Shown piece by piece: positions 1 to 64,000 of a DNA stretch of 64,000 nt (positions are counted from its first letter, which is position 1; each line of letters opens with the position of its first letter). Below the pieces are notes generated by a model, which saw only the letters and a program-made list of their open reading frames with translations, did no database searches and was not told the origin of the DNA. A program made the translations under genes and the position numbers. The DNA is from Clostridiales bacterium. Lineage in GTDB: Bacteria > Bacillota > Clostridia > Christensenellales > CAG-314. The stretch is taken from the NCBI GenBank assembly GCA_022508305.1, contig JAFLVM010000001.1, positions 437,347 to 501,346 on the forward strand. The letters are read 5' to 3'.

Positions 1-583
1 TTTTGCTACTGGCGATTGAAACGATTTCGTCACCCACTCTCAACAGCGCAAAATCGTCAATTTCTTGAGTGATTTGACGTTTTTTCTCACCCCATGTCGC
101 ATTTTCGCCTAATGCTTCGTTCAAAAAATCGGTGTAAAGACGCGTTATTTCATCGGCGTCATGCAGCGTTGCCTGCTCTACGTTTGCCGTATCGCATGGA
201 TTTACTTTGTCGCAGTACATGACGTCCATTGACAGGTTGACTTTGTGACTGCCGCCGACAATTCGTTCGTATGCTTGCAGAAAAAGATCGGAAATGTCGT
301 ATGGCCCGATAGTACGGTTAAACTGCAATTTGTTTTTCGTAACGACCTGCGCAAACTCGTCAACACATCCCTCACTGCCGTACAAAACCAAAGGATAATC
401 GCCAACGTGGATTGCCAACAACAAGCTTCCGTCAACTTCTACACGTACGGCGTAATTGGTTTCGTCACACTGCTCAATCATATTGGCGTTGACTGCTAAA
501 AACATTGCGCCGAGTGGGTCGTTGCGAATTATATTCTGGTTTTCATCGAGGAACTCACGTCCCGTGGAATATAGTTTATACAT
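1..583 (-). CDS. GNAT-like N-acetyltransferase, 3' end cut off by window
   Basis: The frame from the ATG at 583 runs open for 194 codons to the left edge of the window, so the C-terminus is missing. The visible part has an N-terminal alpha/beta domain (about residues 1-130) followed by a segment (residues about 135-194) that resembles the start of an FR47/GNAT acetyltransferase domain: a short helix pair, then an acidic linker and a strand reading VGDEIVSIASS, the place where GNAT proteins have their first central beta-strands. The acetyl-CoA-binding P-loop would lie outside the window. No strong Shine-Dalgarno sequence precedes the start (only an A-rich AAGAAAA). It lies 34 bp after uvrB on the same strand and may be read through from it. 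The family is recognised from general pattern only; the substrate is unknown. Confidence 0.6.
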   Translation of the reverse strand, partial: MYKLYSTGREFLDENQNIIRNDPLGAMFLAVNANMIEQCDETNYAVRVEVDGSLLLAIHVGDYPLVLYGSEGCVDEFAQVVTKNKLQFNRTIGPYDISDLFLQAYERIVGGSHKVNLSMDVMYCDKVNPCDTANVEQATLHDADEITRLYTDFLNEALGENATWGEKKRQITQEIDDFALLRVGDEIVSIASSK

Positions 584-617
584 AATGTTTTCTTACACAA
601 TAATTTTGTAAACTGCT

Positions 618-2588
618 TCACGAGCCTCTTTTTTTGCGTTTCTCTTTTTCAAGCCGTTTTGTCAGTTGCACTACCTGCTCGCGAAGCTGAATCGCTTTTT
701 CAAAATCAAGTTGGTTGGCAGCGGTTTTCATACGCGCCGTTACGTTCTCGATTTCGCGTTCGAGATCCTTGACGGACATCGTGTCGTCGCCCTTTTGCGT
801 GATTTCGAGGGTGTTTTCCACCTCGTGCTCGATTGTTTTGGGCGTAATGTTATTTTCAACGTTGTACTCGTGTTGAATGCTTCTTCTGCGGTTTGTCTCG
901 CTTATCGCGCGCTGCATACTGTCGGTAATGACGTCGGCGTACATGATAACTCGCCCCTCGGCATTACGCGCAGCGCGACCTATCGTCTGTATGAGAGCCG
1001 TATCGCTACGCAAAAAGCCTTCCTTGTCGGCATCCAATATTGCAACAAGCTTGACTTGCGGCATATCTAAGCCCTCACGTAGCAGGTTAATACCTACAAG
1101 CACGTCAAACTCGCCTTTTTTGAGACCTGTCACGATTTCCACGCGCTCAAGAGTGTCAATTTCCGAGTGCATATACTTTACGCGCACGTCCTGCTTTGCC
1201 AAAAAGTCAGTGAGACTCTCCGCCATGCGTTTTGTTAAAGTTGTAACAAGCACGCGACCGCCATCTGTCACGACCTTGTGTATTTCGCCAAGCAAATCGT
1301 CAATTTGCCCCTCTACCTTGCGCACTTCCACCTGTGGGTCAAGTAATCCCGTCGGGCGAATGAGCTGTTCCACAACGTTGTCAGCGCGTTTGAGCTCGTA
1401 TTCGGCAGGTGTTGCGGAAACGCAAACAAGCTGACCTAACCTGCTGTCAAATTCGTCAAATGTAAGCGGGCGGTTGTCGTAGGCGCTCTTCAAGCGGAAA
1501 CCGTAACCTACAAGATTGACCTTGCGCGCTCTGTCGCCGTTGTACATACCGCGAATTTGCGGAATGGTCATGTGACTTTCGTCAATAAAGGTGATGAAGT
1601 CGTCGGGAAAGTAGTCAAGCAGCGTATACGGCGGTTGTCCCGCTTCACGACCGTCAAAGTAGCGTGAATAGTTCTCAATACCGCTACAGTAACCCATTTC
1701 CTGCATCATTTCGATGTCGTATGATACGCGCTGCTTCAACCGTTGCCCCTCTACGAGCTTATTCGTGTCCATGAAGTCGGCAACTTCCGTTTCCATGTCT
1801 GCCTTTATCTGTTGGAGTGCCTTATCCATTGTTATGCCCTCAACAACGTACTGGCTTGCAGGATAAATTGCCACGTGCAACAAATTTGCCACTACGTTAC
1901 CTGTGAGCGCGTCGATTTCCTGCAATTTTTCCACTTCGTCGCCCCAAAACTGTACCCGAATGGCGTGTTCGGAGTAAGACGCGGGGTAAATTTCCAACAC
2001 GTCGCCGCGCACGCGGAACGTGCCTCGGTGAAAGTCCATGTCGTTGCGGGTGTACTGTATGGAAATGAGCTTTTTGATTACGTCCTCGCGGCTCACCTCG
2101 TCGCCGGGGCGAAGGGACAGGCTCAACTTGTAGTACTCGGCAGGCGCGCCCAAGCCGTAAATGCAGGACACACTGGCAACCACTATCGTGTCGCGCCGTT
2201 CGAACAGGCTGCACGTTGCCGAGTGCCTCAAGCGGTCAATTTCGTCGTTGATGTCAATTTCCTTTTCAATGTACAGGTCGCGCGAGGGGATGTAGCTCTC
2301 AGGCATGTAATAATCGTAGTAGGAAACAAAAAACTCCACTCTGTTTTCGGGGAAAAACTCCCTAAACTCGTTGCAAAGCTGCGCCGCAAGGGTTTTGTTG
2401 TGGCATATTACCAGCGCAGGACGATTGACGTTGGCAATGATGTTTGCCATCGTAAACGTCTTGCCGCTACCGGTAACGCCGCGAAGCACTTGCGTTTGAA
2501 GTCCGTCGCGTATACCCTGCGTAAGCTCGGCTATTGCCTGCGGTTGATCGCCGCACGGCTTAAATTTTGAGTGAAGTTTGAAGTCCAT
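618..2588 (-). CDS. uvrB: UvrABC excinuclease subunit B
   Basis: UvrB is the damage-verification helicase of bacterial nucleotide excision repair: it is loaded by UvrA and recruits the nuclease UvrC. The 656-residue product has normal length. Walker A is GVTGSGKT (residues 37-44), the beta-hairpin that clamps one DNA strand is visible as [12 protein letters not shown], the DEAD-like Walker B appears as FIDESH, and helicase motif VI as QTIGRAARN. The C-terminal UVR domain (about 615-650) is the UvrC contact. The start is ATG with CGGAG upstream. uvrA and uvrC are not in the window. A perfect LexA-type box and a consensus sigma-A promoter lie immediately upstream, so this gene is very probably SOS-induced. 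Confidence 0.97.
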
Positions 2589-2614
2589 TTTTCTCCGAAT
2601 TTACAACAAAAATA

Positions 2615-2628
2615 CGAACATTTGTTCG
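2615..2628 (-). promoter_or_regulatory. LexA (SOS) operator of uvrB
   Basis: The sequence CGAACATTTGTTCG is a perfect 14-bp palindromic match to the Bacillus-type LexA box CGAAC-N4-GTTCG. It sits just downstream of the -10 element and covers the expected transcription start, where a bound repressor would block initiation. uvrB is a classical LexA target in Firmicutes. Confidence 0.9.
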
Positions 2629-2635
2629 TAAATGT

Positions 2636-2664
2636 ATTATAATTGAATTTTAATTGGTTGTCAA
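2636..2664 (-). promoter_or_regulatory. Consensus sigma-A promoter of uvrB
   Basis: The minus strand carries TTGACA (2659-2664), a 17-bp spacer and TATAAT (2636-2641), which is a perfect consensus promoter. Such a strong promoter is typical of genes normally held down by a repressor, here LexA. The predicted start is near 2629, about 40 nt before the uvrB ATG. Confidence 0.9.
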
Positions 2665-2753
2665 CCTATTATAGAAATTATCCCCTAAAATCAACGTCAT
2701 TTCGAGGCGGTTAAATGCGAAATAGGCGAGGTATACCGACACAGATTACCGTC

Positions 2754-3524
2754 TCAAACGTTTAGAGAATAGATTTCGTACAAGCCTTTGAGCGACAGCT
2801 CGCGGTCTATGTGATTGAACAGCGGTTCGATGTCGTAAAGCATTGTAGACATGCCGCCTGTTGCGATAATTGTCACTTTTTCCCACCCCATTTCCATTTT
2901 TATGCGTTCAATGAGGTATTTTACCTGCCCTACCGCGCCGTAAATTACACCGCTTTGAATCGCCTTGCGAGTAGACTGCGCCGTTGCCTTCGTGGGCGTT
3001 TCCAGTTCTACGCTCGGCAGTTTTGCCGTACAGCGTGCAAGGCTTTCCATCGTAGATTTTAGTCCGAGAGTGATTGCGCCGCCAACAAATTCTTTCTTTT
3101 CGTTCACCACGTTGAACGTTGTCGCCGTGCCGAAATCTACGAGAATGAACGGAGCGCCGTACTGCTTTTCAGCGGCAACGCAAGTGATAATTCTGTCGCT
3201 GCCAAGTTCGCGCGGATTTTCGTAGCGTATAGCCAAGCCCGTCTTTACACCAACTCCTACCACAAGCGGCTTGACTCCGAAAACGTACTGAATAACGTTT
3301 GTAAAAGTGTAGTCTAACTGCGGAATAACCGACGACACTATTGCGCCGTTGATGGACTTGACGTCAATTTTGTTGTAGGTTAGCAGTTGCAACAATAGCG
3401 CCACATATTCGTCAGACGTACGCTTGACGTCGGTGGACATTTTGAATGAATTTGACAGTTTGCCCGTGTCGTTAAACAAACCTATTTTTATATTAGTGTT
3501 ACCTATATCTACTGCAATTATCAT
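2754..3524 (-). CDS. coaX: Type III pantothenate kinase
   Basis: CoaX phosphorylates pantothenate in the first step of coenzyme A synthesis; type III enzymes belong to the ASKHA fold and use a monovalent cation. Diagnostic motifs are DIGNTNIKIG (residues 6-15), the NPRELGSDR segment with the likely catalytic Asp110, DFGTATT (130-136) and GGAITLG. From the ATG at 3524 the protein has 256 residues, normal for the family. Longer frames start upstream, but this start follows GAGGTGA and overlaps the stop of the preceding membrane transporter gene by ATGA, so the two are translationally coupled. The partnership with an ECF-type S component suggests that the imported vitamin is pantothenate. Confidence 0.95.
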   Translation of the reverse strand: MIIAVDIGNTNIKIGLFNDTGKLSNSFKMSTDVKRTSDEYVALLLQLLTYNKIDVKSINGAIVSSVIPQLDYTFTNVIQYVFGVKPLVVGVGVKTGLAIRYENPRELGSDRIITCVAAEKQYGAPFILVDFGTATTFNVVNEKKEFVGGAITLGLKSTMESLARCTAKLPSVELETPTKATAQSTRKAIQSGVIYGAVGQVKYLIERIKMEMGWEKVTIIATGGMSTMLYDIEPLFNHIDRELSLKGLYEIYSLNV

Positions 3525-4201
3525 GAGTTCACCTCGTCTTGTTCCTCTTTCGCGCGCTTCCAATTGTTTCCGTCAACACCCAGTTTCAGTCCTCTGCGAA
3601 CACCCAACACTATCAACGCCACAAAAGCAAGCGACACCAAATACTCGGGTACTATGTTAGTGACCAAGCAACCGTAAATAAGCGACCAAACCGCGTCGTT
3701 GGATATAGTTACGTGTTGTATAACCATGTACAAATATTTAGCCAAACGCAAAAAAGCGAAGAATAACACAGTGTTTAGTGCCAAGCCGACAAAGGTTGCC
3801 ACCGTGATACTGACGATTTGCCGCGTTCGTTTACTTGACACCTTGCGCGTAGCAAGTAAAAGTAACCTGTAAGCGCCAAACGCGCCCGTTGTCATCAAGA
3901 CGCGAGGGGGAATAGTAACTATAATCCAATATTGAGCGGGAAGCACTTGTCCCAACAGTACGCTTGGGAAAATAAATTCCTTGATAAATGATGCCAATCC
4001 GAAAAACAGCCCTGCCAAAACCGCCGTTGACCATTTGTTTTCCAAAAAACAAAAAGACAACGTGACCAGCAATACGCATACCGCCATAGAAAACGATATG
4101 GGTATAAAGCCAATCGCCTTGTCCAACATCATTGCAACAAACGTTGTTGCAAACATAATTGCATACTGCGCAATTTTGAAAGCTTTGCTATTGTTTACCA
4201 T
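3521..4201 (-). CDS. ECF transporter S component, probably pantothenate (PanT-like)
   Basis: This 226-residue protein is strongly hydrophobic, with about six membrane segments, and shows the layout of the substrate-binding S component of energy-coupling factor transporters. The ATG at 4201 is preferred because AGGAG lies five bases upstream; an in-frame extension to 4285 adds residues with no ribosome site. It overlaps coaX by four bases, so the two are co-expressed. No EcfA/EcfT genes are in the window, which is usual for S components that share a common energising module. The substrate is inferred only from the neighbour. The C-terminus is a short charged tail. Confidence 0.75.
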   Translation of the reverse strand: MVNNSKAFKIAQYAIMFATTFVAMMLDKAIGFIPISFSMAVCVLLVTLSFCFLENKWSTAVLAGLFFGLASFIKEFIFPSVLLGQVLPAQYWIIVTIPPRVLMTTGAFGAYRLLLLATRKVSSKRTRQIVSITVATFVGLALNTVLFFAFLRLAKYLYMVIQHVTISNDAVWSLIYGCLVTNIVPEYLVSLAFVALIVLGVRRGLKLGVDGNNWKRAKEEQDEVNS

Positions 4202-4299
4202 AAAAACTCCTATTTCGTCCACGGTGGGTACGAATATCTTTTTAGGTAAAAAGATAAAAAGTTGAAGTATCGTTTGATTACTCAATACGACCTAAAAGT

Positions 4300-4328
4300 A
4301 TTCTACCATATTATCGGTAAAAATACAA
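4300..4328 (-). promoter_or_regulatory. Promoter of the ECF transporter-coaX operon
   Basis: The minus strand has TTGTAT (4323-4328), a 17-bp spacer and TAGAAT (4300-4305) with an extended-10 TGG in front. This predicts a leader of about 90 nt before the transporter ATG. The leader contains a hairpin, TATCTTTTT-acct-AAAAAGATA, about 30 nt before the start. I do not recognise a riboswitch in it. Confidence 0.6.
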
Positions 4329-4360
4329 ATATATATTATTTAATTAGAGTATTTTTGGTT

Positions 4361-4397
4361 AAATAAAAATGCGCCCTTAACGATAATTAGGGCGCAT
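4361..4397 (-). terminator. Rho-independent terminator after engB
   Basis: On the minus strand the 9-bp stem ATGCGCCCT / AGGGCGCAT with an 11-nt loop is followed by TTTTTATTT. It ends the lon-engB transcript and separates it from the transporter-coaX operon. Confidence 0.9.
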
Positions 4398-4435
4398 TGT
4401 GATTTTGTATGGAAATTTAATTTTGAGTAGTTCTT

Positions 4436-5071
4436 TTAATCTTCTGAATTGTCGCTGTCAATATGTAAAATATCGCGGTGAGCGGTCAAAATTTGCTCCA
4501 TTTTCGCGAGCACCGCTTCTTTGCCCGTCTTGTTGGTAGACGATACGGGAAGAACGTTACCTTCGCCCACCTTGAAAAAGCTTGCTATTGCCCGACAACG
4601 GTTTTTAACTTGACTTTTGGAAATCTTGTCCGCCTTGGTGGCAACGATAGTGAAGGGAACGTTGTTGTGGAACATATAGTTGTACATCGTTACGTCGTCG
4701 CGCGTGGGTTCGTGGCGAATGTCCACCAAAAAGAATACGTGCGCGAGCATTTTTTCATTGGCAAGGTACTTTTCCAACAAATCCGCCCACTTGAGTTTTT
4801 CCTCGTCGGACACCTTTGCAAAGCCGTATCCCGGTAAATCTGCAAGCAAAAATTCCTCGGCGCCCTCGTTAATCAAAAAGTAATTGATGAGGCGAGTTCT
4901 GCCGGGGAGTTTTGAGGTGCGGGCAAGCTTGCCGTCGTTGACAAGATAGTTGATGAAACTGCTCTTGCCAACGTTGGATTTGCCCGCTACCGCTATTTGG
5001 GGCAGGTCAGACACGATACATTGCGAGTACGTCGCCGCCCCCTTGATATATGAGGATTTTTTAATGACCAT
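4436..5071 (-). CDS. engB: Ribosome biogenesis GTPase EngB (YsxC/YihA)
   Basis: EngB is an essential TRAFAC GTPase needed for assembly of the large ribosomal subunit. The G1 loop is GKSNVGKSS near residue 31, the switch I region PGRTRLINYF follows, G3 is DLPGYG, G4 is TKAD and G5 is VSS. From the ATG at 5071 the protein has 211 residues, starting MVIKKSSYIKGA like other family members; an upstream GTG at 5122 would add 17 residues atypical of the family. It follows lon by about 70 bp, and the lon-ysxC pairing is conserved in Firmicutes. The acidic C-terminal tail is short. Transcription probably comes from lon. Confidence 0.94.
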   Translation of the reverse strand: MVIKKSSYIKGAATYSQCIVSDLPQIAVAGKSNVGKSSFINYLVNDGKLARTSKLPGRTRLINYFLINEGAEEFLLADLPGYGFAKVSDEEKLKWADLLEKYLANEKMLAHVFFLVDIRHEPTRDDVTMYNYMFHNNVPFTIVATKADKISKSQVKNRCRAIASFFKVGEGNVLPVSSTNKTGKEAVLAKMEQILTAHRDILHIDSDNSED

Positions 5072-5140
5072 ATATTTTTCTTTAAATGAGTAAGATATTC
5101 GCAAACAAAGTGTAAATTTCACTCGCTGCTGTTTTCACAT

Positions 5141-7447
5141 TCACAGTAAAGCATTCTCATAGACGGTCTTGATGTCGTCTGCGAGTACGAATTCAATACT
5201 GTCCTTGACTTCTTTTGGGATTTCCTCAAGATCCTTGGCGTTATCTTTGGGAATGATAACCTTCTTTATGCCAAGGCGATAAGCAGCAAGCGTTTTTTCA
5301 CGAAGACCGCCAATTGGTAGCACTTTGCCGCGTAACGTAATTTCGCCCGTCATTGCTACCTTGCCCGATACGGGTTTACCTGAGAAAGCTGACATTACGA
5401 CCGTCGCCATAGTTACGCCTGCGCTCGGTCCGTCCTTGGGAATTGCCCCCTCGGGTACGTGTATGTGAATGTCCGTCTTTTCAAACGCCGATTTGTCAAT
5501 TCCGTATTCGTCGGCGAGGCTCTTTACAAGTGAAATTGCCGTACGGGCAGATTCCTTCATGACGTCGCCGAGGTTACCCGTCAGCTGAACGTCGCCTTTT
5601 CCTTGGAACAGGGTCGCGTCAACGTTCAACGTTACGCCACCGACACGCGTCCAAGCAAGACCTCTTGCGCTACCTACCGTGTCGTCAATCAGACCCATTT
5701 CGTCCTTGTGTTTTTCCACGCCGAGGTACTCTTTGAGGTTGTCGGAAGTGATTGTCACCTTGGTATTGGGGTTTTCCACAAGTTTCAGCGCCACCTTGCG
5801 GCAAATCGCGGCAATTTCGCGTTCGAGACTTCTTACGCCCGATTCACTGGTGTAACGCTCGATGATTTTGCCGTAGGTTTCGTCGGAAATCTCAATAGCG
5901 CCCTCGGGAATACCGTGCAGCACCATGTTCTTTTTCAAGAGATACCTGTTGGCTATTGCAATCTTCTCAAGCTCGGTGTAGCCGGACAACTCGATGATTT
6001 CCATACGGTCCAAGAGAGGCTCGGGAATGTCGTCAGTTGCGTTTGCCGTGCATACGAACAACACCTTGCTTAGGTCGTACGGCACTTCAAGATAGTGGTC
6101 GGTAAAGCTGAAGTTTTGTTCGGGGTCAAGCACCTCAAGCATAGCGCTTGCGGGGTCGCCTCGGTTGTCCTTGCCCATCTTGTCTATTTCGTCAAGCAGC
6201 AACACGGGATTGATGCAATCCGCCTGCTTCATCATGTAAATGATTTTGCCGGGGATTGCGCCAACGTAGGTGCGACGGTGTCCGCGGATCTCCGCTTCGT
6301 CTCTTACGCCACCCAAGCTTACGCGCAGATATTTGCGGTCAAGCGCGCGGGCAATGCTGCGAACGATTGAGGTTTTTCCCACCCCAGGTGGCCCAACGAA
6401 ACACAAAATGGGACCGTTGAGCTTGCCTGTCAGCTGCATGACGGCAAGGTATTCCACTATTCTGTCCTTAATCTTTTCCAAACCGTAGTGATCCTCGTCA
6501 AGAATTTGGCGGGCAAGGTTCAAGTCCTTGTTGTCCGTCGTTTCCTTGCTCCAAGGCACGTCGCAAAGCCAATCGAGATAGTTGCGAATGACTGCCGCGT
6601 CAGGTGAAGTAGGCGACATTTTGGACAAACGGTTGAGTTCCTTCGTTGCCTTCGTCGCAACCTCTTCGGGCATACCGCTCGCTTTAATTCTGTCGAGATA
6701 ATCCTGCTTCTCGTTGGCGTCCTCGCCAAGTTCGGCAGAGATTGCCTTCATTTGCTCTCTGAGGTAGTATTCCTTTTGACCAGACTGCACCTGCTGCTTT
6801 ACGCGGTTGGCAATGCGCTTTTCGGCGTTTGCAAAATCCAACTCCGCAACGATATACGCGCAAATTCGTTCCATACGCGCGTCCACGTCCGTTTCCTCCA
6901 AAATTGCCTGACGCTCTTGTAGACGTGTGACTATCTCGTTTGCGACCACGTTGGTAAAAGCAAGGTAGTCTACTTGCTGACCGACGTAAAAGTTTTTAAG
7001 TTCAACTTTAGCGATGTTTTTGTTTATTTCCGCATACTTGCCAATGTAGTTCAGCGTTTGCTCGAACAACGCGCGCGATTCGCTGCCGTTTCCGCAGGTG
7101 AAGTCCAGCGTTTCTACGTTGGCGAAAATAATGTTGTCGCTAAAAGACCAATGGGTGATTTTGCCCACGTCAAAGGTGCGAGCCATGACTGTAGTCGCTT
7201 CAACAGTCGCGCTCTCCACCGACGCAATTTCCGCAACGACGCCCACGCCGTAGAAATCCGTAGTTACGGTGGGTTTCGCCTTGGAGCCGTCAATTTGACT
7301 CACCATTAAAAATTTGCCGCCGTTTTCCAACGCGTATTTCAACGCATTACGTGAAATTTCCCGCGCAACCTCTACCTTTGCGCGAATATTCGGGAAAAAG
7401 AAATTTCCCCTCATAGCCAATACGGGTAAATTACTGTATTCTGTCAA
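5141..7447 (-). CDS. lon: ATP-dependent protease Lon (LonA type)
   Basis: Lon is a soluble hexameric AAA+ serine protease that degrades misfolded and regulatory proteins. An N-terminal LON substrate domain comes first, then coiled coil (about 190-290), the AAA+ module with Walker [10 protein letters not shown] and Walker B LLLDEIDK, and a C-terminal protease domain with the Ser in PKDGPSAGV and the Lys in [10 protein letters not shown] chose the TTG at 7447 because AGAGAGG lies upstream at good spacing; the GTG at 7471 would add eight residues without a ribosome site. Length (about 768) is normal. It belongs to a proteostasis cluster with clpX, clpP and tig, and engB follows it. Confidence 0.95.
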
Positions 7448-7485
7448 AATGTACACCTCTCTGTTCGGCACTGCAGCCGAGAGTA

Positions 7486-7514
7486 TTTTTACGTTAGTTT
7501 GCGCTATTGCTCAA
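7486..7514 (-). promoter_or_regulatory. Likely promoter of lon-engB
   Basis: The minus strand has TTGAGC (7509-7514), a 17-bp spacer and TAAAAA (7486-7491), predicting a leader of about 30 nt before the chosen TTG start. No CIRCE or CtsR-like operator was seen next to it. Confidence 0.5.
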
Positions 7515-7593
7515 TTATTATTGTGTTTGAGCGACAACTTTCTGCAAAAATTTCGTGAATATCATTATAAATTAAAAATTATTTTATTGCAAC

Positions 7594-7624
7594 AAAAAAT
7601 GCCACACTGACATAAAGTGCGGCA
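7594..7624 (-). terminator. Terminator after clpX
   Basis: On the minus strand the stem TGCCGCACT / AGTGTGGCA (one G-U type mismatch) with a 7-nt loop is followed by TTTTTTG. It lies about 80 nt after the clpX stop, just beyond a short repeat element. Confidence 0.85.
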
Positions 7625-7643
7625 TTTATAATTTTGTTATTGC

Positions 7644-7698
7644 TTGCCTCATCGCCGAGGGGTGAAGTGAAGCCGTTTTTAGCGGAATGTCCGAGCCT
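7644..7698. repeat. Short dispersed repeat at the clpX 3' end
   Basis: On the plus strand this stretch contains TTGCCTCATCGCCGAGG followed by GAAGTGAAGCC, TTTTT, GGAATG and CCGAGCCT. The second half recurs with few differences at 30831-30866, and the first half recurs near 43132 and, more weakly, near 27565. All copies sit at the 3' ends of minus-strand genes in the same orientation. Confidence 0.65.
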
Positions 7699-7702
7699 CG
7701 CC

Positions 7703-8923
7703 TTAACTGACTCGGCGAGTGATTTGCGGCTCGTTTTTGCCTTCCACGCTTTGGCGGGTTATGCGTACTCTCTCAACGTCACCGCGAGAGGGCGCGTCAT
7801 ACATGCAATTGAGCATGAGATTTTCCAAAACCGAGCGCAATCCGCGAGCGCCTGTTTTCAAACGCATGGACTTTTCCGCAATGGCGGCAAGCGCGTCGTC
7901 GTCAAAATCCAATTCGATGCCGTCAATTTTGAAGAGCTTTTTGTACTGCTTGACAAGGCAGTTTTTTGGCTCGGTGAGAATTTTGACAAGCGCTTTTTCG
8001 TTTAGCGGTGAAAGTCCGACGGTTATCGGTAATCTACCCACGAACTCGGGAATAAGTCCAAACTTGATGAAGTCCTGCGGTTGCAAGTTCTTGACAAGCT
8101 CGGCGTGGTCAATTTCCTCGGCGCTCTTGATTTGGTTTCCAAATCCCAAACCCGCGCCCTGTTGACGTTTTTCCGCAATTTTGTCCAGTCCAACGAATGC
8201 GCCACCGCAAATAAACAAAATGTTGGTGGTGTCTATTGCAATGCTCTCCGCCTGCGGGTGCTTGCGTCCGCCTTGCGGGGGAACGTTTGCAACGGTGCTT
8301 TCAATGATTTTCAAAAGAGCCTGTTGTACTCCCTCGCCTGATACGTCGCGAGTGATGGACACGTTTTCCGTCTTTTTGGCAATTTTGTCAATTTCGTCAA
8401 TGTAGATAATGCCGCGTTCTGCCTTTGCAATGTCGTAGTCGGCGGCTTGAATTAGCTTGAGCAAAATGTTTTCCACGTCCTCGCCTACGTAACCCGCTTC
8501 AGTCAAAGTAGTTGCATCGGCGACGGCAAAGGGTACGTCCAAAATTTTGGCGAGAGTCTTGGCAAGCAAGGTCTTGCCGCAACCCGTGGGTCCCAGCATG
8601 AGAATGTTACTTTTTTCCAATTCCACTTCGTCGTCGCTGCTGTTAGACTCGGCGTACAGCACGCGCTTGTAGTGATTGTACACTGCAACCGCAAGAGTTT
8701 TCTTAGCGTTGTCCTGTCCAACTACGTACTTGTCCAGCTCCGCCTTGATTTCGTCCGGCTTGGGCAATTTGATTTCAGTATCGGTAGCGTTACCTACGGA
8801 TTCGCTGTCAATGATTGTCAAACAAGTGTCCACACACTCGTCGCATATACACACGCCGCTTGGTCCTGCAAGCAGCTTTTTTACTTGATCCTCACTTTTG
8901 CCGCAAAAAGAACAATGTTGCAT
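7703..8923 (-). CDS. clpX: ATP-dependent Clp protease ATP-binding subunit ClpX
   Basis: ClpX is the AAA+ unfoldase that feeds ssrA-tagged and other substrates into ClpP. The N-terminal zinc-binding domain has Cys4, Cys7, Cys27 and Cys30. Walker A is GPTGCGKT, the pore-1 loop GYVGED, Walker [10 protein letters not shown], the RKH loop is GRKHPQ, and sensor 2 is TGARGLR. Length (406) is slightly short of the usual 415-425, with a brief C-terminal tail. Start ATG follows AGGAG. The gene lies 36 bp downstream of clpP, and the gap is filled by the dispersed motif described at 8932-8958. Confidence 0.97.
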
Positions 8924-8931
8924 TTCTTCTC

Positions 8932-8958
8932 CTTTTTCCTACCCCATGTCAATTTTTT
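8932..8958 (-). repeat. Copy of the dispersed ATGGGGTGGGAAAAA motif (clpP-clpX gap)
   Basis: The minus strand reads TTGACATGGGGTAGGAAAAA with A-rich flanks. Similar sequences occur near 80-106, 2877-2901, 6373-6392, 11648-11674, 16397-16424, 21188-21213 and 22164-22189 in the same orientation, and near 19893-19918 in the opposite one. This copy and those near 16.4 and 22.2 kb lie in non-coding DNA. Confidence 0.6.
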
Positions 8959-8959
8959 G

Positions 8960-9544
8960 CTACTTACGAGTGTAGAAAACCTTGTCTACGATACCGTAGT
9001 CTTTGGCTTCTTCAGCCGTGAGATAGTTGTCACGGTCGGTGTCGCGCTCCACGACTTCTACGGGCTTACCAACGTTGTCGGCAAGAAGCTTGTTGAGCTT
9101 TTGTTTGATTTTGAGCAGTTGCCGCGTTTGAATTTCCACGTCGGACGCTTGACCTTGCGAGCCACCCAAAACTTGATGAATCATAATCTCGCTGTTTGGC
9201 AAAGCAAAGCGTTTTCCCTTAGCGCCGCTGGACAGCAAAAACGCACCCATGCTTGCAGCCATGCCGATACAAATAGTAGACACGTCACAACGGATGTACT
9301 TCATTGTGTCGTAGATTGCCAATCCCGCAGTAACCTCTCCGCCGGGGCTGTTGATGTACAGTGAAATGTCCTTCGTCGGGTCCTTGGACTCAAGGTAGAT
9401 GAGTTGCGCAACGACGAGGTTGGCAAGCTCGTTTGTAATTTGACCGGACAAAAACACCACTCTGTCTTCGAGTAGACGGGAATATATGTCAAAGCTTCTT
9501 TCGCCGCTATCCGTGCGGTCTACAACCATTGGTATAAGTGTCAT
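8960..9544 (-). CDS. clpP: ATP-dependent Clp protease proteolytic subunit
   Basis: ClpP forms the 14-subunit proteolytic chamber used by ClpX. The catalytic triad is visible: Ser98 in GMAASMG, His123 in EIMIHQ and an Asp in ERDTDRDN (about 172). Length 194 is standard and there is no propeptide of note. Start ATG follows AGGAG. It sits between tig and clpX in the order tig-clpP-clpX, which is conserved in many bacteria. Confidence 0.98.
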
Positions 9545-9597
9545 TTTTCTCTCCTAAATAAAGCCACGCAATACTTGCAAATTAAATTTTGAGTGTA

Positions 9598-9627
9598 AAC
9601 GTCGGGAAAAGAATTTTGCCCGACGTT
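9598..9627 (-). terminator. Hairpin between tig and clpP (weak terminator or attenuator)
   Basis: The minus strand has a 9-bp stem AACGTCGGG / CCCGACGTT with a 12-nt loop, followed only by TTTACA. The short T-run suggests partial termination, which would set the ratio of tig to clpPX. Confidence 0.5.
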
Positions 9628-9640
9628 ATCTGTTGTGTAA

Positions 9641-10933
9641 TTATGCTATTGTGTTTTCCTTTTTGAGTAGGTCAAGCAGGCTGTCCGTTACCGCTTGATT
9701 TTCGAAGTAGTACCTGTCGGAATCTTGCAGTTGCTTGCTAAACTCTTCGTAGGTGGAGCCGATTTGCTCGGCGTACGCTTTGATTTTCGCCTCGACTGCC
9801 TTTTTGCCTGCCTTAAGTTTTTCAGCTTTTACTATTTCCTCGAAAACAAGGCGGGTGTGAACGGACTTTTCAGCGCGGTTGCGGTACTCTTCACGAATGT
9901 CACTCATAGTCTTGTCGGTGTACTTAAAGTAACTGTCGATATTCAAGCCTTGATAACTGAGTTGATATTTGAAGTCCTCAACGTACTGGTCGATTTGCTC
10001 TTCAATCATCTCAACTGGAATGTCGATTTTGGTGTTTTCAACAACAGTTTCGATAAGCTTGTTCTCGTCTGCGCGCTCAGCGTCCTTGGCGTATCTGTCG
10101 GCAATGGACTTCTTGATGTCAGCTTTGTAATCCTTGAGAGTGCTAAATTCGCTGACGTCCTTGGCAAATTCGTCGTCAAGCTCGGGCAACTCCTTGACGG
10201 TGATGCCGTTGATTTTAACGGTAAACACAGCGGGCTTACCCTTGAGCTCCTCTGCGTGATACTCGGCGGGGAAAGTAACGTTGATGTCACGCGTTTCGCC
10301 AATGTTCATGCCAACAAGTTGCTCTTCAAATCCCTCGATAAAGGTGTGTGAACCGATTGTGAGGGTTTGCTTTTCAGCCGTCCCGCCCTCAAACGCAACA
10401 CCGTCCACCTTTCCGCTGTAGTCAAGGTTGACTTGGTCGCCGTCTTGAACAGCTCTGTCCGTAACCTCGATGAAACGCGCGTTACGTTCGCGAACCTTCG
10501 ACAGTTCAGCGTCTACGTCTGACGTTTTTACCTTTTGCGGAGCGGTTTTGGCGATTGTCAAGCCCTTGTACTGTCCAAGAGTGAACTCCGGACGTACGGT
10601 AACGACGACTGCAAACGTCACGCCTTTGTCGTCTGACTTGATGGACTTGTCGTCAATAGCAGGACGAGCAACAGGCTCTACTCCTTTATTTTTATCCAAA
10701 AATTCGCTGTAATATTCTTGCGCGCAAATATAAAGCGCGTCCTCGAAGAAAAGACCCTTGCCGTAGCGTTGTTCCAAAACGTTCTTGGGTACGTGACCTT
10801 TTCTGAAGCCAGGCACGTTGTATTTGCCCTTGTTTTGCTCGTAGGCGCGTCTGTCAAATGCTGCCCAATCCTCTAAAGCAACCTTGAAGGTGATCGTCAA
10901 AGTGTTTTTTTCTCTATTTTGCGTGTATTTCAT
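9641..10933 (-). CDS. tig: Trigger factor, ribosome-associated chaperone
   Basis: Trigger factor binds the ribosome at the exit tunnel and shields nascent chains. The 430-residue product has the N-terminal ribosome-binding domain (about 1-145) with a variant of the signature loop, GFRKGHVPKN, then an FKBP-type peptidyl-prolyl isomerase domain (about 150-245; DGDQVNLDYSGKVDG) and a helical C-terminal arm domain. Start ATG follows CGGAGG. It is first in the tig-clpP-clpX unit and has its own promoter. Confidence 0.96.
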   Translation of the reverse strand: MKYTQNREKNTLTITFKVALEDWAAFDRRAYEQNKGKYNVPGFRKGHVPKNVLEQRYGKGLFFEDALYICAQEYYSEFLDKNKGVEPVARPAIDDKSIKSDDKGVTFAVVVTVRPEFTLGQYKGLTIAKTAPQKVKTSDVDAELSKVRERNARFIEVTDRAVQDGDQVNLDYSGKVDGVAFEGGTAEKQTLTIGSHTFIEGFEEQLVGMNIGETRDINVTFPAEYHAEELKGKPAVFTVKINGITVKELPELDDEFAKDVSEFSTLKDYKADIKKSIADRYAKDAERADENKLIETVVENTKIDIPVEMIEEQIDQYVEDFKYQLSYQGLNIDSYFKYTDKTMSDIREEYRNRAEKSVHTRLVFEEIVKAEKLKAGKKAVEAKIKAYAEQIGSTYEEFSKQLQDSDRYYFENQAVTDSLLDLLKKENTIA

Positions 10934-10973
10934 TTTTGTCCTCCGACATTGTTATTTATTCCAACAGTTTGAT

Positions 10974-11002
10974 ATTATAACACATATATAAGATTTAATC
11001 AA
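10974..11002 (-). promoter_or_regulatory. Sigma-A promoter of tig-clpP-clpX
   Basis: The minus strand has TTGATT (10997-11002), a 17-bp spacer and a perfect TATAAT (10974-10979) with an extended-10 TGT in front. The leader would be about 35 nt. The region to the left promoter of rqcH forms a divergent control region. Confidence 0.8.
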
Positions 11003-11105
11003 TCAAATTATCGGTTATTTCCACAGTGCAGAAAGATGAGTCCGCTCAGCGACTCGCTTAATTTACGTAACCGTAAGCTGTAATTCATTGTTTAAAGAAA
11101 TTTTC

Positions 11106-11133
11106 TTGATTTTTTTTAAAATTTTGGTAAAAT
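11106..11133 (+). promoter_or_regulatory. Likely promoter of rqcH
   Basis: The plus strand has TTGATT (11106-11111), a 16-bp T/A-rich spacer and TAAAAT (11128-11133), about 32 nt before the rqcH ATG. Confidence 0.6.
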
Positions 11134-11164
11134 TAATGGTACAAGAACTTCACGGAGCGCAAAT

Positions 11165-12868
11165 ATGGCTTACGACGCGTTAACGCTGTCGGTGTTGCGA
11201 GACGAGTTTGCAGAAACGCTTGTAGGCGGCAAAATCACCAAAATTTACCAGCCGGAAAGAGATGAAATCCTGCTGTTTGTGTTCAACAGACAGACCTACA
11301 AGCTGCTAATCTCCTCCAACGCCAACGTCAACAGAATACACCTCACGGAAATGCCGACGGACAATCCCAAGACTGCGCCGTCATTTTGCATGCTGTTGAG
11401 AAAGCACCTGACTAACGCCACGATAGTTGCCGTCAACCAAATGCCGTACGAGCGCGTGTTGGAGTTCCAACTACAAGTCAACGACGAGCTTGGATACAAA
11501 AAAGACATGCGGCTTGTTTTCGAGTTGACAGGTAAAACCTCCAACATAATTTTGACGGACGGCGACTACGTAATTTGCGACAGCATAAAACATCTACCGC
11601 AGGACTTGAACAGTTCGAGAATTATCATGGCAGGCGCAAAATATGCGTTTTTCCCACCCCAGGTCAAGATTTTACCTTTTGACTTGCCGCGGGTAAGAGA
11701 ATTTTTGGCAGGCTGCAACACTCCTCTGCGCAAGACGCTACCCGAGGTTTTACTGGGCGTATCGCAAACTACCGTCAACGAAATTTTGTACGGTATTGAC
11801 GAGAACGATCACACCGCACTCAACAACAGCCTCGTTGTAGACAGGCTGTCGATGTACAAGGCAAACCTCGAAAACAAAAAGCCCAACGTAGTACTTGTAG
11901 ACGGCACGCCTGTTGAAGTGTGTCCGTTCGACTACCAATCAAAGAATGGCGAAAAAATTTTTTACGACACGTTGAACCGCGCGCATGACAACTACTATTT
12001 TCTTTTGGACAAGGCGCAGCGCTTCAACGACAAGGCGAAATCAGTGTCTACGGTTGTCAAAAATGCCGTGTCACGGACAGAAAAGAAGCTCGCAATTCAA
12101 CGTCAGAGTGTACTTGAAGCGGAAAACCGTGAAATTTACAAGCAGTACGGCGATTTGATACTGTCCAATCTGTGGAATATTTCTAAGGACAGTGAAAGTC
12201 TGACCTGCTACAACTACTACGACAACAGTGAAGTCACCGTACCGTTAGATAAGGCGCTCACACCCCAACAAAATGCGCAAGCGTACTACAAAAAGTACCG
12301 AAAGCTCAAATCCTCCGCCGAACACAACGGCAGATTGGTGGAAGAAAACACAAAATTGCTTGAATACCTGCAAACTATAAAGCAAAACCTGCGTTTCTGC
12401 AGCGAGCCTGACGATTTGCAGCAAATTCGCGACGAATTGGCATCTCTTGGACTAATCCGCGAAAAGCAAACGGGCAAAAAGAAGGTTGACGCGCCTTTAA
12501 AACCGCTTCACTACGACATTGGCGGCTACTCGGTGTACGTAGGCAAAAACAACATTCAAAACAATTTCGTAACATTCAAACTGGCGCGCGCTGAGGACGT
12601 TTGGCTACACACGCAGAAGATACACTCCTCACACGTGGTTATTGTCAACGACAAGGGCGGCGAAGTACCCGACAGCGTAATTGTCGCTGCGGCGGAAATT
12701 TGCGCCTTCTACTCGCAAGCAAGCGGCGGTAGTAAAATCCCCGTAGACTACACCGCTCGCGCCAACGTCAAAAAACCAAACAAAGCTCCTCTCGGCTTCG
12801 CTGTGTACAACGTCTACAACACGATTCTCGTCAATCCCGACAGGCATATAACACAGTTAAAGCAGTGA
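11165..12868 (+). CDS. rqcH: RqcH / NFACT family ribosome quality control protein
   Basis: RqcH (Rqc2/NEMF homologue, once called FbpA) binds stalled 50S-peptidyl-tRNA complexes and recruits alanyl-tRNA to add alanine tails that mark the chain for proteolysis. The NFACT-N domain is residues about 1-200, followed by helix-hairpin-helix and coiled-coil arms (about 270-420) and the NFACT-R domain (about 450-560) with VWLHTQKIHSSHVVI. The motif usually written Asp-Arg in NFACT-N reads Glu96-Arg97 here (MPYERVLEF). Start ATG follows GGAG. It is transcribed divergently from the protease genes that would clear its products. Confidence 0.92.
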   Translation: MAYDALTLSVLRDEFAETLVGGKITKIYQPERDEILLFVFNRQTYKLLISSNANVNRIHLTEMPTDNPKTAPSFCMLLRKHLTNATIVAVNQMPYERVLEFQLQVNDELGYKKDMRLVFELTGKTSNIILTDGDYVICDSIKHLPQDLNSSRIIMAGAKYAFFPPQVKILPFDLPRVREFLAGCNTPLRKTLPEVLLGVSQTTVNEILYGIDENDHTALNNSLVVDRLSMYKANLENKKPNVVLVDGTPVEVCPFDYQSKNGEKIFYDTLNRAHDNYYFLLDKAQRFNDKAKSVSTVVKNAVSRTEKKLAIQRQSVLEAENREIYKQYGDLILSNLWNISKDSESLTCYNYYDNSEVTVPLDKALTPQQNAQAYYKKYRKLKSSAEHNGRLVEENTKLLEYLQTIKQNLRFCSEPDDLQQIRDELASLGLIREKQTGKKKVDAPLKPLHYDIGGYSVYVGKNNIQNNFVTFKLARAEDVWLHTQKIHSSHVVIVNDKGGEVPDSVIVAAAEICAFYSQASGGSKIPVDYTARANVKKPNKAPLGFAVYNVYNTILVNPDRHITQLKQ

Positions 12869-12910
12869 CTGTTTTTTGAAAAGCTTACAACCGAAAAAAG
12901 TAAAACAAAA

Positions 12911-12939
12911 CCCCATATTGCAAAAAACGCAATATGGGG
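12911..12939. terminator. Bidirectional terminator between rqcH and the zinc-ribbon gene
   Basis: A perfect 11-bp stem CCCCATATTGC / GCAATATGGGG with a 7-nt loop has A-rich sequence before it and TTAAAATTTTTT after it. It can stop both convergent transcripts. Confidence 0.92.
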
Positions 12940-12963
12940 TTAAAATTTTTTATATTTTGCGGT

Positions 12964-13398
12964 TTAAAGCGCGATTATAAACAAAAAGAATATCAAGATG
13001 TAAACCAACGCAACGTAGAACATCGTAACCATAATTACGATAATCCACAATGCGCAAAGTACTGCGCCCACTACTAAACCTGCTATCGCAAAGCCTTTGC
13101 CGCGCTGTTTGTTTTTTACCGTCTTGACTAATCCGACAATCGAGCACACCACGCCTGCTACAGCGAAGGGAAGTCCGCCGCCAAAAGGAAATCCCGAAGA
13201 CCCACTCGATACTATCAGCGTAAGCATCGTCACAAAGACAGACACAAGGGAAAGAATAAATCCCACCAAAGCGACAGGATTGAGTTTGGTTTGAGTTACT
13301 TGAACTTCCTGCGCCCTGACTGTTGTCGGACAACCGCATTTAAGGCAGAATGCCGCGTCATCAGTCAGCTCCGCGCCACAGTGTGTACAAAACTTCAT
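12964..13398 (-). CDS. Zinc-ribbon DUF4190-type membrane protein
   Basis: The 144-residue product begins with a zinc ribbon (FCTHCGAEL ... FCLKCGC, four Cys), followed by a linker and membrane segments: a paired hydrophobic block (about 42-95, ALVGFILSLVSVFV and GVVCSIVGLVKT) typical of DUF4190, and two further hydrophobic helices to the C-terminus. The basic loop NKQRGKGFAIAGLVVGA is the DUF4190 hallmark. AGAGGTGG precedes the ATG. It is 29 bp downstream of a paralogue and probably arose by tandem duplication. Function is unknown; a cytoplasmic metal-binding head on a membrane anchor can be inferred. Confidence 0.8.
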   Translation of the reverse strand: MKFCTHCGAELTDDAAFCLKCGCPTTVRAQEVQVTQTKLNPVALVGFILSLVSVFVTMLTLIVSSGSSGFPFGGGLPFAVAGVVCSIVGLVKTVKNKQRGKGFAIAGLVVGAVLCALWIIVIMVTMFYVALVYILIFFLFIIAL

Positions 13399-13427
13399 AA
13401 AGCCACCTCTATACGTTCCGATTTACC

Positions 13428-13772
13428 TTACGGTATGAGAGTCATCCAATAAAAGAAACCAAACAGCGACGTACAAGCCCCTATTACGATTCCTGTAATT
13501 GCAAACTCTTTGCCACGTTGTCCCTTGATGCTCTTGACTTCCTTCAGTCCGACGATGGAACAAACCAAGCCTGCAATACTTGCCATGCCGAAAAAGTTGA
13601 CAAAAATAACCAAGCTGACCAACGACAAGATAAAGCCAATCAGCGCGCAAACGTTCGTCTTGAGCTTTTGGGTGACAGTTGTCGCAGGATTATCGTTTGT
13701 CCAACATCCGCATTTCGGGCAAACAACCGCCTCGTCAAGCAATTCTGATCCACAATGACCACAATATTTCAT
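13428..13772 (-). CDS. Zinc-ribbon DUF4190-type membrane protein (paralogue)
   Basis: This 114-residue protein has the same architecture as its downstream neighbour: zinc ribbon (YCGHCGSEL ... VCPKCGC), linker, then two to three membrane helices with CALIGFILSLVSLVI and GQRGKEFAITGIVIGA. It lacks the extra C-terminal hydrophobic helix of the other copy. The ATG follows GGGGG. Function is unknown. Confidence 0.8.
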   Translation of the reverse strand: MKYCGHCGSELLDEAVVCPKCGCWTNDNPATTVTQKLKTNVCALIGFILSLVSLVIFVNFFGMASIAGLVCSIVGLKEVKSIKGQRGKEFAITGIVIGACTSLFGFFYWMTLIP

Positions 13773-13818
13773 AAATACCCCCGTGATGTGATTGCTTTCT
13801 ACCGTTACAACAATACAA

Positions 13819-13848
13819 AAATCACTTTTGTCCCACTTTCCGTGATTT
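13819..13848 (-). terminator. Terminator after the rluD operon
   Basis: On the minus strand the 7-bp stem AAATCAC / GTGATTT with a 16-nt loop is followed by TTGTATT. It lies about 100 nt after the last gene of the comEA-like to carbamoyltransferase-like operon. The opposite strand also has a T-run. Confidence 0.55.
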
Positions 13849-13947
13849 TTTTGAAAATATTTTTAAATTATTCTATTCAATTACACTCACGCCTTGAACC
13901 TGTAAGGTTATGATGTGTAACAAATTGTAAGATAGCTTAAATCAGCG

Positions 13948-14784
13948 TTAATCTCTCTGCAACAAATACAACACCGCCATTGCCACGGCAACGTAGCAGC
14001 TTTCGCGAGTGTTCACTATGTTGTGTTGGTATTCCTTGATACCCACCTTGTCTACTATGTAGCGACTGCCAAGTAAAGGACAGTTAATCCGAGCCTTGTC
14101 CATTAAAGACTCCGCAATTCCACCGCTTGTTCCGTAGTACTTTTCGGGGTCGGAGAAGGTTGCAAGTCCAAGGTCAACCACCGCGTCCGCTCCCGAAAAC
14201 GCCGCCTCAGCCCTGTCGATTACGATACCCTTCCTCGTGGTTACAAAGTCGTCGGCAGGCAAATACCAAATCATGTTGGAACCGAAAAGCTGCAAACAGT
14301 GATTGAGTTCGTTTATTTTGTTGACGTCGCGGTTGCCAACTGCAAGCACGTTGAGATTTTGCAATCCGTCCAGCTTACTGTTTAGCGCCATCAAATCCGC
14401 CAAAACACCAATTGGGTCGTACTGACTTGAGCCGCCGTTTACTACCCCCGCGCGTGACGTGTCGGCAAAGCTCTTGGCAAGGTTGCCGTTGTCGCAGGAA
14501 ATGACTAAAGTGTTGACGCCCATGCTGTCAAAGGTACGGCACTGCGACAAAATGTCCTCCGCGCCAAAAACGGGACAAGCCGTGCCGGAAAGATACGCTG
14601 TCGCAAGCTGAAACGCCGTACTGGATACGCATGGCTTCGACCACACTCCCGCAACGACGTGTCCTATTAGTTGAGGTCCCTTTTTGTAGTTTGTGTTGAC
14701 AATCCTGCGCATTTGCGTTGCGACTTCAAGAATGTTGCTTATTTCGTTTTTCGTCAAATCTGTTAGCGTAAGTAGATGTTTCAT
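13948..14784 (-). CDS. Degenerate aspartate/ornithine carbamoyltransferase-fold protein
   Basis: The 278-residue protein aligns by eye along its whole length with aspartate/ornithine carbamoyltransferases: an N-terminal LTLTDLTKNEISNILEVA like ISINDLSRDDLNLVL, a central GVLADLMALNSKLDGLQNLNVLAVGN matching the second-domain entry, and a C-terminal AVAMAVLYLL helix. The substrate residues are not kept. The S-T-R-T-R carbamoyl-phosphate loop reads S-K-P-C-V, and the HPTQ motif reads YDPI. It therefore probably does not catalyse the normal reaction. The start is ATG with GAGGTG upstream, seven bases after rluD. No other pyrimidine or arginine genes are near. Confidence 0.7.
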   Translation of the reverse strand: MKHLLTLTDLTKNEISNILEVATQMRRIVNTNYKKGPQLIGHVVAGVWSKPCVSSTAFQLATAYLSGTACPVFGAEDILSQCRTFDSMGVNTLVISCDNGNLAKSFADTSRAGVVNGGSSQYDPIGVLADLMALNSKLDGLQNLNVLAVGNRDVNKINELNHCLQLFGSNMIWYLPADDFVTTRKGIVIDRAEAAFSGADAVVDLGLATFSDPEKYYGTSGGIAESLMDKARINCPLLGSRYIVDKVGIKEYQHNIVNTRESCYVAVAMAVLYLLQRD

Positions 14785-14791
14785 ATACACC

Positions 14792-15703
14792 TCAACTTTT
14801 TTTATTTCTTAGTGACGTCAATACCTTTTCAAAATAGTTGGGAATAGGCGCCGAAAAACTCATCTGCTGTCCCGTCGTGGGATGCGTAAACGAGAGCTGC
14901 GCTGCATGCAACAGCTGTCCGTCAAGGTTGAAGCGACACTTGGCGTAGCCGTAGGTTTTGTCGCCCACTACAGGATGTCCTAAATACTTTGCGTGTACGC
15001 GAATTTGGTGCGTACGCCCCGTTTTTAGCTCGAATTGCGCAAACGTGTAGCCGTCAAAGCGCTCCAGCACAGTGTAGTACGTCAACGCGTTTCGACCGTC
15101 AGGAACGACGTCCATCTTTTTCCTGTCGGTGCGAGAACGCCCTATCGGTTTGTCAACGAAGCCGCTATCGGTTTTGAGTACGCCCTCCAAAAGAGCAACG
15201 TATATGCGGCGGCACTCCTTTTGTTGAATTTGCCGCTGCAATTCCACGTGCGCGCGATCGTTTTTGGCAATTACAAGCAGTCCGCTCGTGTCTTTGTCCA
15301 AACGGTGTACTATTCCCGGACGCAAAACTCCGTTGATACCTGACAAGTCCTTGATGTGATACAAAAGAGCGTTTACAAGAGTGCCCTCGTAGACGTTGTT
15401 TGCCGGGTGAACGGTCATTCCCTGCGGTTTGTTAATTACCGCAAGATCCGCGTCCTCATACACTATGTCCAAGGGGATGTTTTGCGGGGTGACGTTCAAT
15501 GGGATTTCGTCAGGCAAAAGGACGCTTACAACACTTTCCGCCTTGACCGAAGAAGCAACCTTGCTCACGACAACGCCGTCAACGGTTACGTTGCCCTGTG
15601 TGATTAGCTTTTGGGCGTGACTGCGAGTCAACCCGCTGTTTTCCGACACAAAGACGTCAAGCCGCCTTGCGTCCTCTTCACACGTCAGTTCTATCTTCCT
15701 CAT
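14792..15703 (-). CDS. rluD: RluA-family 23S rRNA/tRNA pseudouridine synthase
   Basis: The protein has an N-terminal S4 RNA-binding domain (about 12-70) and an RluA-type pseudouridine synthase domain with the catalytic motif HRLDKDTSG (133-141, Asp136). Length 303 matches the YlyB/RluD group. The target uridines cannot be read from sequence. The start lies inside the lspA 3' end (26-bp overlap), so it is translated in the same operon; the lspA-rluD pair is conserved in Firmicutes. Confidence 0.93.
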   Translation of the reverse strand: MRKIELTCEEDARRLDVFVSENSGLTRSHAQKLITQGNVTVDGVVVSKVASSVKAESVVSVLLPDEIPLNVTPQNIPLDIVYEDADLAVINKPQGMTVHPANNVYEGTLVNALLYHIKDLSGINGVLRPGIVHRLDKDTSGLLVIAKNDRAHVELQRQIQQKECRRIYVALLEGVLKTDSGFVDKPIGRSRTDRKKMDVVPDGRNALTYYTVLERFDGYTFAQFELKTGRTHQIRVHAKYLGHPVVGDKTYGYAKCRFNLDGQLLHAAQLSFTHPTTGQQMSFSAPIPNYFEKVLTSLRNKKS

Positions 15704-16349
15704 GTGATTGCTCCGCAGTATGTTCGGTGTTTACTTTTGTATTTTCTTTTTCACCGTCTTCGCCCTGTTCCTGCTTTGCCTTGCGTTCCTTGAGAAAACT
15801 GAACAGCAGCGAGTCCGGATCTAAAAATACAATCGCAAGTAGCGCAAGTATCACGCCAACGACGAGAAAACTGTCCGCCCCGTTGAATATGCCGAAAAAG
15901 CCTTCAACTTGAATAAAGTCGCGTACTGCTCCTGTGAAAAAGCCGTCCTCTGCGAACCTAACACGGTCAATTGCGTTGCCTAAAGTACCGCCAATGATGA
16001 AGGCAAACGCCACCTGTCCCCACACGCTGCGGGTGCGGCTACGCCACAAAAGATAACCGAAAACGGGCAATCCAATCAACGTCATGGCAAAGAACAACCA
16101 GTTTCTCCACGCCAGTCCTGAAAACATGCTACCGGTCGCGCCCGTATTCGTTGTCCAAGTGAGTGTGAGCCAATTACCCAAAATGGGAATGTTGCGGCTG
16201 TTGTGTTCCACGGCGTAATTTGCAACGGCAATTTCTACGTAATGCTTGCTTATTTGGTCAATGGCAATGCACGCGGCAATCACCGCAACGTACACGGCTA
16301 AAAATACTGGTATTGAAAGCGGTTTGCGTTCTTTCTTTTGCTTTTTCAT
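15678..16349 (-). CDS. lspA: Lipoprotein signal peptidase (signal peptidase II)
   Basis: LspA is the integral-membrane aspartyl protease that cuts prolipoprotein signal peptides. Four membrane segments are visible and the two catalytic aspartates lie in GNAIDR (Asp128) and FNGADS (Asp159; the usual form is FNVADS or FNIADS). The protein is about 50 residues longer than typical because of a hydrophilic Glu/Lys-rich C-terminal tail that also carries the overlap with rluD. It would process the lipoproteins encoded at 21345 and 36350 in this window. Confidence 0.95.
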   Translation of the reverse strand: MKKQKKERKPLSIPVFLAVYVAVIAACIAIDQISKHYVEIAVANYAVEHNSRNIPILGNWLTLTWTTNTGATGSMFSGLAWRNWLFFAMTLIGLPVFGYLLWRSRTRSVWGQVAFAFIIGGTLGNAIDRVRFAEDGFFTGAVRDFIQVEGFFGIFNGADSFLVVGVILALLAIVFLDPDSLLFSFLKERKAKQEQGEDGEKENTKVNTEHTAEQSHEEDRTDV

Positions 16350-16434
16350 GCTTGTTTTTACTCTTGCTTTTATTTAATGAGAGTGAAAATTTTGTCAAAA
16401 TTCCCACCCCATGTTCATTTTTGTGATTTTCGTT

Positions 16435-17676
16435 CTATTTCTTGAAAGAGAAAATATCTTCAATTTCGTCGTTCTTGCGCTTGTCCTCATCGCCCTTGAA
16501 TGTGAAGATATCTTCAGCGGCAGGTTTGTCAAACACCTTTTCCGCCTTGACGTCGGCGGAACCGAGAATGGCATTCTTTTGCAGTTTGCGATTGTACAGT
16601 ACCGTTGCAACGACAAGTCCAACGAGTATTACGACTGCCACGATTGTAGGCCACCAGTAGTTGTAGGTCAGGTTGAGGTTTACGAGCTGACTACGGGCGT
16701 TTTCCGCAACGGAAACAAAGCTACTACTCAACACAGTGTTCGCCACCGCGTCAGCAACCGTTTGAATACGCGAAGTAAAGTCGGTGGGAAGATAGTCAAA
16801 TTTGTCGTTCGTAGTGTTGATGTTACCAGTGTCCACGTCCCAAGAACCAATGGAATAGTTGCCCGAGAAGAACAGCGCAGTTGGAATACCTCTAAGTCTA
16901 AAAGGCGTGTGGTCGCTACCCTGCACGAGTTCGTAGTAGCCGTAGCCGAAGCTCCTGTCATATTCCGAATAGGTGCCGCGCGCGTAGGGCTTTTCCTTGA
17001 TACCGCTCGCGTTACTCAAAATCAGGTTGGCGAGGTCGGTTCTTTTGTTTTCGCACATGAGGTACAGGTTGTCACCGCTTGCTATGCTGTCCACGTTGAA
17101 CATGACGAGAGTGTTATTTATTTCCTCTTCCGACATACCGCCAGCCACAACGTTACTGTAGCCGTTGACGTAGTGACCGGAACCGAGCAGTCCGTTCTCT
17201 TCGCCATCAAAAGCCACAAAAATTACGTTGAATGGCAACTCACTCCTGTGTTGGTACAAAGTTTTGAAAATTTGCACTAACGCCGCTACTCCGCACGCGT
17301 TGTCCGCAGCGCCCTCGCCCGCCGTTGTGTCGTAGTGAGCGCCGATAATAATTTGTTTTGTTGCGCCCTGAACTTCCAGCCGCGCCTCTACGTTGTAGTA
17401 GTTGTCGCCGTCCAAACTGAAGCGTTTTGCGGTAACGTTGTTACCGTCATTGCCAATTACTTCCTTGAAAGACTGCACGATGAAGTCTCTCGCGCCCTCT
17501 TTGTCATTGGCGCCGTTGAATTCGCACAACGTCTTTACAAAGGCTTTTATTTCTTCATTCACAGCGTCGTTTGTACTTTGCTCGGCAATTACAACGGGGG
17601 TTGCTGCAATGCAAACAAGTACTACGCACAGCGCTATCAAAACAAATGCGAAACCGAATTTAGCAATTTTTCTCAT
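16435..17676 (-). CDS. Membrane-anchored M28-family zinc metallopeptidase
   Basis: The protein starts with a signal/anchor helix (residues about 8-30). The extracytoplasmic M28 domain has the co-catalytic zinc ligands: His114 (IGAHYDT), Asp125 (GAADNACG), the Glu159-Glu160 pair (AFDGEENG), Asp196 (FNVDS) and a late His (GSDHTPF). A second membrane helix (YNYWWPTIVAVVILVGLVV region) and a charged cytoplasmic tail follow, so both ends are inside the cell. The ATG at 17676 follows GGGGTGG and overlaps the stop of the preceding gene by ATGA. An aminopeptidase role is likely; the substrate is unknown. Confidence 0.88.
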   Translation of the reverse strand: MRKIAKFGFAFVLIALCVVLVCIAATPVVIAEQSTNDAVNEEIKAFVKTLCEFNGANDKEGARDFIVQSFKEVIGNDGNNVTAKRFSLDGDNYYNVEARLEVQGATKQIIIGAHYDTTAGEGAADNACGVAALVQIFKTLYQHRSELPFNVIFVAFDGEENGLLGSGHYVNGYSNVVAGGMSEEEINNTLVMFNVDSIASGDNLYLMCENKRTDLANLILSNASGIKEKPYARGTYSEYDRSFGYGYYELVQGSDHTPFRLRGIPTALFFSGNYSIGSWDVDTGNINTTNDKFDYLPTDFTSRIQTVADAVANTVLSSSFVSVAENARSQLVNLNLTYNYWWPTIVAVVILVGLVVATVLYNRKLQKNAILGSADVKAEKVFDKPAAEDIFTFKGDEDKRKNDEIEDIFSFKK

Positions 17677-18215
17677 AGCACCACCCCGAAAACAAACGCG
17701 CAAACTAAGTACACTATCGCCACGTTACGGAAGTAAAACGGCTTAGTGACGTCGTTGAAATAGAGCTTGGAGGTTACAGCATAAAACCAAATTACGCAGC
17801 CAAGCGATGTGACGAAGGGGAACAGCACGTCTCCCCAAACAAGCAGCAACGGCGTAAACAGGTTGATAAGCCTTAACGCGCCGCACACAAGGTAGTACAA
17901 AGTGATAAACACGTGCGCAAGCAAGGCGTATTCGGCTCTCGGAACGTTGTGAAAACGCGACACGTTCAAAAAAGTCTTTGTCAAAAACGGCACCAAAAAC
18001 ATCAGTCCGACGCCGAGCACGGCAGACGTGAAAAACGCCACCATCATGGTGTACGACGCGGAAAAGCCGTAAAATCCCATGCCAGACATTTCGCGCAAAG
18101 TCATTTGCGCAACGGTCATACTGGTCTGCCAACTGTACAGCACGTATGCAAGCACAAATGCAATACGCACTAAAATATTGGACAGTCGGTAGTTAGATCT
18201 CAATTTGCTAAACAA
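17673..18215 (-). CDS. Conserved membrane protein of unknown function
   Basis: The 180-residue product has about five membrane helices, connected by short loops, with no recognised motif. The start is TTG, preceded by GAGAGGTG at proper spacing. It lies 11 bp after holA and is coupled by ATGA to the M28 peptidase, so the two membrane proteins are probably made together and may work together. Nothing in the sequence identifies a transported substrate or an enzyme. Confidence 0.7.
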   Translation of the reverse strand: MFSKLRSNYRLSNILVRIAFVLAYVLYSWQTSMTVAQMTLREMSGMGFYGFSASYTMMVAFFTSAVLGVGLMFLVPFLTKTFLNVSRFHNVPRAEYALLAHVFITLYYLVCGALRLINLFTPLLLVWGDVLFPFVTSLGCVIWFYAVTSKLYFNDVTKPFYFRNVAIVYLVCAFVFGVVL

Positions 18216-18226
18216 ATTTCACCTCT

Positions 18227-19186
18227 CTACAAAGCAATAAGCTGCATTATAAGTATGTTCATTACCTCGTTCTCATCCAAGAAGGCTTTGAGCCGTTCAT
18301 CCGCCGACGCCAAGCAGTCCAACGCGCGTTTTAGCTGCATGGGTTTGTAGCGTTCAGCCGTTTGCTTGGCAAAACCGATCGCGCCCGCTTTGACGCCGAG
18401 GTAGGATGCAATTTCGTCGTTGGAAAAGGCCGATGTCTTGACGTAGTAGACGCGACGGTAAAAGTTGTAGATAAGTCCAAACAGCGCGCGGTTGTCTTCG
18501 CCGCGAGCAACGAGTCCGCGGTAAATTTCCAGCGCGCGGTTGGCGTTGCGGTCGGCAATAGCGCTTGACAAATCGTACACGGCGTACTCGGCGTCCTTGT
18601 GCACAAGCAATTCTATCGCTTCTATGCTCACATCGCCGTAGTCAATTAGCTTTTGTGTTTCCACGGCAACGCGAGACATGTCCAACAGGCAATAGGTTGC
18701 AAGCTTGTCGGCGCACAGCGGGTCGAAATTTACTCCTTGACGACGAGCGTAGGCTACAATCCACTTGACGACGCTGCCCTTGTCCAGCCTGTTGCAATCC
18801 ACCGTTTCCATGCCCTCAATGCCGTTGAAATGCCTGTCCGAGTCGGCAACGAACACCAAACAAAAACTACCGTCGCACTGCGTAACGATATCCTCCAACT
18901 GTTTCTTGGTCTCGGCAAGCTTCGCGGCGGCGTCGGGGAAAGCGAAATTTTCGCACACGACGAGCTTTTTACTGCAAAACATAGATGGCGTCATGCACGC
19001 AAAACGAATAGCCTCCACAGTTGGGGCTTCCAGTTTGTCCACGCTAAAACCGTCGTCGGCAATTTCGTACGCTTCGCAGACGTTTTCCAATGCCTTGCGA
19101 CGAAGAAAGTTGTCGTTGCCGTATACGCACAGCGCGGCGTAGTCATTCGTTTTAAGTTTTTCCCTTAGCTCGAGAAATTTAATCAA
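18227..19186 (-). CDS. holA: DNA polymerase III, delta subunit
   Basis: HolA opens the beta sliding clamp as part of the clamp-loader complex. The 319-residue protein has the family pattern: N-terminal ALCVYGNDNFLRRKAL (in place of the usual YGeepyLi), an AAA+-like domain without a functional Walker A, and a helical collar domain. The start is TTG after AGAGG. In Firmicutes holA commonly follows comEC, as here, where 33 bp separate the two. Confidence 0.9.
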   Translation of the reverse strand: MIKFLELREKLKTNDYAALCVYGNDNFLRRKALENVCEAYEIADDGFSVDKLEAPTVEAIRFACMTPSMFCSKKLVVCENFAFPDAAAKLAETKKQLEDIVTQCDGSFCLVFVADSDRHFNGIEGMETVDCNRLDKGSVVKWIVAYARRQGVNFDPLCADKLATYCLLDMSRVAVETQKLIDYGDVSIEAIELLVHKDAEYAVYDLSSAIADRNANRALEIYRGLVARGEDNRALFGLIYNFYRRVYYVKTSAFSNDEIASYLGVKAGAIGFAKQTAERYKPMQLKRALDCLASADERLKAFLDENEVMNILIMQLIAL

Positions 19187-19219
19187 GATGGCGCCTCTCG
19201 TCTACCACAAATAATATAA

Positions 19220-21361
19220 CTATCTAAAAGTTAGTAGTATTGTATCACCTTTTTCCTTGATTGTAAAGTTTCCGTACTTATTTGCGCCGTAATTGTAATT
19301 TAGGTTACTTTGGTACAACGTCAACGTGGGTAGCCGCGCAGAAGAGTAAGCCTCGCTTGCTTCTTGCAACAGGAAGATGTCAGCGTTTAGCTTCGCGTTC
19401 AAAACTTTTGCTGCCTGCTGTTCGCCACCGCAGACCAAGCAGACGCCTATGTTTCCCACCGAGACGCTTACGGCAATCAATCCTCCGTCGTAAATACTTT
19501 GCGCCATAATGGACGAATCGATTATTGAGTTTGGATATTGGTAAACCACCTCAATGCCGTAATCTTTGAGCATATTTGTCACCGACAAGTTGCCTTCCGT
19601 TGTAAGAGAATAAACGCCGTCCACGGGCAGCTGCCTCAATGCCAAACCCACCGACAATTCCGTAGCAGCGCCGTAATGAACAGCGTACAGCTTGCAACTT
19701 TTCAATTTGAATTTGCCAAGATACGCAACCGCAGGCTCCACAGCCGTGTAGTCGTCAAAATCGCCTATTAGCGCGCCTTCGCCCTCTTCGGAAACGACGG
19801 CGACGACCGCGTTTCCATAGCCGTAGCTTACGTAAATTTCGTTACGCGACGGTTGCGAAATGAAAGTGAAAACAATGCTCAAAACAAGTAAAAAAGTCAA
19901 TATGGGGTAGAAAAAACGCTTGCCGCGCTTACTTAAATTGATATAACCGCCAACGGCAAACATGAGCACTGCCGCAATTACCACCGTCACGGCAAGAGCA
20001 GTAAATGTGACCGCTGCAAAATCAAATTGCGCAACGGATCCCGCCAAGCGCACAACTACTTGTAAAACGGAGTCGGCTGCGGTTAATAGGTAATGGAACA
20101 CCCAGGGTATCAGTCCGAACAAGCCCAAAACGAACACGACGGAAACAAGCGGAATTGCAATCAAATTGATTAGCGCGCCCAACAATGGCACTTCTTTGTA
20201 GTTAATAGCAACGGCGAAAAGGGTGGCCAGCGTACACGCAGAGGAAACGGACAGCGCGTCCACAAAACGGCGAAGATGCTTGTTGACGTTTTTCTTGGTT
20301 AAAAATCTGTCGATGGGCAAATACAGTGTGGAAATACCGAAAATGGACAAAAATGAAAGTTGAAAACCCGCGTCAAACAGGTAAAACGGTTTGACGAGCA
20401 AAATCAAAAACGCAGCCCAGCTTAGCGAAGTGAGTAAATCCTGTCTTCCGAAAAACGCGCGGGCAACGTAACTGCACACCACCATAACTATGGCGCGAAC
20501 AATGGAGGGCACAAAGCCGCAAATATACGCGTAAAAAGTGAGCGGCACTGCCAAAATGGAGCACTCTATTAGCGGGTGAAGACGCAATTTTCGCAATGCA
20601 AAGCACACGACTGCGACTATAAAACCCACGTGCAAGCCACTTACCGCTAACAAATGTGTTATGCCCGCGCGAGCAAAGGACCAATTTACCGTATCGTCAA
20701 TTGCGTTACGGTCACCCGTAAGCAAAGCGTACATAATTCCGCCGTTTTCCGGCATGTAATCGCGTGTGACTTCGTAGATATACCTGCGAATTGTCTCATC
20801 CAATTTTAGCTCGCCGCTTTCCTGCGACACAACGCTTGCGCTTTGCAATTCGTAATTTACCGAATGACGAAGGTAAAAGGTCTGCACTTCGCCCCGTACG
20901 GGGTAGACGGAGTTCAAAGTACCCGTAACTGTCACCACGTCGCCCGTTTGTAAATCGCCGCCGTAACGCAGCTTGACTCTGCCGCTGTACTTTTGCCCGC
21001 TGTCCAATTCTACGCAATCTTCCAGGTAGTAGGTGTAGGAAATTTCGTCGGTGTTACGTCCGTAGTCACACACTCTGCCTGTGAGCGTCACCGATTGCTC
21101 AACCACCTCTCGCTTTTGCATAACGTAGTAGTTCAGGCGCGTCACACCAAACCCTAACGCCGCAAAAATTAGCATCACAAGTGTCAGTTTCCACACCCCA
21201 TGTCGCTTTATTGCAAAAAATATGCACGCAGCAAGAACAATTACCGCCACTATTATACCAAAATAAAAATTGCCGAAAATCCACTCGTAGCAGGCAAGTA
21301 TTCCCAACACAAACGCCACAGCGATCAGCAGCGACAGGCGAACGTTAATTACCCTCTTCAT
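19220..21361 (-). CDS. comEC: ComEC/Rec2 DNA uptake channel
   Basis: ComEC forms the membrane channel that takes single-stranded DNA into the cell during transformation. The protein (713 residues) has two N-terminal membrane helices, the soluble DUF4131/OB-like domain (about 90-190), and the competence domain with THLLAVSGLHVGFI and ten or so membrane helices. The C-terminal soluble part (about 510-713) sits where ComEC proteins carry a metallo-beta-lactamase-like nuclease domain, but the usual HxHxDH zinc motif is not visible. The start overlaps the upstream comEA-like gene by 17 bp. Confidence 0.9.
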   Translation of the reverse strand: MKRVINVRLSLLIAVAFVLGILACYEWIFGNFYFGIIVAVIVLAACIFFAIKRHGVWKLTLVMLIFAALGFGVTRLNYYVMQKREVVEQSVTLTGRVCDYGRNTDEISYTYYLEDCVELDSGQKYSGRVKLRYGGDLQTGDVVTVTGTLNSVYPVRGEVQTFYLRHSVNYELQSASVVSQESGELKLDETIRRYIYEVTRDYMPENGGIMYALLTGDRNAIDDTVNWSFARAGITHLLAVSGLHVGFIVAVVCFALRKLRLHPLIECSILAVPLTFYAYICGFVPSIVRAIVMVVCSYVARAFFGRQDLLTSLSWAAFLILLVKPFYLFDAGFQLSFLSIFGISTLYLPIDRFLTKKNVNKHLRRFVDALSVSSACTLATLFAVAINYKEVPLLGALINLIAIPLVSVVFVLGLFGLIPWVFHYLLTAADSVLQVVVRLAGSVAQFDFAAVTFTALAVTVVIAAVLMFAVGGYINLSKRGKRFFYPILTFLLVLSIVFTFISQPSRNEIYVSYGYGNAVVAVVSEEGEGALIGDFDDYTAVEPAVAYLGKFKLKSCKLYAVHYGAATELSVGLALRQLPVDGVYSLTTEGNLSVTNMLKDYGIEVVYQYPNSIIDSSIMAQSIYDGGLIAVSVSVGNIGVCLVCGGEQQAAKVLNAKLNADIFLLQEASEAYSSARLPTLTLYQSNLNYNYGANKYGNFTIKEKGDTILLTFR

Positions 21362-21869
21362 AGTCTTTCTCCGCTACGAAAAATTTGTAATAATTGCTTT
21401 GATAGTCGTCGCCCAACGCCTCCGCAAGGCATTGCTTGTTGGAAATTTTGCCGTGCAAGTCAATGTAATCGGCAAGTTTGTTTACAATTTCGTCGGATAT
21501 ACCGTAAACTCTCAAACGGTTGGCAATCAACAAACTGTTGGCGTTGATGCTGTCGCAGACCTTTTCTCCGTCGTAGTAACCGAGTACAATTTGCGTGAAA
21601 TCTCCGTTTACGGTAGTTGCGGCATAACTCGGCAGCACAGTTTCCTTCAAAAGTCCGGCAAGCCGTATTGCAGTGTCGTACGAGCTACCTGCCACCACCT
21701 CAACGTAACCTTCGCGTTCGACCGCTCCGCTGACATACAAACGAAAGGTTGTTGTCGGTTGTTTGGGCACGTCAACTATGCCCAAAGGCGGAGCAAAGGT
21801 TGCGCAACCGCTAAGCATTACGCACACGAATAAAACTAAAATGACGGTTGTTGCAAGCCGCGCTTTCAT
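21345..21869 (-). CDS. ComEA-like DNA-binding lipoprotein
   Basis: The product begins with a lipoprotein signal peptide ending in the lipobox LSGC, so it would be anchored outside by a lipid instead of the membrane helix usual for ComEA. A SLBB-like domain follows (RLYVSGAVEREGYVEV), then a helix-hairpin-helix-like segment (SINANSLLIANRLRVYGIS) matching the INxAs...L..lpGI pattern of ComEA. The ATG at 21869 gives a compact signal peptide; an in-frame ATG at 21890 is also possible, and neither has a strong ribosome site. It heads the operon and overlaps comEC, which supports a role in capturing incoming DNA. Confidence 0.75.
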   Translation of the reverse strand: MKARLATTVILVLFVCVMLSGCATFAPPLGIVDVPKQPTTTFRLYVSGAVEREGYVEVVAGSSYDTAIRLAGLLKETVLPSYAATTVNGDFTQIVLGYYDGEKVCDSINANSLLIANRLRVYGISDEIVNKLADYIDLHGKISNKQCLAEALGDDYQSNYYKFFVAEKDYEEGN

Positions 21870-21935
21870 AGCAGCAAAAAGCCCCGCCATAGCCGTGTTT
21901 TACTGACGTTCAACCTATCTAAATAGGTGGGTAAT

Positions 21936-22080
21936 CTGCCAAAAACTATCCGAAATTTACCGGAGACAACGCTCTTTGACTTCACGCGGAAGCCGTAGTA
22001 ACCTGACGTAAGAGTTTGGACTCAATTCCCTTTTACGAACTGTAGTTGACGCATTTTGTAAAACCAATCGAACTTGGCAG
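21936..22080 (-). ncRNA. Candidate structured RNA leader upstream of the comEA-like/comEC operon
   Basis: On the minus strand a 7-bp closing stem CTGCCAA / TTGGCAG joins positions 22080-22074 and 21942-21936. Inside it are TTTTAC / GTAAAA, CTCTT / AAGAG enclosing CGG-ctt-CCG, and TCCG-gtaaattt-CGGA hairpins, giving a multi-branched fold. A -10 box lies so that transcription would begin on the first base of the closing stem. A further perfect hairpin ACCTAT-TTAG-ATAGGT follows at 21914-21929 without a T-run. I do not recognise it as 6S RNA, T-box or a known riboswitch. Confidence 0.5.
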
Positions 22081-22086
22081 GGTTCT

Positions 22087-22114
22087 ATTGTAGAGTATCA
22101 CACATCTAAACAAA
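22087..22114 (-). promoter_or_regulatory. Promoter of the structured RNA and competence operon
   Basis: The -10 box TACAAT (22087-22092) is clear; the -35 region (about 22109-22114, TTTGTT) is weak. The predicted start is at about 22080. Confidence 0.55.
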
Positions 22115-22395
22115 TTGCAAACGTTATAATTTTAAATTCTATAATTGTGCCCTGTTCAGACGTGTTTTTTGACCCATGTCAACTTTTGCAACAAAAACAG
22201 CCTCAACAAATGAAAAAATACATTGAGCAATCTTGAATTTTGCCCAAGAGTTTTTTCAACACAGCTAAGTGTAATAATTATAACATTATCTACAAATTCT
22301 TACAATATCTGACACGAAAAAAATCGACAAAATTCGACAAATTTTATCTTTTTATGATTTGAATTTTTCCGCAATTATCTTTACATACTAATTTT

Positions 22396-22944
22396 ATGTG
22401 CGGAAGATACAGAATTGAAACCAATCACAAAGACATGTACGACCTGTACAAAATACTGACGGACGAAGAGGAGCCTTGCTTTGTCGGCGACGTATATCCG
22501 TCCAATTTGGCGCCTATTTTTACTGCAAACAAGTTGTTGCCCACCTTTTGCAAATGGGGATTGGAAAGCTTTGACAAAACAAAGCTGCTAATCAACGTCA
22601 GAGCGGAAACGGTCACGCAAAAACCGATGTTTAGCGAAAATTTTGCTCAGCAACGTTGCGTCATCCCCTGCAACGGCTTTTACGAGTGGGATAGCGACAA
22701 GAATAAGTACTACTTTACACGCGTTGACGGCAATTTGATTTATCTTTGTGGCTTTTACCGTGAACGTGACGGCGCAAGCAACTTTGCAATTCTCACAAAG
22801 AACGCCACTCCGCCCGTTTCCCGGTTCCACCACCGTATTCCCGTGATGCTTGACGAAAAACAAACAGCTCAATATCTACGGGATACGGAGTTTGCACAAA
22901 AGTTTATGTCTAAAGAGAACACCATTGAATTAAATTACAATTAA
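22396..22944 (+). CDS. SRAP-domain abasic-site shield protein (YedK/HMCES family)
   Basis: SRAP proteins bind abasic sites in single-stranded DNA and form a thiazolidine DNA-protein crosslink through Cys2. The residues needed are present: Cys2 (MCGRY), Asn67 (LINVRAET), Glu97 (GFYEW) and His146 (FHHRIPV). At 182 residues it is somewhat shorter than the usual 200-230 because of its short C-terminus. No Shine-Dalgarno sequence precedes the ATG; a TTGAAT / TACATA pair with 17-bp spacing lies directly upstream, so the mRNA may have a very short or no leader. It is transcribed alone. Confidence 0.92.
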   Translation: MCGRYRIETNHKDMYDLYKILTDEEEPCFVGDVYPSNLAPIFTANKLLPTFCKWGLESFDKTKLLINVRAETVTQKPMFSENFAQQRCVIPCNGFYEWDSDKNKYYFTRVDGNLIYLCGFYRERDGASNFAILTKNATPPVSRFHHRIPVMLDEKQTAQYLRDTEFAQKFMSKENTIELNYN

Positions 22945-23042
22945 AATGCCAACATTGTCGAAATTAAATCTATACAAGTTGTGTTATTGTAATATTTTTA
23001 CGATAATACAAATACATAAACTTTCACACTGTTTCTAATCAT

Positions 23043-23558
23043 TTAATTTATTGTTTCCGCGGCATAGTCAAACAGCGCAACCCTTAAACAACGGAAGAAA
23101 TAATCGTTAATCACAAAACCTTTTCCCGTTCCCCATTCATATTCGTATCTGTAATCATAGAATGTTGTTGCAATTCCCTTAAGATTGGAATAAAAACTTT
23201 CTTCCGAGATATCACTGTTAAATGCTTTATTAAAAAAGGATGTAAAATTTTGTATTATATTGTGCTTTGTTGTCTCGCTTAGCAGGTTAAATAAAATAGA
23301 TAAATCATGTTCGGATGGATTTGAATTTTGTTCATTCTTAATAATAGCCTTTAAACACAGTTCCAAAGATAGCGCAAGATTAGTATACGCAGGAATAAAC
23401 AACATGTCCCCGTTTTCAATGCTGATACAGCGATCAAAAGCCTTTGAGAAGTCTATTGCTCGCTTTAAAATTGCTGATGGCAAGATTTCATTAGAATTCT
23501 TTTTGTGCCTTTTAATCATTTGGTATCCGCTTTTGGCTATTATAGTATCTTTTTCCAT
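23043..23558 (-). CDS. HEPN-like protein of unknown function
   Basis: The 171-residue protein is all-helical by appearance and resembles HEPN-type domains: ...LALSLELCLKAIIKNE, then SEHDLSILFNLLSE, then YDYRYEYEW in the place where related HEPN proteins have W-R-Y-E. The ATG at 23558 follows GAGGTAGAAGAG. An upstream ATG would start inside the tRNA gene and is rejected. The gene is richer in A+T than its neighbours and lies just after tRNA-Glu, which hints at acquired DNA. HEPN proteins are often RNases or nucleotide-transfer partners, but no RxxxxH catalytic motif is evident here. Confidence 0.65.
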   Translation of the reverse strand: MEKDTIIAKSGYQMIKRHKKNSNEILPSAILKRAIDFSKAFDRCISIENGDMLFIPAYTNLALSLELCLKAIIKNEQNSNPSEHDLSILFNLLSETTKHNIIQNFTSFFNKAFNSDISEESFYSNLKGIATTFYDYRYEYEWGTGKGFVINDYFFRCLRVALFDYAAETIN

Positions 23559-23611
23559 CTCTTCTACCTCATAAATTTTCTGTATTCTTGAAAAGTGGGC
23601 ACCGCCAACTA

Positions 23612-23651
23612 AAACAAAACAACCTAAAACGATTGTTCGCTTTAGGTTGTT
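23612..23651 (-). terminator. Terminator of tRNA-Glu
   Basis: Directly after the tRNA CCA end, the minus strand forms an 11-bp stem AACAACCTAAA / TTTAGGTTGTT with a 12-nt loop followed by TTGTTTT. Confidence 0.85.
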
Positions 23652-23653
23652 AT

Positions 23654-23729
23654 TGGTGACCCTAATGGGACTCGAACCCATGTTATCGGCGTGAGAGGCC
23701 GACGTCCTAGGCCGCTAGACTATAGGGCC
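23654..23729 (-). tRNA. tRNA-Glu (anticodon CUC)
   Basis: The 76-nt gene folds as a full cloverleaf: acceptor stem GGCCCTA / TAGGGTC, D-arm GTCT / GGAC, anticodon arm TCGGC-CTCTCAC-GCCGA with anticodon CTC, T-arm ATGGG-TTCGAGT-CCCAT, discriminator A and an encoded CCA. It reads GAG codons. Confidence 0.95.
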
Positions 23730-23746
23730 AAATCTAATGCTCGTTT

Positions 23747-23775
23747 ATTGTACCACATAAATCCGCTTCGCGCAA
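23747..23775 (-). promoter_or_regulatory. Promoter of tRNA-Glu
   Basis: The minus strand has TTGCGC (23770-23775), a 17-bp spacer and TACAAT (23747-23752) with an extended-10 TGG. The start would be a few bases before the mature tRNA 5' end. Confidence 0.75.
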
Positions 23776-23866
23776 CTGTTTGACGTTACTTTACGTGCTT
23801 GTAATTTCCGTTTTATAAATATAGACATATTTAATATAATAATAAAATCATTCTTCTTGTTTACCC

Positions 23867-23895
23867 TTGACTTTGCGGCGGTAAAAGTTTATAAT
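23867..23895 (+). promoter_or_regulatory. Sigma-A promoter of the PFOR gene
   Basis: TTGACT (23867-23872), a 17-bp spacer and a perfect TATAAT (23890-23895) form a strong promoter about 70 nt before the ATG. Confidence 0.9.
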
Positions 23896-23937
23896 TGTTT
23901 TATATGGTGTCTACGCGAAAAATGGGCGCCGCAAAGT
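23870..23937. promoter_or_regulatory. 11-bp inverted repeat bracketing the PFOR -10 box
   Basis: ACTTTGCGGCG (23870-23880, overlapping the -35 element) is repeated as the exact inverse CGCCGCAAAGT at 23927-23937, downstream of the transcription start. Only the right arm would be transcribed, so this is more likely a DNA-binding pair than an RNA hairpin. No known operator matches. Confidence 0.6.
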
Positions 23938-23968
23938 AAATATTACAATAATTTTTGGAGGAAAAAAT

Positions 23969-26900
23969 ATGGCAAAGAGAACTATTGACGGTAATACCGC
24001 TGCCTCTCACGTTGCGTACGCGTTTAGTGACGTTGCGGCTATCTACCCCATCACTCCGTCTAGCCCAATGGCAGAAGTCGCTGACGAATGGTCGGCAGCA
24101 GGACGTAAAAATCTGTTCGGGCAAACGGTACGCATTGCGGAAATGCAATCGGAAGCAGGCGCGGCAGGCGCAGTACACGGCAGTCTTGTTGCCGGCGCGC
24201 TCACAAGCACGTTCACCGCTTCTCAAGGCTTGCTGCTGATGATTCCCAACATGTACAAGATTAGCGGCGAGTTGCTCCCCTGCGTGTTCCACGTATCGGC
24301 AAGAGCGTTGGCTGCGCACGCATTAAACATTTTCGGCGATCACCAAGACGTAATGGCATGCCGTCAAACAGGTTTTGCAATGCTTGCAAGCAACTCCGTT
24401 CAGGAAGCTATGGATTTGGCTTTGGTTGCTCACCTTTCTACGCTTGAGGCGAGAGTTCCCTTCCTGCACTTCTTCGACGGTTTCAGAACCAGCCACGAAG
24501 TGTCAAAAATTGACGAAATCCCCTACGAGGCAATGGACAAGCTGCTTGACAGACGTTTCGTAGACGAATTCCGCGCGCGCGCATTGAACCCCGAACATCC
24601 TCAACTTCAAGGCACGGCTCAAAACGCAGACATTTACTTCCAAAACAGAGAAGCTGCTAACAAATACTACCTTGCTGCTCCCGCTATCGTAGAAAAGTAC
24701 ATGAAGAAAGTTAGTAGACTTACAGGTAGAAACTACCACCTCTTCGACTACGTTGGCGCAAAGGACGCGGACAAGGTTATCGTAATCATGGGTAGCGGCG
24801 CAGAAGCTGTTGAAGAAACCGTTGAATGGCTTGTTGCTCGCGGCGAAAAAGTCGGCGTACTCAAGGTTCGTCTGTACAGACCTTTCTCGGCGGCGCACTT
24901 TGTAAAAGCTTTGCCACGCTCCGTCAAAAAGATTGCCGTTCTCGACAGAACCAAGGAACCCGGCGCGCTTGGCGAACCCCTGTACCTCGACGTAGTTGCA
25001 GCGCTTGCTGAAATGAAGCGCAAGGCAACGGTAGTTGGCGGCAGATACGGCTTGGGCAGCAAGGAATTTACTCCTTCAATGATTCTTTCTATTTATCGCA
25101 ACCTTGATGGTGAACTCAAAAACCACTTCACTATCGGCATTAACGACGACGTAACAGGCACAAGCTTGCCCGTTTCGGAAATGATTGACGTTGCACCCGT
25201 AGGTACAACCCGTTGCAAGTTCTACGGCTTGGGCAGCGACGGTACGGTCGGCGCAAACAAAAACAGCATCAAGATTATCGGCGACCACACCGACTTGTAC
25301 GCGCAAGGCTACTTCGAGTACGACAGCAAGAAGTCCGGCGGTTTGACGATTTCTCACTTGCGTTTCGGACCTTCCCCCATCAAATCCAGCTATCTGATTG
25401 ACCAAGCGGAATTCGTTGCATGCCACAACCAAAGCTACGTGACGCGTTACGATGTGCTTGCAGACGCAAAGGACGGCGGAACGTTCCTGTTGAACTGCAT
25501 TTGGAGCGACGAAGAACTTGAAAGAGAGCTTCCCGCTTTCATGAAGAACCAAATCGCAAACAAACACCTCAAATTCTACACCATTGACGGTCTGCACATT
25601 GCAATGAAGGCAGGCTCTGCTAAATCCACCAACATGGTAATGCAGGCTGCATTCTTCAAACTTGCAGACATCATTCCTTACGCGCAAGCAGAGGAATACA
25701 TGAAGCAAGCGGTAGTAAAATCCTACGGCAAGAAGGGTCAAAAGGTTATCGACGCCAACTTTGCAGCAATTGACGGCGCAATTTCAGGTCTACACGAGGT
25801 AAAGGTTCCCGCTCACTGGGCAACCACCACTGAAGGCGCAGCGTTGCCCGCAAAGACGGACAGCAAGTACTACGAGGAATTCGTACGTCCTATCGCTGAG
25901 CAAAAGGGTAACACATTGCCTGTATCTTCATTTAACGAGGCAGGCGTTGTTCCCACAGGTACAACCAAGTACGAAAAGCGCGGTATCGCAGTAAACGTTC
26001 CCGCTTGGCAAATTGACAAGTGTATCCAATGTAACCAATGCGCGTTCGTTTGCCCGCACGCTTGTATCCGTCCTGTTTTGGTTGATGAAAAGACGGAAAC
26101 ACCCGAAAGCTTCACCACTAAGCCCGCTATCGGCGTTCCCGGCGCTAAGTTCCGTATTCAGGTAAGCCCCTTGGACTGCACGGGTTGCGGAAGCTGCGCT
26201 AACGTTTGCCCCGCTAAGGAAAAGGCTCTCGTAATGACACCCGCAGAGCAAGTTCACGAAGTGGAAAACTACGAGTTCAGCGAAAAGGTTGAACAGGTTG
26301 CAAGCCCCTTGAGAACTGACACTGTTAAGGGTAGCCAATTCAAGCAACCCTTGTTCGAGTTCTCGGGCGCATGTGCAGGCTGCGGCGAAACTCCCTACGT
26401 CAAGCTCGTTACACAACTGTTCGGCGACAGAATGGTAGTTGCAAACGCTACGGGTTGCTCGTCAATCTACGGCGGCTCCGCTCCCACTTGCCCCTACACA
26501 GTAAATAAGGAAGGTCACGGACCTGCTTGGGCAAACAGCTTGTTTGAAGACAACGCAGAGTTCGGTTACGGCATCAACCTTGCTTACACTCAACGTAGAG
26601 CTCGCCTTGTAGAAAAGGTTACCGCTCTCATCAAGAAATGGAAGGGTTACGCAGAAGGCATTGCAGCTTGCAAAGACTGGCTTGCAAACAAAGACGACGC
26701 TGAAGGCAGCAAGAAAGCATCTGCGGCCCTCGTAAAATGCCTTGAGGAATGCAACGGCTGCGGCTGCAAGAGCGACAAACTCGTTGCTGAAATCCTTTCC
26801 GAAAAAGACTGTCTCGTCAAGAAGTCCGTTTGGATTTTCGGTGGCGACGGTTGGGCTTACGACATCGGTTACGGCGGACTTGACCACGTACTGGCAAGCG

Positions 26901-27463
26901 GCGAAGACGTAAACGTTCTCGTACTTGACACGGAAGTTTACTCCAACACAGGCGGACAGGCTTCTAAGTCTTCACCCACAGGCGCAGTTGCTAAGTTTGC
27001 GGCAGCAGGCAAGCGCGTAAAGAAAAAGGACCTCGGTATGATGGCTATGAGCTACGGCTACGTGTACGTTGCTCAAGTTGGTATGGGCGCAAGCCAAGCT
27101 CAACTTGTAAAGGCTCTCTGCGAAGCGGAAGCTTACCACGGACCGTCACTCATCATTGCGTACGCTCCCTGCATCAACCACGGCATGAACATGGGCAAGT
27201 CGCAAGAGGAAATCAAGCGCGCCGTTGACTGCGGATACTGGCAACTCTACCGCTACAACCCCGATTTGATTGACGAAGGCAAAAACCCGTTTACTCTTGA
27301 CAGCAAGGAACCCACGGGCGACTACCAAGAATTCATCAAGGGCGAAACGCGTTACTCATCTCTTGCTAAGACCAGACCGGAAATTGCAGAGCAATTGTTT
27401 GCAAAATCCGAAAAGGATGCAAAAGAACGCGTAGCAAAGTACCAAAATCTCGCAAATAAATAA
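23969..27463 (+). CDS. nifJ: Pyruvate:ferredoxin (flavodoxin) oxidoreductase
   Basis: This single-chain PFOR (1,164 residues) oxidises pyruvate to acetyl-CoA and CO2 and reduces ferredoxin, the central step of anaerobic pyruvate metabolism. Domains run in the usual order: N-terminal pyrimidine-binding domain (AAIYPITPSSPMAE), transketolase C-like and gamma domains, a ferredoxin domain with two 4Fe-4S motifs CIQCNQCAFVCP (about 682) and CTGCGSCANVCP (about 737), the proximal-cluster Cys motif CAGCGE (about 801), and the TPP/Mg site GGDGWAYDIGYGG with DTEVYSNTGGQ. Start ATG follows GGAGG. It is monocistronic with its own promoter and terminator, as expected for an abundant enzyme. Confidence 0.98.
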   Translation: MAKRTIDGNTAASHVAYAFSDVAAIYPITPSSPMAEVADEWSAAGRKNLFGQTVRIAEMQSEAGAAGAVHGSLVAGALTSTFTASQGLLLMIPNMYKISGELLPCVFHVSARALAAHALNIFGDHQDVMACRQTGFAMLASNSVQEAMDLALVAHLSTLEARVPFLHFFDGFRTSHEVSKIDEIPYEAMDKLLDRRFVDEFRARALNPEHPQLQGTAQNADIYFQNREAANKYYLAAPAIVEKYMKKVSRLTGRNYHLFDYVGAKDADKVIVIMGSGAEAVEETVEWLVARGEKVGVLKVRLYRPFSAAHFVKALPRSVKKIAVLDRTKEPGALGEPLYLDVVAALAEMKRKATVVGGRYGLGSKEFTPSMILSIYRNLDGELKNHFTIGINDDVTGTSLPVSEMIDVAPVGTTRCKFYGLGSDGTVGANKNSIKIIGDHTDLYAQGYFEYDSKKSGGLTISHLRFGPSPIKSSYLIDQAEFVACHNQSYVTRYDVLADAKDGGTFLLNCIWSDEELERELPAFMKNQIANKHLKFYTIDGLHIAMKAGSAKSTNMVMQAAFFKLADIIPYAQAEEYMKQAVVKSYGKKGQKVIDANFAAIDGAISGLHEVKVPAHWATTTEGAALPAKTDSKYYEEFVRPIAEQKGNTLPVSSFNEAGVVPTGTTKYEKRGIAVNVPAWQIDKCIQCNQCAFVCPHACIRPVLVDEKTETPESFTTKPAIGVPGAKFRIQVSPLDCTGCGSCANVCPAKEKALVMTPAEQVHEVENYEFSEKVEQVASPLRTDTVKGSQFKQPLFEFSGACAGCGETPYVKLVTQLFGDRMVVANATGCSSIYGGSAPTCPYTVNKEGHGPAWANSLFEDNAEFGYGINLAYTQRRARLVEKVTALIKKWKGYAEGIAACKDWLANKDDAEGSKKASAALVKCLEECNGCGCKSDKLVAEILSEKDCLVKKSVWIFGGDGWAYDIGYGGLDHVLASGEDVNVLVLDTEVYSNTGGQASKSSPTGAVAKFAAAGKRVKKKDLGMMAMSYGYVYVAQVGMGASQAQLVKALCEAEAYHGPSLIIAYAPCINHGMNMGKSQEEIKRAVDCGYWQLYRYNPDLIDEGKNPFTLDSKEPTGDYQEFIKGETRYSSLAKTRPEIAEQLFAKSEKDAKERVAKYQNLANK

Positions 27464-27477
27464 TATTTAAACAATGT

Positions 27478-27508
27478 AAAAGGGATAGCCGATTGGTTAT
27501 CCCTTTTT
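27478..27508 (+). terminator. Terminator of the PFOR gene
   Basis: The stem AAAAGGGATA / TATCCCTTTTT encloses a short loop and is followed by TTATTTG. Confidence 0.9.
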
Positions 27509-27562
27509 ATTTGTTTATCGGAATATCGATAAGCTTAATTTTTTACATCATATTTTTTTATA

Positions 27563-28099
27563 TTACTTGCCCATAGGCGAGGGGTCTGTGAGTGGTTTGA
27601 AGTGTATCGGCATTTCGGTGAAGTTTTTGAGGCGGCGTCTATTCAGTATCAGCTTGCGACGCTCGATAAAGAACTGGTCCACAGCCTCCCACAGGAACAC
27701 CCAAGCGAATATGTCGATAACCTCCACCCAAATTTCCTTGAAATCGAGTACCTGGTCGCAGATAATCATAAACGCCAAGCCCAAAATGCCAACTATCGCA
27801 AATATTAGCGACAATACGTTGTTGCGGCGCAATCCATAGTGTTCTGCGTTGAGCTTCAAGGCAAAATAGTTGCGAATTGCGCTGTCGTATTTGACCTGTT
27901 TTTCGCTGTCAATACAGTCGCTGTGTATTGTGAGTTGGAAATTATCCTTTAACTTGGCGGCGTTTGCGCAGTTTTCAATGAACTCCGCTACGTCACTTGA
28001 TATTACTGGCGTGTTCGTTTCGGAATAGGGCGACAGAAAATCACTGTCATCCAATACAGTCATGTTTATCGTGTGTACAGTCGGCTCTTGTTTTTTCAT
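27563..28099 (-). CDS. Membrane protein of unknown function
   Basis: The 178-residue protein has a soluble N-terminal half, two membrane helices (about 97-115 NVLSLIFAIVGILGLAFMI and 127-142 DIFAWVFLWEAV), and a basic C-terminal tail with ERRKLILNRRRLKN. It resembles small conserved proteins of gut Firmicutes that I cannot name functionally. AGGGGG precedes the ATG. The last codons overlap sequence similar to the dispersed 3'-end repeat (near 27565). Confidence 0.65.
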   Translation of the reverse strand: MKKQEPTVHTINMTVLDDSDFLSPYSETNTPVISSDVAEFIENCANAAKLKDNFQLTIHSDCIDSEKQVKYDSAIRNYFALKLNAEHYGLRRNNVLSLIFAIVGILGLAFMIICDQVLDFKEIWVEVIDIFAWVFLWEAVDQFFIERRKLILNRRRLKNFTEMPIHFKPLTDPSPMGK

Positions 28100-28173
28100 T
28101 TGCTAATCCCCCTACAGAGAAGTGAATTTCAGACAAATATTAGCACAACGCCCTATCAATGTCAATTCAAACA

Positions 28174-28200
28174 AAAAAGGTAACTGCCCGTTACCTTTTT
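28174..28200 (-). terminator. Terminator after the XRE regulator pair
   Basis: The perfect 11-bp stem AAAAAGGTAAC / GTTACCTTTTT with a 5-nt loop lies directly after the stop at 28200; it can act on both strands. Confidence 0.9.
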
Positions 28201-28595
28201 TATACGCGAATTATCACTTTTTCGCCGTCATGTGATTGCACTTCGACAATGTTGAAATGTCCGTATTCCTTGACGCGCCGTTTCAATATGTTGTAAATCG
28301 CCACCATTTGCTCGCGGTTAAATGATATTTCTTTGGTTATTTCCTGCTTGATTTGCTCGTTTTGCGTCTTAATGCCTGCCACGACCTCAACTTGCAAACC
28401 TTGTTCCGAAGCTTTCAAATCCGTATCTTGCACGTCTTGAGTGATGGACTTGGGCTGAGTGTACTCGGCAACGTATTTGCGCGTGTTTTTGTCAAGAGAG
28501 CTTTTTACAGCGCGGTAGCCTATTCGACTTTTGAGAATAGAAAGAGGAAACCACAAACAAAGGTGACAGCCGTCCGCTTTGATAACAATCTTCAT
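28200..28595 (-). CDS. Small protein with C-terminal SHOCT-like segment
   Basis: This 131-residue protein starts MKIVIKADGCHLCLWFPLS, a beta-rich N-terminus like that seen in companions of YvlB-type regulators, and ends with REQMVAIYNILKRRVKEYG followed by VEVQSHDGEKVIIRV, which matches the tail of the upstream regulator (short helix, then an IEV-x-DG-x-V-x-I/V strand). The ATG shares one base with the stop of the upstream XRE gene (TAATG), so the two are translated together. Function is unknown. Confidence 0.6.
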   Translation of the reverse strand: MKIVIKADGCHLCLWFPLSILKSRIGYRAVKSSLDKNTRKYVAEYTQPKSITQDVQDTDLKASEQGLQVEVVAGIKTQNEQIKQEITKEISFNREQMVAIYNILKRRVKEYGHFNIVEVQSHDGEKVIIRV

Positions 28596-29083
28596 TACTC
28601 CACCCAAACTTCTACGAAGTCGCCGTCATTGCTTTCAATTTCTACAAGTTTTCCAACAACGCCTTGTTCAATCAATGCGAAAAGCTGTTTGAAGTCAATA
28701 TTGCTGAGCGTGTCCTTACCGTTGACCTGCGGCATAGTCATTCCGCTGTCTACGAAAATCTTGACAAGCGCAAGCGGTAAATTTACGTTAACCTTGTCGC
28801 CCTCTTTGGAATTTACTCTGATACGGAAAAACATATTGTCGATGTCTTTGCGTTGCGCTTCGGGAACAAGGCTTGTTTCCCGTTGTTTGCCAAGTAATTC
28901 GTCAAGCGTAACACTGAGAATGTCCGACAGTTCAACAAGTACGGAAATGTCGGGCGCGGACACGTCGTTTTCCCATTTACTAACAGCTTGCGCAGTAATA
29001 TTTAGTTTTGTTGCAACGTCCTCTTGAGTCAGAGTCGCATTTTTGCGTAATCTTTGCAGTCTTTGTCCGAATGTTTCTTGCAT
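28595..29083 (-). CDS. XRE-family transcriptional regulator with SHOCT-like C-terminus
   Basis: Residues about 5-65 are a helix-turn-helix of the XRE type (FGQRLQRLRKNATLTQEDVA ... ITAQAVSKWENDVSAPDI). The C-terminal part contains NVNLPLALVKIFVDSG and then FKQLFALIEQGVVGKLVEIE with DGDFVEVWVE, a SHOCT-like/DUF2089-type tail common in small Firmicute stress or envelope regulators. AGGAG precedes the ATG. It is probably autoregulated; two CAACCAGTTG repeats lie upstream of its promoter. Confidence 0.8.
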   Translation of the reverse strand: MQETFGQRLQRLRKNATLTQEDVATKLNITAQAVSKWENDVSAPDISVLVELSDILSVTLDELLGKQRETSLVPEAQRKDIDNMFFRIRVNSKEGDKVNVNLPLALVKIFVDSGMTMPQVNGKDTLSNIDFKQLFALIEQGVVGKLVEIESNDGDFVEVWVE

Positions 29084-29170
29084 TACTAATACTCCTGTAT
29101 GTCCTAAATTTGCACCTAAGCGACCGTTCCGTTGCGCGCATTTAGAACGCGACTTGCTCAGTACGCTACC

Positions 29171-29199
29171 ATTATACGGCGTTTTTCGTAAACTTTACA
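29171..29199 (-). promoter_or_regulatory. Probable promoter of the XRE regulator pair
   Basis: The minus strand has a perfect TATAAT (29171-29176) with a weak TGTAAA 17 bp upstream (29194-29199). The leader would be about 80 nt. Confidence 0.5.
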
Positions 29200-29231
29200 G
29201 CGACTAACTGGCGAGTTTGACGTCTGAAACT

Positions 29232-29267
29232 CAACCAGTTGTTTAGTTTCCGCTCAACAACCAGTTG
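29232..29267. promoter_or_regulatory. Pair of near-palindromic CAACCAGTTG repeats
   Basis: CAACCAGTTG occurs at 29232-29241 and again at 29258-29267, 26 bp apart (about 2.5 helical turns), upstream of the XRE gene promoter. This is a plausible operator pair for that regulator or for a regulator of the phosphoesterase transcript end. Confidence 0.4.
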
Positions 29268-29280
29268 AATTTTTGTTAAA

Positions 29281-29316
29281 TAATAAAAAATGTCCCCGAG
29301 ACTGTCCGCTCGGGGC
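29281..29316 (-). terminator. Terminator after the phosphoesterase gene
   Basis: On the minus strand the stem CCCCGAG / CTCGGGG with an 8-nt loop is followed by ACATTTTTTATTATTT. It is about 100 nt after the stop at 29412. Confidence 0.85.
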
Positions 29317-29411
29317 AATGCCGCAACACTTGACGGCGGGTGTAAACGCGCATACATAAAGCCGCTTACCTGATGTTATTGTACATTAGTTTTTGATACA
29401 AGTCAACAATT

Positions 29412-30716
29412 TTATTTGTAGTAACTACTGTAATGGTCGTTGACGGTCAATGCGCCGTAGTTGCTGTCGTTGAGGCTGACTTGTATCACCGTTACGCCCT
29501 TTTCCATTTGGTTGCCATCTTCGTCCGTCCACAGCTTAGCGTTGTACAGCACCTTGCTTGTAAAGACGTTGGGATTGTTGAAGAAGGGGTACGTGTGGTA
29601 ACCGCAGCACAGTCCGTAGCCGAGATACACTCCGTCATAGTAGCCTTTGAGGTTGTTGACGTGGTCGTGCCCGCAGAACAACGCCTTGGTGCATTCCAAT
29701 CTCTTGATGTAACTAAACACGTCGGGGTGGTCGGTTACGCCCTCGCCGTTGCCTTGGTAGAAAATGCCAACCGTATACCCTTCGTCACCGTATACGTACT
29801 CGCTGTCCTTTTTGTCGCTTTCGCGCACTACTCCCTTGACCTCACTCACGGTAACGTCGGGCAGTTGATTTCTCACAACATCTGACACCTCGCGACCCTG
29901 TTTAATCTCGTTGAGGTAGTACATGTTGGCAAATTCCTTCAACGGAATGTGGAAGAACATACTCGTTTGAACGTCGGGTTTAACGCTCTTTAAGCCCGTT
30001 ACTGCCCATTCATACCAATCCATTTGGTTTTGTTTAATCCAATCGTACACCCAATCGGACAGCGCCACGTTTTCAGCCTCGGGGTACATTCCACTGTCAA
30101 GCAACACAAGGCTGTAAAATAGGTTTTCCGCCTTTTTCTCTCCCCTGAATACGTTTACCAAAAAGTTGCTTTCGCCGTTAATATCGCTTGGACCGCAATC
30201 GAACAAACAATATTTGTAATCTTTGAGTATTTGGAAAATTGTATACTTACTGCAATCGAACTGGCTGTCGTGATTGCCGTAGGTGAACGTCCAGTACTGC
30301 TGCCGTGTTTCCATAAAGTCGGCAAAATACTTGAACGCATCGTAGGTGAATATTGAAAGCGTTAAGTCGCCCGTAACTACGCAGATGTCGGGTTTTTCCG
30401 CCTTAATCGCTCGGTCAAGCAAATCCATTGTTTTTCTGTCGCGAGTAAAGCCGCCGAACTTGATTTGCGGGTCGGCAATTTGCATAATCTTGACTTCTTC
30501 GGCATCTTCGTCAATTACAAGCGACGGGAACAAGTCCAAACTGAACTCCGTTTCGCCGCTCGAGAAGGTGTAATTGTACTTGCTGCCGTAGGGTTCCACT
30601 TTCTTGTGGACAGCCCAACGAATACCGCACACCGCAACGAAAATGAGAATCATTGCAAATATACCGCCAACTATCGACCAAGCAATAATACGCCTTTTTC
30701 TATTTAATCTTGCCAT
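29412..30716 (-). CDS. Membrane-anchored calcineurin-like metallophosphoesterase
   Basis: An N-terminal basic segment and one membrane helix (about 10-32) anchor an extracytoplasmic domain. Metallophosphoesterase motifs appear in order: IADPQI (the D-x-H of motif I reads D-P-Q), VVTGDLTL, YGNHDS, FFHIPL and FCGHDHVN. The mixture resembles the Dcr2/PhoX-like branch of surface phosphoesterases. AAGGGG precedes the ATG. It stands alone between terminators. The substrate is unknown; phosphate scavenging or envelope lipid dephosphorylation would both fit. Confidence 0.85.
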   Translation of the reverse strand: MARLNRKRRIIAWSIVGGIFAMILIFVAVCGIRWAVHKKVEPYGSKYNYTFSSGETEFSLDLFPSLVIDEDAEEVKIMQIADPQIKFGGFTRDRKTMDLLDRAIKAEKPDICVVTGDLTLSIFTYDAFKYFADFMETRQQYWTFTYGNHDSQFDCSKYTIFQILKDYKYCLFDCGPSDINGESNFLVNVFRGEKKAENLFYSLVLLDSGMYPEAENVALSDWVYDWIKQNQMDWYEWAVTGLKSVKPDVQTSMFFHIPLKEFANMYYLNEIKQGREVSDVVRNQLPDVTVSEVKGVVRESDKKDSEYVYGDEGYTVGIFYQGNGEGVTDHPDVFSYIKRLECTKALFCGHDHVNNLKGYYDGVYLGYGLCCGYHTYPFFNNPNVFTSKVLYNAKLWTDEDGNQMEKGVTVIQVSLNDSNYGALTVNDHYSSYYK

Positions 30717-30830
30717 AATACCCCTTAAATGTCATCTTTTTAACCCACACAAGAGGCGAGGGTGTTCCACTCAAAATTTTCTGCAACGAGCGCGTCAACA
30801 ATTCTATTTTTGCAATAAATATGTTCGCGC

Positions 30831-30866
30831 GAAGTGAAGCCTTTTTTGAGGGGAATGCCCGAGCCT
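30831..30866. repeat. Second copy of the 3'-end dispersed repeat
   Basis: The plus strand reads GAAGTGAAGCC, TTTTTTGAGG, GGAATGCCCGAGCCT, closely matching 7664-7698. It overlaps the TAG stop of the zinc-ribbon gene at 30865. Confidence 0.65.
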
Positions 30867-31572
30867 AATTTTCTTTGTAGATTATGCGTCCGCAGTGCTC
30901 GCAGCGCATGTAGGGTTTGCTTGCCATTTGAGTGTCCACCACCGCTTTGGGCATGTCCATACGGCAGCCGCCGCAACGCGTACCGTCCTGAAGAGGAACA
31001 AATACGGGGTGCAGACCGCCCTCGGATACGCGCTTGTATCTGTCAAACAGTTCGGGGTCGATGACCTTTTTCAGTTCCGCCTGCTTGAGTTGCAGCTCGC
31101 GTACTCGAGGCTTAACCTCTGCCGCCGCTTGGTTGAAATCCTCGTTGCACTTGTTGTACAGCTTGACAAGCTTGGGCAATTTGGTGTTGATGTCGTCAAA
31201 GGACTTGGAAATTTCCTCGCCTTCCTTCAGTATGCGCTTGATGTCCTTGTCGATGTTAGACAGTTCGGTAAGCTGCTCGTTGAGTTTTTTGTTCATGTAA
31301 TTGAGTTCGTCAACGTCCTCAAGCGCGCCAATTTCCTTGGCGTGTTCCTCAATTACCTCGTTGATTTTGTCCACGGTCTGACGCGCTTGCGCCAACTGAT
31401 TTCTAAGCTCCTGCGCTTTTGCGTCAAGCTTACCGAGGTTTTCCTCGCACTCCTGACTTAGCGCCTTGTACTGCTTGCGCTTGATAAAATTTTCGTTTTT
31501 GCGTAGGTCTCTTTCAATGCGGTTGAGTTCACCGTCCAACGCTTGATATTGTAGCATTTCCTGTTGAATCAT
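30865..31572 (-). CDS. Coiled-coil protein with C4 zinc ribbon (CT398/COG1579 family)
   Basis: Residues about 1-165 are a long heptad-rich coiled coil. A C-terminal zinc ribbon follows with CGGCRMD ... CEHCGRIIY. This architecture belongs to the COG1579 (CT398-like, DUF164) family, whose members bind nucleic acid or flagellar/sigma-54 partners in other bacteria; the role here is unknown. It lies 53 bp after trmK at the end of the dnaG-rpoD-trmK operon, an arrangement common in Clostridia. AGGAG precedes the ATG. The stop codon is supplied by the start of a dispersed repeat. Confidence 0.85.
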   Translation of the reverse strand: MIQQEMLQYQALDGELNRIERDLRKNENFIKRKQYKALSQECEENLGKLDAKAQELRNQLAQARQTVDKINEVIEEHAKEIGALEDVDELNYMNKKLNEQLTELSNIDKDIKRILKEGEEISKSFDDINTKLPKLVKLYNKCNEDFNQAAAEVKPRVRELQLKQAELKKVIDPELFDRYKRVSEGGLHPVFVPLQDGTRCGGCRMDMPKAVVDTQMASKPYMRCEHCGRIIYKEN

Positions 31573-31625
31573 GGTAATGTCACTCCTTTTTGTATGTTAG
31601 TCCTTGAAATGTTTTAGAATAATGA

Positions 31626-32273
31626 TTAAGATTTTTTTGCCGAATATTCGGCTATCAATTTGTGTATCGTAGCTGCCCTTGCTTGCAACTTCGGCTCGTT
31701 CGGATAGATGGGGTAATTGGTAATCTTGACCAATTCCTCCTGCAAATACGAAACGAAATCCGATGACGGGTTTGCCACGTTAGTCTTTCCGTACTCCAGT
31801 TCCAGCTCGGTCAGTTTAGTAGGACTGTCGCTGCGTTCTGCGTAAATCAAATCGTAGTACTTGCCATCGTAAAACTTGACGTCCGTGACAATTTCATACT
31901 TGTCGCAAAGATACTGACGTACGTCCTTTTGATTGCGCATAGGCTGCAAGACGAGTCTTTGGGGTAGGGCTTTTGCCTCTTCCAAAATAGATATTATTTC
32001 CAATCCACCCATACCTGCAATTACAGCACAATCGACTGCTAAGCTTCCTAAACCGTCTTGGCAAAGGTATTTAACACGTTTACTGTGCTCTTGCGGACAA
32101 TTCTGTCGCGCCTTGTTGAGACTTGGCTCCGATACGTCAACGAAAATCACGCTGTCTACGCGAGAGGTGTTTAGCGCCTCAATTCCAACGTAGCCGTGGT
32201 CGCAACCGACGTCGGCAAGGGTGTTGCACTTGGGAATTAAGGACACGATTTTAGTTAGCCGTACGCTGCCCAT
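31626..32273 (-). CDS. trmK: tRNA (adenine-22-N1)-methyltransferase
   Basis: TrmK methylates N1 of A22 in tRNA using S-adenosylmethionine. The class I methyltransferase motif I appears as LADVGCDHGYVG near residue 22 and motif IV as AVIAGMGGLEI. Length 215 and the C-terminal helical coil fit the family. The ATG shares one base with the rpoD stop (TGATG), showing tight coupling; rpoD-trmK is a conserved pair in Firmicutes. Confidence 0.93.
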   Translation of the reverse strand: MGSVRLTKIVSLIPKCNTLADVGCDHGYVGIEALNTSRVDSVIFVDVSEPSLNKARQNCPQEHSKRVKYLCQDGLGSLAVDCAVIAGMGGLEIISILEEAKALPQRLVLQPMRNQKDVRQYLCDKYEIVTDVKFYDGKYYDLIYAERSDSPTKLTELELEYGKTNVANPSSDFVSYLQEELVKITNYPIYPNEPKLQARAATIHKLIAEYSAKKS

Positions 32274-33322
32274 CAGTCAAGATAATCGCGCAGCTTCTTG
32301 GACTTGGTGGGGCTGCGAAGCTTGCGAAGCGCCTTCGCCTCAATTTGACGGATACGCTCACGGGTGACGTTGAATTCCTTGCCCACTTCTTCGAGCGTCC
32401 TTTGCTTGCCGTCGTCCAAACCGTAACGCAGACGTATAACCTTTTCCTCGCGCGGGGTGAGCTTGTGCAGCGCTTGAATGAGCTGTTCGCGTAGCATTGT
32501 TTGCGCAGCAACGTCACTTGGGGGAGCTGCCTTGGTGTCCTCAATGAAGTCCACAAGGTGACTGTCCTCTTCCTCACCTATCGGCGTTTCAAGGCTTACG
32601 GGGTCTTGCGCAATCTTTTGAATTTCCACAACCTTTTCGGGAGAAACACCCATGTACTCGGCAATTTCTTCCGGGGTGGGTTCGCGTCCAAGTTCTTGCA
32701 GCAGCGTACGTTGCGCGCGTACTTGACGGTTGATAGTTTCTACCATATGTACGGGAATACGGATTGTGCGCGCTTGGTCGGCGATTGCGCGGGTGATAGC
32801 CTGTCTAATCCACCACGTTGCGTAGGTGCTGAACTTGAAGCCCTTGGTGTAGTCGAACTTCTCGACAGCCTTCATAAGTCCCAAGTTGCCCTCTTGAATG
32901 AGGTCAAGGAACAGCATTCCGCGTCCGACGTAGCGTTTAGCAATGGAAACGACAAGCCTTAAGTTTGCCTCGGACAGCTTCTGCTTTGCATCCTCGTCAC
33001 CTTCAAGCATACGCTTGGCGAGTTCTGCTTCCTCCTCGCTTGTCAGAAGTGGCACTTTACCGATGTCCTTCAAGTACATCTTTACAGGGTCGTCCACCGC
33101 CACGTCGCCAATGTTGCGGTACAATGCGGAGTTGTCCTTTTCAAACGTGTCTACAATCTTGATACCGTTTTGTTCGAGATACCTATATATTTCGGCGTTT
33201 TGCTCGGGGGTTAAATCCGTCTTTTCCAAACGGCTCTCCAAGTCTTCGTACGAAATCTTCGTGACGTTGCCGCTTTTTACGTCGTCAAGCAAATCTTGCA
33301 GGTATTTTTGTGTAATTTCCAT
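32273..33322 (-). CDS. rpoD: RNA polymerase primary sigma factor (SigA/RpoD)
   Basis: The protein (349 residues) is a housekeeping sigma-70 without the long spacer of proteobacterial RpoD. Region 1.1 is short, region 1.2 begins [11 protein letters not shown], region 2 has the core-binding and -10 recognition helix [20 protein letters not shown], and region 4.2 holds the -35 helix-turn-helix [20 protein letters not shown]. These regions recognise TTGACA/TATAAT, the type of promoter seen through this window. AGGAGG precedes the ATG. dnaG lies 14 bp upstream. Confidence 0.98.
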
Positions 33323-33336
33323 ATTTCCTCCTTACA

Positions 33337-35112
33337 CTACTTTGCGTTCGTTATCTTTTTGCTTAGTTTTGTCAGCTCTTCCAGTAGCGAGCTGTCGTTG
33401 GGATTGTTTTTGATTTGCGCCATCAGTTCTTCGCGCTTGCGTTTGAGCTTTTCTACTGTTACAAGCCGCTTGCACTCCGCGTAGTACCGCTCGTTTTTGT
33501 CCTGACGCGCCTTGGAAAAGTCCGGCTCGATTATCTGCGCGTACTCTTCCTGTTGCGCATTCGGGCAAAGGGTGTACAGCATGTCCACAGTGGGCTTTTC
33601 ATTTTTTTCCTTGCAATCGAGTACGTAATCGAACAGTTTTGACAGGAATGCCGAGTTACACAGCGGTTTTTCCTCAATAGTTGCGTAGCTTTCGCCACGA
33701 AGCAGGCACGCCGCCATGAAATACTTTGCCTTGTCCTCGGGGGTGAGTTCGGCAACTGTTACGTCGGGTAACGCCTCGTCGCCGGAGCTTACAACCTCGG
33801 TGAGCTTGCGCCTGAAATAGTCCTCGGAGTAGCCTGTTCGCAAAGATACCGCAGTAATGTACCGAGCTTGCCGCGCGTCGTCGAGAGACCTGAGCATTGT
33901 GAGCGCGCCCTGAACGTACTTGGGCAAAGCGTTGTTGCGAACTGCCGAGTCACTGCTCTTGATGTCAAAAGCATCGTCCAAAAGCTTCAACTTGTAGTCG
34001 GGCAACGGTAACGCCTCGCCAATAAGTTGCTCGAATGCGTCCTTGCCGTATTTTCCGATATATTCGTCGGGGTCAAGCTTCTCGGGTACCGTCATAACCT
34101 TGACTTCAAGTCCCGCCTTGTCCAAGATGTCCAGTCCGCGAACGGTCGCCTTTTGCCCTGCCGCGTCGCCGTCGTAGCAAATGTACACTGTGTCCGTAAG
34201 CCGCGAAAGCCACTTGGCTTGCTGTTCGGTCAGCGACGTGCCCATGCTTGCAACAGCGCGTCTAAACCCCGCTTGGTACATAGCGATTACGTCCATGTAA
34301 CCTTCAACAACTACGAGATTCGGGAGCGCCGTCTGTTGCTTTTGCTCCTTGGCAACGTTCAAGGCGAACAAATTGTCTTTCTTGGTAAACAAAGGTGTGT
34401 CCGACGTGTTCTTGTACTTTCCGAAAGCAATAGTTTTGTCGTCAAGACCTCTGCCACCAAAGGCAATAACCTTGCCCTGCATGTTGAAGATTGGAATAAT
34501 GAGCCGTCCCGACAACGCGTCAACAATACCGCTGTTCGTGGATTGCTGCACTACGCCCGCTTTTAAACAATCTTCCGTAGCGTACCCCTTGCTTTCCAAG
34601 TATTTTACGAGCGAATACCTGTCGGGCGAATAACCTATGCCGAATTTCTTAACCGTGTCCACATCAAAACCGCGCTTTGCAACGTAGTTACGGGCAATTT
34701 CACCGCGACTTGCGTAGTAGCTTTTGTAATAAAACACGGCTGTATCGCGACAAATATTGAAATAGACGTCTTTCTTCTTTTTACGCTCGGAAAATTCCTT
34801 GTCCTGCCTTTGCGTTGCCGTTTCGGGCATCTTGAGGTTGGCGCGCTTGGCAAGAATTTCCAAAGCTTCCATAAATGTGCAAGATTCGTACTTTTGCACG
34901 AAACCGATGACGTCGCCGCTTTCGCCGCAGCCGAAACAGTGGAAAATCTGCATGTTGCGGTTGACGCTGAAGCTTGCCGTCTTTTCACCGTGGAACGGAC
35001 AGCGCGCAAAATACGTCGTTCCGCGCAAACGCAGTTCCAAATATGAGCCGATTACGTCCACGATGTCGTTGGCGCGTTTAACCTGCTGTATGAAATCCGT
35101 CATGTCCGCCAT
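33337..35112 (-). CDS. dnaG: DNA primase
   Basis: DnaG makes RNA primers at the replication fork. The N-terminal CHC2 zinc domain has Cys38, His41, Cys59 and Cys62. The TOPRIM catalytic core shows VVVEGYMDV (acidic motif) and YDGDAAGQ (DxD metal site). The C-terminal third is the helicase-interaction region. Length 591 is normal. AGGAG precedes the ATG. It leads the macromolecular synthesis operon dnaG-rpoD-trmK-zinc ribbon; rpsU is not attached. Confidence 0.96.
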   Translation of the reverse strand: MADMTDFIQQVKRANDIVDVIGSYLELRLRGTTYFARCPFHGEKTASFSVNRNMQIFHCFGCGESGDVIGFVQKYESCTFMEALEILAKRANLKMPETATQRQDKEFSERKKKKDVYFNICRDTAVFYYKSYYASRGEIARNYVAKRGFDVDTVKKFGIGYSPDRYSLVKYLESKGYATEDCLKAGVVQQSTNSGIVDALSGRLIIPIFNMQGKVIAFGGRGLDDKTIAFGKYKNTSDTPLFTKKDNLFALNVAKEQKQQTALPNLVVVEGYMDVIAMYQAGFRRAVASMGTSLTEQQAKWLSRLTDTVYICYDGDAAGQKATVRGLDILDKAGLEVKVMTVPEKLDPDEYIGKYGKDAFEQLIGEALPLPDYKLKLLDDAFDIKSSDSAVRNNALPKYVQGALTMLRSLDDARQARYITAVSLRTGYSEDYFRRKLTEVVSSGDEALPDVTVAELTPEDKAKYFMAACLLRGESYATIEEKPLCNSAFLSKLFDYVLDCKEKNEKPTVDMLYTLCPNAQQEEYAQIIEPDFSKARQDKNERYYAECKRLVTVEKLKRKREELMAQIKNNPNDSSLLEELTKLSKKITNAK

Positions 35113-35139
35113 AGTTACTCCTAAAGTGCTTGTCCATCT

Positions 35140-35169
35140 ATTTTACCGCAAAAAGCCCACAAAAGTTAA
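35140..35169 (-). promoter_or_regulatory. Likely promoter of dnaG-rpoD-trmK
   Basis: The minus strand has TTAACT (35164-35169), an 18-bp spacer and TAAAAT (35140-35145), about 20 nt before the AGGAG of dnaG. The AT-rich stretch from 35170 to 35310 holds no other feature I can see. Confidence 0.55.
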
Positions 35170-35313
35170 GCAAAATTCGCCCTCAAAGACGAACCTTTTA
35201 CAAATACGCACATTTTCTATATTTAAATACCACGAAAAATGCAAAATTCCCCTAAAAATATCGTTAATTTTTCCATTAAATTAAATATTAATTAAATATA
35301 CTAATATTCATTA

Positions 35314-35342
35314 AAAATCCACCCGACAAGCGGGTGGATTTT
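35314..35342 (-). terminator. Terminator of the AT-rich cassette
   Basis: A perfect 12-bp stem AAAATCCACCCG / CGGGTGGATTTT with a 5-nt loop lies 25 nt after the end of the lipoprotein pseudogene. Confidence 0.88.
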
Positions 35343-35366
35343 AGTTGTTTTGTGCGCTATTTTTCT

Positions 35367-35650
35367 TTATTCTTCTATTTTTTCAAAAATCGCTATTATT
35401 GTAATGCAGTTATTTTCGTCTGCCAAGTTCGTTAAATCCGTGCTTGAGTATAGATCGAACCATCTTCTTGTGTCTGTTAATCCGTCCGACCTACAATGTG
35501 ACCGCCCTCATTTGCGATGTATAGCACTTTGAACGTAACAGGTTTTGGTGCGTCTGGTTGATCGTCGGGAGTCGGCACACAAGCGCAGAACGAAAACAGC
35601 AACGACGCTATAACTAATATTGATAGTAATTTAGAAAATGCTTATTTCAT
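35367..35650 (-). pseudogene. Decayed lipoprotein with a WSDG-type surface repeat
   Basis: The frame starts ATG-AAA-TAA: codon 3 is a stop where a lysine codon would be expected. Reading on gives a lipoprotein signal peptide (SKLLSILVIASLLFSFCAC, lipobox cysteine), PTPDDQPDAPKPVTFKVLY and IANEGGH. The frame is then lost, and a second frame carries SDGLTDTRRWFDLYSSTD followed by CITIIAIFEKIEE and a stop. SDG-x4-R and AIFEK are hallmarks of bacterial surface (InlB-type or WSDG) repeats. At least one nonsense mutation and one internal deletion or frameshift have occurred. It lies downstream of the unknown gene at 35687 in the same AT-rich unit. Confidence 0.7.
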
Positions 35651-35686
35651 TATTATTACGATAAATTGAAATTTATCTGCTGATGA

Positions 35687-36304
35687 TTATTCACATTGTT
35701 CAACAATGATTTGTTTTGTTTCGTCCTTGGGGTCATAAAAATAATACTTTTCATAACCTTCGGATGCGGTTTCTTGGTGGTCGAAAACATACGGAACGCC
35801 ATCAACGATAGGCCAATCCGCATTTTGTATCCATTGTGGACGTCTTTTTTTATATACGAATAATTCCTTTAATTTATTTTTTAGATATTTTATTTTTTGA
35901 TTATCGGGAACGTCAGCAGGTATCGCCAACCACATTTCATAAAGTCTGTCGATATCTATCGTGTCAGCATAACTTGGAAACACAGCATAAAAATCTGACA
36001 ATAGATTCCGCTCAGCGTTAAAGTAGTTCAATTTTTCTTTTCTTCTACGAAAGTAGTTCGCGACAATCCTGTGTACTGCGGTTCGATGTGAAAACTTTGT
36101 AATATCTATTACTGACAACATATTATCTGCATTAATTTTTAGTATCGATTCATCTGGACGTTTTCTGTCCCGAATCAAAATCCTTTGCATAACTATATTG
36201 TTCTTGTATACTTCCCAAAAGTCTTCTGTTGTCATTTCGCCAACAACATACTTTCGCATTATTGCCAAAGCGTTTTTATATTCTTTTCTGTTTTTTAGAA
36301 ACAT
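35687..36304 (-). CDS. Unknown protein of the AT-rich cassette
   Basis: The 205-residue product is soluble, with helical N-terminal EFxxAxxIMRKYVVGEMTTEDFW-like composition and a C-terminal segment WIQNADWPIVDGVPYVFDHQ followed by YYFYDPKDE. I associate this pattern with small uncharacterised Firmicute proteins but know no function. The ATG at 36304 is preferred because GGGG lies six bases upstream; an ATG at 36316 has none. Low G+C and rare codons set it apart from dnaG and the ATPase genes around it. Confidence 0.6.
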   Translation of the reverse strand: MFLKNRKEYKNALAIMRKYVVGEMTTEDFWEVYKNNIVMQRILIRDRKRPDESILKINADNMLSVIDITKFSHRTAVHRIVANYFRRRKEKLNYFNAERNLLSDFYAVFPSYADTIDIDRLYEMWLAIPADVPDNQKIKYLKNKLKELFVYKKRRPQWIQNADWPIVDGVPYVFDHQETASEGYEKYYFYDPKDETKQIIVEQCE

Positions 36305-36349
36305 GTTAATCCCCATTTATTTACGCTAAATTGAAATTTATTCGCTTGA

Positions 36350-36721
36350 TTATCGATTATAATTATTTCGCAAAGTTACAAGGTCGCCGTGCATTAATAA
36401 ACCATTGTCGAACGCTTCCTGCAAACTATAAAAATTGCCATTGTTGTAAGCAGTAAGATGTAACGAAGTTGGATAGTTAAAAGTAACGCCATCAACAGTT
36501 TCAGACGTAAGAACCTGTAAAGCAATTTCGTTAAACATCACGACGTGTGTTCCGTGAAATTCGCCGTAACAAATGAAGTCCACATTCGTTTCTTCGATAT
36601 TACGCAGTTGTGCATAATCAGTGGTTATCTTCGTATGCTCTTTTTCGGAACAAGCAACAAATATGCTTACCACACAAAATAATACAAGTATTATCGATAT
36701 TATTTTTACGGCTTTTCTCAT
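36350..36721 (-). CDS. Small lipoprotein of unknown function
   Basis: The 123-residue product has an N-terminal signal peptide with the lipobox FVAC at Cys24. The mature part contains YGEFHGTHVVMF and NGNFYSLQEAFDNGLL, typical of a family of short lipoproteins from gut Firmicutes without known role. GAGGAC precedes the ATG. It is the first gene of the AT-rich cassette and has its own promoter. Confidence 0.7.
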   Translation of the reverse strand: MRKAVKIISIILVLFCVVSIFVACSEKEHTKITTDYAQLRNIEETNVDFICYGEFHGTHVVMFNEIALQVLTSETVDGVTFNYPTSLHLTAYNNGNFYSLQEAFDNGLLMHGDLVTLRNNYNR

Positions 36722-36767
36722 ATTGTCCTCTGCTAAATTACTGTTTAACTGCTATAATTACTTGTAT

Positions 36768-36796
36768 ATGATAACACAAAAAACCGTCGTTGTAAA
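36768..36796 (-). promoter_or_regulatory. Promoter of the AT-rich cassette
   Basis: The minus strand has TTTACA (36791-36796), a 17-bp spacer and TATCAT (36768-36773), about 40 nt before the lipoprotein start and just past the V-ATPase operon terminator. Confidence 0.6.
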
Positions 36797-36802
36797 TTAT
36801 AG

Positions 36803-36834
36803 AAAAAAACTCCCCTGTGTAGGGGGAGTTTTTT
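36803..36834. terminator. Bidirectional-type terminator after the V-ATPase operon
   Basis: The stem ACTCCCC / GGGGGAGT is flanked by A-runs and T-runs on both sides (AAAAAAACTCCCC ... GGGGAGTTTTTT). It ends the transcript of atpD 13 nt after its stop. Confidence 0.9.
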
Positions 36835-36846
36835 GTATTGTGACGC

Positions 36847-37473
36847 TTAACTATTTAATATATCTTTGACTTTCATGAGGCGTACAGTCGCTGCGCGTTC
36901 GCTTTCGTCAAGTTTCATCTTGATATACTTGATAGTTTCCGTCAGTTGCGGAATCATTATGTTCTCAAGTGCGTTGACGCGGCGCTTATTCTTTTCTATT
37001 TCCTCGGCAAGCATATTGCAGGTCTTTTCCGTTTCGGCAAGCTGCACCAATTTCACAAGCACGGCGGAAATTCCGCGTATGCTGTCATCAAGTTGCTCGG
37101 TAACGGTCAAAAAGCTGTACGGGTACAGGTCACAGCCCGCGCTTTCGGAAATTTGAATAGCGGGCACGTCGATACCCATTACCTTACGCTTAGAGCAGTT
37201 GAGCGTAACCTTCCTTGCGGGCATAAGTATCGCTTCCTCTACCACTCTACCGTCAGTACGGGAGCGGGCGTCGGCAAAAGCGGAAAGGGCAAGACAAAGC
37301 TCCTTTTCCGTAGCGATACGCAGCCGCTTGTTTTCCTCGGCGATGGTTATGAAACGGCGAATCATCTCGTCCGTCTTGTCTTTTAGCAATTTGTGACCAC
37401 GAACGGCGGTTTTCAAGCGCGCTTGAAGGCGCTTCATTTCCATACGCGTGGGGTTGACGTTCATTACAGCCAT
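36847..37473 (-). CDS. ntpD: V-type ATPase subunit D (central stalk)
   Basis: Subunit D forms the rotor shaft with F inside the A3B3 ring. The 208-residue protein begins NVNPTRMEMKRLQARLKTA, the family signature, and consists of two long coiled-coil helices at the ends with a small middle domain. It is the last gene of the operon, starting four bases after the ntpB stop. Confidence 0.94.
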   Translation of the reverse strand: MAVMNVNPTRMEMKRLQARLKTAVRGHKLLKDKTDEMIRRFITIAEENKRLRIATEKELCLALSAFADARSRTDGRVVEEAILMPARKVTLNCSKRKVMGIDVPAIQISESAGCDLYPYSFLTVTEQLDDSIRGISAVLVKLVQLAETEKTCNMLAEEIEKNKRRVNALENIMIPQLTETIKYIKMKLDESERAATVRLMKVKDILNS

Positions 37474-37476
37474 TTT

Positions 37477-38859
37477 CTACTCCGCTGTGCTTGATTTATA
37501 ATGCTTATTCAGCATTTCTTCCGAAATACGCTTGAGTTCGCTGCGCGGCAAAATTGACAATAGTTCCCAACCGAGGTCGAGAGTTTCCTCTATCGTACGG
37601 TTAGTGGTAAAGCCTTGCGCGATGTAGCGTTTTTCAAATTCTGCGGCAAACTTGGCGTACAGCTTGTCAACGTCGGACAATGCCGCTTCGCCCAAAATTG
37701 CCGAAAGTTCCTTAGCTTCCTTGCCTTGCGCGTACGCCGAGAACAGTTGGTTCATGGTGCTTGCGTGGTCTTCGCGCGTCTTGCCCTTGCCGATACCCTT
37801 GTCCTTCAAACGGGAAAGGCTGGGCAGTACGTCAATAGGCGGATTGTAACCGCGCTTGTACAGCTCGCGGGACAAAATAATCTGTCCTTCCGTAATGTAA
37901 CCTGTAAGGTCGGGAATGGGGTGCGTCTTGTCGTCTTCGGGCATAGACAGAATAGGTATTTGCGTGATACTGCCCTTGCAGCCGCTGATACGGCCTGCGC
38001 GTTCGTACATTTGCGCAAGGTCGGTGTACATGTAACCGGGGTAACCGCGGCGACCTGGAACTTCCTTACGGGCGGCGGACGTTTCGCGGAGCGCCTCTGC
38101 GTAGTTGGTGATGTCCGTCAAAATAACCAACACCTGCATACCCTTTTCAAAGGCGAGGTACTCTGCTGCCGTCAATGCCATACGCGGCGTGGAAATACGC
38201 TCGATTGCGGGGTCGTTAGCAAGGTTCATAAACATTACGGTACGCTCAATTGCTCCCGTCTTGTTGAAGTCCTTAATAAAGTAGTCCGCTTCTTCGTAGG
38301 TGATACCTATTGCGCCGAACACTACTGCAAACTTCTCGTCGTTTCCGAGAACTCTTGCCTGACGGGCAATTTGCGCGGCAAGTTGAGCGTGAGGCAAACC
38401 GCTTGCACTAAACACGGGCAGTTTTTGTCCGCGAACGAGGGTGTTAAGTCCGTCGATAGCGGACACGCCAGTTTGAATGAACTCGTTGGGGTAGTCGCGC
38501 GCGTAGGGGTTGATAGGTTGACCGTTGATGTCAAGGCGCATGTCGGCTAATATCGGAGCGCCGCCGTCGATTGGTTCACCCATACCGTTGAAAACTCTAC
38601 CGAGCATATCTTCGGAAACTGCAAGTTCCAAGCTTCTGCCCAAAAAGCGGGCTTTTGCTGTGGAAATCTTGAGTCCTTGCGTGCCTTCGAACAACTGCAC
38701 AAGCGCTCTGTCGCCGTTTACTTCCAGTACCTTACCCTTGCGGATTTCGCCGTTTTCCTGCTTGATTTCCACAAGCTCGTTGTAGCTTACGCCGCTGACG
38801 TGGTCCACAAGCATGAGGGGACCTACGACTTCGCGTATTGTTTTGTATTCCTTAAGCAT
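37477..38859 (-). CDS. ntpB: V-type ATPase subunit B (non-catalytic)
   Basis: Subunit B alternates with A in the head ring and contributes the arginine finger but has no working Walker A. The 460-residue protein starts [18 protein letters not shown] and shows the F1/V1 beta-like core with [20 protein letters not shown] and [16 protein letters not shown]. The start overlaps the end of the A gene by eight bases. Confidence 0.96.
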
Positions 38860-40609
38860 TGGCGTCTCCTTTGCTTATTAGCGCTGAAATTTCTTTTTTG
38901 ATATTGCGTTGAATTTCGTCAAAGCGGTCGATATGCGATTCTTCTATGTACTTGCTACGTCCGATTTGTTCGCGAACGGGCAGTACCAACAAATCGTCAA
39001 GCTCTACACCCTTGTCAAGCGCATCCAAAGCCTCGTGATAGAAGCCGAGAATTAGTCTCATCATCTTGTACTGCTTGCTCAAGGACGTGTAAGTGTCAAC
39101 CTCGTGGAAAGCGTTTTGGTGCAAATAGTCCTCGCGAATGGACTTTGCCGTTTCCATAGTGAGTCTGTCGCGGTCACCCAACGCGTCCATACCTACAAGG
39201 CGGACGATTTCGTTGAGTTGGTTTTCTTCCTGCAACACGAAGCTTAGCTCCGTCTTCAACGCGTTGAAGTCATCGGCAACGTTTTCCGAGTAAAAGTCTG
39301 CCAATTTGTCGTCGTACAGAGAGTAACTTGTAAGCCAGTCAATAGCGGGGAAGTGACGGCGGTAAGCAAGGCTTGCGGACAATCCCCAGAATACCTTGAC
39401 AATTCTAAGCGTACCCTGAGAAACAGGTTCGGACAAATCGCCACCCGGAGGAGATACGGCGCCTATTGCCGAAATTGCGCCCACTGTGTCGCCGCTACCG
39501 AGAACTTTCACGATACCTGCGCGCTCGTAGAACTCTGCAATACGGCTGGCAAGGTAGGCAGGATAGCCCTCTTCGCCCGGCATTTCTTCAAGCCGTCCGC
39601 TCATCTCACGCAAAGCCTCTGCCCAACGTGAGGTACTGTCTGCCATGATTGCTACGGTGTAGCCCATGTCGCGGAAGTATTCGGCTATCGTAATACCTGT
39701 GTAGATGCTTGCTTCACGCGCAGCAACGGGCATGTCGCTGGTGTTTGCAATCAAAACGGTACGCTTCATAAGCGGTTCGCCCGTACGCGGGTCTTTCAAT
39801 TCGGGAAATTCGCGCAAAACGTCCGTCATTTCGTTACCGCGTTCGCCGCAACCGACGTACACGATAATGTCCGCGTCCGCCCACTTTGCAAGCTGGTGCT
39901 GAACGACGGTTTTGCCGCTACCGAATGGTCCTGGAACTGCCGCAACACCGCCCTTTGCAATTGGGAACAACGTGTCGATAACGCGTTGACCCGTAACCAT
40001 GGGCAGGTCGGGGGACATTTTGGATTTGTAGGGGCGGCCTTTACGCACGGGCCACTTTTGCAGCATTGTTAGCTCTTTGTCACCCACTTTTGCAATAACA
40101 TCTGCTACGGTGTAATTACCCTCGGAAGAAATGAACGTAACTTTTCCCTCAACGCCAACGGGTACGAGAATCTTGTGCAAGACAACCTGTGTTTCCTGCA
40201 CCGTTCCCAGTACGTCGCCCGGCGTGACGAACTCGCCCACCTGTACGGACGGAACGAAACGCCACTTTTTGTTGCGGTCAAGCGAATTGACCTCAATTCC
40301 GCGACCGATACGGTTGCCTGACACCTGCATAAGCATGTTTAGCGGACGTTGAATACCGTCGAATATGCTTTCGATAAGACCGGGACCCAACTCTACCGAC
40401 AGCGGCGCGCCTGTGGACACTACTTCGTCGCCAACGGTCAGACCGCTGGTTTCTTCGTAGACTTGAATACTTGCCTTGTCGCCTCTAAGCTCGATTACTT
40501 CGCCGATAAGCTTTTTGTCGGAAACCTTGACAACGTCGTACATTTCGACGTCGGCGAGTCCTTCCGCAACGATGAGCGGTCCGCTGACCTTTACTATTTT
40601 TCCAATCAT
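38852..40609 (-). CDS. ntpA: V-type ATPase catalytic subunit A
   Basis: Subunit A hydrolyses or makes ATP. The Walker A loop GPFGSGKT is near residue 230, the [15 protein letters not shown]-like segment reads [17 protein letters not shown], and the family-specific bulge domain lies between about 110 and 190. Length 585 is normal. The ATG overlaps the ntpF stop (ATGA). Confidence 0.97.
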
Positions 40610-40938
40610 TGTTTGTCCTCTTTGTTAAATATGATATCTACGCCGATAGCTTTTTCCACGTCGCTCTTGATACCTTGCAATCCAAATCCGCTTGGCGTAG
40701 CCGTTGTTGGAATGGGCACCACCGCGGGGTAGGTTTGCAATTTGGCTTTTGCAAGAGTGTCGGGAATAAGTTCTGCAAGACCTTCCGCAATGAACACTAC
40801 GGCGTAGTTGCCCTGCGAAAGCTTTTTAATTAGACTTTGCGCCTGCTCGGCTGTCGTGGCGTCGAACACTTCCACTCCCACCGCCTTGAACGCAAGCACG
40901 CTGTCTTTATCTCCGATAACTGCAATTTTACTTGGCAT
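40606..40938 (-). CDS. ntpF: V-type ATPase subunit F
   Basis: This 110-residue subunit has a CheY-like fold and completes the rotor shaft with D. The N-terminus [19 protein letters not shown] and the central [13 protein letters not shown] match the family. It overlaps the gene for C at its start and A at its end. Confidence 0.92.
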
Positions 40939-41888
40939 TATTTAATCTTGTCCTTAATCTTTTCTTTGTCAACGCCGTTTTTGACGTCAACGAGTATGCG
41001 GCGGATTTTCTCAGTCTCGTCCACTTTCTTGAAGAAATAGTCGAGAGCGGGTTGAATGGTAAGAAAATCTGCGTACTCGGCGACAAGTCTGTTGCGCCCA
41101 TCACTTTGCTCCTTTTCTGCAAGAGTAAGCGACGTACTGCACAACGCGTAGAATTTGTTGTAATTATTCGGTAAATCTACGCTCTCGCCCTTCCACAAAC
41201 TTAGCAATTTGTTCTTTTTAATACTGCCGCCGTCAATTAACCAGTCTCCGTACTGCTGCTCGTCGTAGCCTGCCTTTTTCAGGCGGTACAAAAGCATTAG
41301 ATTAGCCGTGTTGACCTGCCAATCGAACAGTTTAATTATTAGTCGCGTACTGCTGCGCTTGGCGTACTTCTTCATGTCAAGGAAGCTTGCCTTATCCAGT
41401 AGCTTGTCTATGATTTGCGGGCTGCGATTGCCGTTGGCGTATTCCGAGTCAATTTGGTCGCAGGCAGCAGCCATGTTCTTGCTGAATGACGAATAGTCGT
41501 CGTTATTAAACGCCTCTTGCATTTTTTCTGCGGGGTAGGTAGCCTCGTCGAAGCAGTACGCCGTGTAGTCCTCGCGCGCGTACTTGCCCTTCATGAGGGT
41601 CTTGGCGTTTAGGTAGTCGTACTTGCACAGCAAAAACTTTAGGGCGTTTTTGTCGTAGCACAGCTCTTTGAGAGATGCCATAGCAACGTCCAACTCGGCG
41701 CGCAAAATCTGCTCGTAGTCGTTGGGGTTCGCGACTATCAAGCCGTTTGCGTAGCCGTTTTCCTGAAGAACCCTCAACGCCTCTACAAGCGAGCTGCATT
41801 CGGCAAGCCGCAAAAACTTGTCCGCGCCAAACAGCTTGGTGGAAAGCACGGCTATTCGTCCGTTTGCGTACAATTGATCGCTATTCAT
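40938..41888 (-). CDS. ntpC: V-type ATPase subunit C (d-like rotor cap)
   Basis: The 316-residue all-helical protein belongs to the AhaC/NtpC family, which links the shaft to the membrane c-ring. Recognisable elements are YANGRIAVLSTKL at the N-terminus, LLCKYDYLNAKTLMKG and FDWQVNTANLMLLYRLK. The ATG lies inside the last codons of ntpE (8-bp overlap), and the stop overlaps ntpF. Confidence 0.9.
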   Translation of the reverse strand: MNSDQLYANGRIAVLSTKLFGADKFLRLAECSSLVEALRVLQENGYANGLIVANPNDYEQILRAELDVAMASLKELCYDKNALKFLLCKYDYLNAKTLMKGKYAREDYTAYCFDEATYPAEKMQEAFNNDDYSSFSKNMAAACDQIDSEYANGNRSPQIIDKLLDKASFLDMKKYAKRSSTRLIIKLFDWQVNTANLMLLYRLKKAGYDEQQYGDWLIDGGSIKKNKLLSLWKGESVDLPNNYNKFYALCSTSLTLAEKEQSDGRNRLVAEYADFLTIQPALDYFFKKVDETEKIRRILVDVKNGVDKEKIKDKIK

Positions 41889-42462
41889 TGCCTACTCCCA
41901 ATAACGCCTCGGCAACTTTACCTTCCGTCTGCTCGCGTGTAAATCGTATGACGGAAGCAAGAGTCAAATCCTTGTCGTAGCCTTCGCCTTCCAAAACTAT
42001 TCCGCCGTCAGCTTTTAGGTACTTCTTACCCAATTTAAGCTGCATATCAAAGCCGTTTAACCACGTTTGTGTGACTGATTTCGCGTCAGCTTGCGTCACG
42101 TACACCGTTTCGCCGACTTCCGCGTACTTGTCAATCAGCGTTCCAATCAGCTTGAGGCGGTCGCTTTCACCGAGCTTACAAAGACGCTCGTACGCCAAAC
42201 CGTAGCAACGGGAAATCAGTTGTTGCTTGGTGTTAAGCTTGTACTTCTTGGCGTCCAATTCGGCATTTGCAAGACGGTTACGTTTGCGCTCGGCAACTGT
42301 CAAATCAATACGCTGCTGTAACGCTGCTCTGTCACGCTTGACCGTTTCGTTGGCTTCGTCGAGTATTGCCTTAGCCTGCGTTTCCGCTGCGGACAAAATC
42401 TCGCCACATTTAGCGTCGGCGTCAGATAGAATTTTGTTGATGATGTTTTCTTTACCGTTCAT
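41881..42462 (-). CDS. ntpE: V-type ATPase subunit E (peripheral stalk)
   Basis: The protein (193 residues) has an N-terminal Ala/Glu/Lys-rich helix that pairs with the G/H subunit and a C-terminal globular domain ending near GIVLEGEGYDKDLTLAS. It starts four bases after the ntpK stop. Confidence 0.9.
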   Translation of the reverse strand: MNGKENIINKILSDADAKCGEILSAAETQAKAILDEANETVKRDRAALQQRIDLTVAERKRNRLANAELDAKKYKLNTKQQLISRCYGLAYERLCKLGESDRLKLIGTLIDKYAEVGETVYVTQADAKSVTQTWLNGFDMQLKLGKKYLKADGGIVLEGEGYDKDLTLASVIRFTREQTEGKVAEALLGVGNE

Positions 42463-42466
42463 TCAA

Positions 42467-43039
42467 TTATGCTCCAAAGAACGCAGATACCGTTCTCAGC
42501 GCTCCTTCAATAACTTGAGGCGCTTCGGGCGCGGTGTTAGGATTCGTAATAGCATCAATTGGCATATTGTTGAACATCATGATGGACACAACCAAGCCGA
42601 GCAATGCGTAGAACTCTATCATTGCGGGGAAGATGATGGACTTAGATGCGATTTCGCTCTTCTTGCCGACTGCGATGATTGTGGTAGCAGCCGTGCGACC
42701 TTGAAGGTAAGCGGAAACTGCGCCGCCCAGCATCATGGGAAGGCAAGCCCAAAATACGTTCCAGCCTTGCGCGTTAAGTTGCGCGTAGGTAACTGCAGCG
42801 TTTCCGATATTTGCAGCCGTTGGCAGATAGCTTGCGCCCAAAATTGCAATCAGGAAACCGTAAATACCTTGCGTTGCGGGCAACAGCGAAAGAACGATTA
42901 CCTTGCTGAACTTGGAAGGGTCCTCGCTCAATACGCCTGCGGCAGCCTTACCAGTTGCTTTCAGACCCAAGCCGGATCCGATACCGCAAAGCAGAGCGGT
43001 CAGAACGAGACCAATGATACCTATTGTTAAACCTGTCAT
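42467..43039 (-). CDS. ntpK: V-type ATPase membrane subunit K (duplicated proteolipid)
   Basis: The 190-residue proteolipid has four membrane helices from an internal duplication. Only the second hairpin keeps the ion carboxylate, Glu142 (PAMIEFYALLG). The residues that bind sodium in Enterococcus hirae NtpK have counterparts: Leu53, Thr56 and Gln57 (LLPATQG), Gln113 (YLQG) and Glu142. A sodium-coupled enzyme is therefore inferred. A GGAGG site precedes the ATG, and a 78-bp spacer before it contains the hairpin CAAGAT-atag-AAATCTTG, which may serve to raise expression of this high-copy subunit. Confidence 0.95.
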   Translation of the reverse strand: MTGLTIGIIGLVLTALLCGIGSGLGLKATGKAAAGVLSEDPSKFSKVIVLSLLPATQGIYGFLIAILGASYLPTAANIGNAAVTYAQLNAQGWNVFWACLPMMLGGAVSAYLQGRTAATTIIAVGKKSEIASKSIIFPAMIEFYALLGLVVSIMMFNNMPIDAITNPNTAPEAPQVIEGALRTVSAFFGA

Positions 43040-43117
43040 AAATATTTTCCTCCGTTAGGTTTATATTGATTTTATGAAGTCAAGATTTCTATATCTTGTT
43101 ATTACCTATTACCGTAA

Positions 43118-45139
43118 CTATTTTTTTACCACTTGCCTCATCGGCGAGGTGATGTACGTGTACTTCGTGTCGCTACCAAAGGGCACGAACAAAGCGCCGT
43201 CGCCCGTGTAGAACTTGCCGAAGAACTCAACGTACTGCAATCTTCCGTTGTGAATGTACACGCTCAACACTCCCATCAAAAGATTGAACATATGCGCAAA
43301 TATGAGTACGATTGCCGCAAGCACGTAGCCTACTCCACCGTTGCTCATTACCATGGTTCCAAGCTGGTTTACAACCTGACCCATTATAGCCGAGCTGAGC
43401 ATAAGTCCGAATACGCGAATGTAGCTCATAATGTCGGAAAAATAGTTGATAATTCCGTACGCGCCGCTAAAGCTCTTGATAATCTTGCCCAAGAAGCCCT
43501 TGGTGCCCAAGCCTGCGAACACGATTGCTACCGCAAGCGCGCCGAGACACACGTACAGGCTGACTTTGCTTACCATATCGGGCAAACGCAGCACCTCGTA
43601 GGGTTCGTACGCCGCCATGTCCAAAGCCATGTTGAAGATTGCAAGTATCAAGCTCAAAAATACGATAATCCAAGGGAAATCGCAAAGCCAAGCGGCAAGA
43701 TGTTGCTTGTGTTTGATTTTTACAGCCATGTTGCAGCCGATACCCGCGCAAATATGTACTACACCGAACAGCAGGCTGATAATCATCATGACCATCGGGT
43801 ACTGGCCGGGGTCGGGTATTACGCCGTCGTACAGCGGATAGGAGAAAAAGCTTCCGAACAGCGCGCCAACCAGTACTGCCGAAATTCCGCAAATACCGAA
43901 CAGCTGCAGCATGGTTTTCATGCCCGTTTTCTGCTTGATAACCACTGCCGCGAAAATACCTATGAGCATTAGCAACAAGCCGTAGCCGATGTCCGCAACC
44001 ATAAGTCCGAAAATGATAAAGTAAAATACGGACATTACCGGGTTGGGGTCTATCTCGTGGTAGTCGGGCGCGGAGTAGGAATTTGTGACGAATTCAAACT
44101 GCTGCGTGAGCTTGTTGCTGCGGGTAAGAGTAGGCGCAAATTCGTCGTCGGCTATTTCGTCGAACGTCAGTACCATATTGTCGGAAACGGAGCGTATTGC
44201 CTCTTCCACTACCTGCTCCTTTTCCGCAGGGTAGTAACCCTCCAGTACGAACGTGGAGCTTGTTTTTTGCAAATCGCCGTCGGCAATTAGTTTCTTTTCC
44301 TGTAGTTCCAAATAGTCAACGTACACCTTCCACTGGGGAACGTCGGTGACGTATTGGGCAATCTTGTGGGTGAATTCGGCAAGTTCATCGTCCAAACCGT
44401 TACACTGCCGTTCAATGTCCTCAATCAAAACCTTGGGAAGAACATCGGTTTCGATGTTGCACTTTACAAGTCCAAGCGCAGCCGCTGCCTCAAAGAAATT
44501 CAGTTCGCTGCGGTGAGCAACGACTACGACGAGCGAGGTCGGTTTGCTACTGTCCAAAACCTCACACTCCACTGCTTCAAACTGACAAGTAAGCTTGTTT
44601 AAGTTCGGAAGTTCGCTTGTAGGAATTGTTGAAAGCTGTACTACGGTTGTCGCCGTGTCCGCGTAAAACGTGGTTGGATGCGGCAAGTTTTCGTACAGTG
44701 AGAGTTTGGTTAGCTCCGCCTGCTTTTGAGATTTTGCCGCATTCAGCGCGCCTATTTTTTCCTGTAAGGCGCGTACCTCGTCAATGGAATTTTCTATTGA
44801 CGGGGCGTATTGACCGAAGTTCAACAGACAGTCAAAGTCAATTTCCGTCTTGGGGCGGGCAAAGCTGTTTTTGGCAATGGCAATTTTCTCGTCCTTCTTC
44901 TTGTGGACGAGATTATACGACAAAGCGACTTCGTTGACGTAGCGAATGGCTTCCTCTACGCGGGCAATCTTGGCAATTACCCGTTCGCGCTCGGCAGAAG
45001 CGTCAACGCTTGTGCAGCTGTCAATGTCGGCGCTACGTTTGAGCTGCACCGAACCGCACTTGACTAACGCGTCGTATATATTTTCCTTGTCAACGTCAAG
45101 CGCCAACAAGGTTAGCCTTTTCATCTTTACAATAGCCAT
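43118..45139 (-). CDS. ntpI: V-type ATPase subunit I (a-subunit, stator)
   Basis: The 673-residue protein has an N-terminal cytoplasmic half with coiled coils that contacts the peripheral stalks, and a C-terminal membrane half of seven to eight helices. The conserved arginine that serves the ion path lies in MSYIRVFGLMLSSAIMGQV. The last codons (SPMRQVVKK) overlap a copy of the dispersed repeat found after clpX. Its start shares one base with the preceding stop. Confidence 0.94.
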   Translation of the reverse strand: MAIVKMKRLTLLALDVDKENIYDALVKCGSVQLKRSADIDSCTSVDASAERERVIAKIARVEEAIRYVNEVALSYNLVHKKKDEKIAIAKNSFARPKTEIDFDCLLNFGQYAPSIENSIDEVRALQEKIGALNAAKSQKQAELTKLSLYENLPHPTTFYADTATTVVQLSTIPTSELPNLNKLTCQFEAVECEVLDSSKPTSLVVVVAHRSELNFFEAAAALGLVKCNIETDVLPKVLIEDIERQCNGLDDELAEFTHKIAQYVTDVPQWKVYVDYLELQEKKLIADGDLQKTSSTFVLEGYYPAEKEQVVEEAIRSVSDNMVLTFDEIADDEFAPTLTRSNKLTQQFEFVTNSYSAPDYHEIDPNPVMSVFYFIIFGLMVADIGYGLLLMLIGIFAAVVIKQKTGMKTMLQLFGICGISAVLVGALFGSFFSYPLYDGVIPDPGQYPMVMMIISLLFGVVHICAGIGCNMAVKIKHKQHLAAWLCDFPWIIVFLSLILAIFNMALDMAAYEPYEVLRLPDMVSKVSLYVCLGALAVAIVFAGLGTKGFLGKIIKSFSGAYGIINYFSDIMSYIRVFGLMLSSAIMGQVVNQLGTMVMSNGGVGYVLAAIVLIFAHMFNLLMGVLSVYIHNGRLQYVEFFGKFYTGDGALFVPFGSDTKYTYITSPMRQVVKK

Positions 45140-45444
45140 TACAAGGACTCCAAAATGATTTTAACTGCGCCGTCTACGCGTTTTTCAAGGTTCTTAACTT
45201 CCCCGTCAGTTTTGGCGTTGAGTTCGTCAAGCAACTGCTTTGCTTCGCGTTCCGCCGTAGCGTCGGCGCTGCTTAAGCTTTTGCTGAAATATTCTTTGTT
45301 GTCAACAGACGCTTGTTTTTTGAGCTGCTCGGCTTGCATTTCGGCAGCGGCAACGATTTCGCTCGCCTTTTGCTCGGCGGCTTCGATACGCTTTTTTGCA
45401 ACGTCTTCCGCTTCTAATATGGAATTTACAACTTCTTCTATCAT
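45139..45444 (-). CDS. V-type ATPase subunit G/H (peripheral stalk)
   Basis: This 101-residue protein is one continuous Ala/Glu/Lys-rich helix (ILEAEDVAKKRIEAAEQKAS), the pattern of AhaH/NtpG subunits that pair with subunit E. It is the first gene of the ATPase set, 57 bp after rpiB. Confidence 0.85.
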   Translation of the reverse strand: MIEEVVNSILEAEDVAKKRIEAAEQKASEIVAAAEMQAEQLKKQASVDNKEYFSKSLSSADATAEREAKQLLDELNAKTDGEVKNLEKRVDGAVKIILESL

Positions 45445-45501
45445 GACAAATCCTCACGATTTCAATTACAAAAATTATCTTTTGGTAGGTAACGGTCTTT
45501 T

Positions 45502-45930
45502 CTAACCTTCTATCTTGTCTACACGTTGCGCGTGGCGTCCGCCCTCGAAGGGTGTATTCAAAAATTCGTCCACGATTTGCTTTGCCGTTTCAAAGTCAAC
45601 GTACTTTTGCCCCATTGCAATGACGTTTGCGTTGTTGTGCAATCTCGTCATGTGCGCCATGTCGGAATTCATGCACAGCGCGCACCTAACCCCCTTGACC
45701 TTGTTGGCAACCATAGATACGCCGATACCCGTAGTACACACGAGAACGCCGCGTTCACATTCGCCCTTTGCCACCGCTTGCGCCGCAGGTCTTGCAAAGT
45801 CGGGGTAGTCGCAGCTGTCTAACGTTGTCGTTCCGAAGTCGCGTACCGTATGCCCCAGTTGAGTGAGATACTCGCCTATTTTGTTTTTCAGTTCAAGACC
45901 GCCGTGGTCGCTTGCCAATGAAATTACCAT
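45502..45930 (-). CDS. rpiB: Ribose-5-phosphate isomerase B
   Basis: RpiB interconverts ribose 5-phosphate and ribulose 5-phosphate. The 142-residue protein has SDHGG (residues 7-11), the catalytic Cys65 in CTTGIG, and His93/His98 in AHMTRLHNNAN. It lies 15 bp after the sua5-type gene, a pairing common in Clostridia and Bacillales. Some LacAB/RpiB relatives act on allose phosphate; the Cys65 form supports RpiB. Confidence 0.93.
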   Translation of the reverse strand: MVISLASDHGGLELKNKIGEYLTQLGHTVRDFGTTTLDSCDYPDFARPAAQAVAKGECERGVLVCTTGIGVSMVANKVKGVRCALCMNSDMAHMTRLHNNANVIAMGQKYVDFETAKQIVDEFLNTPFEGGRHAQRVDKIEG

Positions 45931-45945
45931 TTCTACCTCTAAAAA

Positions 45946-46953
45946 CTAAATTATGTTGCCGCCTGCTGCTTTTTTGAGCCTGTCTACAATTCCTATACCT
46001 ATTTCGCCGCCGTAAAGGGTGTTTTCTTCATTGCAAAAGCTTGCAATAATGAAGTCGTACCTCGTTTCCAAATATCTGAGTCTTTCGTACAGCCCTCTTG
46101 CAACGTCGTTTGCGTCCATACCCATAGAAACGGCGTGGCGTTTACCGTAACGGAAGGGATGATGCACCAACAGCACGGGATTGTAGCCTTCTCGTACCTT
46201 TTGGTCGTAGTAGGCGCACAGCTTTTCGTAGTCATCCGTCAAATCCAACACCATTGGAACCTTGGGAGCGTAGTGTTTGTACCTGACTCCGGGGGAATTG
46301 ACCTTGGATTTGGGATTGGTGATTATTTCAACGGGTTTTCCCAAAATTCTTTCTATTACTTCCGGCGTAAAGGCGCCCGGACGTAGAATTTTCGGTTCGC
46401 CGTGAGACAAATCCAAAACTGTAGATTCGATACCGACGTCACACGCTTCACCGCACAAAATCGCGGCAATTCTTCCGTCCATGTCCTCTTTCACGCATTG
46501 CCACGTCGTAGGACTTGGACGTCCGCTAAGATTTGCGCTGGGAGCGGCTACGGGAACTTGCGCGTTACGCAGAAATTCACGAGCCTCAACTGACCTTGGC
46601 ATACGAATTGCCACGGTGTCCAGTCCTGCCGTAACACAGTCGGGTACCGTATCTTTTTTCGGCAGTACGATTGTGAGGCATGCGGGCATGTGCTCTATCA
46701 TTTTCTTCGCGTCATCGCTAATTTCACGAGCAACGTCGTAAATTTGCGACTCGTTCCACACGTGCACGATTAGCGGATTGTCACTTGGGCGACCTTTGGC
46801 AACGTAAATACTTTTTATCGCCGCCTCATCGAATGCGTTTGCGCCCAATCCGTACACCGTTTCGGTGGGGAAAGCTACAAGCTCGCCTTGACGAATAAGC
46901 TCGCCTGCAAGATTGAGGTCGTCGCTATTGAATTGTAAATATTTCGTCTGCAT
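45946..46953 (-). CDS. ywlC: Threonylcarbamoyl-AMP synthase, Sua5 type
   Basis: The enzyme makes threonylcarbamoyl-AMP for the t6A37 modification of tRNAs that read ANN codons. The YrdC domain (about 10-200) contains FPTETVYGLGANA, KGRPSDNPLIVHV and APSANLSGRPSPT; a C-terminal Sua5 domain (about 225-335) follows, distinguishing it from short TsaC. It heads a probable operon that runs through rpiB into the V-ATPase genes, since no terminator intervenes. Confidence 0.95.
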   Translation of the reverse strand: MQTKYLQFNSDDLNLAGELIRQGELVAFPTETVYGLGANAFDEAAIKSIYVAKGRPSDNPLIVHVWNESQIYDVAREISDDAKKMIEHMPACLTIVLPKKDTVPDCVTAGLDTVAIRMPRSVEAREFLRNAQVPVAAPSANLSGRPSPTTWQCVKEDMDGRIAAILCGEACDVGIESTVLDLSHGEPKILRPGAFTPEVIERILGKPVEIITNPKSKVNSPGVRYKHYAPKVPMVLDLTDDYEKLCAYYDQKVREGYNPVLLVHHPFRYGKRHAVSMGMDANDVARGLYERLRYLETRYDFIIASFCNEENTLYGGEIGIGIVDRLKKAAGGNII

Positions 46954-46998
46954 TGCTCAAACTGCTCCGTCAAAACCGCCTATTTATCACAATAAATC

Positions 46999-47027
46999 AT
47001 TTTACCACAAGTCAAAAAATTTGTAAA
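46999..47027 (-). promoter_or_regulatory. Promoter of ywlC-rpiB (and probably the V-ATPase genes)
   Basis: The minus strand has TTTACA (47022-47027), a 17-bp spacer and TAAAAT (46999-47004) with an extended-10 TGG. The leader is about 40 nt. Confidence 0.65.
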
Positions 47028-47080
47028 CCGTCAAATAAGGCAAGACGTTGCTTTTTTACGAGATTACCGTCATATAAAAC

Positions 47081-47114
47081 AAAAAAAGTCTGACAAAATA
47101 TCAAACTTTTTTTT
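47081..47114 (-). terminator. Terminator after the nadD-yqeK-rsfS fusion gene
   Basis: On the minus strand an A-rich arm AAAAAAAAGTtTGA pairs with TCAgACTTTTTTT through one mismatch, giving a hairpin that runs straight into a seven-base T-run. Confidence 0.6.
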
Positions 47115-47141
47115 GAAAAATATTAGTAAATTTGGAAAATA

Positions 47142-48647
47142 TTAGTCAACGTTGTAGTCGGTTACGTTGGAGCCGTTGTTCCACAGGGTGTCCAAAGCGT
47201 AGATTTCCCGCGTGTCCTTGTGGAAAATGTGCACGATTACGTCGCCGTAGTCCACCGCTATCCACCTGCCCTCGGTGTGACCTTCCTTTCTGAGAGCAAG
47301 CTTGCCGCTCTTTTCCATTTGCTCCTCAAGGTGGTCGAAGATTGCTTTTACCTGCGGCATACTGCGACCTGAGCATATCACAAAGTAGTCGGCAATGTTG
47401 CTTAGACCTGCAATTTCCACAATCTTGATGTCCGTTGCCTGTTTGGCGGCAAGTAATTCGCAAATTGATTTTACCGTTTCATTCGTTGTAGTTTTCGTCA
47501 TATCTTTCTCCATTTGTATTGTGTCGCTTCCACTGTATTTTATGCTTTCTTCCGCGTTACAGTAATAGTCAATTGTCTGCTCGGACAACGGACACACGCT
47601 GTCGCAGTGACGTTCAAGACAAACCTCGTACGCTTCTTTCAGACAGGCGATAAACATGTCGTCCAAACTGCCCTTTTTGAGGTGAGCAAGGGGGTAGCTT
47701 CTGCTGTCCTCCGTCTTGTCGGCGACGTACACGATTTTTTCCAATCTCGACATATTCGGTCTGCCCGTCGTGTGGTAAGTTATTGCATCCAGTATTTCCC
47801 CGTCCGTTACGCCGAAATCCTGTTTTGCAACCTCTCTGCCGAGGAAGGAATGCACTACCGAGTCGGGCATATCGTGGGGCTGTACAAAACCGTATTTAGC
47901 GTAGTCGGCAGGGCTGATATACTTTGCGCAGTCGTGAAGCAGACATGCGGTAAACACTTTGTCCTTTTCGCCGTCAGCGGCAAGTTCTAAGCCCCGTTTT
48001 ACAACGTAAAAGGTGTGACTGAAGCGTTCGGACTTGAGATAACTGCGTAGTTTCGCTATTTCGCGGTGTTCGCCATACAATCCACGTTGCAAAATATACT
48101 GATTCACACTTTGCGGAACGACGTCCGTGTTGTCCATACCGAATTGGTAGCGAAGCCGAATTTCCGTAGAGTTGACGGCGGTAGGTTTGAGTTCAAGTCT
48201 AACCACCTTAGCGCCGAAATCCCTCTCTATTCGATTGACCGTTCTGATTGAAGTTTTGCGTTTGCGGTCGGCAACTACAAGGGTTGCAAGAGTTGCAATT
48301 TCCTTTGGACGGTACCACTTGCCGAAGTTTACCAAGCTGTCGCCGCCAATTATTAGGTACAGCTCGCTGTTGGGGTACAAGTCCTTAAAGTAACGGAGCG
48401 TTTCCACGGTGTAGCTCTTGCCCGCCTTGTTGAGTTCGTAGTCGCTCACCTCTGCCAAGCCGTCAAAGGCAAGCTGAGTCAGAGTCAAACGGGTACGTCC
48501 GTCCACCTCGCAGGGCTTGTGAGGGGGAATTCCGCAGGGCACGACTATCATCTTGTCCAACGACAGTTGATTAAGCGCCTGTCTAACGATATTGAGATGA
48601 GAAACGTGCGGAGGATTGAAAGTGCCGCCGAAAATGCCTATTTTCAT
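47142..48647 (-). CDS. nadD: Triple fusion: NadD adenylyltransferase - YqeK HD hydrolase - RsfS ribosome silencing factor
   Basis: Residues 1-190 are nicotinate-nucleotide adenylyltransferase (GIFGGTFNPPHVSH, STEIR), which makes deamido-NAD. Residues about 195-365 are a YqeK-type HD domain with metal ligands His211, His238-Asp239 (LLHDCAK), His266 (VVHSF), His292 and Asp310; YqeK hydrolyses diadenosine tetraphosphate. After a linker, residues about 385-501 are RsfS/YbeB (AAKQATDIKIVEI, ADYFVICSG), which binds uL14 and keeps ribosomal subunits apart. These are normally three adjacent genes. The frame is continuous without stops. The ATG lacks a ribosome site and coincides with the predicted transcription start. 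Confidence 0.92.
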   Translation of the reverse strand: MKIGIFGGTFNPPHVSHLNIVRQALNQLSLDKMIVVPCGIPPHKPCEVDGRTRLTLTQLAFDGLAEVSDYELNKAGKSYTVETLRYFKDLYPNSELYLIIGGDSLVNFGKWYRPKEIATLATLVVADRKRKTSIRTVNRIERDFGAKVVRLELKPTAVNSTEIRLRYQFGMDNTDVVPQSVNQYILQRGLYGEHREIAKLRSYLKSERFSHTFYVVKRGLELAADGEKDKVFTACLLHDCAKYISPADYAKYGFVQPHDMPDSVVHSFLGREVAKQDFGVTDGEILDAITYHTTGRPNMSRLEKIVYVADKTEDSRSYPLAHLKKGSLDDMFIACLKEAYEVCLERHCDSVCPLSEQTIDYYCNAEESIKYSGSDTIQMEKDMTKTTTNETVKSICELLAAKQATDIKIVEIAGLSNIADYFVICSGRSMPQVKAIFDHLEEQMEKSGKLALRKEGHTEGRWIAVDYGDVIVHIFHKDTREIYALDTLWNNGSNVTDYNVD

Positions 48648-48653
48648 GCTATC

Positions 48654-48682
48654 ATTCTACAATATTTTTGCAAATATTTCAA
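48654..48682 (-). promoter_or_regulatory. Promoter giving a leaderless nadD fusion mRNA
   Basis: The minus strand has TTGAAA (48677-48682), a 17-bp spacer and TAGAAT (48654-48659). Seven bases after the -10 box is the A of the ATG at 48647, so no leader is expected. Confidence 0.7.
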
Positions 48683-48709
48683 TTAAAAACGGCTAAAAAG
48701 GTCAACAAT

Positions 48710-49501
48710 ATGCGCATGGCGAAGATATTAAACTGTATTTTGTGTACAATAGCGATTTTTCTGCTGAGCTTGACTTGGGTGTACTACTGTTTGCGGGACA
48801 GTACGCTCGCTTTGTGGCTTGCGCTCGTCGTTGCGCTTGCTGCCTGCTACATAATTTGGCGAGCGCAGTCAAGATGGGAAAAGGGCAAAAAAATAAAGCT
48901 TGCCAAGAAAAAACAAATTGCTGCGTTAACCGAGTACCTGCGTTTTGGCGAAAACAACGCGGAGCTTTTCGCCGATATGCTACGCTACTACCGCTTTGAA
49001 GTGAAAAAAGCAAACGATGACGATCTTGTTGTCATGAAAAACGGAATCACAAGCTACGTTGCAACGCGTTTCGTGCAGGACAGTCTTTCCAAAGAGGAAA
49101 TTGCAAAAGCCGTGATTGCCGCCAAGCGCGCCAAATGCTCAAAGCTGTACGTTTTCGCGAACAAGGCGGACAAGTCGCTTGTAGACGCCGCAAACGCCCG
49201 TATACACACCGTGACGGTGGACGTTGCCAACACCTACGCTCTACTTGAGCAGTGCGACAAATTACCCGCCCTAAAAGAGATAAAACCGAGCAAAAAACCG
49301 CTAATAATTGCCAAATACGCCCTCAACAGGCGGCGTTTCGGGTGGTATTTTACCTCGTCGCTGTTTTTGATAGCCCTTTCCGTTATAAGCTTCATACCTT
49401 GGTACATGCTTACTTGGGCGACAATCAACTTCGGCTTGGCGCTGTACAGCTTGCTAAACAGAAGATTCAACGTTCCGCCCACCAACGTTACTCTCGATTA
49501 G
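48710..49501 (+). CDS. Membrane protein with a restriction-endonuclease-like middle domain
   Basis: The protein has two N-terminal and two C-terminal membrane helices around a soluble middle part (about residues 70-195). That part includes a helix LFADMLRYYRFEVKK, a strand DDLVVMKNG, and VATRFVQDSLSKEEIAKAVIAAKRAKCSK-like helices, an order reminiscent of Mrr-type PD-(D/E)xK domains, although the D...E-x-K triad is not complete. The start at 48710 is an estimate; earlier ATGs exist at 48668. Its 3' end overlaps the convergent spoIVFB-like gene by 14 bp. Function is unknown. Confidence 0.6.
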   Translation: MRMAKILNCILCTIAIFLLSLTWVYYCLRDSTLALWLALVVALAACYIIWRAQSRWEKGKKIKLAKKKQIAALTEYLRFGENNAELFADMLRYYRFEVKKANDDDLVVMKNGITSYVATRFVQDSLSKEEIAKAVIAAKRAKCSKLYVFANKADKSLVDAANARIHTVTVDVANTYALLEQCDKLPALKEIKPSKKPLIIAKYALNRRRFGWYFTSSLFLIALSVISFIPWYMLTWATINFGLALYSLLNRRFNVPPTNVTLD

Positions 49502-50357
49502 TCACAGGACGTTTAGCGTCTTTTAGCTCTGAAAGGGGCGTGTCAAGGGGCGTGTTGATAACCAAATCCTCCAATTCAGCTATGCTGTAGCGCGCAATCA
49601 CTTCCATGTCGCCGTCCACTACTTCCAAGCAGTACACGTAATTACCCTGCATACGCTTTGCCACGTCGGCAAGCGTGTTGCGCAAATCGAATACGAGAGT
49701 TTTCTTTTCCATACCTTTTTTCAAAAACCGTCTTTTGTTGGTAGAAAAGACGGTTCTTTCGTACGTTTCCCTTCCCTTGGCAAACGCGCCGCTAAACAGA
49801 CCTATTGCAAACAGTCCCAAGCTGAACAAATTACTACCCGTAAACAGCGAAACCACGAAAACAGCGAACAGCCCCACGGAAACTATTACCGTAAAGCGTT
49901 TGGTGAGCTTGAGAGCTTTGTCGCCCATCTTCTTTTCCGCAAGCCCCGTCAATATCCGTCCGCCGTCCAACGGATAGCAGGGCAGCAAATTCACGCACGC
50001 CATAGTGAGATTGGCGGTAAAGAAGCTTTCGGTGTAGAAGTAGGATTCCGGCGCAAGCCACCACAGCGCAAGGCACGCAAGACACAAAGCCAAATTCATT
50101 AGCGGACCTGCAAGCGCAATCTTGATGCGGTCTGCGCCGTTGACGTCCTGAAATTCGCCGTACAGTACTGCTCCGAAAAGTCCAAGCTGAATTTCCTTGC
50201 AACGGTAAAACAGCTTGCTTGCAACGACGAAATGGGCTGTTTCGTGGAGTAGCACCGCAAAAGAATACATGGTAGCGAAGTACCCCTGACGGAATACTAC
50301 CGCTACCACAATAAAAATCCAAAAGCTTGGTTTTATTCTAAATTTCAGATCATCCAT
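49488..50357 (-). CDS. M50 site-2 protease, SpoIVFB-like, with CBS-type tail
   Basis: The 289-residue intramembrane metalloprotease has the zinc motif HETAH (residues 38-42) in an early membrane helix and the third ligand Asp131 in YPLDGG. A soluble C-terminal part (about 215-289) resembles a CBS domain (MQGNYVYCLEVVDGDMEVIA), as in SpoIVFB, which cleaves pro-sigma-K in Bacillus. The gene overlaps the upstream SpoIVFA-like gene and follows minD-minE; the order minD, spoIVFA, spoIVFB is the same as in Bacillus subtilis. Whether this organism sporulates cannot be told from the window. Confidence 0.85.
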   Translation of the reverse strand: MDDLKFRIKPSFWIFIVVAVVFRQGYFATMYSFAVLLHETAHFVVASKLFYRCKEIQLGLFGAVLYGEFQDVNGADRIKIALAGPLMNLALCLACLALWWLAPESYFYTESFFTANLTMACVNLLPCYPLDGGRILTGLAEKKMGDKALKLTKRFTVIVSVGLFAVFVVSLFTGSNLFSLGLFAIGLFSGAFAKGRETYERTVFSTNKRRFLKKGMEKKTLVFDLRNTLADVAKRMQGNYVYCLEVVDGDMEVIARYSIAELEDLVINTPLDTPLSELKDAKRPVTNRE

Positions 50358-50986
50358 GCAAGCTGCGATTCGCTTCCCACAACGTCTTTGATTTGACCGC
50401 TGACTGCAACTGTCGCCGTAAAGGTTCCGTCGTACCTTCCCAAAAGAGTATTGACGCTTACCGTGTCGCCGATTGCGACGAATACCTCGGTGAGATTGCC
50501 GTAGGTGATGGTCGTGTCGTCGTCTACTGCAACCGTAACGGTAGTTTCCGTCACGTTTACAACCTTGCCGTCGGTAAATGATACGGTCACTCTGCCGCCG
50601 TCAAAGGTTGCCACGCCGTCCGCTACGTCCAAGAGATTAGCGTTTGCAGGGATAGATATCGAAGCCGAAACGTTTTGCGTGTCGTTTGCGTCAAACACCG
50701 AGCCCGAAAACGCCGCTTTGGCAGTTTGAAACACGTCGCTTGCAAAGTTGCCGTCAATAAACAGCATTGCGGCAAGCAGCGCAACACAAAGCACTGCTAT
50801 TAGCGCGATTTGCAGGGGCTTACGTAACTTGAGATTGATCTTGGGGAACTTGAATTTAAAATTAAACTTTCTCTTGTTGCTCTTGGGCTGCTCTTCCTGA
50901 ACGTACTTGCGTTCCGAGTAGGACACGTCCAACCAATCGTTTTCTTCCGCATCGCATACGATACTGTTTACACCGTCGTATTCCAT
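50345..50986 (-). CDS. SpoIVFA-like membrane protein with degenerate LytM/M23 domain
   Basis: The protein (213 residues from the ATG at 50986, preceded by GGGAGG) has a basic cytoplasmic N-terminus, one membrane helix (about 68-88, LQIALIAVLCVALLAAMLF) and an external beta-rich domain. The stretch TVTVAVDDDTTITYGNLTEV and AIGDTVSVNTLLG match the barrel of LytM/M23 domains, but the zinc ligands are absent, as in SpoIVFA. Its position directly before the SpoIVFB-like protease supports a role as its regulator or scaffold. Confidence 0.7.
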   Translation of the reverse strand: MEYDGVNSIVCDAEENDWLDVSYSERKYVQEEQPKSNKRKFNFKFKFPKINLKLRKPLQIALIAVLCVALLAAMLFIDGNFASDVFQTAKAAFSGSVFDANDTQNVSASISIPANANLLDVADGVATFDGGRVTVSFTDGKVVNVTETTVTVAVDDDTTITYGNLTEVFVAIGDTVSVNTLLGRYDGTFTATVAVSGQIKDVVGSESQLAWMI

Positions 50987-51035
50987 ATTGACACCTCCCG
51001 TTTGTACACAATACCCTATGCCGCAAACCTTCATA

Positions 51036-51254
51036 TTATGCCGAAGGGCGGAAAGTCGGTTTAACTTTTTTTACAGAGATGGTGATTATCATATTGGCGT
51101 TTGCGCCACGTTCAACGTTTACCGTCATGCCGTCGCACTCCATGTAACGGGCAACCAGTTTGTTCAGCTCGCCGAAAAACTCCGTTTGGCGGTAGTTGAA
51201 TTTGTCCTGCAGCACCATGGACTGCGCCCGTTCGTAAATCTGTGATTGCTTCAT
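51036..51254 (-). CDS. minE: Cell division topological specificity factor MinE
   Basis: MinE drives pole-to-pole movement of MinD. The 72-residue protein has ERAQSMVLQDKF in place of the usual ERLKLVLAHDR contact helix and a C-terminal dimerisation domain (TVNVERGANANMIITISV). The extreme N-terminal membrane-targeting helix is shorter than in Escherichia coli. The ATG at 51254 follows GAGGTG. It starts eight bases after the minD stop. Confidence 0.85.
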   Translation of the reverse strand: MKQSQIYERAQSMVLQDKFNYRQTEFFGELNKLVARYMECDGMTVNVERGANANMIITISVKKVKPTFRPSA

Positions 51255-51261
51255 ATTCACC

Positions 51262-52026
51262 TCACACGTTGCGTTTCAGGCGACGTTTCAGTTTGCCGAA
51301 TACGCCCTTGTACTGAGATACGCAGTCGTACACCTCCAATGCGCCGTTCTCAAGATTGCTTGCCAGCAGGTCAAAAGCGCGCCTGTCACTGTGCAGACGT
51401 ACGTTGCAATTGACGTCGTCGTTTTCCGGAATTACTCCAAGCGAATTGTGTCCTAAAAGACTGAACACTTCAAACGCTGAAAGCATCTCGCCGCTTGCAA
51501 CCAAGTCACCCCTGACGCGATTGACGACGACGTTCACTACAAGGCTGTTGCCGATTTCCGTTATCGTTTTGTCCGCATCTCGCACGCTTGACAGGTGAGG
51601 CGTAACCACTACGATTGCCTCGTCCGCGCAGTAGGTTGCCCGACGAAATCCGCTGTCAATTCCCGCTGGACAGTCAATTAGTATGTAATCGAAGTTGTCG
51701 TCCAGCCTGTTGACAACCTTTTTCACCTGATCAACGGTGATTTGCCGTTTTGCAAGGTGACAGCTGGGCATAACGTACAGCGTCGGCTCGTTTGCGTCCT
51801 GAATTAGCGCCTGCGATGGGCGGCACCTGTTTTCCACTACGTCCACGAAGTCGAAAACCACCTTGTCCTCCACCTGCATGACGACGTCTAAATTGTTTAG
51901 CCCTATATCCAAGTCCATAAGCAGCACCCTAAGCGACCTTTTTGCCAAGGCAATACCCAAATTCGCGCAGACTGTGGTCTTGCCCACGCCGCCTTTTCCG
52001 CTTGTGACGACAATTTTTCGCGCCAT
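51262..52026 (-). CDS. minD: Septum site-determining ATPase MinD
   Basis: MinD is a membrane-cycling ATPase that places the division site. The deviant Walker A GKGGVGKTT (residues 10-18), the switch motif DLDIGLNNLDVVM and DYILIDCPAGID are all present. The C-terminus FGKLKRRLKRNV is an amphipathic membrane-binding helix. The ATG at 52026 follows GAGGAGG; longer in-frame extensions lack one. minC is not adjacent. Confidence 0.96.
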   Translation of the reverse strand: MARKIVVTSGKGGVGKTTVCANLGIALAKRSLRVLLMDLDIGLNNLDVVMQVEDKVVFDFVDVVENRCRPSQALIQDANEPTLYVMPSCHLAKRQITVDQVKKVVNRLDDNFDYILIDCPAGIDSGFRRATYCADEAIVVVTPHLSSVRDADKTITEIGNSLVVNVVVNRVRGDLVASGEMLSAFEVFSLLGHNSLGVIPENDDVNCNVRLHSDRRAFDLLASNLENGALEVYDCVSQYKGVFGKLKRRLKRNV

Positions 52027-52051
52027 ATTTTCCTCCTCGCCTGTGTGACCT

Positions 52052-52057
52052 ATTGTA
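52052..52057 (-). promoter_or_regulatory. Extended -10 promoter of minD-minE-spoIVFAB
   Basis: The minus strand has TGGTACAAT (extended -10) about 25 nt before the minD ATG; no good -35 hexamer is seen. Confidence 0.5.
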
Positions 52058-52148
52058 CCACCAAATATCATGGCGAAATTGCCTTCGACAAATCTTGTAA
52101 GGACAAATAAAAGCAAATATTGCCGCAAAAACAAGAAAAATTTTTATT

Positions 52149-52182
52149 AAAAAGACGAAACCGTAGTCGGTTTCGTCTTTTT
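52149..52182. terminator. Terminator after the Ig-like membrane protein gene
   Basis: A perfect 14-bp stem AAAAAGACGAAACC / GGTTTCGTCTTTTT with a 6-nt loop separates the giant-gene unit from the min operon. Confidence 0.95.
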
Positions 52183-52208
52183 ATAATGTAATTTAGATAT
52201 ATACTAAA

Positions 52209-53726
52209 TTATTTCTTAGATTTCTTGTCCTTTCTGCCTTTTTTGTCCGAAGGTTTGTCTTCCTCTTCAGCAGGGGTGTCGTTTGCGGAGTCGTCCGTAT
52301 TTTCGGCTGCTTCTTCCGCTTCGTCAAGACTCTTGGCGGATACAACTATTTCCGTAACGTTTGATTTGTCGGAATCGTTGTCCTCGTCATCTACAGGCTT
52401 GTTGCGAATGAAGATTTCCTCGTCCTTCGTGTTCTTGATTTCGCGCTTGATAAGTCCCTTGTTGATTAGTTCTACAATGCCTTCGTAGGGTACGTAGAAG
52501 TCTTCCGTTTCGTGTCTGATTCGCGTGATACCCTTTTGTTGCATAGCAATTTCCACGAGTTCAATTGCCTGTCTTACACGCTTGTAGTTCTTCAAGCGAA
52601 GCATTGCGGGCGTGTCCTCAGCGGAAGGAACGTTGGACGCGTCTTCCAAATTGTAAGCCGTGTTTTCATAGTCCGCTATATTTAAGGGAAGGAACAGACA
52701 CAGGGTCTTTCCGCGGAATGCAAGCTTTGCCACAACTTCCTTGCCGGACTTGAAGGTTTCGCGCTTCCAACTGATGCGAGCGTGCACCTTTTTGTAGGAA
52801 AGCAGTTCGTTTTTGAGCTCTGTGTACCAGTGCTTGAGTTCGTCGTCGGACTGAATAAATCTTGCGGTGAAACTACGGTCGTAGCGGAGTTTGCCTGCCT
52901 CGATAGATTCCTCGTCAACAATTATTGTCGTAGGTTCGGCGGGAGCTGCAACTACTTCTACGGGCTTTTCCACAATGCGCTCCACAATTACCACCTTTTC
53001 GGCAGGTTCTGCGGGTGCTTCCTCAATTACGACGGGAGCAGCCTCTTCCTTTACTTCGGGAGTTGGCTCTTCCACAACTACGGGTGCTTCCTTGACGGAC
53101 ACGGTGTAAATTGCCGTTTGGTCAGAGTATTTTACCGTTACAAACTTGATGCCTGCTTCGCTGAGGTCGGGTCTCAACACGTAGCAAACCTTTATGTCCT
53201 TGACGTTGCTCAATCTGTCGTACACGTCGTTGTCCACTACCGAGTAGGCAATGATAGTTTCGGAAAGGGGTTCGAGATTGTAGTTGGTGCGTACGAGCAA
53301 TCCGTCGCAGTTGAACTCTTCGCCAGCCGTAAACTCGCGCTGTACTACTCCTACGTCCAAAGATATACCAGTAAGTACTCTTTCTACAGGTTCTTTGCTC
53401 TTTTCAGGCTCGGGGGTAACCACAATTACTTGCGGTTGTTCTTGCGGCTCAGCCGCCGTAGTTGCAGCTGTATCTGCAACTACGGGCTCTGCCGTTTCTT
53501 TTTTCTTTTTGCCTTTTTCTTTTACGGGTTGTTCTTCAACAACTTTTTCCACAACCACTACTTCCTCTCTACGGGAGCGGCGGGTGCGCGCCAGAAGAAT
53601 GAAGAACATTATTATGCCGATGAACACTATTACTGCTTGAGCGGCATACAGCCAAAACAGGGTGTCGTTCAGGTCAAGGTCAAAGCCCCAACCGAATATT
53701 GAAATTACGTTTAATAATTTTAACAT
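52209..53726 (-). CDS. Membrane-anchored protein with Ig-like and unnamed Clostridial domain
   Basis: The 505-residue protein has an N-terminal membrane helix (about 22-46) and a long acidic/Val-Pro-Glu linker. An Ig-like domain follows (about 120-215; GISLDVGVVQREFTAGEEF), then a second linker and a conserved block (about 300-430) with SFTARFIQSDDELKHWY, ELLSYKKVHARISWKRE and GKTLCLFLPL. That block recurs in many Clostridial membrane proteins, often with zinc ribbons, but has no known function. The C-terminus is acidic and ends in a Lys-rich tail. The ATG at 53726 follows GAGG, 14 bp after the stop of the giant gene, so they share a transcript. Confidence 0.7.
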   Translation of the reverse strand: MLKLLNVISIFGWGFDLDLNDTLFWLYAAQAVIVFIGIIMFFILLARTRRSRREEVVVVEKVVEEQPVKEKGKKKKETAEPVVADTAATTAAEPQEQPQVIVVTPEPEKSKEPVERVLTGISLDVGVVQREFTAGEEFNCDGLLVRTNYNLEPLSETIIAYSVVDNDVYDRLSNVKDIKVCYVLRPDLSEAGIKFVTVKYSDQTAIYTVSVKEAPVVVEEPTPEVKEEAAPVVIEEAPAEPAEKVVIVERIVEKPVEVVAAPAEPTTIIVDEESIEAGKLRYDRSFTARFIQSDDELKHWYTELKNELLSYKKVHARISWKRETFKSGKEVVAKLAFRGKTLCLFLPLNIADYENTAYNLEDASNVPSAEDTPAMLRLKNYKRVRQAIELVEIAMQQKGITRIRHETEDFYVPYEGIVELINKGLIKREIKNTKDEEIFIRNKPVDDEDNDSDKSNVTEIVVSAKSLDEAEEAAENTDDSANDTPAEEEDKPSDKKGRKDKKSKK

Positions 53727-53740
53727 GTGTAGTACCTCGC

Positions 53741-56700
53741 TTATTTCTTCATTCTGCGGCTGATAATTGCTGCCACAGCTATTAGCGCGAACAATTGCGC
53801 TACAATTGCTACTGCCGCTACGCCGACTTCGTTGTCGCCTGCGTAGTGACCCAATGAGTCTCCGCATACCGTACAGAAACCGAACAGCCAGTTGTGACCG
53901 TGTACAATTTCCTCTCCGCATACGTCGCATACGCCGCGGTGGCTTTCGTAGCCGTCGCTTATCCATTCGGATACGCTGTGGCCTGCGTAGTCACTCTTAG
54001 CGCCGCATACCAAGCATTCGTGCCAGTGACCGTCTGCGTCAATAGTCCACTCGTCACTCCATACGTGGTCTTGTCTTACATCTGCGCCGCAGATCGTGCA
54101 AGTTCCGCTGTGAGTTTCGTCAAGGTTTGCTGTTGCGCTGTCAAGTACGTGTTCTGCTACGTCTCTACGCGCGCCGCATACGCTACACTCTTTCCAGTGA
54201 GATACGCCGTCGGACATCCAATCCTTAGACCAAACGTGGGTGTGCGCTCCGTTGCCTCCGTTGTCGAATTCGTAATTATCTACAAATCCTTCAAGTTTGC
54301 CCTTACCGTAACCGCCTGCTTGCGCTGCTTCTGTGGGTGTTGTTGCTTGACCTACCTTCTTCTTGGCTTGTTCGTAAGCTTCTTCGAGAGCTTGCTCGAC
54401 TTCTGCTTTCTGCTCGGGATCGAAGTCGTCTCTGCCCTCTAACGCGTCAAGCTCGTCTTGGTAAGCTTGCTCGATTTCTTGCAATGCTTTTTCCTTAGCT
54501 TTTGCCAACAAGCCGTCTTCGTCTACAGCGTCTGCTGCTTCACCCAGAGCGCTTTCGAATTCGTCCAAAGACTTCTCTGTGTCTTCGTAGCTGCCTTCGC
54601 CGTTCAGGAGATCTTCAAGTTTCTTTTGAAGGTCTTCAAGACGCTTCTTGAGGTCTTCAAGTTCTTTCTCTTCTTCGGGAGTCAAGGGATCCTTGCCTTC
54701 CAACTCTTCGATACGGTCTTCAATCTTCTTTTCAACTTCGCCGAATCTGTCTTCAAGCTCTTGTTGCTTTTCTTCGGAGAGTTGTCCGCAACGGGTACAA
54801 ATGCCGGTTGTTTCGTCGAATTCGTGTCCGAGCGCGTCAATTCTACCTGCGTTGCTCTTCCATTCGTCGAGATTTTCAATCTTGCTTGTGCCGTTAGCGT
54901 CTGAGAAGATGCTTGCGCACGTTGAGCAGATATAGTAAGCCTTGTGTCCGATTGCCGTACAGGTTGCAGGTACTTCCGCTACGCGTTGAAGCTTGTGCTC
55001 TTCGCTTGTAAGCTCCGTTCCGCAGGTGACGCAGTTCTTGACGTGCTTGCCGTCATTGCCTGCTTGCCATCCGCCGGCTACGTGTGCGCTTACCAGATAC
55101 TTGTTACCGCAATCTTCGCAGTACTTGTAGTGGTTGCCTGCTTCGTCAACTAACCACTTGCTGTCAGTGTGAGGAGCTTCGTTCTTGTGCATACCGCAGC
55201 TTTCACATTCATCCCAGTGAGAGTCGTTGTTGAAGTTGGGCTTCCACGTGTGGGTGTGACCAGTGCCGGGTGTGGTTGAAGGATCGTATTCGTCTACCAA
55301 TCTTTCAAGCTCTTTCGCGCCGTCAGCTGCTGCCTTGTCTGCTTCTTCCTTGCTGGTTGCTCTGTTGATGTTCTTGAGAGCATCTTCGTAAGCTTCTGCA
55401 AGTTGAGCAAGTAGATCGGACTGTTGCTCGGACGTGAGCTCGCCGTCTGTTACTGCTTTCTTCTGCTCGTCGTAAGCTTTGTTAAGCTCTTCTTGCGCTG
55501 CAAGCTTGTCTTGCGCCAAGTTGTCAACAGTTTCATCTGCTGCATCTCCCAAAGCGTCAAGTACGTCGCCGATAAAGTCGTCTAAGTCGCCGTCGATGTC
55601 GCCGCTTTGCAATGCGTCGAGAGCATCTTGCAATTGCTTAATCTTGTCTTCGAGTTCCTTGATCTTCTCATCGTCCTCGGGAGATTGAAGTTCGTCCTTC
55701 TTCTTTTCAAGGTCTTTGATGGCTTGATCAATGTCGTCTTCAAGTTCTTTCTTGAACTCTTCGTCCAGCGCGTCGCATACGGAGCAAACGTGCGTCGTTT
55801 CATTGAAGCTGTGCGCTTCCGTTACAGGCTCGCTACATACGGAGCAGGTGCCTTCGTGGTTAACGTTGTCCACCTTGGTTGCGCCGTCACCCATTGTGTG
55901 AGTAGCTCTGCCGTATTCTTGTTCGCAAGTTTCGCACTTCTTGAAGTGTTCGCCGTCTTCTGCCGTCCAACCGATGTCGCTCCATACGTGAGGCGTGTAG
56001 TCGTACTGCTCTCTGCAGACTGCGCATACGCTCCAGTGACCGTTCTCGTTGTGGTATGCAGAGTCGGTGAAGCTACCCTTTGCTACGTGAGCTACTGTTA
56101 CTTCTTTGCCGCATACTGCGCAAGGTCCGGTGTGACCGCTTTCGTTTGCAGAGCGTACAAGAGTTACGCTGTGAGCTTCGTGTTCCATTGCGTAGCCGCA
56201 TTCGTCCGTACATTCACGGTAATGCTTGCCTTCGCTGTCTTCCTTCCACTCACTCCAGGTGTGAGCTACTTCTTCAGTCGTTTCACACTTAGAGCAGGTT
56301 CTGCTGTGTTTCTCAGCGCCTGTGGTTGACCAGTCACGCCATTCGTGATCTGCAGTTACTGTCAATTCGCAGCCTTCTACTACGCAGGTGCCTTCGTGTT
56401 TGTCACCGGCAGGTGTCCACTCGTCGTCAACTACTGCGTTTGCGTCGTGTGTTTCCTTAGCGCCGCAGTCGTCGCAGGTTCTGACGTGTTTACCTTCGTC
56501 TTCGCCTTCGCCCTCTGCCCATGCGCCAAAGCTGTGTTCTACGGGTTCGGTTTCGTACTCGCAATCTTTACATTCTTGATGATGCTTTCCGTCGCCGTCA
56601 TCGTAGTACTTGCCTTCGAAGTCGTGAGCCTTCTTGACAGTTACGTTACAACCGTCTACTGCGCAGGTGCCTTCGTGGTGAACGCCGTCTTCGGAAGGTG

Positions 56701-59700
56701 TCCACTTGCCGTCAACTACTTCGTCAGCGTCGTGTGTTTCCTTAGCGCCACACTTGTCACAGGTTCTGACGTGTTTACCTTCGTCTTCGCCTTCGCCCTC
56801 TGCCCATGCGCCAAAGCTGTGTTCTTCAGTTACCTTCAGTTCGCAACCGTCTTCTGCGCAGGTGCCTTCGTGTGTGTTGGTACCTTCAACAGGTGTCCAG
56901 TCGGTGACGCCTTCAAGTTTAGGTTCGTGTGTTTCCTTCTTGCTGCAGTCGTCGCAGGTTCTGACGTGTTTACCTTCGTCTTCGCCTTCGCCTTCAGTCC
57001 AAGCGCTCCACTTGTGTCCTTCTTCTTCCGTCTTGTACTCGCAGTCTTCTGCCGTACATTCACGGTAATGCTTGCTGCCGTCTTCCGTCAGTTTCCATTC
57101 GCCCAGAGTGTGAGCCTTGGTTACTGTCAGTTCGCAGCCGTCGCCACCGTTACACGGACCTTCGTGCTCGCTACTGCCGGTTGAGGTCCAACTGTCTGCG
57201 TCTGCTACGTGTGTTTCTTTCTTGCCACAGTCTTCACAGGTTCTTACGTGCTTGCCGAGGTCTTCTGCAACACCTTCAGCCCAGTCGCTCCACTTGTGAG
57301 CAGCTTGCGCGCGTTCCATACCGCATTCGGTGCAGTGACCTGTGTGATTGTCGCCGTTATCCTTCCAAATAACACCGGTGTGTTGTCCGTGGTTCGTTGT
57401 GTATTCGCAACCCTCCACGTCGCACTTTTGATAGTGTCCGGTTGTTTCTTGTACCCAAATCAACTTGTGCGATTGTTCTACGTCTTCCTTGCTGCAGACG
57501 TCGCACTTACCTACGTGATTTGTTCCGTCTTTGTCTGTCCAAGAGCTTACTTGGTGAGCAGCGTATTCGTGTTTAGCGTCGCAACCTTGGTCTGCGTACT
57601 TACATGCGTACCAGTGACCGTCGTTGTCTGAGCTGTAATCCTCTGCCCATTCGTGAGCTTCTTCTACCGTCGTACCGCAATCGTCGCAATCACCTTGGTG
57701 TTTGTCGCCGACGTTGGTCCAACTCGTTACGTTAATTTCGTGCTCGTCGCGAGCTTCGCACTTACTGCACGTTCTGACGTGTTTACCGTCTTCCGTAGTC
57801 CAATCGCTCCAAGCGTGTCCTTCCGTTACGGTGTTGTCGCAGTACTTACACTCACCTGTGTGACCGATGTCATTTCCGCCGTTCGACCATTCATACTCGT
57901 GGTCTTGTTCGTTGCGGAACTTACAGGTGTCGCACACTTGATAGTGCTTGCCGTTGCTTCCGTCAGTCCATTGGTCTTCTGCCCATACGTGACTTACGTA
58001 GCTACTGTCATTCTTGGTGCCGCAAACGGTACATGTCAGCCAGTGACCGTCAACGTCGCCTGTGTAAAGCGTTGACCATACGTGCGCGCTCTCGTCGATT
58101 TCCGTTGCGCCTCTGCCTGTCTTCCAGTTTGCAAGAGCTTCGGCGTTACCGATGATATCGCTGCCGCTCTCGTCCGCGAAGTAGGTTCCGCAGGTTGCGC
58201 AGTACCAGTACTTGTTGTAACCGGGTGCTCTACACGTTGCGTCTTTGCCGGGCATTTCGGCAAGTTTGTGAGCTTCTGTCAATACGTAGCCGCATTCAGT
58301 ACACGTTCTTGCGTGGTTGCTGCCTTGTTCTACGTAGTCGCCGTAGCTGTGACCTGCAAACGCTGTTCTCTCACCGCAAACCGTACAAATCAGCCAGTGA
58401 CCTGTGCTGTCGTGGTTGTTAGCGTCGTGTAGGTCGCCGCTTGTTACGTGCGCCATCGTTACCGTAATTCCGCAAACGTCGCAAACACCTTGGTGAGTGT
58501 CGCCGACTTTGTAAGCTTTGGTAAGAACGTGAGCGCCACGGTTTGCTTTGTCTTCTACGCCGCAAAGCGTACATACTCTGTAGTGTTGTTGTGTTGCAGT
58601 GTCGTTAGACCAATCGCCCCAAACGTGACCGTTCGTGATGTCTTTACCTATTCTGCCTTCGCTTTCCAGCCATGTTTTCAGAGCTGTCTCGTTGCCGATT
58701 ACACCTGCACATTCTACGTCCTTGAAGTAGATTCCGCAATCTGCGCAGTAGTAATACGGTTTATAACCGAAATCTTTACAGGTTGCTGCCTTGCCTTCGT
58801 TTGCTACAAGGTGGTGTTCTTGTTCAACAACTCTGCCACCGTGCGCTTCGTCGGAACCGTACAAGCATTCAAGACAGTATCTGTAGTGAAGCTTGCCTGT
58901 GTCATGCGCCCAAGCGCTCCATTTGTGAGCAGCTTCGTTAATGCGATAGCCGCATTCACATTCGTACCAGTGGCTTGCTGCGTCGTAGGAGTACGCTAAC
59001 AAGTTTGAACTGTGCTCTACTTCTTCGGAGGTGTAGCCGCACTTTGTGCACAATTGATAGTGCTTGCTTACGCCTGTTTCTGGATCGGTTACGATTCTGT
59101 ATACGAGATATCCTTCGTGATCGCAAGCACCCGGTTCATATACGAGTCTGTCAAGACGTCCGTCTGTGTTATGCCAGATGTCAAACGCTTCTTGGTCACC
59201 GATTTCTTGCTTGCCCTCTGCATCCTTGTAGTAGATACCGCAAACAGTGCATTGATAGTACTCTAAGTAGCCGTACTCTTTGTCGGTGGGCTCGATTCTG
59301 TTGGTCTTTGTCAGAGCGTGAGCCGCTTCGTCGTACTTTTGACCGCATTCGCACTCTTTGTAGTGCTTGCCGTCGTTTGTCTTATATTCAATGTTATCCC
59401 AATCGTGAGCTACGTAGCTACCGGGTTTTTGCGCGCCACAGCCTTCGACTTTACATTCAATCCAATGACCGAATACGTCGTGTGAGAGCGTGTCGCTCCA
59501 TTCGTGACCGTTTACTGTGTCGTAGTCAATTCTACCTTCGTTTTGTTTCCAATTTTCGAGGTTAGCAATTGCTTTGAGACCGTCAACGTCTTCGAATACA
59601 CCTCCGCATTCGCAGGTGTAGTACGCCTTTACGCCGTACGCGTTACACTTAGCAGCTACTGCGGGAACGTAAGTCATTGCGTGTTGTTCGGTGTAGCTGA

Positions 59701-62700
59701 ATGCTGATGGGCATGTTCTACAACGCTTTGTGTGCGTGCCGTCTGCATTTACTACCCAATAAACGTTGTGTTCTTCTTTCTCTTGGCTCGGATCAATCGC
59801 GCCGCAAGTCGAACATTCATACCAGTGATAGTTCGCGTCGAAGTTTCTCTTCTCGTATTGATGTACGTGATCCTCAATCGCGCCGTCGGAACCTGCAGGT
59901 ATCAAACCGTCGGTTACGAGCCATTCGTCGATGTTGGGAATGATGTGTTCGTCAGCGCAATCGCTATTCGAATAGTAAGTGCCGCAAACCAAGCATTGCC
60001 AGTAAGCATAGTGACCGTTTTCCGATTGAGTTGCAGGTTGTTCTGCATACGCTCTCAAAGTGTGAGCAGCTCTTTCGTATTCTTGTCCGCAGGTTGCGCA
60101 CTTCTTGTAGTGACCGTCTGCGCTTACAATCCAATCGCCTGTGCTCCAGTCGTGATCTTCAAACTCTGCTTTAGCGTGGCAGATAGCGCAGTTGAACCAG
60201 TGACCGCTTACGTCGTGGTTGTTGTTGCCGTCGTAAGACTCGCCGTCTGTTACGTGGCTCATGGTTACCGTCAGTCCGCAAATTGTGCAGACGCCTTGGT
60301 GTCCGTTGCCAACAGGTGCAGCGCTTGTCAATACGTGCTTGTCTTGGAGGTCAGTAGCGCCGCATACGAGACATTCAACGTAGTGATTGCCCTTGCCGTC
60401 GTCCTTCCAACCGCTCCAAACGTGGCTCAAACCGTCGTTGGGGATCTTGCCAAGTCCGTCTTTCCAGCCTTCGAGGTCGGTTTCGTCACCAATCTTGGTG
60501 TAGTCAACCTTCGAGAAGTAGGTGTCGCAGTCTTTGCAGTAGAAGTAAGATTCGAAACCTGCGTTGCTGCAGTCAGGAGCTTGACCTGCTACTGCAACGA
60601 GCTTGTGTTCTTCTTCCAATGCTACGTAACCGCATACGCTACAAGTCTTGACGTGTGTTGCGGGATTTGCGCCGTCATCAACCGTCCAAGCGCCGAGCTT
60701 GTGCTCTTCGCCTTCGCGATAGCCGCACTTCGTACATTGCTTGTAGTGGCTTACAGCGTCCTTAATCATTTCGTCGTAAGTATGCAGTCCGTCGCTAGGA
60801 TCATCGTATACTTTGACGTCGCCGCAGATTGTACACTCTTCGTAGTGAGAAGCGCTACCTTCGTAGTATCTGTACACGTATGAGTGGTTGTTGTCTTCGC
60901 ACGGATCTTCCGTGTAAGAATCGAGTTTCTTGAGCAAACCGCCGTTTTCGTCGATCTTCCAAGCGTTCAAATCAGCGATACGAACGTCGTTTTCGTCATA
61001 GGCTTGACCGCAAAGAACGCACAGCTTGTAAGCCTTGCAGCCGTTAGCTTCGGTTGTAGCCTTGACTTCGTCGAAGTATTGGAATGCGTGCTCTCTTTCG
61101 TCGTACTTTTCTTTACAGTCGGGACATTCCTTCCAATGTTTGCCACTTGCATCGGCAGTTTCGTCACACTTGTAGGAAATCTTGTTCCAATCGTGAGTTA
61201 CGTAACTACCGGGTTGTACCGTGTGACATTCCGAGCACTCTTTCCAGTGAGCAACCACGTTGTGTTTGTCTTCGTATACGTGACCGTTGACTGTGTCGAG
61301 TTCGATTCTGCCTGCGCCCTCCGTTGTACGCCACGTGTCAAGTTCCATAGTGATTTGGATGAGACCGTTAACGTCCTCGAAGTTAGCTTCGCATTCGCTG
61401 CAGGTATAGGATGCCTTGTAGCCGTACTCTCCACAAGTAGCTACCTTGCCTTTGTTATACGTCATTGTGTGAGCTTCGGAAATGCTGTAGTCGCATTCGT
61501 CGCAGCTCCATTCGTGCTTGCCGTCAGCCGTTACAGTCCAGCGGATTGCGCTGTGATCGTTTTCTTCTTGACGGTCGCCGCAAAGCGAACATTCTTGCCA
61601 GTGTTGTTTTGAATCGAATTTGTTTTCGTAACTGTGAGAGCATTCGCCTTCGAGTTGCTCAAGGTAACCTTCGCCTGTCTTCCAATCTTCGGGATCGATA
61701 GCGTTGATACCTTCGCTGTCGGAGTAGGATGCTCCGCAGTCAGAACAGGTGTAGAAGGTCTTGTAACCGTCGTGTTCCGTCGTAGCGGGTTTGGAATCAG
61801 CCACCATGTCGTGAGCCGACTCGCCGTAAACCTGTCCGCAGTCGGGACATACCTTGTAGTGAGTGCCGTTGTCGCCGGGTACGAATGAACTGTCTGTGTG
61901 ACTAGCAAAGTTGATTTTTTCGCCGCACACTTCGCAACTCGTCCAGTGACCGCTTGCGTCGTGGTTACCTTCGTCACGTACGTCGCCGCCTTTGCTGTGA
62001 GGCATTTCTACAAGCAGTCCGCAGCCTTCGCAGTAACCCTTGTGGTTGTTGGAGTTTTCAACAGCTGTTGCGCTTGTTACAGCGTGTACACCACGGTTAA
62101 CTGTGTCTTCAATGTTGCAAAGGGTACAATGTCTGTAGTGTTCGTGCGTGTAGGTGTCGTCCTTCCATTCGCCCCAAACGTGACCGTAAGTGGAGTCGAT
62201 AGGCAGACGTCCGCCATTCTCACTGACGTCGGTTGCAAGCCACAAATCGATGTTTTCGATTTCTTTCATACCGTCTACGTCAGAGAAGTACTTGTTACAG
62301 CCTACGCACTTGTAGTATTCAAGCGTACCGTAGGAGTTACAGGTGCTGTCTACGCGAGCGATAGTTTCGAGAGTGTGAAGTTGTCCGTTACGAGCGCCAC
62401 ATTCGCGGCAGACCTCGAAGTGAGAACCGTTACCGGATTCCAAATCCGTGTTCCAAACGTGATCTTGCTTTTCAAGCGCTTGGTCACAGTATTGGCAAAC
62501 CTTCCAGTGTCCGGTAGCGTCGGAGTGTTCTACAGTGTAAGTCGCGTCATCAGCTATGCTGTGGTCTTGCTTAAATTGATTCATGCAGACCGAGCAGTAA
62601 GCCATGTGAGTTTCACTACCGTTGCTGTGGAAGTCCATACCAACGGCAGCCTTGTGCGCTTCAATGTTTTGACGAGCGTTACACTTTGAACATTCTTGCC

Positions 62701-64000
62701 AGTGGTTGGTGTTGTCGAAGTTGTCAAACCAAACGTGTTGGTGACCGTCGTCAGGATTGGAACCGAATTCATAGTTTTCAATGAAGTGTTCCATCTCGTA
62801 CACGCCTTCGTCGCCTGCTTGGATTGCATCGTCTACGTTTGATGTGTTTCTAATTCTCTTTTGATCTTCTTCGTAAGCTTTTTTCAAAGCTTCTCTGATT
62901 TCCTCTTTTTGCTCTGCGGTGAATTCGTCTTCGCCACGTCCGTCGAGGTCTTCTAAAGCATCTTCGTAAGCTTGTCTAAGTTTCTCCAAAGCTTCCTGTT
63001 GAGCCGTAGCCAAAGGACCGTCCTTGTCAACTTCCAAAGCTGCTTTTGCAAGGGCAGCGTTGAGTTCGTCCATAGCTTCCTCAATAGCTTGAGGATCCTT
63101 GCTGTTTTCTACGCTCTTCAGGTTGTTCCAAGCGTCGTTGATCTCGTCTGTTAACGCCTTCTTTCTTGATTCGTCAAGCGAGCTGTCCGCGACCTTTCCA
63201 AGAACCTCGTCCTTTCTCACTTCAGCTGCGTCAACTGCTTCTTTGCACTCGCCGCAAACCGAGCAGATGTGGTTAGCGCTCCAGGTGTGTTCGGGATTGA
63301 TCTTACCTGCGCCTTGCTTCCAATTGAGCAGATCGCCTGTGATAACTGACTTAGCCTTGCTGTCTGAGAAGTAGTTGTTACAAACTTCGCAGTGCCAGTA
63401 AGCCTTTACGCCGGGGATACCGGTTTTGCAGTCTGCAGGTTGTTCCGAGGTCTCAGTCAAAACGTGGTTTTCACTGTGAATTTGACCGCAGTCGGGACAC
63501 TCTTGATAGTGGAGACCGTTGACACTGTCAACAAGCCAACTTCCGCTCCAAGTGTGGATAACAACTTTGTAATTGTTTTCGCAGACGGAGCAAACAAGCC
63601 AGTGACCTGTGTTGTTGTGGTTGTCAGCGTTTCTGTAGTCGTTACCGTTAGAAGTGTGATTTTCGGTGACGGACTTTTCACAGATGTCGCAAGTCTTTAC
63701 GTGAACTGTGTCGAAGGACTCGTATGCGCCCCATTCGTGCGTACTGTATTCTCTACGCTCGTTGCAGCCGTTCAAGCATGCGTACCAGTGACCGTTGTCG
63801 TCGGTTGTGTAATCTGTAGCCCAATTGTGTACGTGATCTTCACCGCCGGAAACGGGAGGTTCTACCGCTTCGATGATGTCGTAGCCTTCGCTGAGTTTGT
63901 CGCCTACTTCTTCTACGGATGTAGCAAGTTCAACGCCTCTCTTAGCCTCTGCGAGAGCTTCGTCCACCATTTCTTCGAATTTGGCGATGTCGCTGTCGCT
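53741..64000 (-). CDS. Giant membrane-anchored His/Cys repeat protein (N-terminus outside window)
   Basis: The frame is open from the right edge (3,419 codons visible). It contains about 80 modules of the form H-x3-C-x2-C-G-x(5-10)-H, each 25-45 residues, like HYKVCPDCGQVYGESAH; a few use C-x3-C, C-x4-C or C-x-C. A recurring variant reads YY-x-C-x2-C-x2-YFSD. Three complete helical, Asp/Glu/Lys-rich domains of about 170 residues interrupt the modules (near 62740-63246, 55250-55770 and 54260-54780), and the end of a fourth is at the right edge. Near the C-terminus is a membrane helix (VAAVAIVAQLFALIAVAAII) and the tail SRRMKK; there is no LPXTG motif. The four-ligand modules suggest zinc binding and a cell-surface place, by inference. 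Confidence 0.8.
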   Translation of the reverse strand, partial: SDSDIAKFEEMVDEALAEAKRGVELATSVEEVGDKLSEGYDIIEAVEPPVSGGEDHVHNWATDYTTDDNGHWYACLNGCNERREYSTHEWGAYESFDTVHVKTCDICEKSVTENHTSNGNDYRNADNHNNTGHWLVCSVCENNYKVVIHTWSGSWLVDSVNGLHYQECPDCGQIHSENHVLTETSEQPADCKTGIPGVKAYWHCEVCNNYFSDSKAKSVITGDLLNWKQGAGKINPEHTWSANHICSVCGECKEAVDAAEVRKDEVLGKVADSSLDESRKKALTDEINDAWNNLKSVENSKDPQAIEEAMDELNAALAKAALEVDKDGPLATAQQEALEKLRQAYEDALEDLDGRGEDEFTAEQKEEIREALKKAYEEDQKRIRNTSNVDDAIQAGDEGVYEMEHFIENYEFGSNPDDGHQHVWFDNFDNTNHWQECSKCNARQNIEAHKAAVGMDFHSNGSETHMAYCSVCMNQFKQDHSIADDATYTVEHSDATGHWKVCQYCDQALEKQDHVWNTDLESGNGSHFEVCRECGARNGQLHTLETIARVDSTCNSYGTLEYYKCVGCNKYFSDVDGMKEIENIDLWLATDVSENGGRLPIDSTYGHVWGEWKDDTYTHEHYRHCTLCNIEDTVNRGVHAVTSATAVENSNNHKGYCEGCGLLVEMPHSKGGDVRDEGNHDASGHWTSCEVCGEKINFASHTDSSFVPGDNGTHYKVCPDCGQVYGESAHDMVADSKPATTEHDGYKTFYTCSDCGASYSDSEGINAIDPEDWKTGEGYLEQLEGECSHSYENKFDSKQHWQECSLCGDRQEENDHSAIRWTVTADGKHEWSCDECDYSISEAHTMTYNKGKVATCGEYGYKASYTCSECEANFEDVNGLIQITMELDTWRTTEGAGRIELDTVNGHVYEDKHNVVAHWKECSECHTVQPGSYVTHDWNKISYKCDETADASGKHWKECPDCKEKYDEREHAFQYFDEVKATTEANGCKAYKLCVLCGQAYDENDVRIADLNAWKIDENGGLLKKLDSYTEDPCEDNNHSYVYRYYEGSASHYEECTICGDVKVYDDPSDGLHTYDEMIKDAVSHYKQCTKCGYREGEEHKLGAWTVDDGANPATHVKTCSVCGYVALEEEHKLVAVAGQAPDCSNAGFESYFYCKDCDTYFSKVDYTKIGDETDLEGWKDGLGKIPNDGLSHVWSGWKDDGKGNHYVECLVCGATDLQDKHVLTSAAPVGNGHQGVCTICGLTVTMSHVTDGESYDGNNNHDVSGHWFNCAICHAKAEFEDHDWSTGDWIVSADGHYKKCATCGQEYERAAHTLRAYAEQPATQSENGHYAYWQCLVCGTYYSNSDCADEHIIPNIDEWLVTDGLIPAGSDGAIEDHVHQYEKRNFDANYHWYECSTCGAIDPSQEKEEHNVYWVVNADGTHTKRCRTCPSAFSYTEQHAMTYVPAVAAKCNAYGVKAYYTCECGGVFEDVDGLKAIANLENWKQNEGRIDYDTVNGHEWSDTLSHDVFGHWIECKVEGCGAQKPGSYVAHDWDNIEYKTNDGKHYKECECGQKYDEAAHALTKTNRIEPTDKEYGYLEYYQCTVCGIYYKDAEGKQEIGDQEAFDIWHNTDGRLDRLVYEPGACDHEGYLVYRIVTDPETGVSKHYQLCTKCGYTSEEVEHSSNLLAYSYDAASHWYECECGYRINEAAHKWSAWAHDTGKLHYRYCLECLYGSDEAHGGRVVEQEHHLVANEGKAATCKDFGYKPYYYCADCGIYFKDVECAGVIGNETALKTWLESEGRIGKDITNGHVWGDWSNDTATQQHYRVCTLCGVEDKANRGAHVLTKAYKVGDTHQGVCDVCGITVTMAHVTSGDLHDANNHDSTGHWLICTVCGERTAFAGHSYGDYVEQGSNHARTCTECGYVLTEAHKLAEMPGKDATCRAPGYNKYWYCATCGTYFADESGSDIIGNAEALANWKTGRGATEIDESAHVWSTLYTGDVDGHWLTCTVCGTKNDSSYVSHVWAEDQWTDGSNGKHYQVCDTCKFRNEQDHEYEWSNGGNDIGHTGECKYCDNTVTEGHAWSDWTTEDGKHVRTCSKCEARDEHEINVTSWTNVGDKHQGDCDDCGTTVEEAHEWAEDYSSDNDGHWYACKYADQGCDAKHEYAAHQVSSWTDKDGTNHVGKCDVCSKEDVEQSHKLIWVQETTGHYQKCDVEGCEYTTNHGQHTGVIWKDNGDNHTGHCTECGMERAQAAHKWSDWAEGVAEDLGKHVRTCEDCGKKETHVADADSWTSTGSSEHEGPCNGGDGCELTVTKAHTLGEWKLTEDGSKHYRECTAEDCEYKTEEEGHKWSAWTEGEGEDEGKHVRTCDDCSKKETHEPKLEGVTDWTPVEGTNTHEGTCAEDGCELKVTEEHSFGAWAEGEGEDEGKHVRTCDKCGAKETHDADEVVDGKWTPSEDGVHHEGTCAVDGCNVTVKKAHDFEGKYYDDGDGKHHQECKDCEYETEPVEHSFGAWAEGEGEDEGKHVRTCDDCGAKETHDANAVVDDEWTPAGDKHEGTCVVEGCELTVTADHEWRDWSTTGAEKHSRTCSKCETTEEVAHTWSEWKEDSEGKHYRECTDECGYAMEHEAHSVTLVRSANESGHTGPCAVCGKEVTVAHVAKGSFTDSAYHNENGHWSVCAVCREQYDYTPHVWSDIGWTAEDGEHFKKCETCEQEYGRATHTMGDGATKVDNVNHEGTCSVCSEPVTEAHSFNETTHVCSVCDALDEEFKKELEDDIDQAIKDLEKKKDELQSPEDDEKIKELEDKIKQLQDALDALQSGDIDGDLDDFIGDVLDALGDAADETVDNLAQDKLAAQEELNKAYDEQKKAVTDGELTSEQQSDLLAQLAEAYEDALKNINRATSKEEADKAAADGAKELERLVDEYDPSTTPGTGHTHTWKPNFNNDSHWDECESCGMHKNEAPHTDSKWLVDEAGNHYKYCEDCGNKYLVSAHVAGGWQAGNDGKHVKNCVTCGTELTSEEHKLQRVAEVPATCTAIGHKAYYICSTCASIFSDANGTSKIENLDEWKSNAGRIDALGHEFDETTGICTRCGQLSEEKQQELEDRFGEVEKKIEDRIEELEGKDPLTPEEEKELEDLKKRLEDLQKKLEDLLNGEGSYEDTEKSLDEFESALGEAADAVDEDGLLAKAKEKALQEIEQAYQDELDALEGRDDFDPEQKAEVEQALEEAYEQAKKKVGQATTPTEAAQAGGYGKGKLEGFVDNYEFDNGGNGAHTHVWSKDWMSDGVSHWKECSVCGARRDVAEHVLDSATANLDETHSGTCTICGADVRQDHVWSDEWTIDADGHWHECLVCGAKSDYAGHSVSEWISDGYESHRGVCDVCGEEIVHGHNWLFGFCTVCGDSLGHYAGDNEVGVAAVAIVAQLFALIAVAAIISRRMKK
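56342..57060 (-). repeat. Near-identical tandem duplications inside the giant gene
   Basis: The stretch encoding GEGEDEGKHVRTCDDCGAK and KETHDA-type continuation occurs near 56430-56540 and again near 56725-56830, 285 bp (95 codons) apart, with very few base changes; a third, more diverged copy is near 56915-57010. This points to recent unequal crossing-over. Confidence 0.75.

Follow-up and report, generated by a model that had tools for sequence, protein, structure and literature searches.

What kind of protein carries dozens of short histidine- and cysteine-rich units in one chain, and what could these units do? The question is raised by a reading frame on the minus strand at 53741..64000 of a 64,000-nucleotide stretch of DNA from a Clostridiales bacterium (the window). 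A preliminary description had given this frame more than 3,400 codons. The window indeed holds 3419, but the frame is open at the window edge, and these codons represent only the C-terminal half (residues 3028-6446) of a surface protein of 6446 amino acids. The whole gene, here called the giant, lies at G000:C1:491087-510427, where G000 denotes its own genome (1.47 Mb in 46 contigs). The open frame comprises 6475 codons, and a likely ATG start preceded by GAGGAG leads to the length of 6446 residues. Inspection by eye revealed a hydrophobic signal peptide at the N-terminus. The head consists of about 1800 Gly-rich, beta-helix-like residues with GGGVYV/NMSGG repeats; Pectate_lyase_5 reached 15.2 bits on it (E 0.025), below the Pfam cut-off of 24.3. 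The head is probably a beta-helix. His/Cys units extend from residue 1922 onward and are broken up by five inserts. At the C-terminus, the membrane helix proposed earlier is present as a hydrophobic stretch with a mid-helix Gln and a basic tail, RRMKK (53744..53827, minus strand). Many long open frames, up to 383 codons, run antisense to the giant on the plus strand (53894-64000), probably as an effect of codon use.

The part of the giant in the window contains 180 cysteines and 190 histidines. We counted 81 CxxC-type knuckles, which take up 162 of the 180 cysteines; 66 of the 81 have a His at position -4. Copies of the strict motif H-x3-C-x2-C-x(5-10)-H number 52, and 63 are obtained when it is relaxed to C-x2-5-C and x3-14. 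The original figure of about 80 copies is thus correct for all CxxC-type units and too high for the strict motif. The whole giant has 106 knuckles. Because the knuckle at residue 1922, at the head junction, breaks the four-ligand rule described below, the total is given as about 105 units. A chance origin of the motif was rejected, since the whole giant contains H-x3-C-x2-C 67 times, whereas 200 shuffles of its residues averaged 0.37 copies and never exceeded 3.

Two types of units were distinguished. A units of about 30 residues consist of a His, 9-24 residues, H-x3-C-x2-C and a further His. B units of about 60 residues contain a His, the Cys of an ATC-like motif, the CxxC and a longer tail, and a common order is A-A-A-A-B. 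The same kind of unit stalk occurs in a paralogue of 2129 amino acids in the same genome (L013; G000:C23:32343-38732). In every one of the 119 A units of these two proteins, one His precedes by 9-24 residues and another follows after 4-14. Histidines likewise flank both sides in 197 of 211 A units in a set of nine proteins, seven of which belong to three further genomes in the genus. When the strict A units within the window, 54 in number, were compared from -8 to +13, only Gly at +4 (frequency 0.59) exceeded 0.43 apart from the three ligands used for selection. Tandem Repeats Finder returned 3 short rows for 53700-64000; the units are therefore not identical copies of recent date, and recent tandem duplication of DNA was discarded as their source.

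Read from the N-terminal side, the minus strand of the window begins with the C-terminal piece of another insert that the window edge truncates (63848..64000; insert ends are approximate throughout). It is followed by an A-A-A-A-B array with a cap (63254..63835, about residues 3083-3276), an insert (62762..63244) and the main array (55775..62743, about residues 3447-5769). The next insert, with the best DUF1542 stretch (55277..55768), leads to an A-A-A-B array with a cap (54788..55258, about residues 5942-6098), and another insert (54257..54781) to the last array, four A units and a cap ahead of the membrane helix (53864..54244, about residues 6280-6406). Arrays end in CxxC caps, and an extra His is present at the start of many of them. 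From knuckle to knuckle the five inserts measure 177-204 residues, and all of them look helical by eye. DUF1542 matched above its cut-off of 24.3 bits in inserts only, with two stretches in the window part (E 1.8e-11) and one upstream (E 6.8e-8); scores were 44.3 and 32.9 bits. These matches bear out the helical, Asp/Glu-rich spacers noted before.

To account for the ligands, the 106 knuckles of the giant and the 51 of the paralogue were considered and the last site of each protein was excluded, leaving 155 sites with a following knuckle. A boundary His was present in 155/155 sites. The usual fourth ligand was a His at -4 or -5 in 126 sites and an upstream Cys in 15. The remaining 14 sites have neither, and 13 of them carry a His or Cys at -2 of the first His of the next unit, so that 154 of the 155 sites have a fourth candidate. 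This residue occurs in only 2 of the 141 other sites (p 5e-16, too small a value because the rule was formulated with the data already in view, and the units are related by duplication). An example is the B unit at 59855..60064 on the minus strand (about residues 4340-4409), which has ATQ for ATC and is followed by a unit beginning D-H-V-H. Control offsets -1 and -3 to -7 had no effect, -8 tended weakly in the opposite direction (p 0.02), and the corresponding position at the unit's own start gave 0/14 versus 14/141, again no effect.

The swap was less sharply placed in other proteins. With the fixed -2 definition, it was not significant in seven proteins of the genus (p 0.37) and weaker in a broad set (p 5e-4). 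A looser test, in which a His at -2 counted as well as any free Cys ahead of the next first His, gave 15/18 versus 8/109 in the genus proteins and 28/36 versus 61/216 in the broad set, with the reservation that longer loops leave more space for a chance Cys. Only 12 of 534 units in the three sets together were left without a fourth candidate. The broad set comprised 11 reading frames, nine filtered from 81 loci and two of G022; the latter genome belongs to the same genus as the giant, and the module proteins L142-L154 lie outside this test. An exchange of His and Cys at one defined place is predicted by a metal site and not by a disulfide. Judged from these residue patterns, the data support a four-ligand metal site in each unit, and the ligand types make Zn2+ the most likely metal. 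Sites of the haem, Rieske and rubredoxin types were provisionally discounted because of their spacing.

Two registers of the site are compatible with the units. In arrays from 74 reading frames, not all of them checked as real genes, the first A unit kept its own first His in all but one of 59 cases, even where no CxxC precedes it, and the last A unit was followed by a downstream His in 24 of 30. Boundary units therefore favour a unit's own first His, whereas the swaps favour the first His of the next unit. Because of this disagreement, the swap was not taken as proof of a site at the interface to the next unit, and both registers were kept. The pairing of His, Cys, Cys and next His suggested initially is allowed by the sequence, but as only one of the two registers. 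The total number of sites is equal under either, and whether the helical domains would be inserts within a metal site depends on the register chosen.

No family of Pfam or NCBIfam matched the units in either the giant or the paralogue. The zf-C2H2_jaz model passed its Pfam cut-off (24.7 versus 22.6 bits) in a distant relative, L050, but not in the giant. Among sequences of the PDB, by far the best match was chain A of 9QA6, the IgA peptidase (IgAse, also ThomasA) of Thomasclavelia ramosa, in a profile search that led to its putative zinc-binding domains. Profiles A2 and A3 matched 9qa6_A in three stretches each (E 5.2e-14 and 4.5e-17), and a single array of the window was sufficient for E 7e-9. 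Designed and natural zinc fingers gave weaker profile matches (E 9e-7 and beyond), which are probably driven by Cys/His spacing. The open-access literature searched yielded nothing on such repeats besides two papers on IgAse (PMC12237041, PMC12402451).

According to the accessible portions of these papers, the zinc domains of IgAse are modelled as elongated, with 2His/2Cys sites, and are called putative pending validation (PLoS Pathogens, PMC12237041). Site 4 is given there as 2His/2Cys and does not obviously use the ATC Cys. Parts of the second paper, in the EMBO Journal, describe a solution shape that departs from the AlphaFold3 arrangement and label the N-terminal domain DUF6273 (PMC12402451). 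The maximum dimension of IgAse is stated as 250 Å with the zinc-domain region, including an Ig-like domain in between, and 106 Å without it. The available text of neither paper reports a metal measurement.

The preliminary description had also considered a redox-labile stalk. Such a stalk might have CxxC pairs that form disulfides, giving a thiol-rich ladder whose stiffness changes with the redox state. Every unit does offer a CxxC, and IgAse required a reducing agent for monodispersity and eluted heterogeneously without it, as far as the accessible sections describe (PMC12237041). In the structures or models of IgAse, however, no disulfides were observed despite 24 cysteines (PMC12237041), and the fourth position of our units exchanges His and Cys. 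Furthermore, the three thiol-oxidation families searched, VKOR, Thioredoxin_4 and DSBA, were found in 0/25 genomes of the genus, compared with 3/14, 9/14 and 8/14 control genomes, respectively. Their absence argues against disulfides, and we consider a redox stalk very improbable. Ligand statistics, the match to the putative IgAse zinc domains and the lack of these oxidation families jointly back the earlier proposal of metal-binding units; of the redox-labile stalk, the long stalk is retained and the redox part is not.

The paralogue carries DUF6273 (27.2 bits versus a cut-off of 23.5) where the giant has its beta-helix-like head, and this different head on the same kind of units supports a role of the units as a stalk. 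Within the genome, the anchor sequence of the giant matches only itself and the paralogue, with helices 80% identical. A partner gene of 505 amino acids begins 14 bp downstream of the giant (52209..53726, minus strand) and encodes one hydrophobic helix with a mid-helix Gln (approximately 53586..53657, minus strand). Basic residues after this helix suggest that the long C-terminal part is probably cytoplasmic. The partner of the paralogue (C23:38747-40195) likewise lies 14 bp downstream, and the two partners are 66% identical. No Pfam model matched the partner family above cut-off; beyond the helix, its members contain stretches that recur in multi-copy proteins.

Partner-like domains were found in 47 of 101 genomes, the own one included. 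Since such proteins often stand behind anchored proteins that have no His/Cys units, the partner goes with the anchor and not with the unit. Eight module proteins combine a C-terminal helix with at least four A units, and in seven of them a partner is the next gene: the two of the own genome, two of L135, L136, L137 and L138, where a gap of N separates units and anchor in L138 and the partner of one L135 unit is cut at a contig end. The exception is L141 (1082 amino acids). Pairing of protein and partner is seen in G023 and G024. A further six module proteins from the genus, for which the downstream gene is visible, lack an adjacent partner; five have lipoprotein-like starts and one is cut at its start. 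L138 (G024:C23) has 3958 open codons, and its likely anchor and partner helices are without Gln.

The mid-helix Gln tends to occur in both helices or in neither. A script scored 18 anchor/partner pairs as Gln in both (8), in neither (8) or in the anchor only (2; p 0.001), and 26 further partner hits yielded no helix pair. By eye, all 18 pairs were concordant (10 both, 8 neither, 0 anchor only), as the partner Gln of the two anchor-only cases, L159 and L161, lies one residue beyond the scored span. In two "neither" cases, L036 and L042, the upstream helix has a Gln at its far end, also beyond the span. As the helix pairs are related to each other, this co-variation is suggestive and not proof. 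Sortase anchoring was rejected for the giant: PF04203 was detected in 1 of 25 genomes of the genus and not in the own genome, and no LPXTG was seen by eye ahead of the C-terminal helix.

The B-unit pattern was confirmed at 166 loci in named genomes. By their titles, the 80 loci listed come mostly from gut and rumen Bacillota, comprising Clostridia, Lachnospiraceae, Oscillospiraceae, Erysipelotrichaceae and other Bacillota, together with single records labelled Prevotella, Dehalococcoidales and Atopobiaceae, which could stem from faulty binning. Dorea phocaeensis and Blautia glucerasea are examples of named isolates that match the B-unit pattern. The gut setting of the bacterium is taken from these relatives. 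Unit arrays are present in 38 of the 101 genomes around and including the own one. The own genome has three more frames with some His/Cys units (C1:878182, C12:122156 and C12:130010), two of them lipoprotein-like. A lipoprotein-like frame in G022:C50 (L139, L140) is, with 7474 codons, longer than the giant; it has 74 CxxC in its first 5858 codons and no anchor helix by eye, and the 1.1 kb read behind it contains no partner gene. A phage origin was dismissed, as a 657-residue piece had no match in 50,697 phage records and profile A3 hit 1 locus in IMG/VR.

Metal storage or withholding, with the chain as a zinc sink at the surface, had been another early suggestion. By site count, the part in the window could hold about 80 ions and the whole chain about 105; the earlier number of 80 ions agrees with the 81 sites in the window and is a count of sites. 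Beyond this count we found no support for storage. The architecture is that of a modular stalk with differing heads, helical inserts, an anchor and a partner gene, and the number of CxxC sites in relatives varies between a few and dozens. Sites of two to three Cys and one to two His are typical structural sites, and the candidate ligand sets of the units are of this type. A storage role thus appears highly unlikely.

Zinc could also join chains instead of folding them. Stalks of neighbouring cells would then be connected by bridging zinc, as in staphylococcal Aap, for which the available part of the literature describes zinc-dependent homophilic adhesion through the B-repeats. The CxxC caps and the extra His at array starts could complete such sites between chains. 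Against this, 522 of 534 units have all four candidate ligands in one chain, and the Pfam scans returned no G5 domain in the giant or paralogue; we regard zinc-dependent adhesion between cells as unlikely. We are similarly doubtful about units that act as protein- or glycan-binding repeats of Velcro-like adhesins, with a candidate metal that merely folds them. The units vary freely outside the ligands, so each could show a different surface, but the two zinc domains of IgAse are, in the accessible parts of both reports, dispensable for cleavage and located in an extended tail (PMC12237041, PMC12402451).

Taken together, we consider it reasonably probable that the giant is a very long, membrane-anchored surface stalk of metal-held units, which presents a head domain and acts with a partner. 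Each of the approximately 105 units would hold one metal ion, most likely Zn2+, by its CxxC, the unit-boundary His and a fourth ligand that can be exchanged; this may be the His at -4, a Cys upstream, or a His/Cys lying at -2 of the first His in the next unit. The metal would substitute for a hydrophobic core or a disulfide and stiffen the chain. If the 110 Å per 129 residues of the IgAse model apply, the portion made of units would measure about 320 nm. The stalk would carry its head, the probable beta-helix in the giant and DUF6273 in the paralogue, outward, where the architecture suggests binding to a surface or another cell. In the membrane it would be held together with the co-encoded partner, whose helix may pair with the anchor helix and which could report to the cytoplasm. 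An extension of this model is a line for sensing force or metal, in which the units set the stiffness, the helices pair via buried Gln and the partner reports tension or zinc. This is a tentative idea with a rather low probability.

If one structural metal folds each unit, some anaerobic gut bacteria would have a means of building very long extracellular fibres free of disulfides, and zinc limitation could soften them. If the sensing line were true, there would be a broader class of metal-stapled stalks that replace disulfide or isopeptide stalks in strictly anaerobic gut bacteria. The swap rule offers a simple and testable predictor of sites, and the presence of a co-encoded partner hints at a connection between fibre and cell interior. 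The 166 confirmed loci stand next to the lack of any Pfam or NCBIfam model for the units of giant and paralogue.

Among known systems, IgAse is closest. By sequence, its ZBD1 and ZBD2 (UniProt Q9AES2) are of the same unit type as the giant and have predicted 2His/2Cys sites; in our own number mapping, subdomain I resembles the B unit and subdomains II and III the A units. Like the giant, IgAse is secreted and has a C-terminal membrane segment, and it shares the N-terminal DUF6273 with the paralogue. It combines five such subdomains with a peptidase domain of the M64 type and a sortase motif, whereas the giant has about 105 units, and neither the giant nor the paralogue matched the M64 catalytic domain in the Pfam scans. 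Helical inserts, a partner gene and a genome without a sortase match further distinguish the giant. In extreme length and number of small repeats, it resembles a Mobiluncus mulieris adhesin of 7651 amino acids with 51 Ig-like domains; as far as the available description goes, those domains have covalent cross-links where the giant has candidate metal sites. Staphylococcal Aap/SasG, with G5-E repeats, is likewise a long surface protein with a role for zinc, but in the accessible accounts zinc joins chains, whereas the giant has its candidate ligands within one chain. Helical surface proteins of the Ebh/Embp type, with DUF1542 and FIVAR, have DUF1542 helices in common with the inserts of the giant; there, helical bundles form the stalk, while here they interrupt it.
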